Shown: positions 1 through 43,345 of the stretch, piece after piece | How positions within the stretch are numbered: position 1 is the stretch's first letter | How the letters are laid out: each line of letters opens with the position of its first letter | NCBI GenBank assembly: GCA_001872455.1 | Contig: MNXJ01000019.1 | Location: 1-43,345, forward strand | DNA: 43,345 bases | Source of the DNA: Anaerolineae bacterium CG2_30_57_67 | GTDB lineage: Bacteria > Chloroflexota > Anaerolineae > Anaerolineales > Villigracilaceae | Direction of reading: 5' to 3' | Translations under genes and position numbers: made by a program | The notes under the pieces: generated by a model | Told to the model about the DNA's origin: nothing | Seen by the model: only the letters and a program-made list of their open reading frames with translations | Database searches by the model: none

Positions 1-76
1 GAGTGCAGGCGAATTGTGCGACGACCAGCGCAAGCAAGGGAAAGAGGGTCAATTTGGATACGGGGAACGGTTTCAT
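1..76 (-). CDS. Lipoprotein, N-terminal fragment (runs off the left edge)
   Basis: Only the first 25 codons are in the window. They encode a lipoprotein signal peptide: a charged start (MKPFPVSK), a hydrophobic core, and a lipobox ending in Q-F-A-C at about residue 24, followed by Thr. A good ribosome binding site (AAAGGAGAG) lies 5 bases before the ATG. The next gene upstream on the same strand also encodes a small lipoprotein, so the two may form a short operon. The mature part is outside the window, so no function can be given. Confidence 0.75.
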   Translation of the reverse strand, partial: MKPFPVSKLTLFPLLALVVAQFACT

Positions 77-131
77 TTTTACTCTCCTTTGGTTTTGCGA
101 GATCAGACTTCGGAAGTCTCCAGTAGGCTGC

Positions 132-647
132 CTATTGGATTGCGGCAACTACCAGTTTGGCGATGGCTTGCGCGCCGGCCTCATTGGGCTGGTCGCCGAA
201 GGCCACGACGAAAGCCACCCGCTCGTTGACCTTGACCCACAACTGGCGGGCATCCGCTCCGTTGTTGAAGTAAGCCTCCGCGCCGATTCCGCTCACGCTG
301 ACGTTTTTATAGAGCGGTTGGCTGGCATACTCCGCCACTGGCATGAGAACCACGTAGCCGAAATGCGCTCCGTCGGCATCTGCCTTTGCGAAATACTCGC
401 AGCCGCTGGCGCCCGCCGTGTCGTAGTAGTTGAAGCGTTCCGGCGCGCTGTCCAGTTTATAGCCCATCGCCGCCTGGATGTCCTCTAGGGGGATGGCCTG
501 GCACAGGTCAATCGTGGTCAGGTCCGCGCCGATGAGGATGGGCGCAATGGGTTGCTTCGGTTCGGAGAACTTCGCCGTCTGTTCGCAGGCCAGGGAGGCA
601 AGTACAAACAGGGTAAGCAATCCAATCCAATTTTTTTTTGCGTTCAT
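132..647 (-). CDS. Small lipoprotein, DUF3558-like
   Basis: 171 residues. An N-terminal signal peptide ends in a lipobox (L-A-S-L-A-C, Cys at about 21), so the protein should be lipid-anchored on the outer face of the membrane. After a short linker comes D-L-C-Q-A-I-P-L-E-D-I-Q, which resembles the start of DUF3558-type lipoproteins (D-x-C, then a helix with an 'AAMG'-like turn). A second Cys (SGCEYF) could pair with the first. The ribosome binding site is GAGGAT, 6 bases before the ATG. It sits 49 bases downstream of the FG-GAP gene and 55 bases upstream of another lipoprotein, all on the same strand. The ligand or role is unknown; family assignment is by motif only. Confidence 0.7.
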   Translation of the reverse strand: MNAKKNWIGLLTLFVLASLACEQTAKFSEPKQPIAPILIGADLTTIDLCQAIPLEDIQAAMGYKLDSAPERFNYYDTAGASGCEYFAKADADGAHFGYVVLMPVAEYASQPLYKNVSVSGIGAEAYFNNGADARQLWVKVNERVAFVVAFGDQPNEAGAQAIAKLVVAAIQ

Positions 648-696
648 GGTTTTATCCTCGGAAAGTTAAAGTGTTGGGTTGTCGCGTTTGGAGCGC

Positions 697-2178
697 TCAA
701 CGCAGAATCAGCGGCAGGTAGATTCTTTTGCTGTTATCGAACACATACGCCGAACCCTGGTTGGCGTTGGCGCTGATGTCGTCCGAGTAGGCCCCGACGG
801 CGATGACGGTCCCCGCGCTGCCGAGCGAAACGGAGTTGCCGAAGCCATCCCCCGCCGCGCCGTCGGAGGCGGTCAGTTTGGTGGGCGGGGTCAGGACTCC
901 TCCCCAGCCGGCGACCGGCTTGGCGAACAGGTAGGCCGCGCCATTGTTAAGATAGCCATTGACGCCGAATGCCCCGACAAGGATGGCGTTCCCATCCGCG
1001 CTGATCGCAGCGGAGTAGCCAAACTCGTCATCATGCGCCCCGCCGCCGGTAGCGCCCAGTTCAGCGGTCTCGGTCGCGTCCGCCCAGCCCAAGAATGGCT
1101 CGACGAATACATACGCCGCGCCGTTGTTGGGACTTAATAGGAAATCATGCCCGTTGGCTCCGACGACAACCACGCTTCCATCTCCGCTGATGGAGGCGGA
1201 GGCGCCGAACCAGTCATTTGCCGCCCCGTCGGAGGCGGTCAGTTTGTACTGGCTCCAGAAGGGGGGTGTTTCATAGGCGAATAGATACGCCGAACCCTGG
1301 TCGGTGTTGCCGCCGATATCGTCCCCGCTTGCTCCGATGACGATGGCGCCCCCGTCGGTGCTGATCGAAACGGAAGAGCCAAAATAGTCGTAATCCGTCC
1401 CGTCGGAGGCGGTCAGCATGTCATGCTGGAACACCCAATTCGTCCAGCCGCCGACCGGCTTGTAGAACAGGTATGCCGCGCCCTGTTGTGAGGCGCCGCC
1501 GGTGCGGTGAGGCGCTCCGACAACAACGGTATCCCCATTTGCGCTGAGCGCCACAGACCAGCCGAAAAGGTCATTTCCAGAATAGTTGGTTTGGGCTAAC
1601 GCCGCGCTATAAACCGTGGTCGTGCTCCAGCCGCCGCCCGGTTTGACAAACACGAATGCCCGGCCTTCGTGTGTTGTAGGGGGAGTAAAGCGGCTGGCGT
1701 ACCATGCCCCGACGACGATGGTGTTCCCATCCGCGCTGATGGCGACGGAACTGCCGAACCAGTCATACGCCTGCCCATTCTCGGAGTTAGTCAGTTTGGC
1801 AGTGTAAGTCGAAGTTGTGCCCCAGCCGCCGCCGGGCTTGGTGAACACATAGGCCGCACCCTGATTGGCGATGGCGCCGTCGCCCCAAGGCGCTCCGACG
1901 ACGAGGGTGTTCCCGTCGCCGCTGATCGCAACGGTGTAGCCGAGCTGGTCAGACACCGCCCCGTCGGAGGCGGTCAGTTTGGCGCGTTGCAGCACGGCGG
2001 AGATCGCGGCCTGGGCCTCATCCGGCAAATCAGCCAGCGTGAGCTGGGTGGATTGACTCGATGGAAAAGTTTTCGAGGCCGAATGCGCGCTGTGAAGCGG
2101 CGCGAACGCAAGCGTCAACAGCGCAACGGCCAATAGCCCGCTTCTAAGGCGGGCTGGGAAGAAACGTACTTTTAACAT
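697..2178 (-). CDS. Secreted FG-GAP repeat protein, seven-bladed beta-propeller
   Basis: 493 residues from the ATG at 2178, which has a strong ribosome binding site (AAAGGAG). An ATG-like frame opens 57 bases earlier, but that segment is not signal-peptide-like. A signal peptide (about residues 1-33, ending A-H-S-A-S) is followed by seven repeats of about 60 residues. Each carries L-T-A-S-D-G-x(4)-F-G, then S-x-D-G-x(3)-V-V-G-A, then a G-A-A-Y-V-F strand: the FG-GAP pattern. Seven units fit one closed propeller, probably extracellular and adhesive or structural. At DNA level the blade-start motif is nearly identical in several repeats (near 861, 1221, 1405, 1965), suggesting recent internal duplication or gene conversion. 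The protein ends in R-I-Y-L-P-L-I-L-R, a tail also seen in the secreted protein at 37917. Confidence 0.85.
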   Translation of the reverse strand: MLKVRFFPARLRSGLLAVALLTLAFAPLHSAHSASKTFPSSQSTQLTLADLPDEAQAAISAVLQRAKLTASDGAVSDQLGYTVAISGDGNTLVVGAPWGDGAIANQGAAYVFTKPGGGWGTTSTYTAKLTNSENGQAYDWFGSSVAISADGNTIVVGAWYASRFTPPTTHEGRAFVFVKPGGGWSTTTVYSAALAQTNYSGNDLFGWSVALSANGDTVVVGAPHRTGGASQQGAAYLFYKPVGGWTNWVFQHDMLTASDGTDYDYFGSSVSISTDGGAIVIGASGDDIGGNTDQGSAYLFAYETPPFWSQYKLTASDGAANDWFGASASISGDGSVVVVGANGHDFLLSPNNGAAYVFVEPFLGWADATETAELGATGGGAHDDEFGYSAAISADGNAILVGAFGVNGYLNNGAAYLFAKPVAGWGGVLTPPTKLTASDGAAGDGFGNSVSLGSAGTVIAVGAYSDDISANANQGSAYVFDNSKRIYLPLILR

Positions 2179-2217
2179 GGTATTTTCTCCTTTGGGAAAA
2201 TGATTTCTCCCCCAACT

Positions 2218-2223
2218 ATTATA
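2218..2223 (-). promoter_or_regulatory. -10 box for the FG-GAP gene
   Basis: TATAAT on the minus strand, giving a start point near 2211 and a leader of about 33 bases before the ATG at 2178. No convincing -35 was seen at 17 bases; TTAATT at about 18 is the nearest. Confidence 0.5.
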
Positions 2224-2282
2224 GACCCAGTTCATAGATGAATTAAGCCATACTGACAGTTGTTATTCTCTGGCCCGCGCCC

Positions 2283-2298
2283 TGATATAATGCCGTCA
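2283..2298 (+). promoter_or_regulatory. Extended -10 promoter of the cysteine desulfurase gene, probably leaderless
   Basis: TGATATAAT (TGn plus perfect TATAAT at 2286-2291) lies 6 bases before the ATG at 2298. Transcription would begin at or next to the A of the start codon. There is no Shine-Dalgarno sequence before the ATG and no good -35, as is usual for an extended -10. Confidence 0.65.
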
Positions 2299-3449
2299 TG
2301 ATTTATCTCGATTATGCCGCCACCACCCCACTGGACGCGCGCGTTTTTGCGGCGATGCGCCCCTATTTTGATGAGACTTTCGGCAACCCGTCATCCGTTC
2401 ACCGCTACGGCCAGCGCGCCGAGGCGGCGCTGGAAGCGGCGCGCGAAACGCTCGCCCACACGCTGAACTGCCTGCCGGAAGAGATGCTCTTCACCAGCGG
2501 CGGCTCTGAATCAGATAATCTGGCGCTGCGCGGTGTTCCACTGGCTACGCGCAGGCCAGGCGCGGAGATTTTGACCAGCCGCGCCGAACATCCCGCCGTC
2601 GGCAAAACCGCGCTCGACCTGGCGAAAAATTTCGGCTGCGCCGTGCGCTGGCTGGACGTGGACGAATTTGGCCGGGTTTCGCCCGACACGCTGGAGAAAG
2701 CCATCGGCCCGCAAACCGCGCTCGTCTCGCTGATGTACGCCAACAACGAAATTGGCAGTATCAACCCAATTGCAGAACTGGCCGCCGTCGCCCGCGCGCG
2801 CGGCGTTCCCTTCCACACAGACGCGGTGCAGGCGGCGGCCTATCTGCCGCTGGATGTTCAGGCGTTGGGCGTGGATTTGCTCTCGCTGGGCGGGCATAAA
2901 TTTTACGGGCCAAAGGGAATTGGCGCGCTGTACGTCCGCAAGGGGACGCCGCTCGCGCCGCAAATCACCGGCGGCGGGCAGGAATCTGGCCGCCGCGCGG
3001 GAACCAGCAACATTCCGCTAATTGTCGGGCTGGCGCGCGCGCTGGAGTTGACCGCCGCCGAGCGCGAAATCCGCGCCGCGCACGTCCGCCCGCTGCGCGA
3101 CCACCTCATCGGCCAGGTGCTCGAAACCATCCCCGACGCGCGGCTGACCGGTCACCCGGCAGAGCGCCTGCCCAATCACGCTTCTTTCGTCTTTGAAAAT
3201 GTAGATGGAAATTTTCTACTGACGCTGCTGGATGCGGCGGGTTTTGCCTGCTCTTCCGGATCGGCCTGCAAAACGGGCAACCCGGAGCCGAGCGAAGTTG
3301 TCTCGGCGTTGGGCTTGCCGCGCGAATGGGCCTTCGGCTCGCTGCGGGTAACTCTCGGCAAAGATTCGACCGCGCCGGAAGTTGATTCGTTTCTACAAAC
3401 CCTGCCCGCGCTGGTGGAAAAGGCGAGGTCAGTGACCAGTGACCAGTAA
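2298..3449 (+). CDS. Cysteine desulfurase, NifS/IscS family
   Basis: 383 residues, close to the usual 380-400. A PLP enzyme that removes sulfur from cysteine as an enzyme-bound persulfide for Fe-S clusters and thiolated tRNA. Visible motifs: YLDYAATTP at the N-terminus, SGGSESDN at 67-74 (cofactor phosphate region), the PLP lysine K201 in S-L-G-G-H-K, and the persulfide cysteine C324 in SSGSAC. The loop after C324 is short and the protein lacks the IscS C-terminal tail, closer to NifS-like forms. mnmA follows 54 bases later, so this desulfurase probably supplies sulfur for tRNA thiolation. The last codons (S-V-T-S-D-Q-stop) lie inside a heptamer repeat that continues past the gene. Confidence 0.93.
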   Translation: MIYLDYAATTPLDARVFAAMRPYFDETFGNPSSVHRYGQRAEAALEAARETLAHTLNCLPEEMLFTSGGSESDNLALRGVPLATRRPGAEILTSRAEHPAVGKTALDLAKNFGCAVRWLDVDEFGRVSPDTLEKAIGPQTALVSLMYANNEIGSINPIAELAAVARARGVPFHTDAVQAAAYLPLDVQALGVDLLSLGGHKFYGPKGIGALYVRKGTPLAPQITGGGQESGRRAGTSNIPLIVGLARALELTAAEREIRAAHVRPLRDHLIGQVLETIPDARLTGHPAERLPNHASFVFENVDGNFLLTLLDAAGFACSSGSACKTGNPEPSEVVSALGLPREWAFGSLRVTLGKDSTAPEVDSFLQTLPALVEKARSVTSDQ

Positions 3450-3500
3450 TCAGTGGTCAGTTTATCATTCTGCATTCATGCATTCTTCATTCTTCATTTC
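3431..3500. repeat. Short heptamer repeat plus CATTCT-type repeat between nifS-like gene and mnmA
   Basis: 3431-3460 is a degenerate run of AGTGACC-type heptamers (AGTGACC, AGTGACC, AGTAATC, AGTGGTC). It is followed at 3465-3500 by CATTC/TTCAT words. The repeat encodes the last residues and stop codon of the desulfurase and fills the gap to mnmA. Confidence 0.6.
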
Positions 3501-3503
3501 CTT

Positions 3504-4580
3504 ATGTCCCCCAAAGTTGTGATTGCCATGTCTGGCGGCGTAGATAGTTCGGTGGCGGCGTTCCTGCTCAAAAAACAGGGGTACGACGTAACCGGCATGA
3601 TGCTGCGCCTGTGGAGCGAACCCGGCAAGGAAGACTCCAATCGCTGCTGCACGCCCGACGCCGTTGGACAGGCGCGGCGCGTGGCGGCCAAACTGGACAT
3701 CCCTTTTTATGTCATTGACGCCAAAGAAATTTTTCGCCAAACCGTGGTCAGCGCCTTTTTGGATGGCTACGCGCGCGGCGAAACACCCAACCCGTGCCTG
3801 GTGTGCAACCGTCAAATTCGCTGGGAATTTTTGCTCAATCATGCCCTGGCGCTCGGCGCAGAATTTATGGCAACCGGACACTACGTCCGCAAGCGCGTCA
3901 CAGCCGACGGACGCCAGGAACTTCTGCGCGGGATTGACCCGTCCAAAGACCAATCCTACGTTTTGCATGTGCTGACGCAGGAAAAACTGGCGCGGGCGCT
4001 CTTCCCCGTCGGCGACTACCCCAAGACGGAAATTCGCCACCTGGCGGAGGAAGCCGGTCTCAGCGTGGCAAAGCGCCCCGACAGCCAGGATTTGTGCTTT
4101 TTGGCCGGGGAAGATTATCGCGGATTTTTACAGCGTCACGCGCCGGAGATTTTACAACCGGGCGAAATCGTCCGCCGCGACGGGCAGGTGGTTGGCCGAC
4201 ACAGCGGTTTGCCCAATTACACCATCGGCCAGCGCAAGGGACTGGGAATCGCCTCGGCGGTCGCGCTGTATGTGATTGAAAAAGACGCCGCCGCCAACCG
4301 GCTGATTGTTGGCGAGGCCGACGAATTGGGCAGCCGCACCCTGCTGGCGGGTCATGTCCACTGGACGAGCGGCGTCACGCCGCAGACGCCGTTCCGCGCC
4401 GAGGTCAAGAGTCGCTACACGGCGCAGGCCGCGCCCGCAGTGGTCACTCCGCTTGGGGATGGCAGCCAGGCATCAGTGACGTTTGACAGCAATCAGCGCG
4501 ACATCACACCGGGGCAGGCGGCGGTTTTCTATGACCGCGAGGTCGTGCTCGGCGGCGGAATCATTCTCAAAACATTTTGA
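3504..4580 (+). CDS. mnmA: tRNA-specific 2-thiouridylase MnmA
   Basis: 358 residues. Adenylates U34 of Lys/Glu/Gln tRNAs and replaces O2 by sulfur taken from a desulfurase persulfide. The PP-loop SGGVDSS is at 10-16. The catalytic cysteines are C101 in the T-P-N-P-C-L-V-C-N motif and C198 in S-Q-D-L-C-F, matching the pair used by E. coli MnmA. The N-Y-T-I-G-Q-R-K-G-L-G motif is also present. An in-frame ATG at 3453 would add 17 residues encoded by repeat DNA, so the ATG at 3504 (M-S-P-K-V-V-I-A-M-S-G-G) is preferred; it has no clear ribosome binding site. The neighbouring cysteine desulfurase is the expected sulfur donor. Confidence 0.95.
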   Translation: MSPKVVIAMSGGVDSSVAAFLLKKQGYDVTGMMLRLWSEPGKEDSNRCCTPDAVGQARRVAAKLDIPFYVIDAKEIFRQTVVSAFLDGYARGETPNPCLVCNRQIRWEFLLNHALALGAEFMATGHYVRKRVTADGRQELLRGIDPSKDQSYVLHVLTQEKLARALFPVGDYPKTEIRHLAEEAGLSVAKRPDSQDLCFLAGEDYRGFLQRHAPEILQPGEIVRRDGQVVGRHSGLPNYTIGQRKGLGIASAVALYVIEKDAAANRLIVGEADELGSRTLLAGHVHWTSGVTPQTPFRAEVKSRYTAQAAPAVVTPLGDGSQASVTFDSNQRDITPGQAAVFYDREVVLGGGIILKTF

Positions 4581-4590
4581 CGGAGGATAT

Positions 4591-4860
4591 ATGTCGCTTC
4601 CAACATTTCTGTTCGGCATTTTTCTGGCCTGCGCTTACGGAGCAGGTTTTCATCTCTGGCGCGGCGGGAGCCTGGGACGGCTGACGCTTTATATCACGCT
4701 GGCGCTGGCCGGTTTCTGGCTGGGTGATTATTTAGGCTGGCAATTGAACTGGACGTTTGGCGCAGCGGGAAGTTTGAACGTCGGAACCGGAACGTTAGGC
4801 GCAATAATTTTTCTGTTCGCCGGTGGTTTTTTGAGCCGGATTCAGGTGCGAACCCAATAA
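4591..4860 (+). CDS. Small membrane protein, three predicted TM helices
   Basis: 89 residues. Start at 4591 chosen because of GGAGGATAT just before it; the open frame extends upstream but overlaps mnmA. Three hydrophobic segments (about 1-18, 26-46, 62-82) with short polar links and a basic tail (S-R-I-Q-V-R-T-Q). The gene starts 10 bases after mnmA, so the two are probably co-transcribed. No family recognised; glycine-rich helices are the only distinct trait. Confidence 0.7.
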   Translation: MSLPTFLFGIFLACAYGAGFHLWRGGSLGRLTLYITLALAGFWLGDYLGWQLNWTFGAAGSLNVGTGTLGAIIFLFAGGFLSRIQVRTQ

Positions 4861-4889
4861 AAAAGCCCCCACTTTTCAGCGGGGGCTTT
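4857..4889 (-). terminator. Intrinsic terminator of the cold-shock gene (may work both ways)
   Basis: AAAGCCCCC (4862-4870) and GGGGGCTTT (4881-4889) form a perfect 9-bp stem with a 10-base loop. On the minus strand it is followed by a T-run, and it begins 7 bases after the cspA stop. The converging membrane-protein gene ends at 4860, so it may also stop plus-strand transcription. Confidence 0.85.
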
Positions 4890-4896
4890 GCGTAGT

Positions 4897-5109
4897 TTAG
4901 TTAGCCAGAGTGACGCTGGCGGCCTGTTGGCCTTTCGGTCCCTGCTCAATCGTAAATTCGACTTTCTGGCCCTCGGTGAGAGATTTGTATCCGCCCATTT
5001 CGATAGCGGAAAAATGGACAAAAACATCCGGGCCGCCTTCATGCTCGATGAAGCCATAACCCTTGCTGGCGTTAAACCACTTTACGGTGCCATTAACACG
5101 TTCGCTCAT
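4897..5109 (-). CDS. csp: Cold-shock protein (CspA family)
   Basis: 70 residues, a single cold-shock domain. It binds single-stranded RNA/DNA and melts mRNA structure. RNP1 (K-G-Y-G-F-I) and RNP2 (V-F-V-H-F) are intact; V-N-G-T-V-K-W-F-N at the N-terminus is typical. The ribosome binding site is AAGGAG, 10 bases before the ATG. It is divergent from trmI, with a good promoter about 120 bases upstream, so the mRNA has a long leader, as in cold-regulated csp genes. Confidence 0.95.
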
Positions 5110-5232
5110 TGTTGCTTTTACTCCTTGAACTGAAAACGGATGAGTTTGGCGGTTCTGCCAACAAAAAAAGCCCAGGCCGTAACGCGCCCAAGCTTACTTG
5201 TATAGCAAGAACACGAGCCATTTACGGTCAAA

Positions 5233-5261
5233 AGTTTATCAGATGGATTCGGGAATGTCAA
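5233..5261 (-). promoter_or_regulatory. Promoter of the cold-shock gene
   Basis: On the minus strand: -35 TTGACA (5256-5261), 17-base spacer, -10 TAAACT (5233-5238) preceded by an extended-10 TG. The start point would be near 5226, giving a leader of about 117 bases before the ATG at 5109. The trmI -10 lies directly beside the -35 on the other strand, so the two promoters overlap back to back. Confidence 0.7.
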
Positions 5262-5266
5262 GATGC

Positions 5267-5283
5267 TGATAAAATAGTCGGCA
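5267..5283 (+). promoter_or_regulatory. Extended -10 promoter of trmI, probably leaderless
   Basis: TGATAAAAT (extended TGn plus TAAAAT, 5270-5275) ends 7 bases before the ATG at 5283. No Shine-Dalgarno sequence precedes the ATG. Confidence 0.5.
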
Positions 5284-6191
5284 TGCCTTGGAAACTTAAT
5301 ACCACCCATGCCCAAGCAGGCGACCTTGTTCAAATGGTCGGCCTGCGCCACAAACATTTTATTTTTGTTCTCACGCCCGGCACAATTTTTAGCACGCACC
5401 GGGGAATTATCAAACACGACGACCTGATTGGTCTGCCTTGGGGGAGCCAGGTTTTCAGCCACATGGAAAGCCCATTTTTTCTACTGCAACCCTCGCTGGC
5501 CGATATTCTGACCGAACTGCCGCGCAACACCCAGATTCTATATCCAAAGGAAATCGGATTTATTTTCATGACGATGGGCGTCGGCCCCGGTCAACGAGTA
5601 ATGGAGGCGGGCACAGGCTCCGGTTCAATGACTTGCGCACTGGCTTTTGCCGTTGGTGAACAAGGCCGGGTGATTTCGTACGAACAGCGCCCGGAAATGC
5701 AAAAGTTGGCCCTGAAAAACCTGCAGCGGCTGGGATTCGAAGACCGCGTTGATCTAAAGTTAGGCAACATCGGCGATGGATTTTCAGAAACCAACGTGGA
5801 TGCTTTCTTTCTGGATGTGCCCAACCCGTACGATTACATGGTTCAGGTGCGGGCGGCGCTCAAACCCGGTGGCTTTTTCAGCGCCATCATTCCCACGTTT
5901 AATCAGGTTGAACTCACGCTCTACGCCCTGCGCCGTGAAAAATTCGCCTTTATCGAAGTATGCGAGGTGCTGCTGCGCTATTACAAAACTGAACCCGCAC
6001 ACCTGCGCCCGGTTGACCGGATGGTGGCGCACACCGGTTTTCTAGTCTTTGCCCGGCGCGTTGAATTGAGCGATGACCCACGCGCCAAAGATTTGCTGGA
6101 AGAAATTGGTCTCGCCACCGACCGGCGCGCCGTACAAAAAGACTCCGCTGCCGCGAATGAGCCTGAAGTATCAGAAGATTTGGAAGCCTGA
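5283..6191 (+). CDS. trmI: tRNA (adenine-58-N1)-methyltransferase TrmI
   Basis: 302 residues. Methylates A58 in the T-loop of tRNA using SAM. The N-terminal beta domain (H-A-Q-A-G-D-L-V, then T-H-R-G-I-I-K-H-D-D-L-I-G) precedes a class I methyltransferase fold with motif I V-M-E-A-G-T-G-S-G-S-M-T at 106-117 and D-V-P-N-P as the motif IV region. The frame is open back to 5109, but that stretch is not conserved-looking and overlaps the csp promoter, so the ATG at 5283 is used. It is followed 17 bases later by a TPR/zinc-ribbon gene and then a Nudix gene on the same strand. Confidence 0.9.
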   Translation: MPWKLNTTHAQAGDLVQMVGLRHKHFIFVLTPGTIFSTHRGIIKHDDLIGLPWGSQVFSHMESPFFLLQPSLADILTELPRNTQILYPKEIGFIFMTMGVGPGQRVMEAGTGSGSMTCALAFAVGEQGRVISYEQRPEMQKLALKNLQRLGFEDRVDLKLGNIGDGFSETNVDAFFLDVPNPYDYMVQVRAALKPGGFFSAIIPTFNQVELTLYALRREKFAFIEVCEVLLRYYKTEPAHLRPVDRMVAHTGFLVFARRVELSDDPRAKDLLEEIGLATDRRAVQKDSAAANEPEVSEDLEA

Positions 6192-6208
6192 GAAGGGAAA
6201 CACCCACC

Positions 6209-6748
6209 ATGCGAAGACGAGGGTTTGGATTTGGGCGCAAAGCCGCAATTTTTCCGTTGGAAATAAAACTGGCCCATCAACAATTATCCGCGGGCGATTA
6301 CGCCGGGGCCGCGCTAGCCTTTGAAAGCCTGGCACGCCACGCCGAAGAAATTGGCGGGCCGCGCGCGCCGCTTTTTCTGCTTCAGGCTGGAAAAGCGCAG
6401 ATTGCCAGCGGTAATATCGGCGCGGGAATGCAGCACTTGCGCCGCGGTCTCACCATGCTAACAGAACGCCATCAATTTACACAGTTGTATCACGCCGAAC
6501 GCCGCGCTGTTGATGAGTTGCAACAACGTGGCCTGACGAATGAAGCCAACGAGTTGGAAACTTTTCTGCAAGGCAGCCTGCCCGCCATGGCCGACCTGCC
6601 GACACAGCATATCACCACAACGCGACCAATTCTGCCAACTCATTGCCCGGCCTGCGGCGGGCCGCTGCGCCCCAATGAAATCGAATGGTTCAGCCCAAAC
6701 AGCGCCGAATGTCCCTTCTGCGCCAGCCCGGTGCAAGCCAAAGATTAG
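6209..6748 (+). CDS. TPR-like protein with C-terminal zinc ribbon
   Basis: 179 residues. Residues about 18-110 are Ala/Leu-rich helical hairpins resembling tetratricopeptide repeats (A-H-Q-Q-L-S-A-G-D-Y-A-G-A-A and A-S-G-N-I-G-A-G-M). The C-terminus has a rubredoxin-like zinc ribbon: C-P-A-C-G about residue 148 and C-P-F-C about residue 170. The N-terminus is basic and glycine-rich (M-R-R-R-G-F-G-F-G-R). The ribosome binding site is AAGGGAA. It lies between trmI and the Nudix gene in an apparent operon. Function unknown. Confidence 0.7.
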   Translation: MRRRGFGFGRKAAIFPLEIKLAHQQLSAGDYAGAALAFESLARHAEEIGGPRAPLFLLQAGKAQIASGNIGAGMQHLRRGLTMLTERHQFTQLYHAERRAVDELQQRGLTNEANELETFLQGSLPAMADLPTQHITTTRPILPTHCPACGGPLRPNEIEWFSPNSAECPFCASPVQAKD

Positions 6749-6752
6749 CGTA

Positions 6753-7358
6753 ATGCACCCAGCAGACCAGCTCACAGTAAAAGATTTCTTGAATGTCTTA
6801 CAGGCACAGGACACCCCGTTGCACAGCGAAAAGACTCCTGCGCCAGGGCAAACGTTGCGCCCGGCGGCAGTGCTGGTACCACTCTTCCGCTACGCAGATG
6901 CCTGGCACATCCTTTATACCCGTCGCGCTGACCGGGTAGAAACGCACAAAGGCCAGGTCGCCTTCCCTGGCGGGGCCAGTGAAACAGGTGAATCACCTGA
7001 ACAAACCGCCCTGCGCGAAGCGCAAGAAGAAATCGGCCTGCGCCCCGCCGATGTGAACACGCTCGGGCGACTGCCGCAAATTATCACCATCAGCGATTTT
7101 TTGGTGACGCCCATTGTCGGAATTATTCCCTGGCCGTATGCTTTTCGTGTTTACACCCCGGAAGTGGCACGTGTCTTCAGCCTGCCACTGGCCTGGCTGG
7201 CCGAGCGCGGAAACTTCATGGAACTGACCCGCGTCGAAACAGGCCGCCGTGTGATTGCCTACCTGCCCCAGGATGGCGAGCTGCTCTGGGGAGCCACTGC
7301 TCACATGACAATGGAATTTTTAAAACGATTAAGATTGCTGTACCCGTCGGTTAAATAA
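6753..7358 (+). CDS. Nudix hydrolase, CoA diphosphatase (NudL/UPF0035) type
   Basis: 201 residues. The Nudix box G-x5-E-x7-R-E-x2-E-E-x-G is complete (S-P-E-Q-T-A-L-R-E-A-Q-E-E-I-G-L region). It is preceded by R-R-A-D-R-V-x-T-H-K-G-Q-V-A-F-P-G-G, which matches the L-L-T-x-R-S-x2-L-x2-H-x-G-Q-V-S-F-P-G-G signature of CoA pyrophosphatases. It would split CoA or its derivatives into phosphopantetheine and ADP. ATG at 6753 starts 4 bases after the preceding stop, so translation is probably coupled. The gene ends in a shared bidirectional terminator. Confidence 0.87.
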   Translation: MHPADQLTVKDFLNVLQAQDTPLHSEKTPAPGQTLRPAAVLVPLFRYADAWHILYTRRADRVETHKGQVAFPGGASETGESPEQTALREAQEEIGLRPADVNTLGRLPQIITISDFLVTPIVGIIPWPYAFRVYTPEVARVFSLPLAWLAERGNFMELTRVETGRRVIAYLPQDGELLWGATAHMTMEFLKRLRLLYPSVK

Positions 7359-7392
7359 AAACTGCCCGCGGTTTTCCACGGGCAGTTTTTAT
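7355..7392. terminator. Bidirectional terminator between Nudix gene and rplY
   Basis: AAAAACTGCCCG and CGGGCAGTTTTT form a 12-bp stem (with an inner CGG/CC pairing), A-rich on one side and T-rich on the other. It lies exactly between two converging genes. Confidence 0.85.
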
Positions 7393-7408
7393 TATTGTGA
7401 AGCAAAAA

Positions 7409-8050
7409 TTACTCTTCAGATTCTTCCTTCTTCTTCTTTTCCACCAACGCCGGCTCAAGCGACTCTACAGCAGCCACTTCAGGAGCAGCCTCTTCTGCGA
7501 AGGTGCTGGTGGCAATCACAATACCTTCATTCAGGTCAGAAAGCATGGTGACATTTTCCGGCAGAACCAAATCGCGGACGTGAAGAGAATCGCCAATATG
7601 CGCCAGGTGGCTGATGTCCAGGTCAACACGTTCTGGCAGGTCACCAGGCAGGGCTTCAATTTCCACTCGCTCCATGTTATGGACCAGCACCGCGCTAAAG
7701 TCCAAGACAGCCGGCGCAACCCCATGCAGGTGAACTTGCACCCAGGCGCGAATTTTCTCGGTCAGCGAGACGGCCTGAAAATCAACGTGAATCAGATTGC
7801 CCTTGATGTAGTTTTTTTGTTTTTCGCGTACCAGCGCAGCAATTTTTTTGCCTTCCAAGTCCACCGTCACAATGCTGGAAGAAGTCAAACGCGGAATGAG
7901 CAAGCCCGCTTCATGGGCGTCCATCTGAATGGCGACTGGCTCCACATTATGGCCGTAAATGACGCCGGGAAGTTGCCCGGCGCGGCGCAAGACGCTGACC
8001 TGCTTGCCAATGACCGAACGTTTGGTGGCTTTGATAATAATTTTTTCCAT
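7409..8050 (-). CDS. rplY: 50S ribosomal protein L25, CTC (long) form
   Basis: 213 residues. Binds 5S rRNA; the long form adds a C-terminal TL5/CTC domain. The N-terminal L25 domain (about 1-95) has the typical G-Q-L-P-G-V-I-Y-G-H-N motif. The C-terminal beta domain follows (H-L-H-G-V-A-P, L-P-E-R-V-D-L-D-I-S-H-L), then a charged low-complexity tail (K-K-K-K-E-E-S-E-E). The start at 8050 has AAGGAGAAAATCGC before it. The open frame upstream only reads through a tandem repeat, so it is rejected. Confidence 0.93.
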   Translation of the reverse strand: MEKIIIKATKRSVIGKQVSVLRRAGQLPGVIYGHNVEPVAIQMDAHEAGLLIPRLTSSSIVTVDLEGKKIAALVREKQKNYIKGNLIHVDFQAVSLTEKIRAWVQVHLHGVAPAVLDFSAVLVHNMERVEIEALPGDLPERVDLDISHLAHIGDSLHVRDLVLPENVTMLSDLNEGIVIATSTFAEEAAPEVAAVESLEPALVEKKKKEESEE

Positions 8051-8105
8051 GCGATTTTCTCCTTGGACGCCTCTCACCTCAGAAATTGAGGTTACCTTCG
8101 CCCGA

Positions 8106-8174
8106 TAGTGCCGGCTGATGCCGGTATAGTGCCGGCTTGCCGGTATAGTGCCGGCTGATGCCGGTATAGTGCCA
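8106..8174. repeat. Tandem GC-palindrome repeat upstream of rplY
   Basis: Three and a half direct copies of about 21 bases beginning TAGTGCCGGCTGATGCCGGT (units 8106-8126, 8127-8145, 8146-8166, partial 8167-8174); the middle copy is 2 bases shorter. Each unit holds GCCGGC and a GCCGG-loop-CCGGT hairpin. It sits in the leader region between the minus-strand gene at 8201 and rplY. Confidence 0.85.
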
Positions 8175-8200
8175 CGGGCCAACACAGCCCGCGCAATTGA

Positions 8201-8725
8201 CTAATGTTTTTTTCCGAACAGTAATCGCCCGGCCAACAAAATCAAGCCAGCGACAATACCGCCGATGATACCCGTGATGGCGGCCTGGCGGTCGTCAAAC
8301 AGGGTTTCAACCGGCCCGTTCACCTGATTGCCAATCAGCACCCCGGCGCGGATGGAAGCCGCCTGAATGCTGCGTCCAGCCATCAACCCGGCGGAGACGC
8401 TACTTGCTTCGATAGATTCTCCATACACAGCTAGGGCTTTCCCCTGCACCTGAAGGTGACTCGCGCGCGCCAAGCCAATCGCTGAATGGGAGATTTCTGC
8501 AGAATCACTGTTCAACATCCCAATCAACGAGTTCTGCGTCCGAACCGTCTCGGCCTGAATGTTGGCCGCCAACGCGGTGTTCATATCCACCTCAGTAGAT
8601 TCAATCCGCGCCAGGTCACACTGGGTCGCACGCACCATTTCGGCCTGCACCAACTGAACATTCGCTTGATGCAAATTGACGACTTGCGGCATTTCATCTC
8701 GTTGAGATTGGTTAGAGTCAGACAT
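8201..8725 (-). CDS. Solenoid-like protein with C-terminal membrane anchor
   Basis: 174 residues from the ATG at 8725, which follows CCCGGAGGCGTC (good ribosome binding site). No signal peptide. Residues about 10-140 are a run of short, alternating small/hydrophobic segments (V-x-L-x-Q-A-x-V-x-L-V, A-E-M-V-R-A-T, I-E-S-T-E-V) that look like rungs of a right-handed beta-solenoid or a polymer-forming, bactofilin-like fold. A single TM helix (I-T-G-I-I-G-G-I-V-A-G-L-I-L-L-A) near 150-168 and a basic end (G-K-K-H) make it tail-anchored with the body in the cytosol. No enzyme motif. Upstream on the same strand is the PIG-L deacetylase gene, with a GCCTCC/GGAGGC hairpin in between (about 8747-8765). 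Confidence 0.6.
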   Translation of the reverse strand: MSDSNQSQRDEMPQVVNLHQANVQLVQAEMVRATQCDLARIESTEVDMNTALAANIQAETVRTQNSLIGMLNSDSAEISHSAIGLARASHLQVQGKALAVYGESIEASSVSAGLMAGRSIQAASIRAGVLIGNQVNGPVETLFDDRQAAITGIIGGIVAGLILLAGRLLFGKKH

Positions 8726-8816
8726 GACGCCTCCGGGCATAAAACGCGCCTCCAAGCGGAGGCGAAAGTTCCAGCGGGACTGGATTGTAGCCGGCGGATG
8801 ACGATTCGTCAATAGT

Positions 8817-9449
8817 TCACCGCCCAAAGCTACCAGCAATCCGCAAAATATCAAATCCTTCGGCAAAGGGGCGTTCAGCCAATGCGCCATGCCGTACCAT
8901 GATGGAACGAGTCAGGTCACGGTTGAAATAATACTTATCACTGTACGTTTCATACTGCGAAAGCGCCTGAATCTTGGCGTTCACATCCGCTTCGCTAACT
9001 TCGGCCAGAAAATGCGGAAAAAAACCATAGGATGAGCGCACAACGTCAAAGCCAAGCACAGTAATGCCGCGAAACGCGCGCAAAGACTCGTCTGTGGCAA
9101 CGTTATGGTCCTGGTGCACATCTTGTTTGCTGTGGACAAATATCAAATCCGGGTTGAAATCGCGGCGCAGATTGAGAAAGTACTCCAAAATCTCCTGGCG
9201 CGAATCAGGGAAAATGCGTGTGGTAAATGGACCCAGCACAACTTTTTCACGCGGGACGCCCAATACCGCCATGGAACGCAAATGCTCCTCCGCCACATTC
9301 TGCAAGGCCGGGTTTTTGCGATTATCCGAAAGCGTCACACACAATAAATCCGTCTGCGGCGCAATCTGATGAATCAACGCGCCACAACCCAGCTCAATAT
9401 CGTCAGGGTGCGCACCAATAAAAAGAACTCGCTCACCAAAAAATTTCAT
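8817..9449 (-). CDS. PIG-L (LmbE) family deacetylase
   Basis: 210 residues. Zinc-dependent N-deacetylase of N-acetyl sugars or related compounds. A-H-P-D-D-I-E-L-G-C-G at 13-23 supplies the first zinc ligands and catalytic Asp; H-Q-D-H near residue 125 supplies the last ligand. Start chosen at the ATG at 9449 (M-K-F-F-G-E-R-V-L-F), just before the first strand of the fold; an alternative at 9506 would overlap the upstream methyltransferase. Upstream on the same strand is a SAM methyltransferase 31 bases away, suggesting a shared sugar- or antibiotic-like modification step. The substrate cannot be read from the sequence. Confidence 0.88.
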   Translation of the reverse strand: MKFFGERVLFIGAHPDDIELGCGALIHQIAPQTDLLCVTLSDNRKNPALQNVAEEHLRSMAVLGVPREKVVLGPFTTRIFPDSRQEILEYFLNLRRDFNPDLIFVHSKQDVHQDHNVATDESLRAFRGITVLGFDVVRSSYGFFPHFLAEVSEADVNAKIQALSQYETYSDKYYFNRDLTRSIMVRHGALAERPFAEGFDILRIAGSFGR

Positions 9450-9480
9450 CCGTTTGCCATCCGTTTCAAAAACCCGCTTA

Positions 9481-10308
9481 CTATTTCGTCGCCAAAATCC
9501 CGCCAACGACTTTGGTCATCACCAATTTGCCGTCGCGTTCAAACCAGCGCGTTGCCACCTGTTCGATTTTGCCAATCAACGTCTCGTACTCATCTTTGCC
9601 GCTGAACATACTCGTCCACAATTTTCGGTCTTCGCTCAACGATGCGCGGACATAAGCCATGAACGGCGCCACTTCCGGGAACGTCAGCGGATTCTCAAAC
9701 GTGAGCAACTCCGTTTTAGCAAAAAGAGCGCTGATTGTCTGAAAAATCTCGCCCTTAAAACGGCTTGAGCCCGGCATGGGCGGAATCGCCTGCCCGCAGG
9801 CTTCGGTGATGATGTCGTAGAACATTTTTTTATTTTCGGGCAGCGGCCCGGTCACAAACAAGCGTCCGCCCGGCTTTCCAGAAACTGTATCGGGACCACG
9901 CAGCACGCGATGCGCTTCGCCAAAAGTGAATTCCAAATCTGCGGCGTAGTAAATTGCAAAAGCGCTGGAGAGAAAATCAAAACGATTGTCGGCGAAAGCG
10001 AACGGCTGATTAAAATCCAGAAACTGGAAATCAATGTTCGTCTCGCCGCGTTCAACCAGTAGCGCGCGCGCCTTCTCTAATAATTCTTCAGAGACATCCC
10101 CACCGACAATCCGCGCCTGCCCTTTGGTATAATCGCTGTACAGAAAACATTGTTTGCCCGCGCCACAGCCGACATCCAAAATATCAAAACCCGGCTGGGG
10201 ATTAAGCACTTCCAAATTCCACTGGTCAATATTGCGCAAACCATATTTTTCGTGAATATCAATCCGCACAAGCAAGTCTTTGCTGGTTTCTTGAAAGTTA
10301 ATTTTCAT
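9481..10308 (-). CDS. Class I SAM-dependent methyltransferase
   Basis: 275 residues. Motif I is I-L-D-V-G-C-G-A-G-K-Q at about 43-53; the acidic motif II (G-G-D-V-S) and the hydrophobic F-D-F-L-S-S-A-F-A-I-Y-Y motif IV region follow. The C-terminal 100 residues have no recognised motif and may bind the substrate. The ribosome binding site is GGGAG, 6 bases before the ATG. Probably in an operon with the PIG-L deacetylase downstream. Substrate unknown. Confidence 0.83.
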   Translation of the reverse strand: MKINFQETSKDLLVRIDIHEKYGLRNIDQWNLEVLNPQPGFDILDVGCGAGKQCFLYSDYTKGQARIVGGDVSEELLEKARALLVERGETNIDFQFLDFNQPFAFADNRFDFLSSAFAIYYAADLEFTFGEAHRVLRGPDTVSGKPGGRLFVTGPLPENKKMFYDIITEACGQAIPPMPGSSRFKGEIFQTISALFAKTELLTFENPLTFPEVAPFMAYVRASLSEDRKLWTSMFSGKDEYETLIGKIEQVATRWFERDGKLVMTKVVGGILATK

Positions 10309-10414
10309 TCAGACTCCCATCTCGATAATGGCTATTTTGTAGCGCGTTTCTGATAACGAACGCGGATTATACCAAACCTTCAATTTCCCATTCTGCATTC
10401 AACCTATATTTTCC

Positions 10415-11698
10415 ATGACATCCAAACCTACCATCCCCGCCGTCAAAGGCATGCGCGAGTTCTATCCAGAAGACCTGGCTGTGCGTAATTATATTTACCA
10501 AAAAGTCTGCCAGGCCGCCACACAATTCGGCTATCAGGAGTGGGAATCGCCCTACGTCGAAGCCATCGCCCTGTACGCCGCCAAATCGGGCGAAGAACTG
10601 GTCGAAAAACAATCCTTCGTCTTCAGCGACCGCGGCGGCGACAAAATCACCCTGCGGCCTGAGTTGACTCCCTCGCTAGCGCGCATGGTCGCCAAACGCC
10701 AGGGCGAGTTGGTTTTTCCACTGCGCTGGTGGCAATACGGCCCCATGTGGCGCTACGAACAGCCCCAAAAAGGCCGCACGCGCGAATTTTTTCAGTGGAA
10801 TGTAGACATGCTCGGCGTCAACTCCCCCGAAGCGGATGCAGAACTAATCAGCGTCGCGGCCACCTTCTTGAAACTGGTTGGCCTTTCGCCGCAACAAGCC
10901 ACCATTCTAGTCAATAATCGCCGCCTGATGGACGCGCAATTTGACTTTCTTGGCATCACCCCCGAAAATCGAACGTTCGTCTCCGGGCTGGTAGACCGCC
11001 GCACAAAGATGAAACCCGAAGCCTGGGACGTCTACGCCCTCGAAAACGGTCTCAATCAGCAACAGCTCGACGGTCTGGAGAAAATTCTCGGCGACCTGGA
11101 TTTGTGGCAAAAATCTGATGAATTGGTGCGGCTCTTCAAGGCGCTGGAAGCCCTCGGTGTGCGCGAGTACGTCAAATTCGACCCCAACATCATGCGCGGC
11201 CTGCTCTACTACACCGGCACCGTCTTTGAAGCCTTCGATGTCTCCGGTTCGGTGAGACGCGCCATTTTGGGCGGTGGGCGCTATGACAACCTGTTGGCCG
11301 ATGTCGGCGGCGACCCGCTCTCCGGTGTCGGATTTGCCATGGGCGATGTCGTCATCGGGATTATTTTGCAGGAAAAGGGACTCATTCCAGCCTTTACGCC
11401 TTCCCCCGCCCCGATACTGGTGACTGTTTTCGACGAGTCACTCTGGCTGGACTCTTTTGCCGTTGCCGCAGAACTGCGCGCGGCTGGTCTCAACGTAATA
11501 GTCTCACCCGAACCCGCCAAACTGCCAAAACAATTCAAATTTGCCGACCGGATGGGTATCCGCGTGGCAGTCGTCCTCGGCCCGGATGAAGCCGCCAGCG
11601 GGCAGGTGACGCTCAAAAACTTAAAAAACGGCACCCAGCAAACCGTCAGCCGTTCGCAAGCGCCAAAAGAAATCAGCGAAATTCTCGCCAGCGCGTAA
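10415..11698 (+). CDS. hisS: Histidyl-tRNA synthetase
   Basis: 427 residues, class II synthetase. Motif 2 region: R-P-E-L-T-P-S-L-A-R, then W-x-Y-G-P-M-W-R-Y-E-x-P-Q-x-G-R-x-R-E-F-x-Q. HisA box: G-L-x-Y-Y-T-G-T-V-F-E-A-F. Motif 3: G-G-G-R-Y-D-N-L. A C-terminal anticodon-binding domain covers about 330-427. No Shine-Dalgarno sequence is visible; a TATATT box ends 4 bases before the ATG and another AT-rich box (ATTATACC) lies near 10367, so the mRNA leader is short. The dlt genes start 4 bases after its stop, so hisS heads that operon. Confidence 0.95.
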   Translation: MTSKPTIPAVKGMREFYPEDLAVRNYIYQKVCQAATQFGYQEWESPYVEAIALYAAKSGEELVEKQSFVFSDRGGDKITLRPELTPSLARMVAKRQGELVFPLRWWQYGPMWRYEQPQKGRTREFFQWNVDMLGVNSPEADAELISVAATFLKLVGLSPQQATILVNNRRLMDAQFDFLGITPENRTFVSGLVDRRTKMKPEAWDVYALENGLNQQQLDGLEKILGDLDLWQKSDELVRLFKALEALGVREYVKFDPNIMRGLLYYTGTVFEAFDVSGSVRRAILGGGRYDNLLADVGGDPLSGVGFAMGDVVIGIILQEKGLIPAFTPSPAPILVTVFDESLWLDSFAVAAELRAAGLNVIVSPEPAKLPKQFKFADRMGIRVAVVLGPDEAASGQVTLKNLKNGTQQTVSRSQAPKEISEILASA

Positions 11699-11702
11699 AA
11701 GC

Positions 11703-12917
11703 ATGAAGAAAGCGCCTCACCTGCTCGCAGCGGCGATCGCGCTGTGCACAATTCTCCTGCTCGCGGTTTGGGGCAATTTTTTCGCCCGCCGCCAGGAGAA
11801 TCTTTTTGTTCACGCCCTGGCCGCCACCAAGAGCAATCAGGCCTACAACGGCTCCGCCTTCCAGCGCGCCGCCTCGCGCTACCCCGATTTGCTGCTCATT
11901 TACGGCAGTTCTGAGTTAACACAGGGCGACCCGCGCTATCAGTCGCGCGCTTTTTTTCGCAAATACCCCACCGATTTCATGGTTTTTCAGGTGGCAAAAC
12001 CCGCCGCCAACGCGCTGACCATTGCACAGTCGCTGGCCGCTCTTGGCAGTGATTTACGCGGCAAAAAAGTCGTCATTTCGTTTACGCCCTCGCTGTTTCT
12101 TCTACCCATGCTCAGCCAGGAATATTACAACGGCAATTTCTCGCGCCTGCACGCGTACGAGTTGATTTTCAGCCCCACACTCAGCCGCGCCGTGCGCCAA
12201 GCCGCCGCCCGGCGCATGTTGGATTATCCCGACTCGCTTGCCGAGGACGCCCTGCTGCATTTTGCGTTGCAACACAGCGCCGAAGATGCTCCACTTGACA
12301 ACATCCTACTGGCCTTCTCCTGGCCGCTCGGACGCCTGCAAACCACACTTATCCGCCAGCAAGACCATTTTGCCAGCCTGAACGAACTGACCGAAAAACG
12401 TCTTGACTCCAATATTTACCCCGCGCCTGCCAAAATTGACTGGCAGGGTCTGCTGCAAAAAGCGCGCGAAGAACAAGCCCCTTTTTCCAACAACAACCCC
12501 TACGGCGTGGATAATGTCTTTTGGGAGCAGGAATACAAAGCCAGCTTCGACCAGCCCATTGCGCCCGGTTCGGGCGACGCGGAATTTCTCACCAGCCTGG
12601 AAAACTCCAAGGAGTGGCAAGATTTTGACCTGCTCTTGCGCGTTCTGACTGAACTAGGCGCGCGCCCGCTGTTGATCAGCCGCCCACTTAACGCGCCCTT
12701 TCTCGAAGCCCTCGGCATTTCGCGCCGGGCGCAGTCGGTTTACTACCAAAAACTTACTGCCGCCGTCGCATCCTACCCGGTGACGCTGGTAGATTTTCAC
12801 ACGCTGGACGGCGACAAAACCTTCAGCGTTGACCGCACTTCGCACCCCAGCCTGGCCGGTTGGATTTACGTCAACCAGGCGCTGGATGCTTTCTATCACG
12901 ACCTGAGGCAGCCATGA
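11703..12917 (+). CDS. dltD: DltD, D-alanine transfer protein
   Basis: 404 residues. In the Dlt system DltD is a membrane-anchored, extracellular SGNH-like esterase that acts with DltB to move D-alanine onto the acceptor polymer. One N-terminal TM anchor (about 5-26) is followed by I-Y-G-S-S-E-L at 66-72 (catalytic Ser) and a C-terminal D-R-T-S-H-P-S block (Asp/His of the triad). The length is typical. It begins 4 bases after hisS with no ribosome binding site, so it is probably translationally coupled, and overlaps dltC by ATGA. Confidence 0.9.
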   Translation: MKKAPHLLAAAIALCTILLLAVWGNFFARRQENLFVHALAATKSNQAYNGSAFQRAASRYPDLLLIYGSSELTQGDPRYQSRAFFRKYPTDFMVFQVAKPAANALTIAQSLAALGSDLRGKKVVISFTPSLFLLPMLSQEYYNGNFSRLHAYELIFSPTLSRAVRQAAARRMLDYPDSLAEDALLHFALQHSAEDAPLDNILLAFSWPLGRLQTTLIRQQDHFASLNELTEKRLDSNIYPAPAKIDWQGLLQKAREEQAPFSNNNPYGVDNVFWEQEYKASFDQPIAPGSGDAEFLTSLENSKEWQDFDLLLRVLTELGARPLLISRPLNAPFLEALGISRRAQSVYYQKLTAAVASYPVTLVDFHTLDGDKTFSVDRTSHPSLAGWIYVNQALDAFYHDLRQP

Positions 12918-13162
12918 ATATCTCTGAAATCGTCCTGACCGAACTCGAAAAAGTGACCGAAACCGACGAAGTCCGCCGCAATCTTGACCTGATGCTGTTC
13001 GATGAGAAAATTCTCGACTCTTTCGGCTCAATGGAATTGATGGTCGCGCTTTCAGAGCAATTCGGTCTCGAAATCACACCGGGGCAGGTGGAGCGCGAAC
13101 AGTGGACCAGCCCGCGCAAAATCATCGCCTATGTGCAAGAACGGCTGAAGGAAATTCACTGA
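12914..13162 (+). CDS. dltC: DltC, D-alanyl carrier protein
   Basis: 82 residues, a small acidic four-helix carrier. The phosphopantetheine serine is S36 in I-L-D-S-F-G-S-M-E-L, the DltC version of the acyl-carrier motif. DltA loads D-alanine on this arm; DltB/DltX/DltD then pass it across the membrane. The start overlaps the dltD stop (ATGA); the longer open frame from 12860 is inside dltD. Confidence 0.93.
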   Translation: MNISEIVLTELEKVTETDEVRRNLDLMLFDEKILDSFGSMELMVALSEQFGLEITPGQVEREQWTSPRKIIAYVQERLKEIH

Positions 13163-13164
13163 TC

Positions 13165-13323
13165 ATGCGCCGTCTGAATTTGTTACGCCAATCTTTGCAT
13201 GAAAATTTTTGGGCAAAAGAAATTTTGCTGAGCCTCTACTACCTGCTGATTTTCGCAGCGCTGATTGCAATGTACGGCCAGGGAAATTTTTCGACACCCG
13301 ATTTTATTTACCAGGGATTCTGA
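13165..13323 (+). CDS. dltX: DltX, small D-alanylation membrane protein
   Basis: 52 residues. A basic N-terminus (M-R-R-L-N-L-L-R-Q), one TM helix (about 20-40) and a C-terminal F-I-Y-Q-G-F. Known DltX proteins are about 50 residues with one TM helix and end in an F-I-Y-x-x-F motif, whose tyrosine has been proposed to carry D-alanine during transfer. ATG at 13165 is 2 bases after the dltC stop, and dltA follows 3 bases after its own stop. Size, topology, tail motif and position between dltC and dltA all agree. Confidence 0.88.
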   Translation: MRRLNLLRQSLHENFWAKEILLSLYYLLIFAALIAMYGQGNFSTPDFIYQGF

Positions 13324-13326
13324 CGC

Positions 13327-14796
13327 ATGACCTTGCTCGAACAGATTGACCAGTGGCATCAGCGCGCGCCGCAACGCCTGGCGCACATCAGCGGCGCACA
13401 AACGTTGACTTACGCTGAACTCTTCCAGCGTTCCAACGCGCTGGCGCTGGCCTTGCGCCACAAGCTCACGCCCAGCGCCGAACCCGTCGCCGTGCTCGGC
13501 CACAAAGAATCAGAAATGCTGGTCGCTTTTCTGGGGTGCGTCAAGGCCGGACGCCCATACATTCCACTGGATATTTCCCTGCCCGCCGGGCGCGTTGAGA
13601 CGATTCTCACGGCCAGCGGCGCGCCGCTATTGCTCACACCCGCAACTGTCCGCGCCTGGAGTGATGAATTTCTCGACCAGACAGCAGATTTTCAACCCGC
13701 GCCGCTCACGCCAGACGCGCCCTGGTACATCATTTTCACCTCCGGCAGCACCGGCGCGCCCAAAGGCGTCGTCATCACCCGCCAGAACCTGGAAAGTTTC
13801 GTCGGCTGGAGCCAGGCAGAGCAAAATTTCCTGCCAGCAGGCGAGGTTTTTCTCAATCAGGCGCCATTTTCGTTTGATTTATCGGTAATGGATTTGTACT
13901 CCAGCCTGGCCAGCGGCGGCACGCTCTTCAGCCTGACGCGTGAGTTAATCGCTGAACCCAAAAAAATATTCGCTGCGCTGACCGAATCTCGCGTCAGCGT
14001 GTGGGTTTCCACCCCGTCATTTGCGCAACTCTGCCTGGCAGAACCAACCTTCCGCCAGGAAATGCTCCCGTCGGCGCGAAAATTCTGGTTTTGCGGCGAG
14101 ACTCTCACACCAGAAGTAGCCGCCAGCCTGCTGAAACGTTTTCCCGCCGCGGAGGTGTGGAACACTTACGGGCCGACGGAAGCCACCGTGGCGACAACTT
14201 CCCTACGGGTGGATGCGGACATTCTGGCAGCCTACGCGCCCCTGCCAGTGGGACGGCCCAAACCTAACAGCCGCATCCTGATTCTCACTAACGGCCTTCA
14301 GGCTGAGGCGGGACAGCGCGGCGAAATCGTCATTGCCGGACAAAACGTCAGCGCCGGCTATCTCCATCAGCCCGAACTCTCGGCCCGTTCCTTCTATCAA
14401 ATTGACAGCGCGCGCGCCTATCGTACCGGCGATATGGGGCATTTTCAGGATGGTTTTTTGTTTTTCGATGGGCGCATGGATTTCCAAATCAAATTGCACG
14501 GCTATCGCATTGAAATTGGCGACATCGAGGCCAACTTGCAGGCGCTGACGGGGGTACGCGATGCGGTCGTTTTGCCCATTCTCAAAAGTAACAAGGTTGA
14601 ATATCTGGCGGCATTTGTGATTTTACAGCAAGCGCAAAGCGGCTCAACCTTTGAAATCAGCCGGGCGCTGAAGCGCGAGTTGGGCGCGCGCCTGCCCGAT
14701 TACATGATTCCGCGCAAGTTTGTTTTCTTGCCCGATTTTCCGATGACGCCCAACGGCAAAGCCGACCGGCGCAAACTGGCAGAGCGCCTGGCATGA
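13327..14796 (+). CDS. dltA: DltA, D-alanine--carrier protein ligase
   Basis: 489 residues. Adenylate-forming enzyme that activates D-alanine with ATP and loads it on DltC. The P-loop F-T-S-G-S-T-G-A-P-K-G is at 137-147; N-T-Y-G-P-T-E-A-T, Y-R-T-G-D and the C-terminal N-G-K (K478) are present. Length and motifs fit DltA better than a peptide-synthetase module (no condensation or carrier domain attached). It overlaps dltB by ATGA. Confidence 0.93.
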   Translation: MTLLEQIDQWHQRAPQRLAHISGAQTLTYAELFQRSNALALALRHKLTPSAEPVAVLGHKESEMLVAFLGCVKAGRPYIPLDISLPAGRVETILTASGAPLLLTPATVRAWSDEFLDQTADFQPAPLTPDAPWYIIFTSGSTGAPKGVVITRQNLESFVGWSQAEQNFLPAGEVFLNQAPFSFDLSVMDLYSSLASGGTLFSLTRELIAEPKKIFAALTESRVSVWVSTPSFAQLCLAEPTFRQEMLPSARKFWFCGETLTPEVAASLLKRFPAAEVWNTYGPTEATVATTSLRVDADILAAYAPLPVGRPKPNSRILILTNGLQAEAGQRGEIVIAGQNVSAGYLHQPELSARSFYQIDSARAYRTGDMGHFQDGFLFFDGRMDFQIKLHGYRIEIGDIEANLQALTGVRDAVVLPILKSNKVEYLAAFVILQQAQSGSTFEISRALKRELGARLPDYMIPRKFVFLPDFPMTPNGKADRRKLAERLA

Positions 14797-15938
14797 CACC
14801 CTACGCCGATTTTCTGTACTTTGGCGTCTCGCTCTACGCGCTGTTGCCCGCTGCGCTGTTGGGCTGGCTGAAGCGCTTTACGCGCATCTGGCTGGTGTTT
14901 GCCACGCTGGGAATGCTGGCGGTGCAATACTGGCAAGGCGGCAGCGGGCTGGAAAATAAATTTTGGCTGATGTTGGGTTACGCCACCCTGCAATGGCTCA
15001 ATGCGCGCCTGTTTTTGAAATTGCGTGCGCAGAAAGTTCGCCGTCCGGCTTTTTATTTTGCTTTACTGGTGGCGCTTTTGCCCCTGCTGGCGGGAAAATT
15101 TTTTCCCGGCGATACGCTGGTGTTCGTAGGGCTGTCGTATATCACCTTCCGCAGCCTGGATGTTTTGTTTGGAATTCAGGACGGAGGCATCCAGGCGTTA
15201 CCGCTGGCGCAATACAGCCAGTTTTTACTGTTTTTCGCGACGATTTCCTCCGGCCCAATAGACCGATTTCAACGCTTTGGACAAGACTGGCGGCGGGAGC
15301 GCACCAGCGCAGAATGGCTACGCGATATAGACGGCGGAATTCAGCGTATTTTTACCGGCTTTTTGTACAAATTTATTCTCGCGGCGCTAATTAAACAATA
15401 CTGGCTTGACGCGGTTTCCGGCGCCGAACTGGGGCAAACCATCGCGTACATGTACGCCTACACGTTTTACCTATTTTTTGATTTTGCCGGATACAGCGCT
15501 TTCGCGGTTGGCTTTGCATATTTCTTCGGCATTCATCCCCCCGAAAATTTTCGACGCCCATTTGCGGCGCGCGATTTGCGCGATTTTTGGAATCGCTGGC
15601 ACATCAGCCTGTCGTTCTGGTTCCGCGATTTTGTCTACAATCGCTTTGTGTTCGCTTCGGTCAAGGGAAAATGGTTCAAAAACCGTTTCACTGCCGCCTA
15701 TTTGGGCTATTTTCTTTCAATGGGGCTGATGGGCGTCTGGCACGGGCTGGCGGCGCATTACATCGTCTACGGGTTGTACCACGGCGCGTTGTTATTTCTG
15801 ACCGACTGGCTCAACCGGCGCTACCGCAACAATCGCCTGCTCAACAGCGACAGTTTGTTCTGGCGCGGCGCGTCAATTTTTCTGACATTTCATCTGGTGA
15901 GTTTCGGCTTTCTGATTTTCTCGGGGCGCTTGTTTTAA
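14793..15938 (+). CDS. dltB: DltB, MBOAT-family D-alanyl transferase
   Basis: 381 residues, about 10-11 TM segments. Moves D-alanine from DltC across the membrane. The MBOAT signature is present: W-N-R-W-H-I-S-L-S-F-W-F-R-D (H270) and G-V-W-H-G (H317). The 47-residue spacing is the same as between the two key histidines of characterised DltB. I-S-S-G-P-I-D-R-F-x-R-F is also typical. Last gene of the hisS-dltDCXAB operon. Confidence 0.92.
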   Translation: MTPYADFLYFGVSLYALLPAALLGWLKRFTRIWLVFATLGMLAVQYWQGGSGLENKFWLMLGYATLQWLNARLFLKLRAQKVRRPAFYFALLVALLPLLAGKFFPGDTLVFVGLSYITFRSLDVLFGIQDGGIQALPLAQYSQFLLFFATISSGPIDRFQRFGQDWRRERTSAEWLRDIDGGIQRIFTGFLYKFILAALIKQYWLDAVSGAELGQTIAYMYAYTFYLFFDFAGYSAFAVGFAYFFGIHPPENFRRPFAARDLRDFWNRWHISLSFWFRDFVYNRFVFASVKGKWFKNRFTAAYLGYFLSMGLMGVWHGLAAHYIVYGLYHGALLFLTDWLNRRYRNNRLLNSDSLFWRGASIFLTFHLVSFGFLIFSGRLF

Positions 15939-16181
15939 GCAAACCACAGGCAACATCGCCAACAGCGATAGCCCGTAAGGCAACATAAATGTCGGGCCAC
16001 GCAACGCGGCAGACTCGACTTCGTCGGGTTAGACGTCGTGCAGTCTTTTGCAGATTTGCAGAGTCGAAACCCGCACCGCATCCAACGCGGTGTCAAAACT
16101 GGTTTTGGCGGTTTCAATTTTCACCAAACCCGGCGTGAACAACGCCGCCTTCTGCGCCGCTGGCTTCAATCAGCAGTTTGG
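15939..16181. other. Intergenic stretch between dltB and the MoaD-like gene, probable decayed DNA
   Basis: No intact gene. The minus strand has two short overlapping reading frames with protein-like composition (ending near 16130 and 16030), each broken by stops, as in gene remnants. Around 15982-16003 lies CATAAATGTCG, which resembles the palindrome core of the short mobile elements at 33774 and 37724. No clear terminator was found for the converging genes. Confidence 0.4.
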
Positions 16182-16412
16182 CTAGCCTCCGTTGACCGCC
16201 GGATATAGTTTGACTTCGTCTTGCCCGAAGACAATTGCCGCCTGCAAATCCACCATCTGGCCGTTGACGACCGTCAGGTGGACTTCTGCCAGTGGAAGCC
16301 CCAACCCGGCCAGCACTTCGCTGAGCCGGGTTGGGGCTTTTAATTCAATTTCCACCCGGCTGCGACGGTTGGGGAGGTAGAAATCGAGGTGTCCGCCCGC
16401 GTAGAGTTTCAT
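16182..16412 (-). CDS. MoaD/ThiS-like sulfur-carrier protein
   Basis: 76 residues. Beta-grasp fold with the C-terminal G-G needed for thiocarboxylate formation; V-x-V-N-G-x-x-V near the middle is typical of the ThiS/MoaD family. The start overlaps the end of the AOR gene, and such small proteins are often encoded beside tungsten/molybdenum AOR genes, so a role in pterin cofactor synthesis for that enzyme is likely. Confidence 0.82.
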   Translation of the reverse strand: MKLYAGGHLDFYLPNRRSRVEIELKAPTRLSEVLAGLGLPLAEVHLTVVNGQMVDLQAAIVFGQDEVKLYPAVNGG

Positions 16413-18316
16413 TTTTGGGTGTCAACCGGCAGCATTTCAGCGGCCCAGCCCAGCGCAAGCGATTCGAGCCGCTCGCGCGTGGGAACGCCCGTTTCAGCGT
16501 TCCAGCCTTTCAGGGCATATAAAATTGTCAGGGCTTGTTCAAAGTCGTCGCGCGGCAGGCCGAGGCCCTGCAACGGGCCATTTTCCAGCCCCTGAAAAAT
16601 CCGTTCCGGCAGGGTGTCATCCTGACGCGAAAAGCCCTGGCGCAGATTAAATATCCGCGCCAGGTTGGTGCCGCGCTCGCCAATTTGGAGCAAGTCGTCC
16701 ATCGTCATGTTCCAGCCGGTAGCCGCATTGATGGACAGGAGTACATCGTCGGGGTGGATGAAGGAGCGCGGCGCGGGGCCAAAGAAGCAGTAGCCGGTCG
16801 TCTTTTCCATGCTGCCCCATTTTTCCAAAATGTAGAAATGTTTCATTTTTTCGGCGTTCAGCAGCCGGGAAGGTTGGGCGACAGTAATCCCGAGCGCGGC
16901 GGCGCTCTTGAACTGAATGGCTTCGGGGTTGGCAAAGGCCGGGTCGTGCGCCACCACCAGATGGTCGGCGCCGATTTCGGAGATGGCGTAGCCCATACCG
17001 ACGTTGTATTTGCCGCGCGGCTCGTGCATGGCGAGTTCCTGCCCTTTGACCTGGATGGTAAAGAATTTGGCCTCGCCGCCGATTTTTTCCGCGGCGCGTT
17101 TACTGCCTTCAGCCAGCAGGTTGCCAAAACCTTCGCGGCGGGCAATTTTTTCCAGCATGGCGAGCATGGCTTCGGCATTGCCAAAGCGCAGGTCGAGGCC
17201 GCCGGTGTCCTCCAGGCCAATCAGGCCGTGTTCAAAACATTCCATGGCGAAGGCAATCGTCGCCCCGGCGGAAATGCTATCGAGCATGTAGGCGTTGCAG
17301 AGTTCATTGGCTTTGGCGATGGCCTGCAAATCGCTGATGCCGCAGTTGGGGCCAAACGCGCCCAAGGTTTCATATTCCGGGCCGCCATAGGGCGAGGGCT
17401 GGCCGTTGACGGCGACTTCGCGCTTACAGCGCACGGCGCAGGCGTAGCAGCTGCGCCGCGCTGTGAGCAACTGCTTTTCGTAGGCTTCCCATTTGAGTTC
17501 GTCTACGCCTTCAAACGCGCCCTGGCGAAAGTTGCGCGTGGGCAAAATTCCGGCGGTATTGAGCGGTTCGACCAAACCGGGCGTGCCGCGCACCTGCAAA
17601 TCCCAGCTGAGTGGGTTATCACGTACGGCTTTGGAGAGTTTGCGTCCCAGCGCCAGCAGTGTTTCAGGGTCGTGCGCCAGCGACTGGTAACGCAGACTGC
17701 CGCGCACGGCAATTGCGCGCAGGTTTTTGGAGCCCATCACCGCGCCCATGCCCGTGCGCCCGTTGAAATGGCGCAGGTCGTTGGTCAGACCAGCGTAACG
17801 CACCAGGTTTTCGCCGCCGATTCCAATTTGCAAGACGCGGATCTTTTCATCACCCAATTCGGCGCGGATGGTTTCCTGCGCTTCGGCGGTGGTGCGGCCC
17901 CACAGGTGCGCCGCCGGGCGGATTTCGGTCACGCCATCCTGAATCCAGAGATACACCGGCTGAGGGGCGCGGCCCTTGACGACGATGGCCTCGAACCCGG
18001 CCATTTTCAGTTCCGGCCCCCAGAAGCCGCCCGCTTCCGATTCGCCGTAGCCGCCGGTCAGCGGCGAGCGCGCCGAGACAACGTAGCGCGTGGCCGTGGA
18101 GACGGGCGCGCCGGTCAGCAGGCCGTTGGCAATGACGAGCACATTTTCAGGCGCGAAAGGTTCGGTATGCGCGGGCAGTTCATTCAGCAAAATGTAGCCC
18201 GCCAGCGCTTTGCCGCCGGGGTAGAGCCGGTAAAAGTCCTCGCTCAGGGTTTCCACTTCCAGCGCGCCGGTGGAGAGATTGACTCGTAGAATTTTTGCGG
18301 TGCTGCCGTATGCCAT
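16409..18316 (-). CDS. Aldehyde:ferredoxin oxidoreductase (AOR family, tungsten/molybdenum)
   Basis: 635 residues, the usual AOR length. Oxidises aldehydes to acids with ferredoxin as electron acceptor, using a bis-pterin tungsten (or Mo) centre and one [4Fe-4S] cluster. Cluster ligands visible: C290-x2-C293-x3-C297 and C510. Pterin-binding stretches are typical (G-G-K-A-L-A near 34-39, G-R-T-G-M-G-A-V-M-G-S-K-N-L-R near 186-200). The ribosome binding site is GGAGG, just before the ATG. It lies downstream of a sugar operon on the same strand, separated by a 142-base gap with a hairpin, and is followed by a MoaD-like gene. The aldehyde substrate cannot be read from sequence; oxygen-sensitive family, so an anaerobic lifestyle is implied. 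Confidence 0.9.
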   Translation of the reverse strand: MAYGSTAKILRVNLSTGALEVETLSEDFYRLYPGGKALAGYILLNELPAHTEPFAPENVLVIANGLLTGAPVSTATRYVVSARSPLTGGYGESEAGGFWGPELKMAGFEAIVVKGRAPQPVYLWIQDGVTEIRPAAHLWGRTTAEAQETIRAELGDEKIRVLQIGIGGENLVRYAGLTNDLRHFNGRTGMGAVMGSKNLRAIAVRGSLRYQSLAHDPETLLALGRKLSKAVRDNPLSWDLQVRGTPGLVEPLNTAGILPTRNFRQGAFEGVDELKWEAYEKQLLTARRSCYACAVRCKREVAVNGQPSPYGGPEYETLGAFGPNCGISDLQAIAKANELCNAYMLDSISAGATIAFAMECFEHGLIGLEDTGGLDLRFGNAEAMLAMLEKIARREGFGNLLAEGSKRAAEKIGGEAKFFTIQVKGQELAMHEPRGKYNVGMGYAISEIGADHLVVAHDPAFANPEAIQFKSAAALGITVAQPSRLLNAEKMKHFYILEKWGSMEKTTGYCFFGPAPRSFIHPDDVLLSINAATGWNMTMDDLLQIGERGTNLARIFNLRQGFSRQDDTLPERIFQGLENGPLQGLGLPRDDFEQALTILYALKGWNAETGVPTRERLESLALGWAAEMLPVDTQK

Positions 18317-18360
18317 GGGGCCTCCAAATTTTCAACCAGACGGAACAAAACCAAAACCTT

Positions 18361-18440
18361 GACCACGAAGGTCCCAAAGAGACACGAAGGAAAATTTTTA
18401 AGGTTTTCCTTCGTGCCGCTTGGTGTCTTTTGTGGTTACA
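18361..18440. repeat. Long imperfect inverted repeat between M24-like gene and AOR gene
   Basis: CACGAAGGAAAA (18383-18394) and TTTTCCTTCGTG (18404-18415) form a perfect 12-bp stem with a 9-base loop. The outer arms (ACCACGAAGG... and ...TTTTGTGGTTA) extend it imperfectly to about 18362-18438. It may terminate or process the transcript between the two minus-strand genes, or be a dispersed palindromic repeat. Confidence 0.7.
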
Positions 18441-18458
18441 GGTTTGCTCAAAATCATT

Positions 18459-19559
18459 CTACCTAATTTCCAGCGCCAGCGGACAGTTGATTTCGACATC
18501 CTGTTCAGCGATTCTAATCGAAATTACCGGCCAGTTGGGGGTGGTGGTGAGAATTTCATTCGATTGCGCGCCAATCAGGATGGTGTCCTCCATTTTAGCA
18601 CCGGCGATGGTCGGATTCCAGGCGTAGGCTTGACCGATTGAAACCACATCCGCTGAACCAGGCAGACCCAACAACTCACGCGGTTCATAGCCGACGGCCC
18701 CGCCCTGATGATGGAAGCGCCACTCGTCAGGGAAACCTGCCGCCGTGTATTCAGCCTGTCCGCGTTGGAAAACTTCGTCAAGTGAGCAGCCGGGGCGGGT
18801 GTGAGCAATCAAGGCAGCGTTGACGCGCGCGGTGGCGACGATACGCTTTTGCGCCTCCGCCGGAAGCGGCCCAAAGTGGACGAGACGCGAAATGGAGCAG
18901 ACCAACCCCCAGCGGCGTCCACTCAACACCAGCAGGGCATACTTTTCCAACTTTTTCTCCGTCGGCAACGGGTGACGGAAGCGGTAGATGCGTTCATCGG
19001 TGGCAATCAAGTTGACAATCGGCTGGACGCCGCGCTTTTGGGCTTCGCCGCCCAGCAAAGCGGCGATTTCGTATTCGCTCATACCGGGGCGAACCGACCG
19101 GGCGGCAGAATCCATCGCCTGGGCGCAGAACTGACCCAACTGCCGGAAGCGCTCCCCCTCGGCAGGCGTCAGACTCGCCCGCAGCCGGGAGATTTCTGCG
19201 CTGACATCTTTTGCGCCGCCAAAAGGCACATCCGCAATTGAGTTCAGCCCGGCGGTCAGTTGATTCAGCTCGGCGAGTGGATTTGTCCAGTGAGAGATGC
19301 GCAACTCCCAGCCCTGTTCCGCCAGCCCAGATTCCTGCTCGAGGCGCGGGGCCTCGATGTTGTTGGTCGCCAGATAACAGCGTTCGCGGGTGACGAGGAG
19401 CGATGCCGCGCCTTCGGTGGTGGCGGTGTTGACGTAGGAGGTCGCGCCGCAGGTGGCCCAGGCAAAACTGCTCACGCGGCGCAAGAGCAGAGCGTCTGCG
19501 CCGTGCTTGTCCAGCAGCCTCAAAATTTTTTCGCGCTTGATCAGAAATTCCGCGTTCAT
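18459..19559 (-). CDS. M24 (creatinase/aminopeptidase) family protein, metal ligands apparently lost
   Basis: 366 residues: a creatinase-type N-domain (about 1-130) and a C-terminal pita-bread domain. The His of H-H-Q-G-G-A-V-G-Y and the Glu of N-P-T-I-A-G-A-K-M-E-D-T match family positions. Where active M24 peptidases have two metal-binding Asp residues, this protein reads L-V-L-S-G-R-R-W-G-L-V-C-S-I-S-R-L-V, with no Asp. It is therefore unlikely to be a normal two-metal Xaa-Pro peptidase; a creatinase-like, metal-free hydrolase is possible. It overlaps the TauE/SafE gene by ATGA, so it belongs to the sugar operon. Confidence 0.78.
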   Translation of the reverse strand: MNAEFLIKREKILRLLDKHGADALLLRRVSSFAWATCGATSYVNTATTEGAASLLVTRERCYLATNNIEAPRLEQESGLAEQGWELRISHWTNPLAELNQLTAGLNSIADVPFGGAKDVSAEISRLRASLTPAEGERFRQLGQFCAQAMDSAARSVRPGMSEYEIAALLGGEAQKRGVQPIVNLIATDERIYRFRHPLPTEKKLEKYALLVLSGRRWGLVCSISRLVHFGPLPAEAQKRIVATARVNAALIAHTRPGCSLDEVFQRGQAEYTAAGFPDEWRFHHQGGAVGYEPRELLGLPGSADVVSIGQAYAWNPTIAGAKMEDTILIGAQSNEILTTTPNWPVISIRIAEQDVEINCPLALEIR

Positions 19560-20284
19560 GCAAAGACCATCCTCAGACTGGTGACCAGCAACAAAAGCAA
19601 GACAAATTTCCGAAAACCTTGTGCTGGCAGGCGCTTTTCCAGCAAGGCTCCCGCGATTAATCCCGCAATCAGGGCTGGCAGGGCTATTTTCCCAAACCAG
19701 CCCAAAACGACCGGGGTAAAGTTGCCAGAAATGGCATGGTTAAAAATCACCTGCACGCTGCTGATAATGAAATAGCCCTGCAAATTGCCACGAAAACGGG
19801 CGGGTTCCCATTTTTGGGTATCGGCATAAATAATCATGGCCGGCCCGGACGTATTAAAAGCGCCCCCCATCAAACCGCTGAACAGCCCGGCCAAGGCTTG
19901 CCAAAGCGGGTGAGTCAGTTGGGGCAGGTGGAAACCCGAAAGCGCGTACAGTGCATACAGCGCAATGATGGTTCCCAGGATGCGTAAGCCCCAGACATTA
20001 TCCAGCCCCTTTAGAAACTGCACGCCAATTGGAATGCTGATGAACGAAACCACAATCGCCAGCCAAATATCCCGAAAGGTGAGCGAGCGCCAATTTCGGA
20101 AAAGAATGACCGCTTCGATGCAAATCGCAATCAGCGCAACCAGCGGGGAGGCCACACGCAAGCCCAAAATGCTGGGCAAAATCGCCATCGTGACCAGCGC
20201 CATACCAAAACCGCTGATTCCCTGTGTCAGAACGGCAAAGAAAATTATCGCGGCAACGAACCCAGCAAGGACAACATCATTCAT
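19556..20284 (-). CDS. TauE/SafE family membrane exporter
   Basis: 242 residues, about 7-8 TM helices. The G-F-G-M-A-L-V-T-M near the N-terminus and G-L-M-G-G-A-F-N-T-S-G-P-A in the second half are the paired TauE/SafE repeats. Members export sulfonates, sulfite or related organosulfur anions. It begins 17 bases after the transaldolase-like gene. In a sugar operon this hints that a sulfonated product is exported. Confidence 0.88.
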   Translation of the reverse strand: MNDVVLAGFVAAIIFFAVLTQGISGFGMALVTMAILPSILGLRVASPLVALIAICIEAVILFRNWRSLTFRDIWLAIVVSFISIPIGVQFLKGLDNVWGLRILGTIIALYALYALSGFHLPQLTHPLWQALAGLFSGLMGGAFNTSGPAMIIYADTQKWEPARFRGNLQGYFIISSVQVIFNHAISGNFTPVVLGWFGKIALPALIAGLIAGALLEKRLPAQGFRKFVLLLLLVTSLRMVFA

Positions 20285-20301
20285 TGCGCGCTTCCGCGGT
20301 A

Positions 20302-20973
20302 CTAGGCTTCGTCATAGAGCGTCTTATCCCAAAACTTCGTAAAACGCTGAATTCCATCCACGGTGTACGGGTGCTGCACGCCTTCCTGGTAAACCGATAA
20401 CCCGGCGGTGACAATATCCGCGCCCAGCACGGCCATATCCACAATCTGGCGGGCATTGCGCACCGCGGCCACGATGATTTCAGAGTCAAAATCATAGTTA
20501 GCGCGAATCGTCATAATATCGTCAATAAATCCCTTGATATCCTCGCCGTTGGTTTCCTTCCAGCCGATAAACGGTGAAATGAAATACGCGCCAGAGCGCA
20601 TGGCTTGCAGAGCCTGCATCGGTGAGAAAATCAGCGTGCAATTCACGCGGATATCTTTCTTCGCCAGCGCTTCAATCACCTTGAAGGTTGATTCCATGCA
20701 CTGCAACTTAATCACAAAATTGGGCGAAATCGCCGCCAACTTCTCGGCTTCGGGCATCATCTCGGCGTAGGTCACAAAATGCGGGTTGACTTCCACCGAA
20801 ACGGTCTTCTCCGTCCCTTCGACCAGTTTCGCAATCTCGCGGATAACCGTCAGGAACGGCTTGCCAGAAGCCTGCACATGCCGCGGGTTGGTGGTAATCC
20901 CATCAACGTTGAACGCATCGAGGGCGTATTCAATTTCACTTGTGATGGCGCTATCCAGAAAAAACTGCATCAT
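20302..20973 (-). CDS. Transaldolase / fructose-6-phosphate aldolase family protein
   Basis: 223 residues, the short TalC/FSA-type TIM barrel. T-T-N-P near 27-30 and the Schiff-base lysine K89 in N-F-V-I-K are present, as is N-C-T-L-I-F-S near 111-117. Unusual points: R-H follows T-T-N-P where S-I/L is common, and the phosphate-site A-S-F/I-R motif reads A-A-V-R (169-172), so the usual Ser is lost. The substrate may therefore not be a normal sugar phosphate; a sulfonated ketose is one option. GAGGAG lies before the double ATG at 20973/20970. Downstream of GH31 by 9 bases. Confidence 0.85.
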   Translation of the reverse strand: MMQFFLDSAITSEIEYALDAFNVDGITTNPRHVQASGKPFLTVIREIAKLVEGTEKTVSVEVNPHFVTYAEMMPEAEKLAAISPNFVIKLQCMESTFKVIEALAKKDIRVNCTLIFSPMQALQAMRSGAYFISPFIGWKETNGEDIKGFIDDIMTIRANYDFDSEIIVAAVRNARQIVDMAVLGADIVTAGLSVYQEGVQHPYTVDGIQRFTKFWDKTLYDEA

Positions 20974-20982
20974 TGACTCCTC

Positions 20983-23190
20983 TTATTTGAATTGGATTTT
21001 CACATCAGACGGAAGGTTTTCCAATTTTCCATCTGACGAAATACTTAAATTCAGACCCGGTAACTGCATTCCGTTTCGCGGTAGCCCAAACGCCCAGACC
21101 TGCTCCAGGTGAAGGCCCGCTTTGAGTTCTCCCGTGTGCTGGACGGCGGGACCAAGCGGAAGAATGCTTCCTTCGCGCCCGAAAATGGGGATGTGATCGA
21201 GGGGGACTTCTCGCTCGAACAGCCCTGGCCCCTGCACCCAGGTTTGGTTCCAAATATCGAACCAGTTCCCGGCTGGCAGGTAAAAGCGCACCCTGCCGCC
21301 CGGCTGAAGCACCGGAATCACCAACAGCGACGGGCCCAGCATGTATTGCTGGTCAAACTGCCAGGCCAGGCGCTCTTCGGGAAAGGCCAAGACCATCGAG
21401 CGCATGACCGGCATCCCGGTTTGGCTGGCTTCGAGGGCGCAGCCTTGCAGGTACGGAATCAACTGATAGCGCCAGTTCAGCCACTTGCGCACGATTTCTT
21501 CCGCCTGTTCGCCAAAAAACCAGGGTTCGCGCGGGCTGGTGCCGTGAAAGCGGGTGTGCGAAGCCATAATCCCGGCCTGCGCCCAGCGGATGTACAGTTC
21601 GGGGTCGGGCATTCCGCTGCCAAGCAGGCCGCCGCTTTCTTGCGGCCCATAAAACCCGCCAATGTCATGCGCGTAAAACGCGCCGCCGCTCATGCCCCAC
21701 GAAAGCCCGCCGCGAATGCTGGCCGCCAGGCCTTCCCAATCGCCCTGCGGGTCGCCGCCCCACTGCACCGGGTAGCGCTGTCCGCCTGCCCAACTGGAAC
21801 GGCCCCAAACAATCCCGTCTTTTTCGCCATACAGCTGCGAGGCTTCAAACGCGCAGCGGTTGTAGAGCAGGGTATAGATATTGTGCAGGCGTTTGCCCAT
21901 ATCGCCGTTGTACCCAACCACCGCTTCTGGCACGGCTTCGCCATAATCGGTTTTCATCACACTGACGCCCATCTCGAACAAGTCACGGTGCATCTCGCGG
22001 AACCAGGCGTAGGCTTCGGGGTTGGTGAAATCCAGCAAGCCCGAAGGCTGCAAGTGCGGAATCAGCCGGTCATTCGGCGGCGGCAGCCAGCGGTGGATGT
22101 AGGTTTCGCCTTCCGGCGTTTGCAGGAAAAACTTTTTCGCCGCCAATTCGTCAAACAGCGGGTTGAGCGTCGAAAGATAGGAATATTCCCACAGGCACAG
22201 CCGGTAATCCATCCCGCGCAGGGTGCGCACAAAACCCGCCGGGTCGGGGTAGCGCTCGGTGTCCCAGGCGAAATCAAAGCGCGTCTCCGATTTGTGCCAG
22301 GCGCGTCCGTCCAGCGTCAGCACATCACAGGGAATGCGCCGCTCACGCAGTTTCTCGGCCACTTCCATAATTTCGGCAGATGTTTTGTAATAAGCGCGTG
22401 AAAACCACGCGCCGTAACTCCAGACCGGCGGCAGCGCCGTGCGCCCGGTCAGCGCGGTATATTTTTGGAGCATCTCCGCCGGAGAATCGGCAAAGAGTAG
22501 AAACAGGTCGAGCGTGGGGTCGTCCAGTTTTAGCACATAACTGCGGTGCGACCAGGGCGCATAGCCCACACCATGCGTCACCCGCACTGGAGTGTGGACA
22601 AAAACGCCCCAGCCGCTCGGGCTCCAGGCAAAGGGTACATTTTTATAAGAAATTTCGGCATTGACGCCGGTGGCGTCGCGGTTCCAGTTTTCGATTAACT
22701 GCCCGCGCTTATCGAGCGCGCCGAATTTGTCGCCCAGGCCAAAGACGCTTTCGTCGCTGGCGAGCGCCAGGGAGATGAGCCACTGTTCGGGGCTGGCCGC
22801 CACAGGCGCAAGGCGCAGCGTGCCGCTGATGGTGCGGTCGGTGGCGGAGGCGAGCATCAATTTTCCGGCGCGATACACCGCCAGGCGCAGGGGTTCCTGC
22901 TGGAAAACCAGTTCCAATTCTCCGCTTTTGACGCGAATCTCATCCTTGGCGCTTGCCACGCTGATAGTTTCTTTTGGCAAACCAGCTTCGTCAGCCAGAA
23001 TGCCGTAATCGGGAACAGGAAGACGCTGAAAGCGCAGGCGCAGCAAATCCACGCCCGGCGCGCTGACTTCCAACGTCCCGGCGACGGTTTCGAAACGGGC
23101 AAGTCTATCCGCGAGGCTGGTAAATTTCAGCCATTCCAGGCGGGTGAAATCAGATTGGAGTTTGTTGGCTTCCTGGTCGAATAACATCAT
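20983..23190 (-). CDS. GH31 family alpha-glycosidase, YicI (alpha-xylosidase)-like
   Basis: 735 residues from the ATG at 23190; the frame opens further upstream inside the permease gene. An N-terminal beta-sandwich is followed by the (beta/alpha)8 barrel. The nucleophile D415 is in V-M-K-T-D-Y-G-E and the acid/base D480 in V-Q-W-G-G-D, nearly the same positions as in E. coli YicI. R-S-S-W-A-G-G-Q and H-D-I-G-G-F also match. No signal peptide, so it acts on imported oligosides in the cytosol. The barrel matches alpha-xylosidases; I could not recognise the sulfonate-binding set of YihQ. Between the ABC permeases and the transaldolase-like gene. Confidence 0.88.
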   Translation of the reverse strand: MMLFDQEANKLQSDFTRLEWLKFTSLADRLARFETVAGTLEVSAPGVDLLRLRFQRLPVPDYGILADEAGLPKETISVASAKDEIRVKSGELELVFQQEPLRLAVYRAGKLMLASATDRTISGTLRLAPVAASPEQWLISLALASDESVFGLGDKFGALDKRGQLIENWNRDATGVNAEISYKNVPFAWSPSGWGVFVHTPVRVTHGVGYAPWSHRSYVLKLDDPTLDLFLLFADSPAEMLQKYTALTGRTALPPVWSYGAWFSRAYYKTSAEIMEVAEKLRERRIPCDVLTLDGRAWHKSETRFDFAWDTERYPDPAGFVRTLRGMDYRLCLWEYSYLSTLNPLFDELAAKKFFLQTPEGETYIHRWLPPPNDRLIPHLQPSGLLDFTNPEAYAWFREMHRDLFEMGVSVMKTDYGEAVPEAVVGYNGDMGKRLHNIYTLLYNRCAFEASQLYGEKDGIVWGRSSWAGGQRYPVQWGGDPQGDWEGLAASIRGGLSWGMSGGAFYAHDIGGFYGPQESGGLLGSGMPDPELYIRWAQAGIMASHTRFHGTSPREPWFFGEQAEEIVRKWLNWRYQLIPYLQGCALEASQTGMPVMRSMVLAFPEERLAWQFDQQYMLGPSLLVIPVLQPGGRVRFYLPAGNWFDIWNQTWVQGPGLFEREVPLDHIPIFGREGSILPLGPAVQHTGELKAGLHLEQVWAFGLPRNGMQLPGLNLSISSDGKLENLPSDVKIQFK

Positions 23191-23204
23191 CTGTTCCAGT
23201 TGTC

Positions 23205-24257
23205 TTACTTTAGACCGGTTGTGGCAATGCCGGTGGTGATGTTTTCTTGCAAAAGGCCAAAGATGAAGGTAATCGGTAGCAGAGTCAGTACCGTCATCGC
23301 CAGAATCAAATTCCATTGCACGTTGAGTTCGCCCTGGAAGGAGGCCAGACCCACTTGCAGGGTGAAATATTCACTGCGGCTGAGGACAATCAGCGGCCAG
23401 AGAAAATCGTTCCAGCGCCACATGACCGAGAAAATGGTCAGGACTGCCAGTGCGGGTTTCGCCAGCGGCAGAATAATCTGCGAATAGATGCGCCATTCGC
23501 TTGCCCCGTCAATCCGCGCCGCGTCGATGAGTTCATCCGGGATGGTGAGCATGTACTGACGCAGCAGGAAGACGCCGGTGGGGGTGGCCGCCGCCGGGAC
23601 GATGATGCCCAGCAGGTTGTTATTCCAGCCCACATTGGTGATGACCAGGAAAACCGGCACCAGCACCACTGAAAGCGGCACCATCAGCGTGCTAATCATG
23701 ACCATGAAAATGGTCTGACGCCCGCGAAATTTGTATTTGCTCAGGGCAAAAGCTGCCATGCTGTTGACCAACAGGGTCAGCAAAGTTGCCGTCACGGTTA
23801 CAACGATACTATTCCAGAGATAGAGGCCAAAATTGAAACTTTCGATGCCTTCTTTATAGTTTTCCAGCCCAAAATAGACGCTTTCAAGCGGCTGGCGCTG
23901 ATTGATGTTGACTTTAATCAGATTGCCAGGGTTAACCGGGTCAACCAGCTGCGCTTCCAGCCCCACACGGCGTACCTGGGCCAGGGTTTGGGTTGTGCCG
24001 TCCGCGAGCGTGACCGAGTAAAGCGGAAGCGGTTCGGGATAACCTTCTACAACGGCGGTTTGCTGGCGATAGGGCAGAAAACGCGGCGGGAATTTGACGA
24101 TTTCACCCGAAGTTTTAAAGGAAGAGAGGATTAACCAGAGGATAGGGCCAAACATGATGACAACGCCTGAAATCAAATACACATAAGAGAGCACATCGGT
24201 AAGACCAAGCTTTTTGCCGCCTTTTTTGCGCGTAAGGTAACTCAGGGTCGAATTCAT
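23205..24257 (-). CDS. ABC sugar transporter permease, MalG-like, with extra outer loop
   Basis: 350 residues, about 70 longer than typical MalG-type permeases. Six TM helices. The EAA loop is D-A-A-R-I-D-G-A-S-E-W-R-I-Y, followed by Q-I-I-L-P-L-A-K-P-A-L, which docks the ATPase. The extra length is a hydrophilic segment at about 60-128 between TM1 and TM2, on the outer face. GAGGAG lies upstream of the ATG; starts 1 base after the partner permease. No ATPase gene lies nearby, so a shared MsmX-type ATPase encoded elsewhere is likely. Confidence 0.9.
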   Translation of the reverse strand: MNSTLSYLTRKKGGKKLGLTDVLSYVYLISGVVIMFGPILWLILSSFKTSGEIVKFPPRFLPYRQQTAVVEGYPEPLPLYSVTLADGTTQTLAQVRRVGLEAQLVDPVNPGNLIKVNINQRQPLESVYFGLENYKEGIESFNFGLYLWNSIVVTVTATLLTLLVNSMAAFALSKYKFRGRQTIFMVMISTLMVPLSVVLVPVFLVITNVGWNNNLLGIIVPAAATPTGVFLLRQYMLTIPDELIDAARIDGASEWRIYSQIILPLAKPALAVLTIFSVMWRWNDFLWPLIVLSRSEYFTLQVGLASFQGELNVQWNLILAMTVLTLLPITFIFGLLQENITTGIATTGLK

Positions 24258-24258
24258 C

Positions 24259-25272
24259 TTAATTCTCCTCGCGCTGAGCCAGCATTTGAATCACTGTCAG
24301 CACAATCAGAACCCCCGCCATTAACAGGGAAGCCGCCGCCGCCAGCCCAAATTGCTTGTTGGGGCTGGAGAAACCATAGTTGTAAATATACTGTACCAGG
24401 TAGAGCGTGGCTGTACCCGGCCCGCCGCCCGTGAAAGCAAAGACAATATCGAAGACTTGCACGGCGCGAATGAGCGAGAGTACCAACACCACGACCATCG
24501 TCGGCATCAGCAACGGCATGGTAATTCTGGAAAAAGACTGCCAGGCGTTGGCCCCATCCAACGCAGCTGCTTCATACAAGTCCGCCGGGATGGATTGAAG
24601 CCCGGCCAACAAAATCAGCGTATAAAATCCCATAAAAGCCCAGACGCTGATCAGGATAATGAGAATTTGCGCCCATTGAGCGTTTACCAAAAAGGGGATT
24701 TTGTCGCGGCCCAGGCTGGTCAGAATCCCGTTGATCAGACCGTTTTCTTGCAAAATCCACTTCCAAATCAGTGCCACCACAATTGGGGAGAGCAAGACCG
24801 GGTAAAAGAAAACGCCCCGGAAAAAGCCGCGCGCCTTGAGATTGCGATTTAAGATGAGCGCTGTCAGCAACGAAAACAGCACCATCAGCGCCACCTGAAA
24901 AAAGACATAGCCGATGGTGTTATAGATGGCACGCCAGAATAAATCTTCGCTGCAAGTGCGGGGTTCGAGATAATTCTCGCAGAGCAGTAAACGCTCAAAG
25001 TTGGCTGGCCCGACCCAGGGACGCTCCAATGGCAGGAAAGAAGACCCGCCGGTGAAGGCATAAAGAAAGTTCAATAACATGGGGAAAAGAATAAAAATGC
25101 CAAAAATCAACAGATTGGGCAGCACAAAAACATAAGGCATTCCGCGCACCCCAACCAGCCGCTGGATGATGCCAAAAAGCATGTCCAGGATGGCAACAAA
25201 AAACTCATAGAGCGGGCTAAACGCCCGGCTGAACAGGTTGCTAACTTGTTTGGTTTTGGTGAGCAAGAACAT
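24259..25272 (-). CDS. ABC sugar transporter permease, MalF-like
   Basis: 337 residues, six to seven TM helices. The EAA loop E-A-A-A-L-D-G-A-N-A-W-Q-S-F is followed by R-I-T-M-P-L-L-M-P. An N-terminal cytoplasmic stretch of about 45 residues precedes TM1. It is separated from the binding-protein gene by a 236-base stretch of stem-loops, and from the second permease by 1 base. Confidence 0.9.
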   Translation of the reverse strand: MFLLTKTKQVSNLFSRAFSPLYEFFVAILDMLFGIIQRLVGVRGMPYVFVLPNLLIFGIFILFPMLLNFLYAFTGGSSFLPLERPWVGPANFERLLLCENYLEPRTCSEDLFWRAIYNTIGYVFFQVALMVLFSLLTALILNRNLKARGFFRGVFFYPVLLSPIVVALIWKWILQENGLINGILTSLGRDKIPFLVNAQWAQILIILISVWAFMGFYTLILLAGLQSIPADLYEAAALDGANAWQSFSRITMPLLMPTMVVVLVLSLIRAVQVFDIVFAFTGGGPGTATLYLVQYIYNYGFSSPNKQFGLAAAASLLMAGVLIVLTVIQMLAQREEN

Positions 25273-25288
25273 TCATCACATCCAATCT

Positions 25289-25323
25289 GACGGGGCGCAG
25301 AACACATGGAACTGCGCCCCGTC
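25289..25323. repeat. Perfect 12-bp hairpin before the first permease
   Basis: GACGGGGCGCAG (25289-25300) and CTGCGCCCCGTC (25312-25323) form a perfect stem with an 11-base loop, 17 bases before the permease start. No T-run follows on the minus strand, so it fits an mRNA-stability or attenuation stem more than a terminator. Confidence 0.8.
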
Positions 25324-25327
25324 AAAA

Positions 25328-25499
25328 CTAGTACCGGAACTTTCCGATTTTGTAGGGTAAAAACGGCTGAATTGCACCGTTTTTACCCTACATCTTTATA
25401 AAGTTCCGGCACTAGTACCGGAACTTTCCGATTTTGTAGGGTAAAAACGGCTGAATTGCACCGTTTTTACCCTACATCTTTATAAAGTTCCGGCACTAG
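25328..25499. mobile_element. Two tandem identical 80-bp palindromic elements bounded by CTAG
   Basis: Unit 1 is 25332-25411 and unit 2 is 25416-25495, with period 84. CTAG occurs at 25328, 25412 and 25496, so each copy is flanked by CTAG. Each unit is an inverted repeat: outer arms CCGGAACTTT / AAAGTTCCGG and inner arms TGTAGGGTAAAAACGG / CCGTTTTTACCCTACA. The two copies appear identical. No coding capacity. It looks like a MITE-type insertion into a CTAG target that then duplicated. It lies in the operon between the binding protein and the permeases. Confidence 0.75.
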
Positions 25500-25508
25500 A
25501 GAGAGCGG

Positions 25509-26846
25509 TTACTTTTGGGCTTCAGCAATCGCCTTGTCAATATCCTGCTGGAGATTGACGAGCATTTCGTCAAGTGTTAATTCGCCCGTCAAGTATTGGG
25601 CAATGCGGTTGGCGCTGTTGCGATAGTACGCAAAGGCATACGGGTGTACATTCAATGAAACAGCCTGATCGGTCAGCTTGGAAACTTCCTTGGTATACGC
25701 CGCGAGGGCCGCCAGAACCAGGGGGTTGTCGGTCTTAAATTCAACGCCCTGAGCGGCGACTTCTTTATGCGCCGGGAGCGCCAGGGTGCCTGCCGAGAAG
25801 GCGCTGTAGTTTTCCGCTTTGATGAGGAATTCCATCAGCTTGGCAACTTCCGCAGGATGCTTGGAACTGGCAAAAGCCACAACCGCTGAGCCGCCGGCGA
25901 TACCGGTGGAGCCACCTTCGCCGCTGGGGTTGGGAACGACAACCCAGTCGAACGCATCGCCAACATCTTTGGCGACACCGTTAATCTGCCAGGAGCCAGA
26001 CATGCACATGACCAGCTGGCCCGATTTGAAAGCCGCGATACAGCTATTGACCGGTTCAGCGCCAAGCCAGACTTCCTTGGGGGTCAGTCCCTGATCGTGC
26101 CAGCCTTTGACGATTTCGGCAAAAGCGCGGAAGCCGGGGGTGTCAACGGTGAAACCGTTCTCGGCATTAATCAGAGTGGCGCCCATGCTCATGGCCGGGC
26201 CAGCAAAGCGATGACCGGTGCGGTCAATGGCGATGGCATACTGCACGCCGGTCGCCTTGGCAACTTTGTCGGTTGCTTCTGTCCATTCCTGCCAGGTCGC
26301 GCCTTCGCCGGGCAGAGCGATACTCGCCTGGTCAAACAGGGTTTTGTTGACATAGGGGCCGGTGACTGTCAGGGTATCAGGGAACCCGCCATAGTTCAGA
26401 GCTTCCAAAATTGGGGCTGGAAAGTTGGCTTCGTAATAGGCTGAATCGGCGAGTATGGGACGCAGGTCAAGCAGTTTGGTCTTGTACGCGCCGAAGTTGG
26501 TGATGCGGGCCAGGTCGGGGCCGGCGCCGCTTTCCAACTGGACAGGAAGCTGTTCATCAATGGTTTTGTAGGGAACGACATCCAAAACCACGGTGATGCC
26601 AGGATTTTCGGCCATGAATTTGTCGAGCAGCGGTTGCATCACATCGGCTTCGACGCCATCTGCATAGTAGGTGAAGCGCAGTTCAACCGGTACCATTGTC
26701 GGGGGAACCTCAGTGGGAACAGCGGTAGCTGGCACAGTGGTGGGGGCCGGAACTTCAGTGGCGAGAGGGGCTGGGGTGGCCGCGGGGGCGCAGGCCGAAA
26801 GCAAGACAGCAACTAACAGAAATAAAGCAAAAACTTTTTTCATCAT
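25509..26846 (-). CDS. ABC sugar-binding lipoprotein (family 1 extracellular solute-binding protein)
   Basis: 445 residues. Lipoprotein signal peptide with lipobox L-L-S-A-C (Cys 19), then a Pro/Thr/Ala/Val-rich linker (about 20-52) tethering the domain to the membrane. The mature part has features of family 1 (MalE-like) binding proteins: L-L-D-K-F-M-A-E-N-P-G-I-T-V, and G-x-G-P-D-L-A-R near 110. AGGAGAAG lies just before the ATG. It should be made in excess over the permeases; the stem-loops downstream may help with that. Confidence 0.9.
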   Translation of the reverse strand: MMKKVFALFLLVAVLLSACAPAATPAPLATEVPAPTTVPATAVPTEVPPTMVPVELRFTYYADGVEADVMQPLLDKFMAENPGITVVLDVVPYKTIDEQLPVQLESGAGPDLARITNFGAYKTKLLDLRPILADSAYYEANFPAPILEALNYGGFPDTLTVTGPYVNKTLFDQASIALPGEGATWQEWTEATDKVAKATGVQYAIAIDRTGHRFAGPAMSMGATLINAENGFTVDTPGFRAFAEIVKGWHDQGLTPKEVWLGAEPVNSCIAAFKSGQLVMCMSGSWQINGVAKDVGDAFDWVVVPNPSGEGGSTGIAGGSAVVAFASSKHPAEVAKLMEFLIKAENYSAFSAGTLALPAHKEVAAQGVEFKTDNPLVLAALAAYTKEVSKLTDQAVSLNVHPYAFAYYRNSANRIAQYLTGELTLDEMLVNLQQDIDKAIAEAQK

Positions 26847-26908
26847 CTTCTCCTAGCGATTTGTTTGAATAGAATAGATATGAGCGTAACTTACAAGTAG
26901 ATGTGATT

Positions 26909-28279
26909 TTAGGAATGCGCCTCCTCTGCCATGTTCAAAACTGGCAAGCTAATCAGGCTGGCAAAGGCCAGCAGTTCAGATAAATAATCCCCATAGGTGA
27001 GTGAAATGTGATGTTCAAGGCCCTCGCGCATCAAAAGACGAAGAAATTTCTGCGCGCCGCAATCGAGTTTTAGAATACCGGCTGTGCCGCTAAAGGGTTT
27101 GGGTTCTGCCAGCATTTCCCCGCTTCCCACAACCAGGCGTAAATTGCCGGTCGCCTGGCTGAGACGGGCAACGGTTACTGCGCCGGGCTTGAGCGGAAAA
27201 TCCATCAAAAGCGGCAAGCGCCGGTTGGAATGAATTGTGCCGCGCGGCTGAATGGCTGGGTCAGCCATCGAAAGCGGAGCCAGGCCGCAGTGCCAGAGCG
27301 CCACCCGGTCTTTGTCCACATCCACGCTGACCATGTCGGTGCCAAAAGCCGGAGATTCGGAGAGCAACTGCAAAATAAGCTGAATCACGGTTCCGTTGAT
27401 GTCGGCTTCGCAACTGCATGGCAGCGGCGTGGCATCGCCAAAACCGTCGCTGAGCATGGACATCGCTCCGCAGGCAGCGCAGCCCATTTCGGTGAAAAAC
27501 TCCGGCCAACAGCGCACCGCCAGGCCATCCAGCTTGTTTTCAGCAGCGATTTCCTTCAGAGCGCTGTAAACGCCCAGGGTGCCGTTTAACGGAGCCTGCT
27601 CGAGTGTGGCGAGGTTGTCCAAACGGAGGTCAAGCTGAGTACGAGTTTCGGTGATCGTCGCCGCAGAAATGGCGCGGGCGCGGGAAAAAACTTCAGCCAG
27701 TTCAAACCGCAATACTTTAATTCCAAAGATTTCATCCAATTTTGTTTCATCAAGATGACAGGAATCCATCCCAACCGGATGTTCACCGACCACGCCCAGA
27801 CGCACAGTTTTCAAGCGGCGGCGCAGGCGGCCTGCCACAGCCAGGGTATGGATTTGTTGGATGACAGAGGGGTCTGTGGGCGCGGCGTAGGCGTAATCGT
27901 ATTTGCGCTGGCGGAGGGTGAGCGCGTGACCGGCCAGATTGATGCCACAGAGCGAATTCAGACGCAGGCGCTCGCCCGTCCAAGGTTCAGGGACAGCCCA
28001 CAGGAAAACCGGGGCATCCATTTTTTCGGTCAGGGCCACCGTCATCGTACTGTCTGCGAAAGTGGCCTGAAAGACAAGCAGCAGGTCAAAAGAGATGGAA
28101 CTGAGTTCGGCAGCAGCGGCTTGAGCGGCGGCTAAATCGGTCACGCTCTGGGCAGGGCCGACCAACTGAAACCCGGCGGCCACAAGAGCCTGACGCGCTT
28201 CGGAAATCATCTTTTCAGCCAGCGGAACATCAAAGGTGGTGCGAATAAGGGGTAGAAATGCAATACGCAAGGGTTCCAT
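26909..28279 (-). CDS. Sugar isomerase-like protein, L-fucose/L-arabinose isomerase superfamily
   Basis: 456 residues from the ATG at 28279 (GAGG upstream); an earlier in-frame ATG lies inside the ROK gene. An N-terminal Rossmann-like domain (F-D-L-L-L-V-F-Q-A-T-F) is followed by a central domain and a C-terminal barrel. The block P-L-P-C-S-C-E-A-D-I-N-G-T-V is the family's metal/substrate loop, comparable to C-E-x-D-x-N-G-A-L in FucI-like proteins. Such proteins interconvert aldoses and ketoses with Mn2+. A related protein is used as sulfoquinovose isomerase in the sulfo-TAL pathway. It lies 11 bases after the ROK regulator. Confidence 0.78.
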   Translation of the reverse strand: MEPLRIAFLPLIRTTFDVPLAEKMISEARQALVAAGFQLVGPAQSVTDLAAAQAAAAELSSISFDLLLVFQATFADSTMTVALTEKMDAPVFLWAVPEPWTGERLRLNSLCGINLAGHALTLRQRKYDYAYAAPTDPSVIQQIHTLAVAGRLRRRLKTVRLGVVGEHPVGMDSCHLDETKLDEIFGIKVLRFELAEVFSRARAISAATITETRTQLDLRLDNLATLEQAPLNGTLGVYSALKEIAAENKLDGLAVRCWPEFFTEMGCAACGAMSMLSDGFGDATPLPCSCEADINGTVIQLILQLLSESPAFGTDMVSVDVDKDRVALWHCGLAPLSMADPAIQPRGTIHSNRRLPLLMDFPLKPGAVTVARLSQATGNLRLVVGSGEMLAEPKPFSGTAGILKLDCGAQKFLRLLMREGLEHHISLTYGDYLSELLAFASLISLPVLNMAEEAHS

Positions 28280-28290
28280 GTTTGCCTCGA

Positions 28291-29544
28291 TTAAGGATTG
28301 GCTTGTTCCGGTTGGTAGAAGAAATTCATCAGCGCCAGGGCGGATGCGCCCAAAACCCCGGCCTTCCAACCAAAGCTGGTCGATTCAATGCGGACGCGTT
28401 TACCCATGCCGCCAAAGGACATCTGACTGACAGTTTGAATAACCGGCTGCAGGAAAAAATCCTGTCCGCGCGAAAAAATACCGCCCAAAAGGATCAGTTC
28501 GGGGTTGAAGAGATTGACCACACTCGTCAGCGCCACACCCAAATAAAAGGCGCGGTCTGCCAGCATGGCGCGAACAGTCTCATCGCCTGCGCGGCCAGCG
28601 CGAAAGACACGTTCAATCGGCGAAATATCATTTTCGTCCGAAATGGTTTGGGCCAAAATGCCTTGCGGGTAAAGCCTGGAAATCTGGTCGGCCTGGCGCA
28701 AAATAGCATCTTCTGAAATCAAGGTTTCAAGGCAGCCGCGATTGCCGCAGCGGCACAGTTCGCCTCCCCGCAGCAAAATGGTCGTATGTCCAATTTCGCC
28801 AGCGCCTTTGGTGCTGCCACGAAAAACCTGCCCCTTAAAAATCAAACCGGCACCCACGCCAGTCCGCCCGTACACAAAAGCCAGCGAATCAACGCCGCGC
28901 CCAGCTCCAAAATAGGTTTCTCCAAGCGCCATCGTGCGCACGTTATTATCTACGACAACCGGCAAATTGAGCGCCTGGAGTAAATAATCACGCAAGGGAA
29001 CATCATGCCAGTTCAGGTTGGGAGCCAGTAAATTGACGCCGGTTTGAAAATCAACCAGACCAGACGCGCCAACTCCAATTCCCAAAATCCGACTGCGCTC
29101 CACCCCACAGGCAAGAATGACCGTTTCGACAGTTTTGACGATTTGCGCCAGTACCTGTTCTGCCGGTATGGCAACATCAAAATGCATCACCTGGCTCTGG
29201 AGCATTTCATTGGAAATATTCGCGACGCAAACCCGGAACAGGCCAACGCCAATATGAACACCCACAACCAGGCGGGAATTCGGCTCAATCTGGATACTGG
29301 TGCGAGGACGGCCAACCGGACGCAGTTCGCCTGGTTCCGAGGCTGTTTCCTCGACCTCAGAAACGACGCCAGCGCCGATCAACTCAGCAATTAAGTTGGT
29401 AATGGTTGTATTGGAAAGATTGGTCTTTTTAGCCAACTGGACACGTGATAAATTCGTCTCATGCAAAAGGCTGAGCAACACAACTTGCAGGTTGTGCAAT
29501 TTCACCAGATTGATGTTACTGCCCTGAAAACTTGGTTTTGACAA
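28291..29544 (-). CDS. ROK-family transcriptional regulator
   Basis: 417 residues. The N-terminal winged helix (about 15-70) begins with G-S-N-I-N-L-V-K-L-H-N-L-Q. The ROK domain has G-E-I-G-H-T-T and the zinc site C264-x-C266-G-x2-G-C271-L-E. The ATP loop is degenerate (V-G-V-H-I-G-V in place of D-I-G-G-T), so it senses sugar rather than phosphorylating it. The start is TTG at 29544, 9 bases after AGGA. It heads the sugar operon and probably binds the inverted repeat just upstream. Confidence 0.9.
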   Translation of the reverse strand: MSKPSFQGSNINLVKLHNLQVVLLSLLHETNLSRVQLAKKTNLSNTTITNLIAELIGAGVVSEVEETASEPGELRPVGRPRTSIQIEPNSRLVVGVHIGVGLFRVCVANISNEMLQSQVMHFDVAIPAEQVLAQIVKTVETVILACGVERSRILGIGVGASGLVDFQTGVNLLAPNLNWHDVPLRDYLLQALNLPVVVDNNVRTMALGETYFGAGRGVDSLAFVYGRTGVGAGLIFKGQVFRGSTKGAGEIGHTTILLRGGELCRCGNRGCLETLISEDAILRQADQISRLYPQGILAQTISDENDISPIERVFRAGRAGDETVRAMLADRAFYLGVALTSVVNLFNPELILLGGIFSRGQDFFLQPVIQTVSQMSFGGMGKRVRIESTSFGWKAGVLGASALALMNFFYQPEQANP

Positions 29545-29556
29545 GGTGAATTCCTG

Positions 29557-29589
29557 ATAATTATTTTTTCATCTTTAGTAAATAATTAT
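29557..29589. promoter_or_regulatory. Candidate operator of the ROK regulator
   Basis: Perfect 10-bp inverted repeat, ATAATTATTT (29557-29566) and AAATAATTAT (29580-29589), with a 13-base spacer. It covers about +1 to +30 of the minus-strand promoter, just where a repressor would block transcription. Confidence 0.6.
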
Positions 29590-29593
29590 TCTC

Positions 29594-29622
29594 ATTATAT
29601 AGTTGGATTGTCTGAATGTCAA
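29594..29622 (-). promoter_or_regulatory. Consensus promoter of the ROK/sugar operon
   Basis: On the minus strand: perfect -35 TTGACA (29617-29622), 17-base spacer, perfect -10 TATAAT (29594-29599). The start point would be near 29587, about 43 bases before the TTG start codon. Confidence 0.85.
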
Positions 29623-29653
29623 TGCTTCAAATTTAAAATCTGAAGTTGAGACA

Positions 29654-29806
29654 TCAATGCGGTTTCCCACACAATTTCGGCGCACAAGACCGATTGTGCT
29701 GCAGGCCGGCGGCATATTTCTGCACGCGGGTTTGGGCGTAATAAATCGGGCTCCACAGCGCAATCTGGTGCAGGGCGTAAAAGCCCCAGGCGGTCAGATG
29801 CATCAT
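29654..29806 (-). pseudogene. Short reading frame, probable 5' fragment of a membrane-protein gene
   Basis: 50 codons from the second of two ATG codons (M-M-H-L-T-A-W-G-F-Y-A-L-H), preceded by AGGA. The first 35 residues look like real coding sequence with one hydrophobic helix and aromatic residues; the last 15 (rich in Cys/Arg/Lys) look out of frame. It may be a remnant cut by rearrangement or a real small protein. The rest of 29545-29918 holds the ROK promoter/operator and the leader of the aminotransferase gene. Confidence 0.35.
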
Positions 29807-29891
29807 AGTTTTTTTCCTATTTGGCAGAGTCTGAAGTTATGATTCTCCTTTGGGTTGGGCGGCCTGTTGGCAACGGACCGCCCTTTCGTTT

Positions 29892-29913
29892 TATAATTCG
29901 GCCATTCAAGGAG
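29892..29913 (+). promoter_or_regulatory. -10 box and ribosome binding site of the aminotransferase gene
   Basis: TATAAT at 29892-29897 and AAGGAG at 29908-29913, 5 bases before the ATG at 29919. The leader would be only about 15 bases, just enough for the ribosome binding site. No clear -35. Confidence 0.55.
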
Positions 29914-29918
29914 ACCCC

Positions 29919-31091
29919 ATGCCCTTCGACCCGACTCTCACCCCCGACCGCCGACCAACCAACAGCATCAAGTGGACGCTCTACCCGGAGGACGTGCTGC
30001 CACTCTGGGTGGCGGATACCGACTTCCCGGCCCCGGCTCCCATTCTAGACGCGCTGCGCGCCGCGCTGGAGCATGGCGTGCTCGGCTACGAGTTTCCTTC
30101 CCGCCGACTACGCGAAACCGTCGCCGCGCGCATGGAGACGCTCTACGGCTGGAAAATCTCCCCGGAGGCGGTCGTCGCCACCCCCGGCATCATCGCCGCC
30201 TTCAACGCCGCCGCCTGGGCCTTTTGCGCCCCCGGTGATGGCTTTCTCATTCAGCCGCCGGTTTACCCGCCCTTCTTCGGCGTTTCCAAAAATCTGGGGC
30301 TGGTCGAGCAGCAGGCGCATTTACAGCCAACTTTCAGCGGCGCAGAATTGTGCTATGAAGTTGGTTTTGACACTTTCCGCGCCGCTTTTCACGGCCAAAA
30401 CGCCAAAACCCGCATGTTTCTGTTGTGCAACCCGCACAACCCGGTGGGCCGCGCCTTCACCGCCGACGAATTACGCCGCATGGCCGAAATTTGCCTGGAA
30501 AAAGACGTGCTGATCGTCTCGGACGAAATTCACAGCGAGCTGACTCTCGGCCAAACGCGCCACACGCCCATCGCCGCGCTCTCGCCCGAAATCGAAGCCC
30601 AAACCATCACGCTGATTGCGCCCAGCAAAACTTACAACGTCCCCGGCCTGTTTTGCGGCTTTGCCCTCATCCCCAACCCCACCTTGCGTGAAAAATTCAA
30701 ACAGGCCAGCGAGCGGCTGGTTCATCACGTCAGCAGCCTGTCGCTGGTGGCGGCGCAAACCGCCTACAGCGGCGTCTGTGACGATTGGCTGGACGGCCTG
30801 CGCGCCTACTTCACGCAAAGCCGCCAAATTTTGCGCGAGGCCGACCTGCCTGGCATCCGCCTGACCGCCCCCGAAGCAACGTACATGACCTGGCTGGATT
30901 GTTCGGCGCTGGTGGAAAGCGGGAAAATCAGCGATTCGCCGCAAAAATTTTTCTTGCACAACGCCAAAGTCGCCCTGAGCGCTGGCGCCGATTTTGGCCC
31001 CAGCTATCAAAATTTTGTGCGGCTGGTGTTTGGCTGTTCGCACGCCACCTTGCGCGAGGGCCTGGCGCGTCTGCGCCTCGCCGCGCTGTAA
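29919..31091 (+). CDS. PLP-dependent aminotransferase / C-S lyase, MalY/PatB type
   Basis: 390 residues, fold type I. The PLP lysine is K237 in A-P-S-K-T-Y-N-V-P-G-L; C-N-P-H-N-P-V-G (170-177) and S-D-E-I-H-S-E-L (201-208) are typical of the MalY/PatB group, which usually has cystathionine beta-lyase activity. W-V-A-D-T-D-F near residues 30-36 (usually W-V-A-D-M-D-F) supports the subgroup. Followed 51 bases later by an SDR on the same strand. Confidence 0.9.
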   Translation: MPFDPTLTPDRRPTNSIKWTLYPEDVLPLWVADTDFPAPAPILDALRAALEHGVLGYEFPSRRLRETVAARMETLYGWKISPEAVVATPGIIAAFNAAAWAFCAPGDGFLIQPPVYPPFFGVSKNLGLVEQQAHLQPTFSGAELCYEVGFDTFRAAFHGQNAKTRMFLLCNPHNPVGRAFTADELRRMAEICLEKDVLIVSDEIHSELTLGQTRHTPIAALSPEIEAQTITLIAPSKTYNVPGLFCGFALIPNPTLREKFKQASERLVHHVSSLSLVAAQTAYSGVCDDWLDGLRAYFTQSRQILREADLPGIRLTAPEATYMTWLDCSALVESGKISDSPQKFFLHNAKVALSAGADFGPSYQNFVRLVFGCSHATLREGLARLRLAAL

Positions 31092-31142
31092 GGCGATATT
31101 TCTGTCGCATTGTCTTTGCAAACTTATGGATCGGAGGTTTTC

Positions 31143-31916
31143 ATGGACTTACATCTCAACGGAAAACGCGCCCTGATTACCGGCGCCTCGCGCGGATTGG
31201 GTTTCGCCGCGGCGCAAGCCCTGGCGGCGGAGGGCGCGCGGGTGGCGCTCAACAGTCGCGGCGAGCAAAAACTGCGAGCGGCGGCAGACGCCCTCGGCGG
31301 GGTGGCGCTGCCGGGCGATATCACCGCCCCCGGCGTGGCGCAGCAAATCGTTTCCGCCGCCGCGCAAGCCCTGGGCGGCCTCGACATTCTCATCACCAAC
31401 GCGGGCGGCCCGCCTGCCGGAGCGTTTGAATCCTTCGACGACGAGGCCTGGCAGCGCGGCATTGATGCCTCGCTGATGAGCCACGTCCGCCTGATTCGCG
31501 CCGCCCTGCCATTTTTGCGCCAATCGTCCGCCGCCGCCGTGCTGACGATTACCTCCTACGCCGTCAAACAGCCCATCCCCAACCTGGTGCTTTCCAACGC
31601 CATCCGCGCCGCCACGGTGGGCCTGACCAAAACCCTGGCGCTCGAACTCGGCGCGGAAGGCATCCGCTTCAACTCCATTTTGCCCGGCTGGACCGAAACC
31701 GAGCGCGTGACCGAGCTGATGGGTTTCCGCGCCCGGCAAAATGGCACGACCCCGGCGGAAGAAATCGCCAAACAGATGCGCGAATGCCCGCTGGGACGCA
31801 TGGCGCGCCCCGAAGAATTTGCCGCCCCGGCAGTTTTTCTCGTCTCGCCCGCCGCCAGCTACATCACCGGCGTCATGCTGACGGTGGACGGCGGCATTTA
31901 CAAAGGCACGCTCTAA
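31143..31916 (+). CDS. SDR-family protein lacking the YxxxK catalytic pair
   Basis: 257 residues. Rossmann fold with T-G-A-S-R-G-L-G (13-20) and N-A-G-G (86-89) for NAD(P) binding. S138 is in place, but the positions where Tyr and Lys are expected (13 and 17 residues later) are S151 and R155 in L-S-N-A-I-R. A classical SDR reaction is therefore doubtful; the subgroup with S-x-K-Q-P-I...L-S-N-x-x-R is often annotated as 3-oxoacyl-ACP reductase. The ribosome binding site GGAGGT is 5 bases before the ATG; an upstream ATG at 31110 is rejected. Confidence 0.87.
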   Translation: MDLHLNGKRALITGASRGLGFAAAQALAAEGARVALNSRGEQKLRAAADALGGVALPGDITAPGVAQQIVSAAAQALGGLDILITNAGGPPAGAFESFDDEAWQRGIDASLMSHVRLIRAALPFLRQSSAAAVLTITSYAVKQPIPNLVLSNAIRAATVGLTKTLALELGAEGIRFNSILPGWTETERVTELMGFRARQNGTTPAEEIAKQMRECPLGRMARPEEFAAPAVFLVSPAASYITGVMLTVDGGIYKGTL

Positions 31917-31925
31917 AAGAGCGGG

Positions 31926-31942
31926 TATAATCCGGCGCTGTG
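31926..31942 (+). promoter_or_regulatory. -10 box just before the universal-stress fusion gene, probably leaderless
   Basis: TATAAT at 31926-31931 lies 8 bases before the GTG at 31940; an in-frame ATG follows at 31949. No Shine-Dalgarno sequence is seen before either start. Confidence 0.55.
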
Positions 31943-33607
31943 ACTCCTATGTCTGACGAAGCCTTTGGCAAACACGAAGCCCTCAACGATTTCCGCGCCG
32001 CCCGTCAACGCGCCGCGCTGGAGGAATTATTGGCGCGCGTCACCGGGCGCTCCAGCGCCTTGCTTTCTTATGACGAAGTTGCCCAAAAACTGCATCTGCA
32101 GGCGCGCGCAGAACGCGGCATTCAATCCATCCCGCTCGATGCGATTGTCGGCAGCGTTGGCCGCTACACCGATTTCACCCGCACGTTTTTGCCGCGCAAC
32201 CCCAACGACCAGGAACGCTGGGTCAACGTCAAAGCCTCGCTGACCGACCCGGCCAACCCCGGTTGGCCGCCGATTGACGTTTACAAAGTGGGCGAAGTCT
32301 ACTTCGTGCTGGACGGCAATCACCGCGTTTCCATCGCCCGCCAGGAAGGCTGGAAAATCATCGAAGCCCACGTCATCGAAGTCCAGACCAGTGTTCCGCT
32401 GACCGCCGACATGCAGCCCGACGATTTGATTATCCAGGCCGAATACGCCGATTTTCTGGCCGAAACTGACCTGCAGGAACTGCGCCCTGGCCTCGACTTG
32501 AGCGTCACCGCGCCCGGCCAATATGCCCGGCTGCGCGAACACATTCAGGTTCACCGCTATTTTATGGGCCTCGATTTTCAGCGCGACGTGGATTTCCCCG
32601 AGGCTGTCGCCCACTGGTACGACAGCGTTTACCTGACCATCGTCGAACCGCTGCGCGAAGGCGGATTTTTGCGCTGGTTCCCCGGGCGCACCGTCACCGA
32701 CTTGTACTTGTGGGTTTCCGAACACCGCGCCGCGCTGGAAAAAGAACTCGGCTGGGAAATTCGCCCCGAATCCGCCGCGGCGACACTCTCGCCGGAAAAG
32801 GCGGTCGATTCTGCGCCGGGCACCTGGCGGCAGGCGCGCCTGCTCGACCGCTACACCGACCACCTTTTCGAGGATATCCTCGTCCCGGTCAGTGGCGGGG
32901 CCGACGGCTGGCAAGCGCTCGACCAGGCGCTGATTCTCGCCCGGCGCGAATCGGCCAAAGTCCACGGCCTGCACGTTGTCGATTCAGCCGAAAAGGCCGC
33001 TCAGCCCGAGGCGCTGGCGACTCAGGCGCGGTTTGCTCAAATCTGCCAGGCCGCCGGAGTGACGGGAACGCTGGCGATTGAGGTGGGCGACCCGGCCCGC
33101 AAAATTGTCGAGCGCTCGCTGGTGGTCGATTTGGTGGCGCTCAAGGTGATTTACCCGCCCTCCGGCGGGATGGGCGGGCTGGCTTCGCCGATGCGCGCCA
33201 TCATTTCGCGCGTGCCGCGTCCTATTTTGGCGCTGCCCGGCGCGAGCAGTGAGATGCAAGCCGCTCTGCTGGCCTACGATGGCAGCCCCAAATCGAAGGA
33301 AGCGCTGTTTATTGCCACCTACCTGGCTGAACAGTGGCATACCCGGCTGACGGTTTTCACCGCATCGGAGGCGCCCGGCCCGCTGCAGGACTATGTGCGT
33401 AACTACCTGGAACTGCACGAACTGCAGGCCGAATTTGTGGTTGGAAAATCTGCCGAGCGCGATTTGCCGCCGGTGGCGCAGGAGCGCGGCTGTGATTTGT
33501 TGCTGATGGGCGGGTACGGCGGCTCGGCCTGGAAGGAACTGGTCAGCGAAAGTTTGGTGAACGTTATGCTGCGTCAGGCCGCCCTGCCGCTGCTGATTTG
33601 TCGCTAA
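31940..33607 (+). CDS. ParB-like domain fused to two universal stress (UspA) domains
   Basis: 555 residues. Residues about 60-150 contain a ParB/sulfiredoxin-like fold with V-L-D-G-N-H-R-V-S-I-A (124-134). A helical middle region (about 150-300) has no clear family. Two UspA-like domains follow: about 308-438 (begins E-D-I-L-V-P-V-S-G-G) and about 440-555 (ends L-L-M-G-G-Y-G-G-S, then L-P-L-L-I-C-R). The second retains a G-x2-G-x(n)-G-S-like ATP loop. Start is GTG 31940 or ATG 31949. Possible role: stress- or ATP-linked sensing; the ParB-like part may bind nucleotide rather than DNA. Confidence 0.8.
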   Translation: MTPMSDEAFGKHEALNDFRAARQRAALEELLARVTGRSSALLSYDEVAQKLHLQARAERGIQSIPLDAIVGSVGRYTDFTRTFLPRNPNDQERWVNVKASLTDPANPGWPPIDVYKVGEVYFVLDGNHRVSIARQEGWKIIEAHVIEVQTSVPLTADMQPDDLIIQAEYADFLAETDLQELRPGLDLSVTAPGQYARLREHIQVHRYFMGLDFQRDVDFPEAVAHWYDSVYLTIVEPLREGGFLRWFPGRTVTDLYLWVSEHRAALEKELGWEIRPESAAATLSPEKAVDSAPGTWRQARLLDRYTDHLFEDILVPVSGGADGWQALDQALILARRESAKVHGLHVVDSAEKAAQPEALATQARFAQICQAAGVTGTLAIEVGDPARKIVERSLVVDLVALKVIYPPSGGMGGLASPMRAIISRVPRPILALPGASSEMQAALLAYDGSPKSKEALFIATYLAEQWHTRLTVFTASEAPGPLQDYVRNYLELHELQAEFVVGKSAERDLPPVAQERGCDLLLMGGYGGSAWKELVSESLVNVMLRQAALPLLICR

Positions 33608-33624
33608 ACGAATGTAACTCTGCT

Positions 33625-33757
33625 CAGCCGCAGTGTTTTGTTGGACTAAAGTCCTGCCTCAATTCATGAAAGTTCGCTAAAGCGGACTCGTTGCGCCAGC
33701 CCGCAGGGCTTCCACGTACTGAGCAGGCGGCTTCAGCCCCGCGAAACGGGGCAGTTA
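33625..33757. repeat. Array of small hairpins after the stress-protein gene
   Basis: No gene. A string of short palindromes: GGACTAAAGTCC, TTCGCTAAAGCGGA, GCCCGCAGGGC, and CCCCGCGAAACGGGG. This style is typical of dispersed REP-like repeats. The remaining 33758-33957 holds a short mobile element and a terminator. Confidence 0.55.
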
Positions 33758-33773
33758 CAAACGGATTAAAGAG

Positions 33774-33948
33774 CTGATGTTACGTAGCAGGAACCCTGTG
33801 GCGCGACATTTATGTCGCGGTTGCGCCACAAAAACCGGAGAAGTGCATTTTTAGAGCCGTTTGATAGGCTTCAAGTGTCTGAAAATTGGCGTCAGCCAAA
33901 TTTCAGCACGACATAAATGTCGTGCTACGGTGTATCGCGTAACATCAG
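33774..33948. mobile_element. MITE copy 1 (175 bp)
   Basis: Perfect 11-bp terminal inverted repeats CTGATGTTACG (33774-33784) and CGTAACATCAG (33938-33948). Inside are two palindromes: GCGACAT/ATGTCGC (about 33803-33818) and AGCACGACAT/ATGTCGTGCT separated by AA. The right 126 bp matches copy 2 with about six mismatches. Flanks TTAAAGA and TAAAAGA may be a decayed target duplication. No coding capacity. Confidence 0.85.
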
Positions 33949-33957
33949 TAAAAGAAG

Positions 33958-33990
33958 TATCCCGAAGGTTGAAAGCCAACCCTCGGGATA
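33958..33990 (-). terminator. Terminator of the 7-TM protein gene
   Basis: TATCCCGA (33958-33965) and TCGGGATA (33983-33990) with an inner GGTTG/CAACC stem, 7 bases after the minus-strand stop at 33997, followed by a T-rich stretch on that strand. Confidence 0.75.
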
Positions 33991-33996
33991 TTTCTT

Positions 33997-34710
33997 TTAC
34001 TGCACCGCGCGTTGCGCCGCGTAAATTGATTCTGTTTTCTTTTTCGTCATCACAACATAACCCCACCAAATGAGCGCCAGCCCCAAAATCTCGGTCACGT
34101 ACAAGGCTTCGATAAAGCCAAAACGCGTAAACGAACCGCCAATCCCAGGCAGTAAGGCCCCGGTTGCAATCAACACATTGCCCAGCACGCGTGAGCCGTA
34201 CCCGTTCCGCTTGAAATATTCCCAGGCCGACCATCCCGCTCCACCCACCAGAAATGCCAGCGCATACAGGTTAAGAAACGGCGAAAACAGCCGAACCCAC
34301 GACCAGACAAAAACCTTGCCGGTTAGCAAGCGTCCATCCGCAACCAGCATCGTATCTATCGGCGTCAGGATGATAAAAATTGACGCGATGGCGGTAAAAA
34401 TCGTCACTCCCAGCGCCAGTCTGTCGGCGGTTTGCTTTTTCAAAATCAGGTACACCGTTCCTTGCGCCAGCGGAGCCGCCCCCAGCAACGCTCCAGCAAT
34501 GTACCATACCTTGAGAATTACCGGATTCCAGCCAATCAGCGTGTTCAGGCTTTCGGTCAGGGTACCGATTCCGTACATCACCACGCCAATCAGCCACCAT
34601 AGCAAATACAGCGCCGATGGTTTACTGCGCCAGTGACGGTAGAGCGTCACTGAGAAGGTAATTGCAAGCAGAGTCGTTAAAATCGGGATGTAATGGGTCA
34701 ATTCCAACAT
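33997..34710 (-). CDS. Seven-TM integral membrane protein, unknown function
   Basis: 237 residues from the ATG at 34710 (AAAGGAGA upstream); an earlier ATG is rejected because its added segment is polar and lies over the ribosome binding site. Seven hydrophobic helices, starting L-T-H-Y-I-P-I-L-T-T-L-L-A-I. Conserved-looking features are L-Y-L-L-W-W-L-I-G-V-V-M-Y-G-I-G-T and a lysine-rich C-terminus (M-T-K-K-K-T). No enzyme motif recognised. Divergent from the kinase gene. Confidence 0.75.
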   Translation of the reverse strand: MLELTHYIPILTTLLAITFSVTLYRHWRSKPSALYLLWWLIGVVMYGIGTLTESLNTLIGWNPVILKVWYIAGALLGAAPLAQGTVYLILKKQTADRLALGVTIFTAIASIFIILTPIDTMLVADGRLLTGKVFVWSWVRLFSPFLNLYALAFLVGGAGWSAWEYFKRNGYGSRVLGNVLIATGALLPGIGGSFTRFGFIEALYVTEILGLALIWWGYVVMTKKKTESIYAAQRAVQ

Positions 34711-34853
34711 GTGAAAATCTCCTTTTTTCTTTAACGATACTTGAGTAGGACCAATTTTATCAGGCAGGTTTGTGATGATTTCCATTAGCAAAGCATAAGA
34801 GTTTATTTTACAAAGCCATTACACTCCGGGAAGAGAAATTTGTCCAAGTGGGC

Positions 34854-34880
34854 TATAATTTGCACAATTAATTTTCGGAG
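34854..34880 (+). promoter_or_regulatory. -10 box and ribosome binding site of the kinase gene
   Basis: TATAAT at 34854-34859 and CGGAG at 34876-34880, 9 bases before the ATG at 34890. No good -35. Confidence 0.5.
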
Positions 34881-34889
34881 AAAAACCCC

Positions 34890-36758
34890 ATGACGTTTAC
34901 TACAGGCGCAAGTGTTGGCCCTTACAGAATTTTGGAACAACTTGGGCAAGGAGGTATGGCAACGGTTTATAAAGCCTACCATGCCTCGCTTGACCGTTAC
35001 GTTGCCATCAAAGTTTTGCATCAGGCCTTTCTGGAAGACCCCAGTTTTTTGGCGCGTTTTCAGCGTGAAGCCCGCCTGGTAGCGCGTCTCGAACACCCCA
35101 ACATCGTCCCCATTTATGACTACGCCGAACACGAGGGCCAGCCTTATTTGGTGATGAAATACATTGACGGCGAAACCCTCAAGGCGCGTTTGCAACGCGG
35201 CAGGCTAACCCCCGATGAGTTGGAGCGTATCATTGATCAGGTTGGCGCAGGGTTGGCCTATGCGCACAAACAGGGCATTCTGCACCGCGACATCAAACCC
35301 AGCAACGTCATCCTCGCCAGCGACGGTAACATCTACCTGGCCGATTTCGGCCTGGCGCGCATCGCGCAGGCAGGCGAGTCGACTCTTACCAGCGATATGG
35401 TGCTCGGTACACCGCAATACATCTCGCCCGAACAGGCGCTCGGCAAAAAAGACCTTGACGAAGGCACCGACATCTACTCTTTCGGCGTCATGCTCTACGA
35501 AATGACCACCGGGCGCGTCCCCTTCAGCGCGGATACGCCTTTTTCCGTCATCCATGACCACATCTACACCCCGCTTCCCCTACCTACCAGCATCAACCCC
35601 AACCTTTCGGCGGATGTGGAGCGTGTTCTTCTGAAATCTTTATCGAAGGAAAGGGAAGATCGCTACGCTGATGTTCCCGCCTTTGTCGAAGATTTTAAGC
35701 AAGCCTGGAGCGGAAGCGCCGCAACTCAGTCGGCCCTGCCGCCCGTTTCCGCGCCGGAGGCGACGACTCTGCTTCCGGTATCTCCCGCCGCATCTGCCGC
35801 GCTGACGAGCTCCGCCGTTTCGCCCGCCATTTCTGCGCCCGAAAGCGCCCCTGCCGCCGCAAAAAAATCACTGCGCTGGTGGTGGTTTGTCTTACCGATC
35901 GCATTATGCCTGTGCTGTTTGCTGGTTTTTGCTGTCAGCCGCAACAAAAAACCATCTGGTCAATCGTCTGAAACAGCGCAACCTCCCGTCGCTCAGGCAA
36001 CCCTGGCTCTGCCCGATGCTGACGTCATCAGCACGCAGGTGGCCGCCACCGTCGAAGCTGCGCTCCCGCTCCCCCCCCCGACCAACCCGCAAAATCGGCA
36101 AACACCGCCCGATCAACCTCAGCCAATCGTCAGCATTGAAATTGTGCCGATGAGTCTGGCCGATGCTCAAGCGTTGGCTCAGTCTCACCCCGAAGACCCC
36201 AAAACCCATCTGTTTTTTGGGCATGCTCTCTTGCAGGATGGACAGGAAAAACAAGCCTACGCCGAATTTGCCCGCGCCGCCGAACTGGCAAAAGACCAGC
36301 CCGCCTTGTTGATTGCAATCGGCCTGGCGTTGGAGAAAAATGATAACTGGCTGGGCGCGCTGTTGATGTATGTCCAGGTTTCCAAAAATGAGCGTATTAT
36401 CCGCATAGCAGACGCAGTAGACCACCTGCACGAGGCGGCCTATCGCGGTTTTGAGCAAAAGATTGCCCCCGATGTGATTTCGTTCAAAACGCTTAATGAT
36501 TTTGATGCGGTGGCTGGATTGCTGGCCGAGACGCACTATGCCCTTTTATACGGCGATGTTTCTAAAGCGCAAGCGCTGACCGACAAACTTCGCAGTGTTG
36601 CTTCTACTCCTGCTTACGCCGACTTGCTTCAGGCCGAAATTGCCATCGTTCAGGGAAAACTTTCTGATGCACACAAATTTCTCGGTGGGCTATCTGAACC
36701 GACTGTTCCGCAGTGGATTCAGCGCCGGGCACAGGAACTGCTCCAGAAAATTGGATAA
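34890..36758 (+). CDS. Membrane Ser/Thr protein kinase (PknB-type) with TPR-like outer domain
   Basis: 622 residues. Kinase domain at 12-270: G-Q-G-G-M-A-T-V-Y (19-27), K41 in V-A-I-K, catalytic H-R-D-I-K-P-S-N (132-139), D-F-G (152-154), G-T-P-Q-Y-I-S-P-E-Q. A Pro/Ala/Ser linker (about 275-325) and one TM helix (330-350) follow, then an outer Pro-rich stretch and TPR-like helices (about 425-620), which may sense a ligand or partner. A run of nine C at 36071-36079 lies in the outer Pro-rich linker. tpiA follows on the same strand. Confidence 0.92.
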   Translation: MTFTTGASVGPYRILEQLGQGGMATVYKAYHASLDRYVAIKVLHQAFLEDPSFLARFQREARLVARLEHPNIVPIYDYAEHEGQPYLVMKYIDGETLKARLQRGRLTPDELERIIDQVGAGLAYAHKQGILHRDIKPSNVILASDGNIYLADFGLARIAQAGESTLTSDMVLGTPQYISPEQALGKKDLDEGTDIYSFGVMLYEMTTGRVPFSADTPFSVIHDHIYTPLPLPTSINPNLSADVERVLLKSLSKEREDRYADVPAFVEDFKQAWSGSAATQSALPPVSAPEATTLLPVSPAASAALTSSAVSPAISAPESAPAAAKKSLRWWWFVLPIALCLCCLLVFAVSRNKKPSGQSSETAQPPVAQATLALPDADVISTQVAATVEAALPLPPPTNPQNRQTPPDQPQPIVSIEIVPMSLADAQALAQSHPEDPKTHLFFGHALLQDGQEKQAYAEFARAAELAKDQPALLIAIGLALEKNDNWLGALLMYVQVSKNERIIRIADAVDHLHEAAYRGFEQKIAPDVISFKTLNDFDAVAGLLAETHYALLYGDVSKAQALTDKLRSVASTPAYADLLQAEIAIVQGKLSDAHKFLGGLSEPTVPQWIQRRAQELLQKIG

Positions 36759-36805
36759 TTGGTACACTTTTCCTCACACACGGACACGAAAGGAACTTGA
36801 AACGC

Positions 36806-37555
36806 ATGACTCGAACGAATGTTGTTGCTGGAAACTGGAAAATGAACAAAACCGTTGCCGAAACGCGCGAGTTGATTGCGACGCTGGGTAAAGAACTCAA
36901 AACTGTCCACGGAGTGGAAAAAGTGATTTGTCCGCCGTTTCTCGCGTTGGTGGCAGCGGCCAATCTTCTGGGCGGAACCGACATCGGCCTGGGCGCACAA
37001 AACATGCACTGGGAAGAAAAAGGCGCCTTTACCGGCGAAATTTCTCCGCTGATGGTGAAGGAGTTTTGCGGCTACGTCCTTCTCGGTCACTCTGAACGCC
37101 GCCAGTACTTTGGCGAGACGGACAAAACCGTCAACAAAAAGACGCTCGCCGCTCAAAAACATGGCCTAATGCCAATTGTTTGTGTTGGCGAAAGCCTGGC
37201 CGAATACGAAGCCGGACAAACGGGCGAAGTCGTGCGCCGGCAACTGCTCAATGGTCTGAAAGAAGTTGGCGCTACGCTGGTAATTGCCTACGAACCGATT
37301 TGGGCGATTGGCACCGGCAAGGCCTCCTCCGCTGAAAACGCCCAGCAAGTTCACGCGCAGGTTATTCGCCCGGCGCTGGTGGAATTGTTTGGCGCTGAAA
37401 CTGCCGACACAATCCGCATTTTATACGGCGGGTCAGTGACTGCCGCCAACGCGGCGGAATTTTTTACCCAGCCAGACATTGACGGCGCACTGGTAGGCGG
37501 CGCCAGCCTGAAACCCGTCGATTTTGTAGCGATTGCCCGCGCAGCAGAAAAATAA
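36806..37555 (+). CDS. tpiA: Triosephosphate isomerase
   Basis: 249 residues, the usual length. Interconverts dihydroxyacetone phosphate and glyceraldehyde 3-phosphate. N-W-K-M-N (Asn/Lys of the active site), G-H-S-E-R-R (catalytic His), A-Y-E-P-I-W-A-I-G-T-G (catalytic Glu and loop 6) and Y-G-G-S-V are all present. The ATG at 36806 is preceded by AAAGGAAC. It would also handle triose phosphates from the transaldolase-like step of the sugar block. Confidence 0.96.
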   Translation: MTRTNVVAGNWKMNKTVAETRELIATLGKELKTVHGVEKVICPPFLALVAAANLLGGTDIGLGAQNMHWEEKGAFTGEISPLMVKEFCGYVLLGHSERRQYFGETDKTVNKKTLAAQKHGLMPIVCVGESLAEYEAGQTGEVVRRQLLNGLKEVGATLVIAYEPIWAIGTGKASSAENAQQVHAQVIRPALVELFGAETADTIRILYGGSVTAANAAEFFTQPDIDGALVGGASLKPVDFVAIARAAEK

Positions 37556-37723
37556 CAGGGGGTTGCAATGGTCAAATCGGTTTGATTTTTGGCGCAGTCT
37601 TGCAAAACCCACAATTCACATCGGCATCACCGCCGCATTTGGCGCATGCGGCGCGGCAATCTGGTGGAACACGGCGGGAAAAAATCAACCATCGCCGGAT
37701 GTAATACTCCAGTAAATTAGTAG
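37556..37723. other. Gap after tpiA with no supported gene
   Basis: The longest minus-strand frame here has two C-x2-C pairs like a small zinc ribbon (C-A-K-C-G-G and C-G-F-C), but it has no convincing start or ribosome binding site. The rest of the gap up to 37916 is filled by a short mobile element and a terminator. Confidence 0.35.
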
Positions 37724-37857
37724 CTGATGTTGCGCCACAGAAACCGGAGAAGTGCATTTTTAGAGCCGTTTGATAATCTTCAAGTATCTAAAAATTGGCG
37801 TCAGCCAAATTTCAGCACGACATAAATGTCGTGCTATGGTGTATCGCGTAACATCAG
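37724..37857. mobile_element. MITE copy 2 (134 bp)
   Basis: Ends CTGATGTTGCG (37724-37734) and CGTAACATCAG (37847-37857). The direct repeat TTAGTA flanks it (37717-37722 and 37858-37863), a candidate target duplication. Relative to copy 1 it lacks about 40 bp near the left end, between two similar words, and shares the AGCACGACAT/ATGTCGTGCT palindrome. Confidence 0.85.
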
Positions 37858-37860
37858 TTA

Positions 37861-37900
37861 GTAAAAATACTGGCGGCCTGATGGCCGCCAGTATTTTTAC
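37861..37900 (-). terminator. Terminator of the FnIII-like protein gene
   Basis: A perfect 18-bp stem, starting GTAAAAATACTGGCGGCC, with a TGAT loop and a T-rich 3' arm; 16 bases after the minus-strand stop. Confidence 0.85.
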
Positions 37901-37916
37901 TTCGGGTATCAAATTT

Positions 37917-39347
37917 CTATCGTCTTACGAACGGAAGATAGATTCGCGTAAACCCAGGCACAATTGCGGTACTAAACCTCCAAAAAGCGCCTCCATTGGC
38001 TTCGTTATAGCCGCCGCCGGTATTGTAAGCGCGCACTTGCCATTGGTAGGTTTTTCCTGGGAGGAGGATTACCTGCGCGCTGGTATTTGAAGTACTTACC
38101 CAGGTTGTACATGGGATTCCATCTTCGGAAATGCAATATTTATATCCACCTGTAGCGCTGGCGTTTGCCTGCCAACTCAACGTGGTAACCCATGACAGGT
38201 TTAATACATTATTCGCTGGAGATAATTTGGTGAAATCTGTCACACTGGCTGTGGAAAATGTCCACCAAGTTCCTGAATCGGCATCTATGCTGTTGCCAGT
38301 GCCCTGTGCGCTATCGTACCCTCTCACCTGCCATATATAGGTTTTCCCTATGAGCAGAGACACATTTACACTTGTTGTGGCGCTGTAAATCCATACCGCA
38401 CAACTACTGGTTGACTCATAAATACAATAGCGGTACCCGCCGGTTGCACTGGGACTGGACTGCCATGAGAGCGTTACGGTAGGAGTTTGGTTGGTGGCAT
38501 TATTGGCCGGACTGGTCTTTCCAAATGTAGCGAAGGTGAGCGTAGAGAAAGCCCAGTAGGTTCCACTATCGGCGTCTACTTTGGTATCATCATTGAGAAC
38601 CGCTTGTACCTGCCAGTAATAGGTTTTATTGGCCGAAAGAGTCGGCATGGTTGCGCTGGTGCCAGTCCACACGCTTGTCCAGCCAGCCGCGCCTGCAGAA
38701 ACATCGCAGGCGTTATCGTTGCTAGTGTCGTAACAATAGCGATAACGATTCAGGCTGGTTCCAGTGTATGCTGACCACGAGATGACGATTCCCGACGTAG
38801 CCAGATTGCTTGTGCCGTTGACCGGAGTTTGTTTGCCGAGCGTGCCGGTGGTATCTGGCGCAGGCGTGTTGGTGTCAATCACAATCGGCGCAATCGCCGG
38901 TTTCAGGCTGGTTGGGCCGCTTTGCCAGACTTTTAGACAAACGATGGACGATGTTTCTCCGCACACACGAAATTCTACACTGAGGAACGCGCCGCCTTCG
39001 TTGAAGTAGAGTGTGGCGACGCCATCGTCATAATGTGTAATGCCGACCTGCTTCCAGCCCAGTTTTTCAAGGTTGGGGCTGGCATAATACGCCGAAATTC
39101 CATTGGCGTCATCGTCAATGTTGAAGGGTTCTGTGGCAACGGTTACTGTTCCCGCGAGTGTGGTTTTCGCGCCGTCAAGGTCAATCTCATTGGATTGGGC
39201 GACAGGGGGATTCCAAGTCAGCGCCGAAAACAGAGGCGTTTCGGCCACTGGCTGCGTCTGTGCCAATGCCGGAGTAATCCCCAGGCTGGAGGCCAGAATC
39301 GCCAGTGCTCCTAGAACGTACATCATCTTTCTGAAATTTATTTTCAT
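37917..39347 (-). CDS. Secreted protein with three FnIII-like repeats
   Basis: 476 residues. Signal peptide ends at A-L-A (about residue 29). A unique N-terminal domain (about 30-165) includes C-G-E-T-S-S-I-V-C-L, a likely disulfide. Three repeats of about 90 residues follow, each with L-x(n)-S-W, Y-R-Y-C, G-K-T-Y-x-W-Q-V-R-A and W-x-F-S-T, the look of fibronectin type III or related Ig-like domains, each with its own Cys pair. The protein ends R-I-Y-L-P-F-V-R-R. AAAGGATAT lies upstream of the ATG. Probably extracellular, adhesive or carbohydrate-associated. Confidence 0.82.
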   Translation of the reverse strand: MKINFRKMMYVLGALAILASSLGITPALAQTQPVAETPLFSALTWNPPVAQSNEIDLDGAKTTLAGTVTVATEPFNIDDDANGISAYYASPNLEKLGWKQVGITHYDDGVATLYFNEGGAFLSVEFRVCGETSSIVCLKVWQSGPTSLKPAIAPIVIDTNTPAPDTTGTLGKQTPVNGTSNLATSGIVISWSAYTGTSLNRYRYCYDTSNDNACDVSAGAAGWTSVWTGTSATMPTLSANKTYYWQVQAVLNDDTKVDADSGTYWAFSTLTFATFGKTSPANNATNQTPTVTLSWQSSPSATGGYRYCIYESTSSCAVWIYSATTSVNVSLLIGKTYIWQVRGYDSAQGTGNSIDADSGTWWTFSTASVTDFTKLSPANNVLNLSWVTTLSWQANASATGGYKYCISEDGIPCTTWVSTSNTSAQVILLPGKTYQWQVRAYNTGGGYNEANGGAFWRFSTAIVPGFTRIYLPFVRR

Positions 39348-39514
39348 GGAAATATCCTTTCTCTGAATGCCCGTTTACTTCGGGCGTGAACCTCAATGAG
39401 ACGGCGTCTGCTTTCGTTTTGTTCCGGCTTTGCCGCGCCAACGTCCATCTCCATGCACTCAACCACGAGCGTATGAAAATGAATTATAACCGAACAAAGC
39501 AGGCGGCCAACGCT

Positions 39515-40846
39515 TTACCCAACTGACGTACTTTTTAGCAGCGCCTTCAACGCGTCTGCTGAAGTTACCGGCGTCTTGCAGGTAAACCCCTCGCAGACAT
39601 AAGCGCTCGGGTTTCCCCCAACCAGCGGACGATTCTCCAGTAACGCCGGTGCGCCAGGCGTTAGCGGCAATGTGGAAAAGGCGACGACCCGGTTGGGGTG
39701 ATACCCATCTTGCGCTACTGCCAGCATTTTTAGGGTTTCATCCGCCTCCAACGCGCCGAGAATGGCGATTTGCTTTACCTGCGCCAGGCCAAAATCTACT
39801 GCGCTAAGCCAGCGAGCGTAGGCGGTTGGGTAACGCACAGCGTTTTCGGCAATCAGGCGAAAGGCGTCTTCAGCGCGGGCGCGATAATCGGCGCAGTCGG
39901 TGAGCGCTGCCAGGCGCAACAAGGCTTCAGCGGCTAACGCGTTGCCGCTGGGCGTAGCGTTGTCTTGCAGGTCTTTGGGACGCAAGAGCAAGGTTTCGCC
40001 ATCGGCAAGGGTATCGAAAAATCCGCCAGCGGGGTCAGAATAGCCAGCAATCATCTCGTCGGCCAGCTCGCGCGCGGCGCAAAACCAGCGATTGTTGAAA
40101 TCAGTTTCGTACAGGTCGAGTAGGCCAAGCACCAGCGCGGCGTAATCTTCCAGCGCGGCATCTCCCGAAGATTTGCCGTTGCGCCAGGCGCGGAGCAGTT
40201 TTCCCGCCGGGCGGAGCGCGGTCAAAAGAAAATCTGCGCTGCGCACAGCAAGATTTAAATAGTGCAGCCCTGAAAGGTCTGAGAAACTAGAATCAGGCGC
40301 TGCGCCCGCTGGCGAATTCTCCGTTTTGGAAGCGGGAAACGCGCGGGCGGCGCGGGCAAAAGCCGAAAGCGTCAGCCCGTTCCAGGCGGTGATGATTTTG
40401 TCGTCGCAATTGGGGCGCGGACGGATGTTTCTGACGGCCAAAAGCTTGGCATGGCACTCGGCCAGTTTGACGGCGGCGCCGGCTGCGGGCAGGTCAAAGC
40501 GTGCCGCCAGCGTGGAGTCGTCCAGAGCGCGCTGCAAAATCGTCTGCCCCTGCCAGTTTCCTGTTGCGCTGATTCCGTATGCCGCCCGGAAAAATTGCCA
40601 GTCGGCGCTCAGGGTTGATTCAATTTCTTCGGCCTGCCAGGTGTAGAACTTGCCTTCTTCGCCCTGTGAGTCGGCATCCAGAGAGGAGAAAAACCCGCTC
40701 TGTGGGTGAGTGAGTTCGCGTTCGATAAATTGGAGCGTTTCTTGTGCGATTTGGCCGTAGAAAGTTTCGCCAGTGCACTGAAAGGCGTTCAGGTAGGCGC
40801 ACGCCAGTTGGGCGTTATCGTAGAGCATTTTTTCAAAATGTGGCAC
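39515..40846 (-). pseudogene. Truncated YyaL/DUF255 gene: C-terminal part only
   Basis: The frame matches the full YyaL-like protein next door from V-P-H-F-E-K-M-L-Y-D-N-A-Q-L-A to the C-terminus (about 440 residues). The thioredoxin domain and the first ~270 residues are missing. Upstream of 40846 the open frame continues to 41017, but only as unrelated sequence overlapping the next gene. No plausible start or ribosome binding site precedes the homologous part. It is GC-rich like the rest of the window, whereas the intact copy is AT-richer. Confidence 0.8.
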
Positions 40847-40913
40847 CCAATCGTACAAACGGGGTTGTGTTTTCAGCACGGTTATCAGTCGGTAGTTATG
40901 GTCTGATGGCTCA

Positions 40914-42968
40914 CTAAGGATTTGAGATACCTGCCAGTTGGGTCTCCATCTCAGTTGGCGAATTGACTGGCTGCAAACAAACAAATCCTTGACACACATA
41001 AGCTGTTGGAAGATCATTCACTAAAGGTCTATCCTTCAGCAAGGCTGGCGCATCCGGCTCCGGCGGGTAATTGGAAATCGCAGTTACCTGTCGGGGCCGG
41101 AACTTTTTCCAGATGGTATTTAACAATTCTTTGGTTTCGGTACGTTGAGAGTCACCGATAATTGCCACCTCACGAGTCGGACCGACAGCAAAATCAGCAG
41201 CGCACAACCACTGTGCAAAGGCAGTCGGATAGCGTAGCATCGCTTCATATACTGAGGAAAGCATCTTCTCGGTAAGGTCTTGCCATTCTATCCGATCTCC
41301 ATACGCTGTCAACTCAAGCAGAGCAGTAGCGGCGAGCGAATTCCCGGACGGAGTCGCATTATCTTGAATATCTTTCGGTCGCACAAGGAGTGTCTCGTGA
41401 TCGTCACGGGTGTCGAAAAAACCTCCATTGGGATCAACGAAGTGTTCGACCATTTCATCGGCGAGTTTCAAAGCCGAAAGATACCATTCCTTATTTGGGT
41501 CGGATTGGTACAACGCCAAAAGCGCCAAGATCAGACCGGCGTAATCTTCCAGATAGGCATTATGCTTTGCCTGTCCCTCCCGCCAGGATCGGTGGAGCCG
41601 ATCATTTGCATATAGATTACTCAACAAGAATCGTGCGTTTCGAATGGAAACTTGAAGATAATCCTGCCTATTTAGATAACGCCCAGCCTCTGCGAATGCC
41701 TTGAGCATTAGAGAATTCCACATCACCAGTACTTTGTTATCGGTGGCAGGACGGATGCGTGAACTTCTTGCTTCTAAAAGTCTTGCGTGACATTTGGATA
41801 ATTTCTGCCAAAGTACTTCTTGCTCCATTTTGAAGCGGGCTGAGAGCGTGGAATCATCCAGAGCACGTTGCAGGATGGTTTTACCTTCCCAGTTCCCAGA
41901 TGGGGTAATGCCATAGGCAGCTTTGAAATAGTCGAAATCTGATCCGAGCACTTCTTCGAGTTCCTCTGATGTCCAGATATAGAATTTCCCTTCATCACCT
42001 TCCGAGTCTGCATCCAAACTACTGAAAAATCCACCTTCTGAATGGGTTAATTCGCGCAGGACAAAATCCAGCGTCTCCTCGCAAACCCTGCGATAGTCGG
42101 TATTGCCAGTGACCAAGTACCCATGTAGATATGCCAGGGCTAACTGGGCGTTATCATATGTCATTTTTTCAAAGTGAGGCGTTCTCCAAAAATTATCGAC
42201 GCTATAACGGGAAAAACCGCCGCCGACTACATCATACATTCCACCACGGGACATGGCGCTTAATGCATGAGTGACAGTCTTAATTATTTGTTCACGTTGA
42301 GCTGTATCAGTAGCTGCTCGGCGTAAAAGAAATTCGATGGTCATGGGTTGCGGAAACTTCGGCGCCGAGCCCCAACCTCCATATCCCCAATCGTAAGAAT
42401 CGAGCAGATTCTTTATCGCTGCTTCGAGAACTTCTGTGGTTAATTCATTTCTATTCTCAGGTTTGTGAATAGGTGGGCGAATATGTTCGAAGACTTCATT
42501 GCCAACTCGATCCACTTCCTGAACATCTTCACGCCATGCTTTGGCAATACTACTTAAGACTTCTTTGAAGGATGGCATGTTGTAGCGTCGAATAGGCGGA
42601 AAGTATGTGCCGGCAAAAAAAGGACGCAAGTCGGGTGTGAGGAAGACAGACATAGGCCAGCCACCAGAGCCGGTCATGGCGACTGTCGCTTGCATATATA
42701 TTCCATCTATATCTGGACGTTCTTCTCGGTCTACTTTGATACTAATAAATTCCTGATTCATCAGTAAAGCGGTTTCAGGATCTTCGAAACTTTCCTCCCT
42801 CATGCGGTGGCACCAATGACAGGCAGCATAACCAATACTAAGGAAAATGGGTTTGCTTTCCAATCTGGCTTTAGCTAGTGCCTCTTCCCCCCACGGATAC
42901 CAATTTACAGGATTGTTCGAGTGCTGAAGCAGGTAAGGGGAATTTTCCGAGACAAGTTGGTTAGGCAT
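40914..42968 (-). CDS. Thioredoxin-domain protein, YyaL/SSP411 (DUF255) family
   Basis: 684 residues, full length. The N-terminal thioredoxin-like domain (about 1-170) has C-H-W-C-H near 50-54 and D-R-E-E-R-P-D; an (alpha/alpha)6 barrel like N-acylglucosamine 2-epimerase follows, with [15 protein letters not shown] and S-L-D-A-D-S-E-G. The family's function is unsettled. The DNA is clearly AT-richer than the truncated copy beside it and most neighbours, which suggests transfer. GAGG lies before the ATG; TATAAT is on the minus strand at 43010-43015. Confidence 0.88.
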
Positions 42969-43009
42969 AGAATACCTCTATGAGTAAATTCAAAAAGAAC
43001 TTATGGAAG

Positions 43010-43015
43010 ATTATA
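43010..43015 (-). promoter_or_regulatory. -10 box of the intact YyaL-like gene
   Basis: TATAAT on the minus strand, start point near 43003, leader about 35 bases. No strong -35. Confidence 0.45.
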
Positions 43016-43095
43016 GCCCATGCTGATAAGCGGTAACTGATATTTCTTATGCAAGACTTAATTTCTGTAATAATATCGGGTGCTTATATCAGTAG

Positions 43096-43345
43096 CTGAT
43101 GTTACGCAGCAGGTGCGGAATCCGAGTAAAATTTGTACATGAACAAACAACACTTGGAACTATACACAGATTATTTGCTCAGCACATTTGGCTATGCAAC
43201 AGCAACAGGTCTTTCACGGATGGTTGAAGGGCAGGTTACTCATGACCAAATCACACGTTTTCTGTCGGCAGAAGAACTCACCTCAAAAGATTTATGGAGA
43301 CTTGTGAAACCGACAGTGCGCGAAGTGGAACAGGAGGATGCCGTT
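43096..43345 (+). mobile_element. Insertion sequence, left end (continues past the window)
   Basis: Begins with CTGATGTTACG, the same terminal repeat as the two MITE copies, and 18 bases (CTGATGTTACG, one variable base, AGCAGG) match copy 1. The transposase gene starts 43 bases inside. Confidence 0.7.
43139..43345 (+). CDS. Transposase, N-terminal part (DDE type, IS701/IS4-like)
   Basis: 69 codons, open at the right edge. It begins M-N-K-Q-H-L-E-L-Y-T-D-Y-L-L-S and contains A-T-A-T-G-L-S-R-M-V-E-G and D-Q-I-T-R-F-L-S, followed by K-D-L-W-R-L-V-K-P-T-V-R-E-V-E. This matches my memory of the N-terminus of IS701/IS4-type transposases; the catalytic DDE core is outside the window. Family name is moderately sure, transposase identity more so. 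Confidence 0.75.
   Translation, partial: MNKQHLELYTDYLLSTFGYATATGLSRMVEGQVTHDQITRFLSAEELTSKDLWRLVKPTVREVEQEDAV

Follow-up and report, generated by a model that had tools for sequence, protein, structure and literature searches.

The stretch of DNA analyzed here (the window) comprises 43,345 nucleotides from Anaerolineae bacterium CG2_30_57_67, and carries, immediately downstream of hisS, five genes on the same strand coding for a D-alanylation (Dlt) system (Table 1). The complete set, in the order D-C-X-A-B and with the tiny DltX included, had been recognized in a sequence-only reading, and is confirmed, each of the five ORFs scoring above at least one Dlt family cut-off; five neighbouring genes each passing such a threshold are not a chance pattern. 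The tight packing, and the start of the array just past hisS, are also borne out. Four bases separate hisS from dltD, ATGA overlaps join dltD to dltC and dltA to dltB, gaps of 2 and 3 bases flank dltX on the dltC and dltA sides, respectively. DltX is the 52-residue product previously described, as the tail was read again as FIYQGF and the match to PF12459 is above cut-off.

Table 1. Coordinates of hisS and of the dlt genes in the window, with profile matches (scores in bits, cut-offs in parentheses)
Gene	Product	Position	Strand	Profile match
hisS	histidine--tRNA ligase	10415..11698	+	TIGR00442 354 (286.75)
dltD	membrane-anchored SGNH D-alanyl transferase	11703..12917	+	PF04914 190.6 (22.7); TIGR04092 189.7 (150)
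dltC	D-alanyl carrier protein	12914..13162	+	PRK05087 72.1 (68); TIGR01688 61.1 (52.35)
dltX	52-aa membrane microprotein, tail FIYQGF	13165..13323	+	PF12459 28.4 (25)
dltA	D-alanine--carrier protein ligase	13327..14796	+	PRK04813 570 (476)
dltB	MBOAT D-alanyl transferase	14793..15938	+	TIGR04091 412.7 (375)

All dlt reading frames are intact, and translational coupling is tight. The G+C and GC3 of dltD, dltA and dltB fall inside the range of the neighbouring genes; dltX and dltC, both short, are lower in G+C than this range. No tRNA gene is found in the whole window, and no Rfam family matches it at gathering scores. Promoter and terminator scans of the window gave results near chance level, and the dlt genes are probably transcribed by read-through from hisS. 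A weak promoter-like match found within the operon (12984-13011) by the same near-chance scan was counted against the interpretation preferred below.

The catalytic residues match those of solved DltA, DltB, DltC and DltD proteins and hold across relatives. DltA falls 9 bits short of the TIGR01734 equivalog cut-off (550.7 vs. 559.85 bits); its closest solved match is the D-alanine ligase 3fcc (phmmer, 2.4e-147). Cys256 sits in a FCGE motif, kept in 45/48 proteins of the non-Firmicute set, the cysteine of which we take to be linked to D-alanine selectivity. The phosphopantetheine serine of DltC (Ser36) lies in DSFG, its DS motif being aligned to the solved D-alanyl carrier protein 1dv5. In DltB, His317 (in WHG) and His270 (in NRWH) lie in motifs aligned to those of solved DltB 8jem, and WHG is found in all pieces of both the non-Firmicute (54/54) and the Firmicute (34/34) sets. 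The catalytic residues of DltD are Ser70, His381 and Asp377; in an alignment of 50 sequences the first two are present in all, the third in 34. The AlphaFold2 model of DltD (pLDDT 96.2) superimposes on four solved DltD entries with Z scores of 34.1-36.4 (VIA-align); the best Z score of a non-DltD protein is 10.8 among the 50 matches listed, a figure which says nothing against other folds. The sequence of DltX matches no solved chain. Its C-terminal part is conserved in relatives, the shuttle tyrosine being Tyr49, and FIYQGF fits the published FXYXXF shuttle motif (PMC12148441).

The housekeeping gene hisS is the only match in the host genome at E ≤ 1e-60; of the 23 other genomes of the family searched, 22 contain a match with 67-75% identity. 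Linkage of hisS to dlt genes is seen only in the window: dltD, dltC, dltA or dltB were found next to none of 25 other hisS loci (1.5-kb flanks, the downstream flank of locus L105 ending at the contig end). Genes for a methyltransferase and a PIG-L protein run divergent from hisS in the window, and the methyltransferase gene adjoins hisS in 17 of the 25 other loci. Contamination as the source of the dlt genes is ruled out, because these divergent genes match the hisS neighbours of relatives and reside with dlt on the same 43-kb contig.

In the neighbourhoods of the non-Firmicute dlt loci, 460 ORFs were grouped into 26 clusters present in at least three loci; representatives of 14 clusters were scanned and the other 12 judged by eye. 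No teichoic acid polymerase was found among the 26, and none of the clusters is common to the whole lineage. Surface-glycan genes recur in Anaerolineae loci only, a polysaccharide deacetylase (PF01522) being nearby in five, FemAB and a sugar-nucleotide epimerase in four. They are absent in the window, where no polymer gene lies next to dlt.

Judged from the sequences, the Dlt system of the window belongs to a separate lineage, common to other Chloroflexota and to LpxC-bearing Verrucomicrobiota. In the DltB tree the window falls inside a clade of 50 rows (support 100/99), mostly Chloroflexota and Verrucomicrobiota, to which Desulfosporosinus is sister (99/93). A glutamine follows the shuttle tyrosine (xxYQxx) in 46/46 DltX proteins found in the set of this DltB clade, and in 0/28 from Firmicutes. 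The 46 DltX proteins of the lineage all come from dlt clusters, and for 44 the locus bears a title other than Bacillota; in a 2017 BLAST survey, dltX was reported in 809 species, 805 of which were Firmicutes (PMC5541007). The gene order had been called rearranged, which holds true with respect to the dltXABCD array of Firmicutes. It is not peculiar, being common in the protein lineage to which the window belongs. The proposed search for the same order in relatives gave a mixed outcome, as D-C-X-A-B is found uncut in 16 Verrucomicrobiota loci, where it is the usual order, but dltC precedes dltD in 11 of the 14 Chloroflexota clusters in which the two genes come before dltX. A transfer from Verrucomicrobiota, considered because of the shared order, is not supported, as DltB (99/94, 100/100) and DltD (99/95) group the window with Anaerolineae.

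The distribution of the system is patchy. TIGR04091 is matched in 11/400 Chloroflexota genomes, and on a tree built from the hisS of 26 genomes, seven of which are dlt-positive, the presence of dlt requires no fewer than five changes. Dlt is rare in Verrucomicrobiota too, since TIGR04091 was found in 1/288 sampled genomes, that of Chthoniobacter itself. Nothing on Dlt in either Chloroflexota or Verrucomicrobiota, nor on dltABCD together with D-alanine in Planctomycetes, came up in searches of one open-access library, in which most subscription papers are lacking.

Dlt is the textbook modification of teichoic acids, and a drug target in Firmicutes. The sequence-only reading was held to fail if the host proved to be a Firmicute with ordinary lipoteichoic acid. 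The host is a member of the Chloroflexota, genomes of the same family being those of Chloroflexi bacterium DBS2-1.bin85 and WY4.bin62, and the suggested search of its genome for teichoic and lipoteichoic acid synthesis genes gave no match to LtaS (E ≤ 0.001), to the TagF/TarL-type polymerase family PF04464 or to LicD (PF04991), in a draft 98.37% complete made up of 87 contigs and with family models that a diverged polymerase could escape. The sole match to the sulfatase family PF00884 is partial, and lies within a lipoprotein-like ORF of 337 aa. LpxC (PF03331) was not found in the host or in any of the 18 dlt-positive Chloroflexota tested. The LtaS profile scores 492 and 286 bits in two Firmicutes (G423 and G425), and PF04464 165 bits in a Lactobacillus (G424); the latter profile is a weak test on its own, because it was empty in three of the four dlt-positive Firmicutes searched. 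The host has two LCP ligases, which cannot single out the acceptor because dlt-negative relatives have LCP proteins too.

Taken together, these data suggest that the locus encodes a complete Dlt machine, which would D-alanylate a surface glycan other than the known teichoic acids, a reading to which we assign a probability of about 0.6. By analogy with the pathway worked out in Firmicutes, of which the conserved parts are found here, DltA would activate D-alanine and charge DltC in the cytoplasm, DltB would carry D-alanine across the membrane to Tyr49 in the tail of DltX, and from DltX it would move on to Ser70 of DltD, an enzyme anchored in the membrane that would attach it by an ester bond to a polymer on the outer side. 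The modification would lower the negative charge of the surface, and probably raise resistance to cationic peptides. Because the corresponding genes were not found, LPS and teichoic acids of the polyglycerol- or polyribitol-phosphate type are presumably not the acceptor; most likely, this is a wall polymer attached by the LCP ligases of the host.

Ordinary D-alanylation of a lipoteichoic or wall teichoic acid-like polymer, made by enzymes too diverged to be detected, is an unlikely alternative, which would fit with the LCP ligases and draws on findings from relatives. A dlt-positive genome of the same phylum (G097) carries a LtaS-like protein (213 bits), and a paper on Litorilinea aerophila, also in the Chloroflexota, claims from annotation genes for both teichoic and lipoteichoic acids (PMC8793728); it was the only paper on lipoteichoic acid in the envelope of this phylum to come up in the open-access library searched. 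The earlier statement that lipoteichoic acid is not established in Chloroflexota has to be qualified accordingly. PF04464 also matches 21 of the 23 other family genomes; these matches are weak (<32 bits), and are found in 18 of 20 dlt-negative family members. Against this alternative, the LtaS, PF04464 and LicD searches are all empty in the host, while high scores were obtained in Firmicutes with the LtaS profile and with PF04464, as given above.

Loading of another amino acid, such as glycine or L-alanine, or decoration of a lipid rather than a polymer, in the manner of AlmEFG, which adds glycine, looks improbable for the window, where DltA retains FCGE, scores well above the PRK04813 cut-off and is closest to a D-alanine ligase. 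In favour of this reading, DltA is slightly below the equivalog cut-off, and the FCGE cysteine is missing in a second DltA-like protein of the relative G269 and in the sole DltA of the Chloroflexota locus L025; phosphatidylglycerol, moreover, was reported as the main lipid on purified DltB (PMC11035591). That the genes are a transferred relic, no longer working, would accord with their patchy distribution but is very improbable in view of the intact frames, the catalytic residues kept, the tight coupling and the composition of dltD, dltA and dltB, only the short genes deviating.

The preferred reading, a surface glycan other than the known teichoic acids as acceptor, can be set against known systems. 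DltXABCD of Firmicutes (e.g., Lactobacillus, Bacillus) share with the window the five proteins, the catalytic residues, the shuttle tail of DltX and the DltD fold. They differ in gene order (X-A-B-C-D), in having FIYN-type tails, in DltB clade, and in the teichoic acid genes sought in vain in the host. Desulfosporosinus, the sister in the DltB tree, similarly has dltX directly ahead of dltA and dltB, in the order C-D-X-A-B found in most Chloroflexota relatives; it is however a Firmicute, with LtaS-like proteins in both genomes tested (G422, G423) and tails reading FIYNNF or FIYNGF. Verrucomicrobiota of the Chthoniobacterales type share lineage and order with the window, their tails being mostly FVYQ[GE]F, but differ as hosts: LpxC was found in 9/10 and LCP in 0/4 tested, which suggests an outer membrane with LPS. 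Neither TagF nor full-strength LtaS was found in the Verrucomicrobiota of this lineage.

Dlt homologues are found outside Firmicutes also in Dickeya and related Gammaproteobacteria, described as Gram-negatives without teichoic acids, in which dltB is involved in polymyxin resistance; these differ, by description only, in having dltBAC and a separately listed dltD, the paper nowhere using the word dltX (PMC3544676). LPS modification by Dlt has been suggested for Dickeya (PMC5541007), and would probably not apply to the host, where LpxC was not found. PatA/PatB and other MBOAT-SGNH acyltransferases use the same relay from acyl-tyrosine to serine; PatA differs in using acetyl-CoA and bearing the tail itself, with no carrier protein or DltX-like microprotein (PMC12148441).

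A complete Dlt system, DltX included, in a genome whose search turned up none of the known acceptor genes points either to an unrecognized charged polymer of Chloroflexota or to Dlt serving other glycans. More tentatively, the whole lineage outside typical Firmicutes, marked by the YQ tail and the X-A-B order and found in Chloroflexota lacking and Verrucomicrobiota bearing LpxC, might D-alanylate an undescribed envelope polymer, neither teichoic acid nor LPS; the chemistry of Dlt acceptors would then be much wider. With this signature, further systems of the kind can readily be spotted. Chthoniobacter flavus Ellin428, the record of which is not labelled as a metagenome-assembled genome and which has LpxC, is an organism where the acceptor might be studied.

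All five dlt genes, DltX included, follow hisS after 4 bases in the window, as the sequence-only reading had proposed, and both the coordinates and the curated family cut-offs bear this out. DltA scores 570 bits against a PRK04813 cut-off of 476; its 550.7 bits with the TIGR01734 equivalog model (cut-off 559.85) are the sole shortfall among the Dlt family scores. The genes are joined by two ATGA overlaps and by further gaps of 2 and 3 bases, a spacing so tight that dltD has no room behind hisS for a promoter of its own. A promoter scan of the region performed at about chance level (4 matches found vs. 2.5 expected), one promoter-like match falling inside the operon, at 12984-13011. PIG-L deacetylase and methyltransferase genes lie divergent from hisS on the minus strand (8817-10308), and of 25 other hisS loci, 17 likewise have the methyltransferase beside hisS.

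Coordinates of the hisS-dlt genes of the window and of deacetylase genes in dlt loci of relatives
Feature	Position	Strand	Remark
hisS	10415-11698	+	gene directly ahead of the dlt genes
dltD	11703-12917	+	curated family cut-off passed
dltC	12914-13162	+	curated family cut-off passed
dltX	13165-13323	+	curated family cut-off passed
dltA	13327-14796	+	curated family cut-off passed (PRK04813)
dltB	14793-15938	+	curated family cut-off passed
deacetylase/FemAB/epimerase stretch	L015:9687-13151		matching stretches in L016, L027, L031
polysaccharide deacetylase PF01522	L096:16246-17064		

Sequence and fold give the DltA-DltC-DltB-DltX-DltD relay all the support that they can offer. The FCGE cysteine of DltA, the serine of DltC and both histidines of DltB, the latter equated by motif with His336 and His289 of solved DltB (PMC11035591), are kept in alignments to solved structures. 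DltD shares 16–22% identity with solved DltD. Its predicted model (pLDDT 96.2, pTM 0.93, built with 50 sequences) matches four solved DltD entries with Z 34.1–36.4, at 2.9–3.4 Å over 342–353 residues, the next-best structural match having Z 10.8. Ser70 and His381 each occur in 50/50 sequences, Asp377 in 34/50. The DltX tail, FIYQGF, agrees with the FXYXXF shuttle motif (PMC12148441).

The host draft genome (2.99 Mb, 87 contigs, 98.37% complete, 2.24% contaminated) is confirmed as a Chloroflexota by two genomes of its family (G028, G248); its nearest DltB rows are Chloroflexota, mostly titled Anaerolineae or Anaerolineales. A scan of genome contigs gave 528 confirmed DltB stretches, of which the best 80 were retained; of the 82 rows in the DltB tree, 50 form one clade (support 100/99) of Chloroflexota, Verrucomicrobiota, single Planctomycetota, Gemmatimonadota and Eiseniibacteriota records, and three MAGs titled Bacillota; Desulfosporosinus and kin are its sister (99/93). 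The DltD tree, built after 13 loci had been named for omission to thin near-duplicates, is concordant, separating 45 rows of this non-Firmicute set from 23 Firmicute rows (100/100). FXYXXF is found in 43/46 DltX of the set and 27/28 of Firmicutes, Gln following the shuttle Tyr in 46/46 vs. 0/28; another published Firmicute tail, FLYFGF, likewise has no Gln there (PMC11035591). DltX of the window seeded the profile used to find DltX genes (E <= 0.01), and strongly divergent tails could escape it. No DltX was found by this profile in 7 loci with dltA; those outside Firmicutes (L022, L057, L101) are all cut by a contig end beside dltA. dltX has been reported in 809 species, 805 of them Firmicutes, dlt genes being also noted in Dickeya and Pectobacterium (PMC5541007); Dickeya has dltBAC and dltD, and its dltB has a role in polymyxin resistance (PMC3544676). 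No account of Dlt in Chloroflexota or Verrucomicrobiota was found in searches of one open-access library.

The D-C-X-A-B order, read earlier as a rearrangement, is present, but is normal for the lineage according to counts across relatives' loci. Among uncut clusters of the non-Firmicute set it recurs in 17 (16 Verrucomicrobiota and the window), C-D-X-A-B in 7 (six Chloroflexota, one MAG titled Bacillota); uncut Firmicute clusters are X-A-B-C-D (12) or C-D-X-A-B (5). A Chloroflexota locus at a contig edge, L102, is likewise D-C-X-A-B. Both C and D precede X in 14 of 18 Chloroflexota loci; C comes before D in 11 of these and after it in 3 (L017, L102, window). X stands immediately ahead of A in 42/46 clusters. 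What distinguishes the dlt genes of the window is the position beside hisS, seen in none of the 25 other hisS loci, rather than their order. In L018 dlt comes right behind an Obg GTPase gene (L018:2470-3732), in L015 and L031 right behind an acyl-CoA synthetase-like gene (L015:2667-4790, L031:2795-4906). With housekeeping genes ahead in these loci and in the window, dlt may be a cassette using the promoters of other genes.

TIGR04091 (DltB) has matches at E <= 1e-80 in 11 genomes out of 400 from the phylum, and in 9 of them the score passes the cut-off. Within the host's family it occurs in 4 genomes and is absent from at least 20 listed ones; in a Verrucomicrobiota sample it was found in 1/288, Chthoniobacter. 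A hisS tree of 26 genomes, three of whose 7 dlt-positive members were included because they have dlt, calls for no fewer than 5 changes in dlt presence. The pattern may stem from ancient presence followed by losses or from transfer among members of the group.

The search for teichoic acid genes called for by the sequence-only reading, which had questioned the acceptor, gave no matches in the host draft for LtaS, TagF-type PF04464 or LicD profiles; LpxC also gave none, LCP two. Only one sulfatase-family match was seen, confined to profile positions 209–296; its 337-aa ORF begins like a lipoprotein and shows, by eye, no run of membrane helices. As positive controls, the LtaS profile, made from five LtaS-type proteins of one Lactobacillus and one Desulfosporosinus, scored 492 bits in one Firmicute and 286 in another, and PF04464 reached 165 bits in Lactobacillus. 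Other results tell against the absence of acceptor genes. PF04464 was empty in the other three dlt-positive Firmicutes searched (G422, G423, G425); LicD was found in 0/42 genomes, two Firmicutes among them. One of 18 dlt-positive Chloroflexota has an LtaS-like protein above 200 bits (G097:C10:11224-12936, 213 bits), the remaining 17 staying at or below 32. Weak PF04464 matches (<32 bits) occur in 9 of these 18 and in 18 of 20 dlt-negative family members. Litorilinea, also a Chloroflexota, is described as having teichoic acid genes by annotation, without lpxC (PMC8793728). In dlt-positive Verrucomicrobiota LpxC is present in 9/10, PF04464 missing in 10/10 and LCP in the 4/4 tested, and the LtaS profile gives at most 61.5 bits, a level expected of other sulfatases. 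One Dlt lineage thus occurs in two envelope kinds without any tested acceptor gene in common. By exclusion, a surface glycan, probably fixed by LCP ligases, is favoured as acceptor in the host over a hidden teichoic acid. As the acceptor genes tested were not encountered, the system is classed as Dlt machinery, not as teichoic acid D-alanylation.

Neighbour ORFs in loci of the non-Firmicute set gave 26 clusters found in at least 3 loci; no teichoic acid polymerase was seen among the scanned representatives of 14 of these clusters. Polysaccharide deacetylase genes (PF01522) lie downstream of dltB in five Anaerolineae loci (L015, L016, L027, L031, L096), the first four also carrying FemAB and sugar-nucleotide epimerase genes near dlt. 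These neighbours, missing around dlt in the window, hint mildly at surface glycans, and the extra scans left the odds between acceptor readings as before. Regulator ORFs also lie close to dlt, of the sigma-54 response regulator and histidine-kinase-like types (e.g. L055:742-2133, L030:2061-3023); each type falls in a homology cluster of 12 loci, 10 of them from Verrucomicrobiota and the other two (L026, L100) from Chloroflexota. These clusters may reflect the general homology of such regulators.

Variation of the relay was observed in relatives. A family member, G269, has a second DltA-like ligase right after dltB (L096:13786-15231) reading FWLAGE, without the FCGE cysteine; DltA of another Chloroflexota (L025:6496-7989) also misses it, reading VLAGE. 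Both may load a different amino acid. Two adjacent dltD genes accompany a single X-A-B set in Anaerolineae and Verrucomicrobiota (L017, L018, L032, L038, L040), perhaps two acceptors served by one relay. The host encodes two more MBOAT proteins (G000:C70:2347-3162 in L002, G000:C47:41954-42670 in L003), 36–38% identical to DltB over part of its length.
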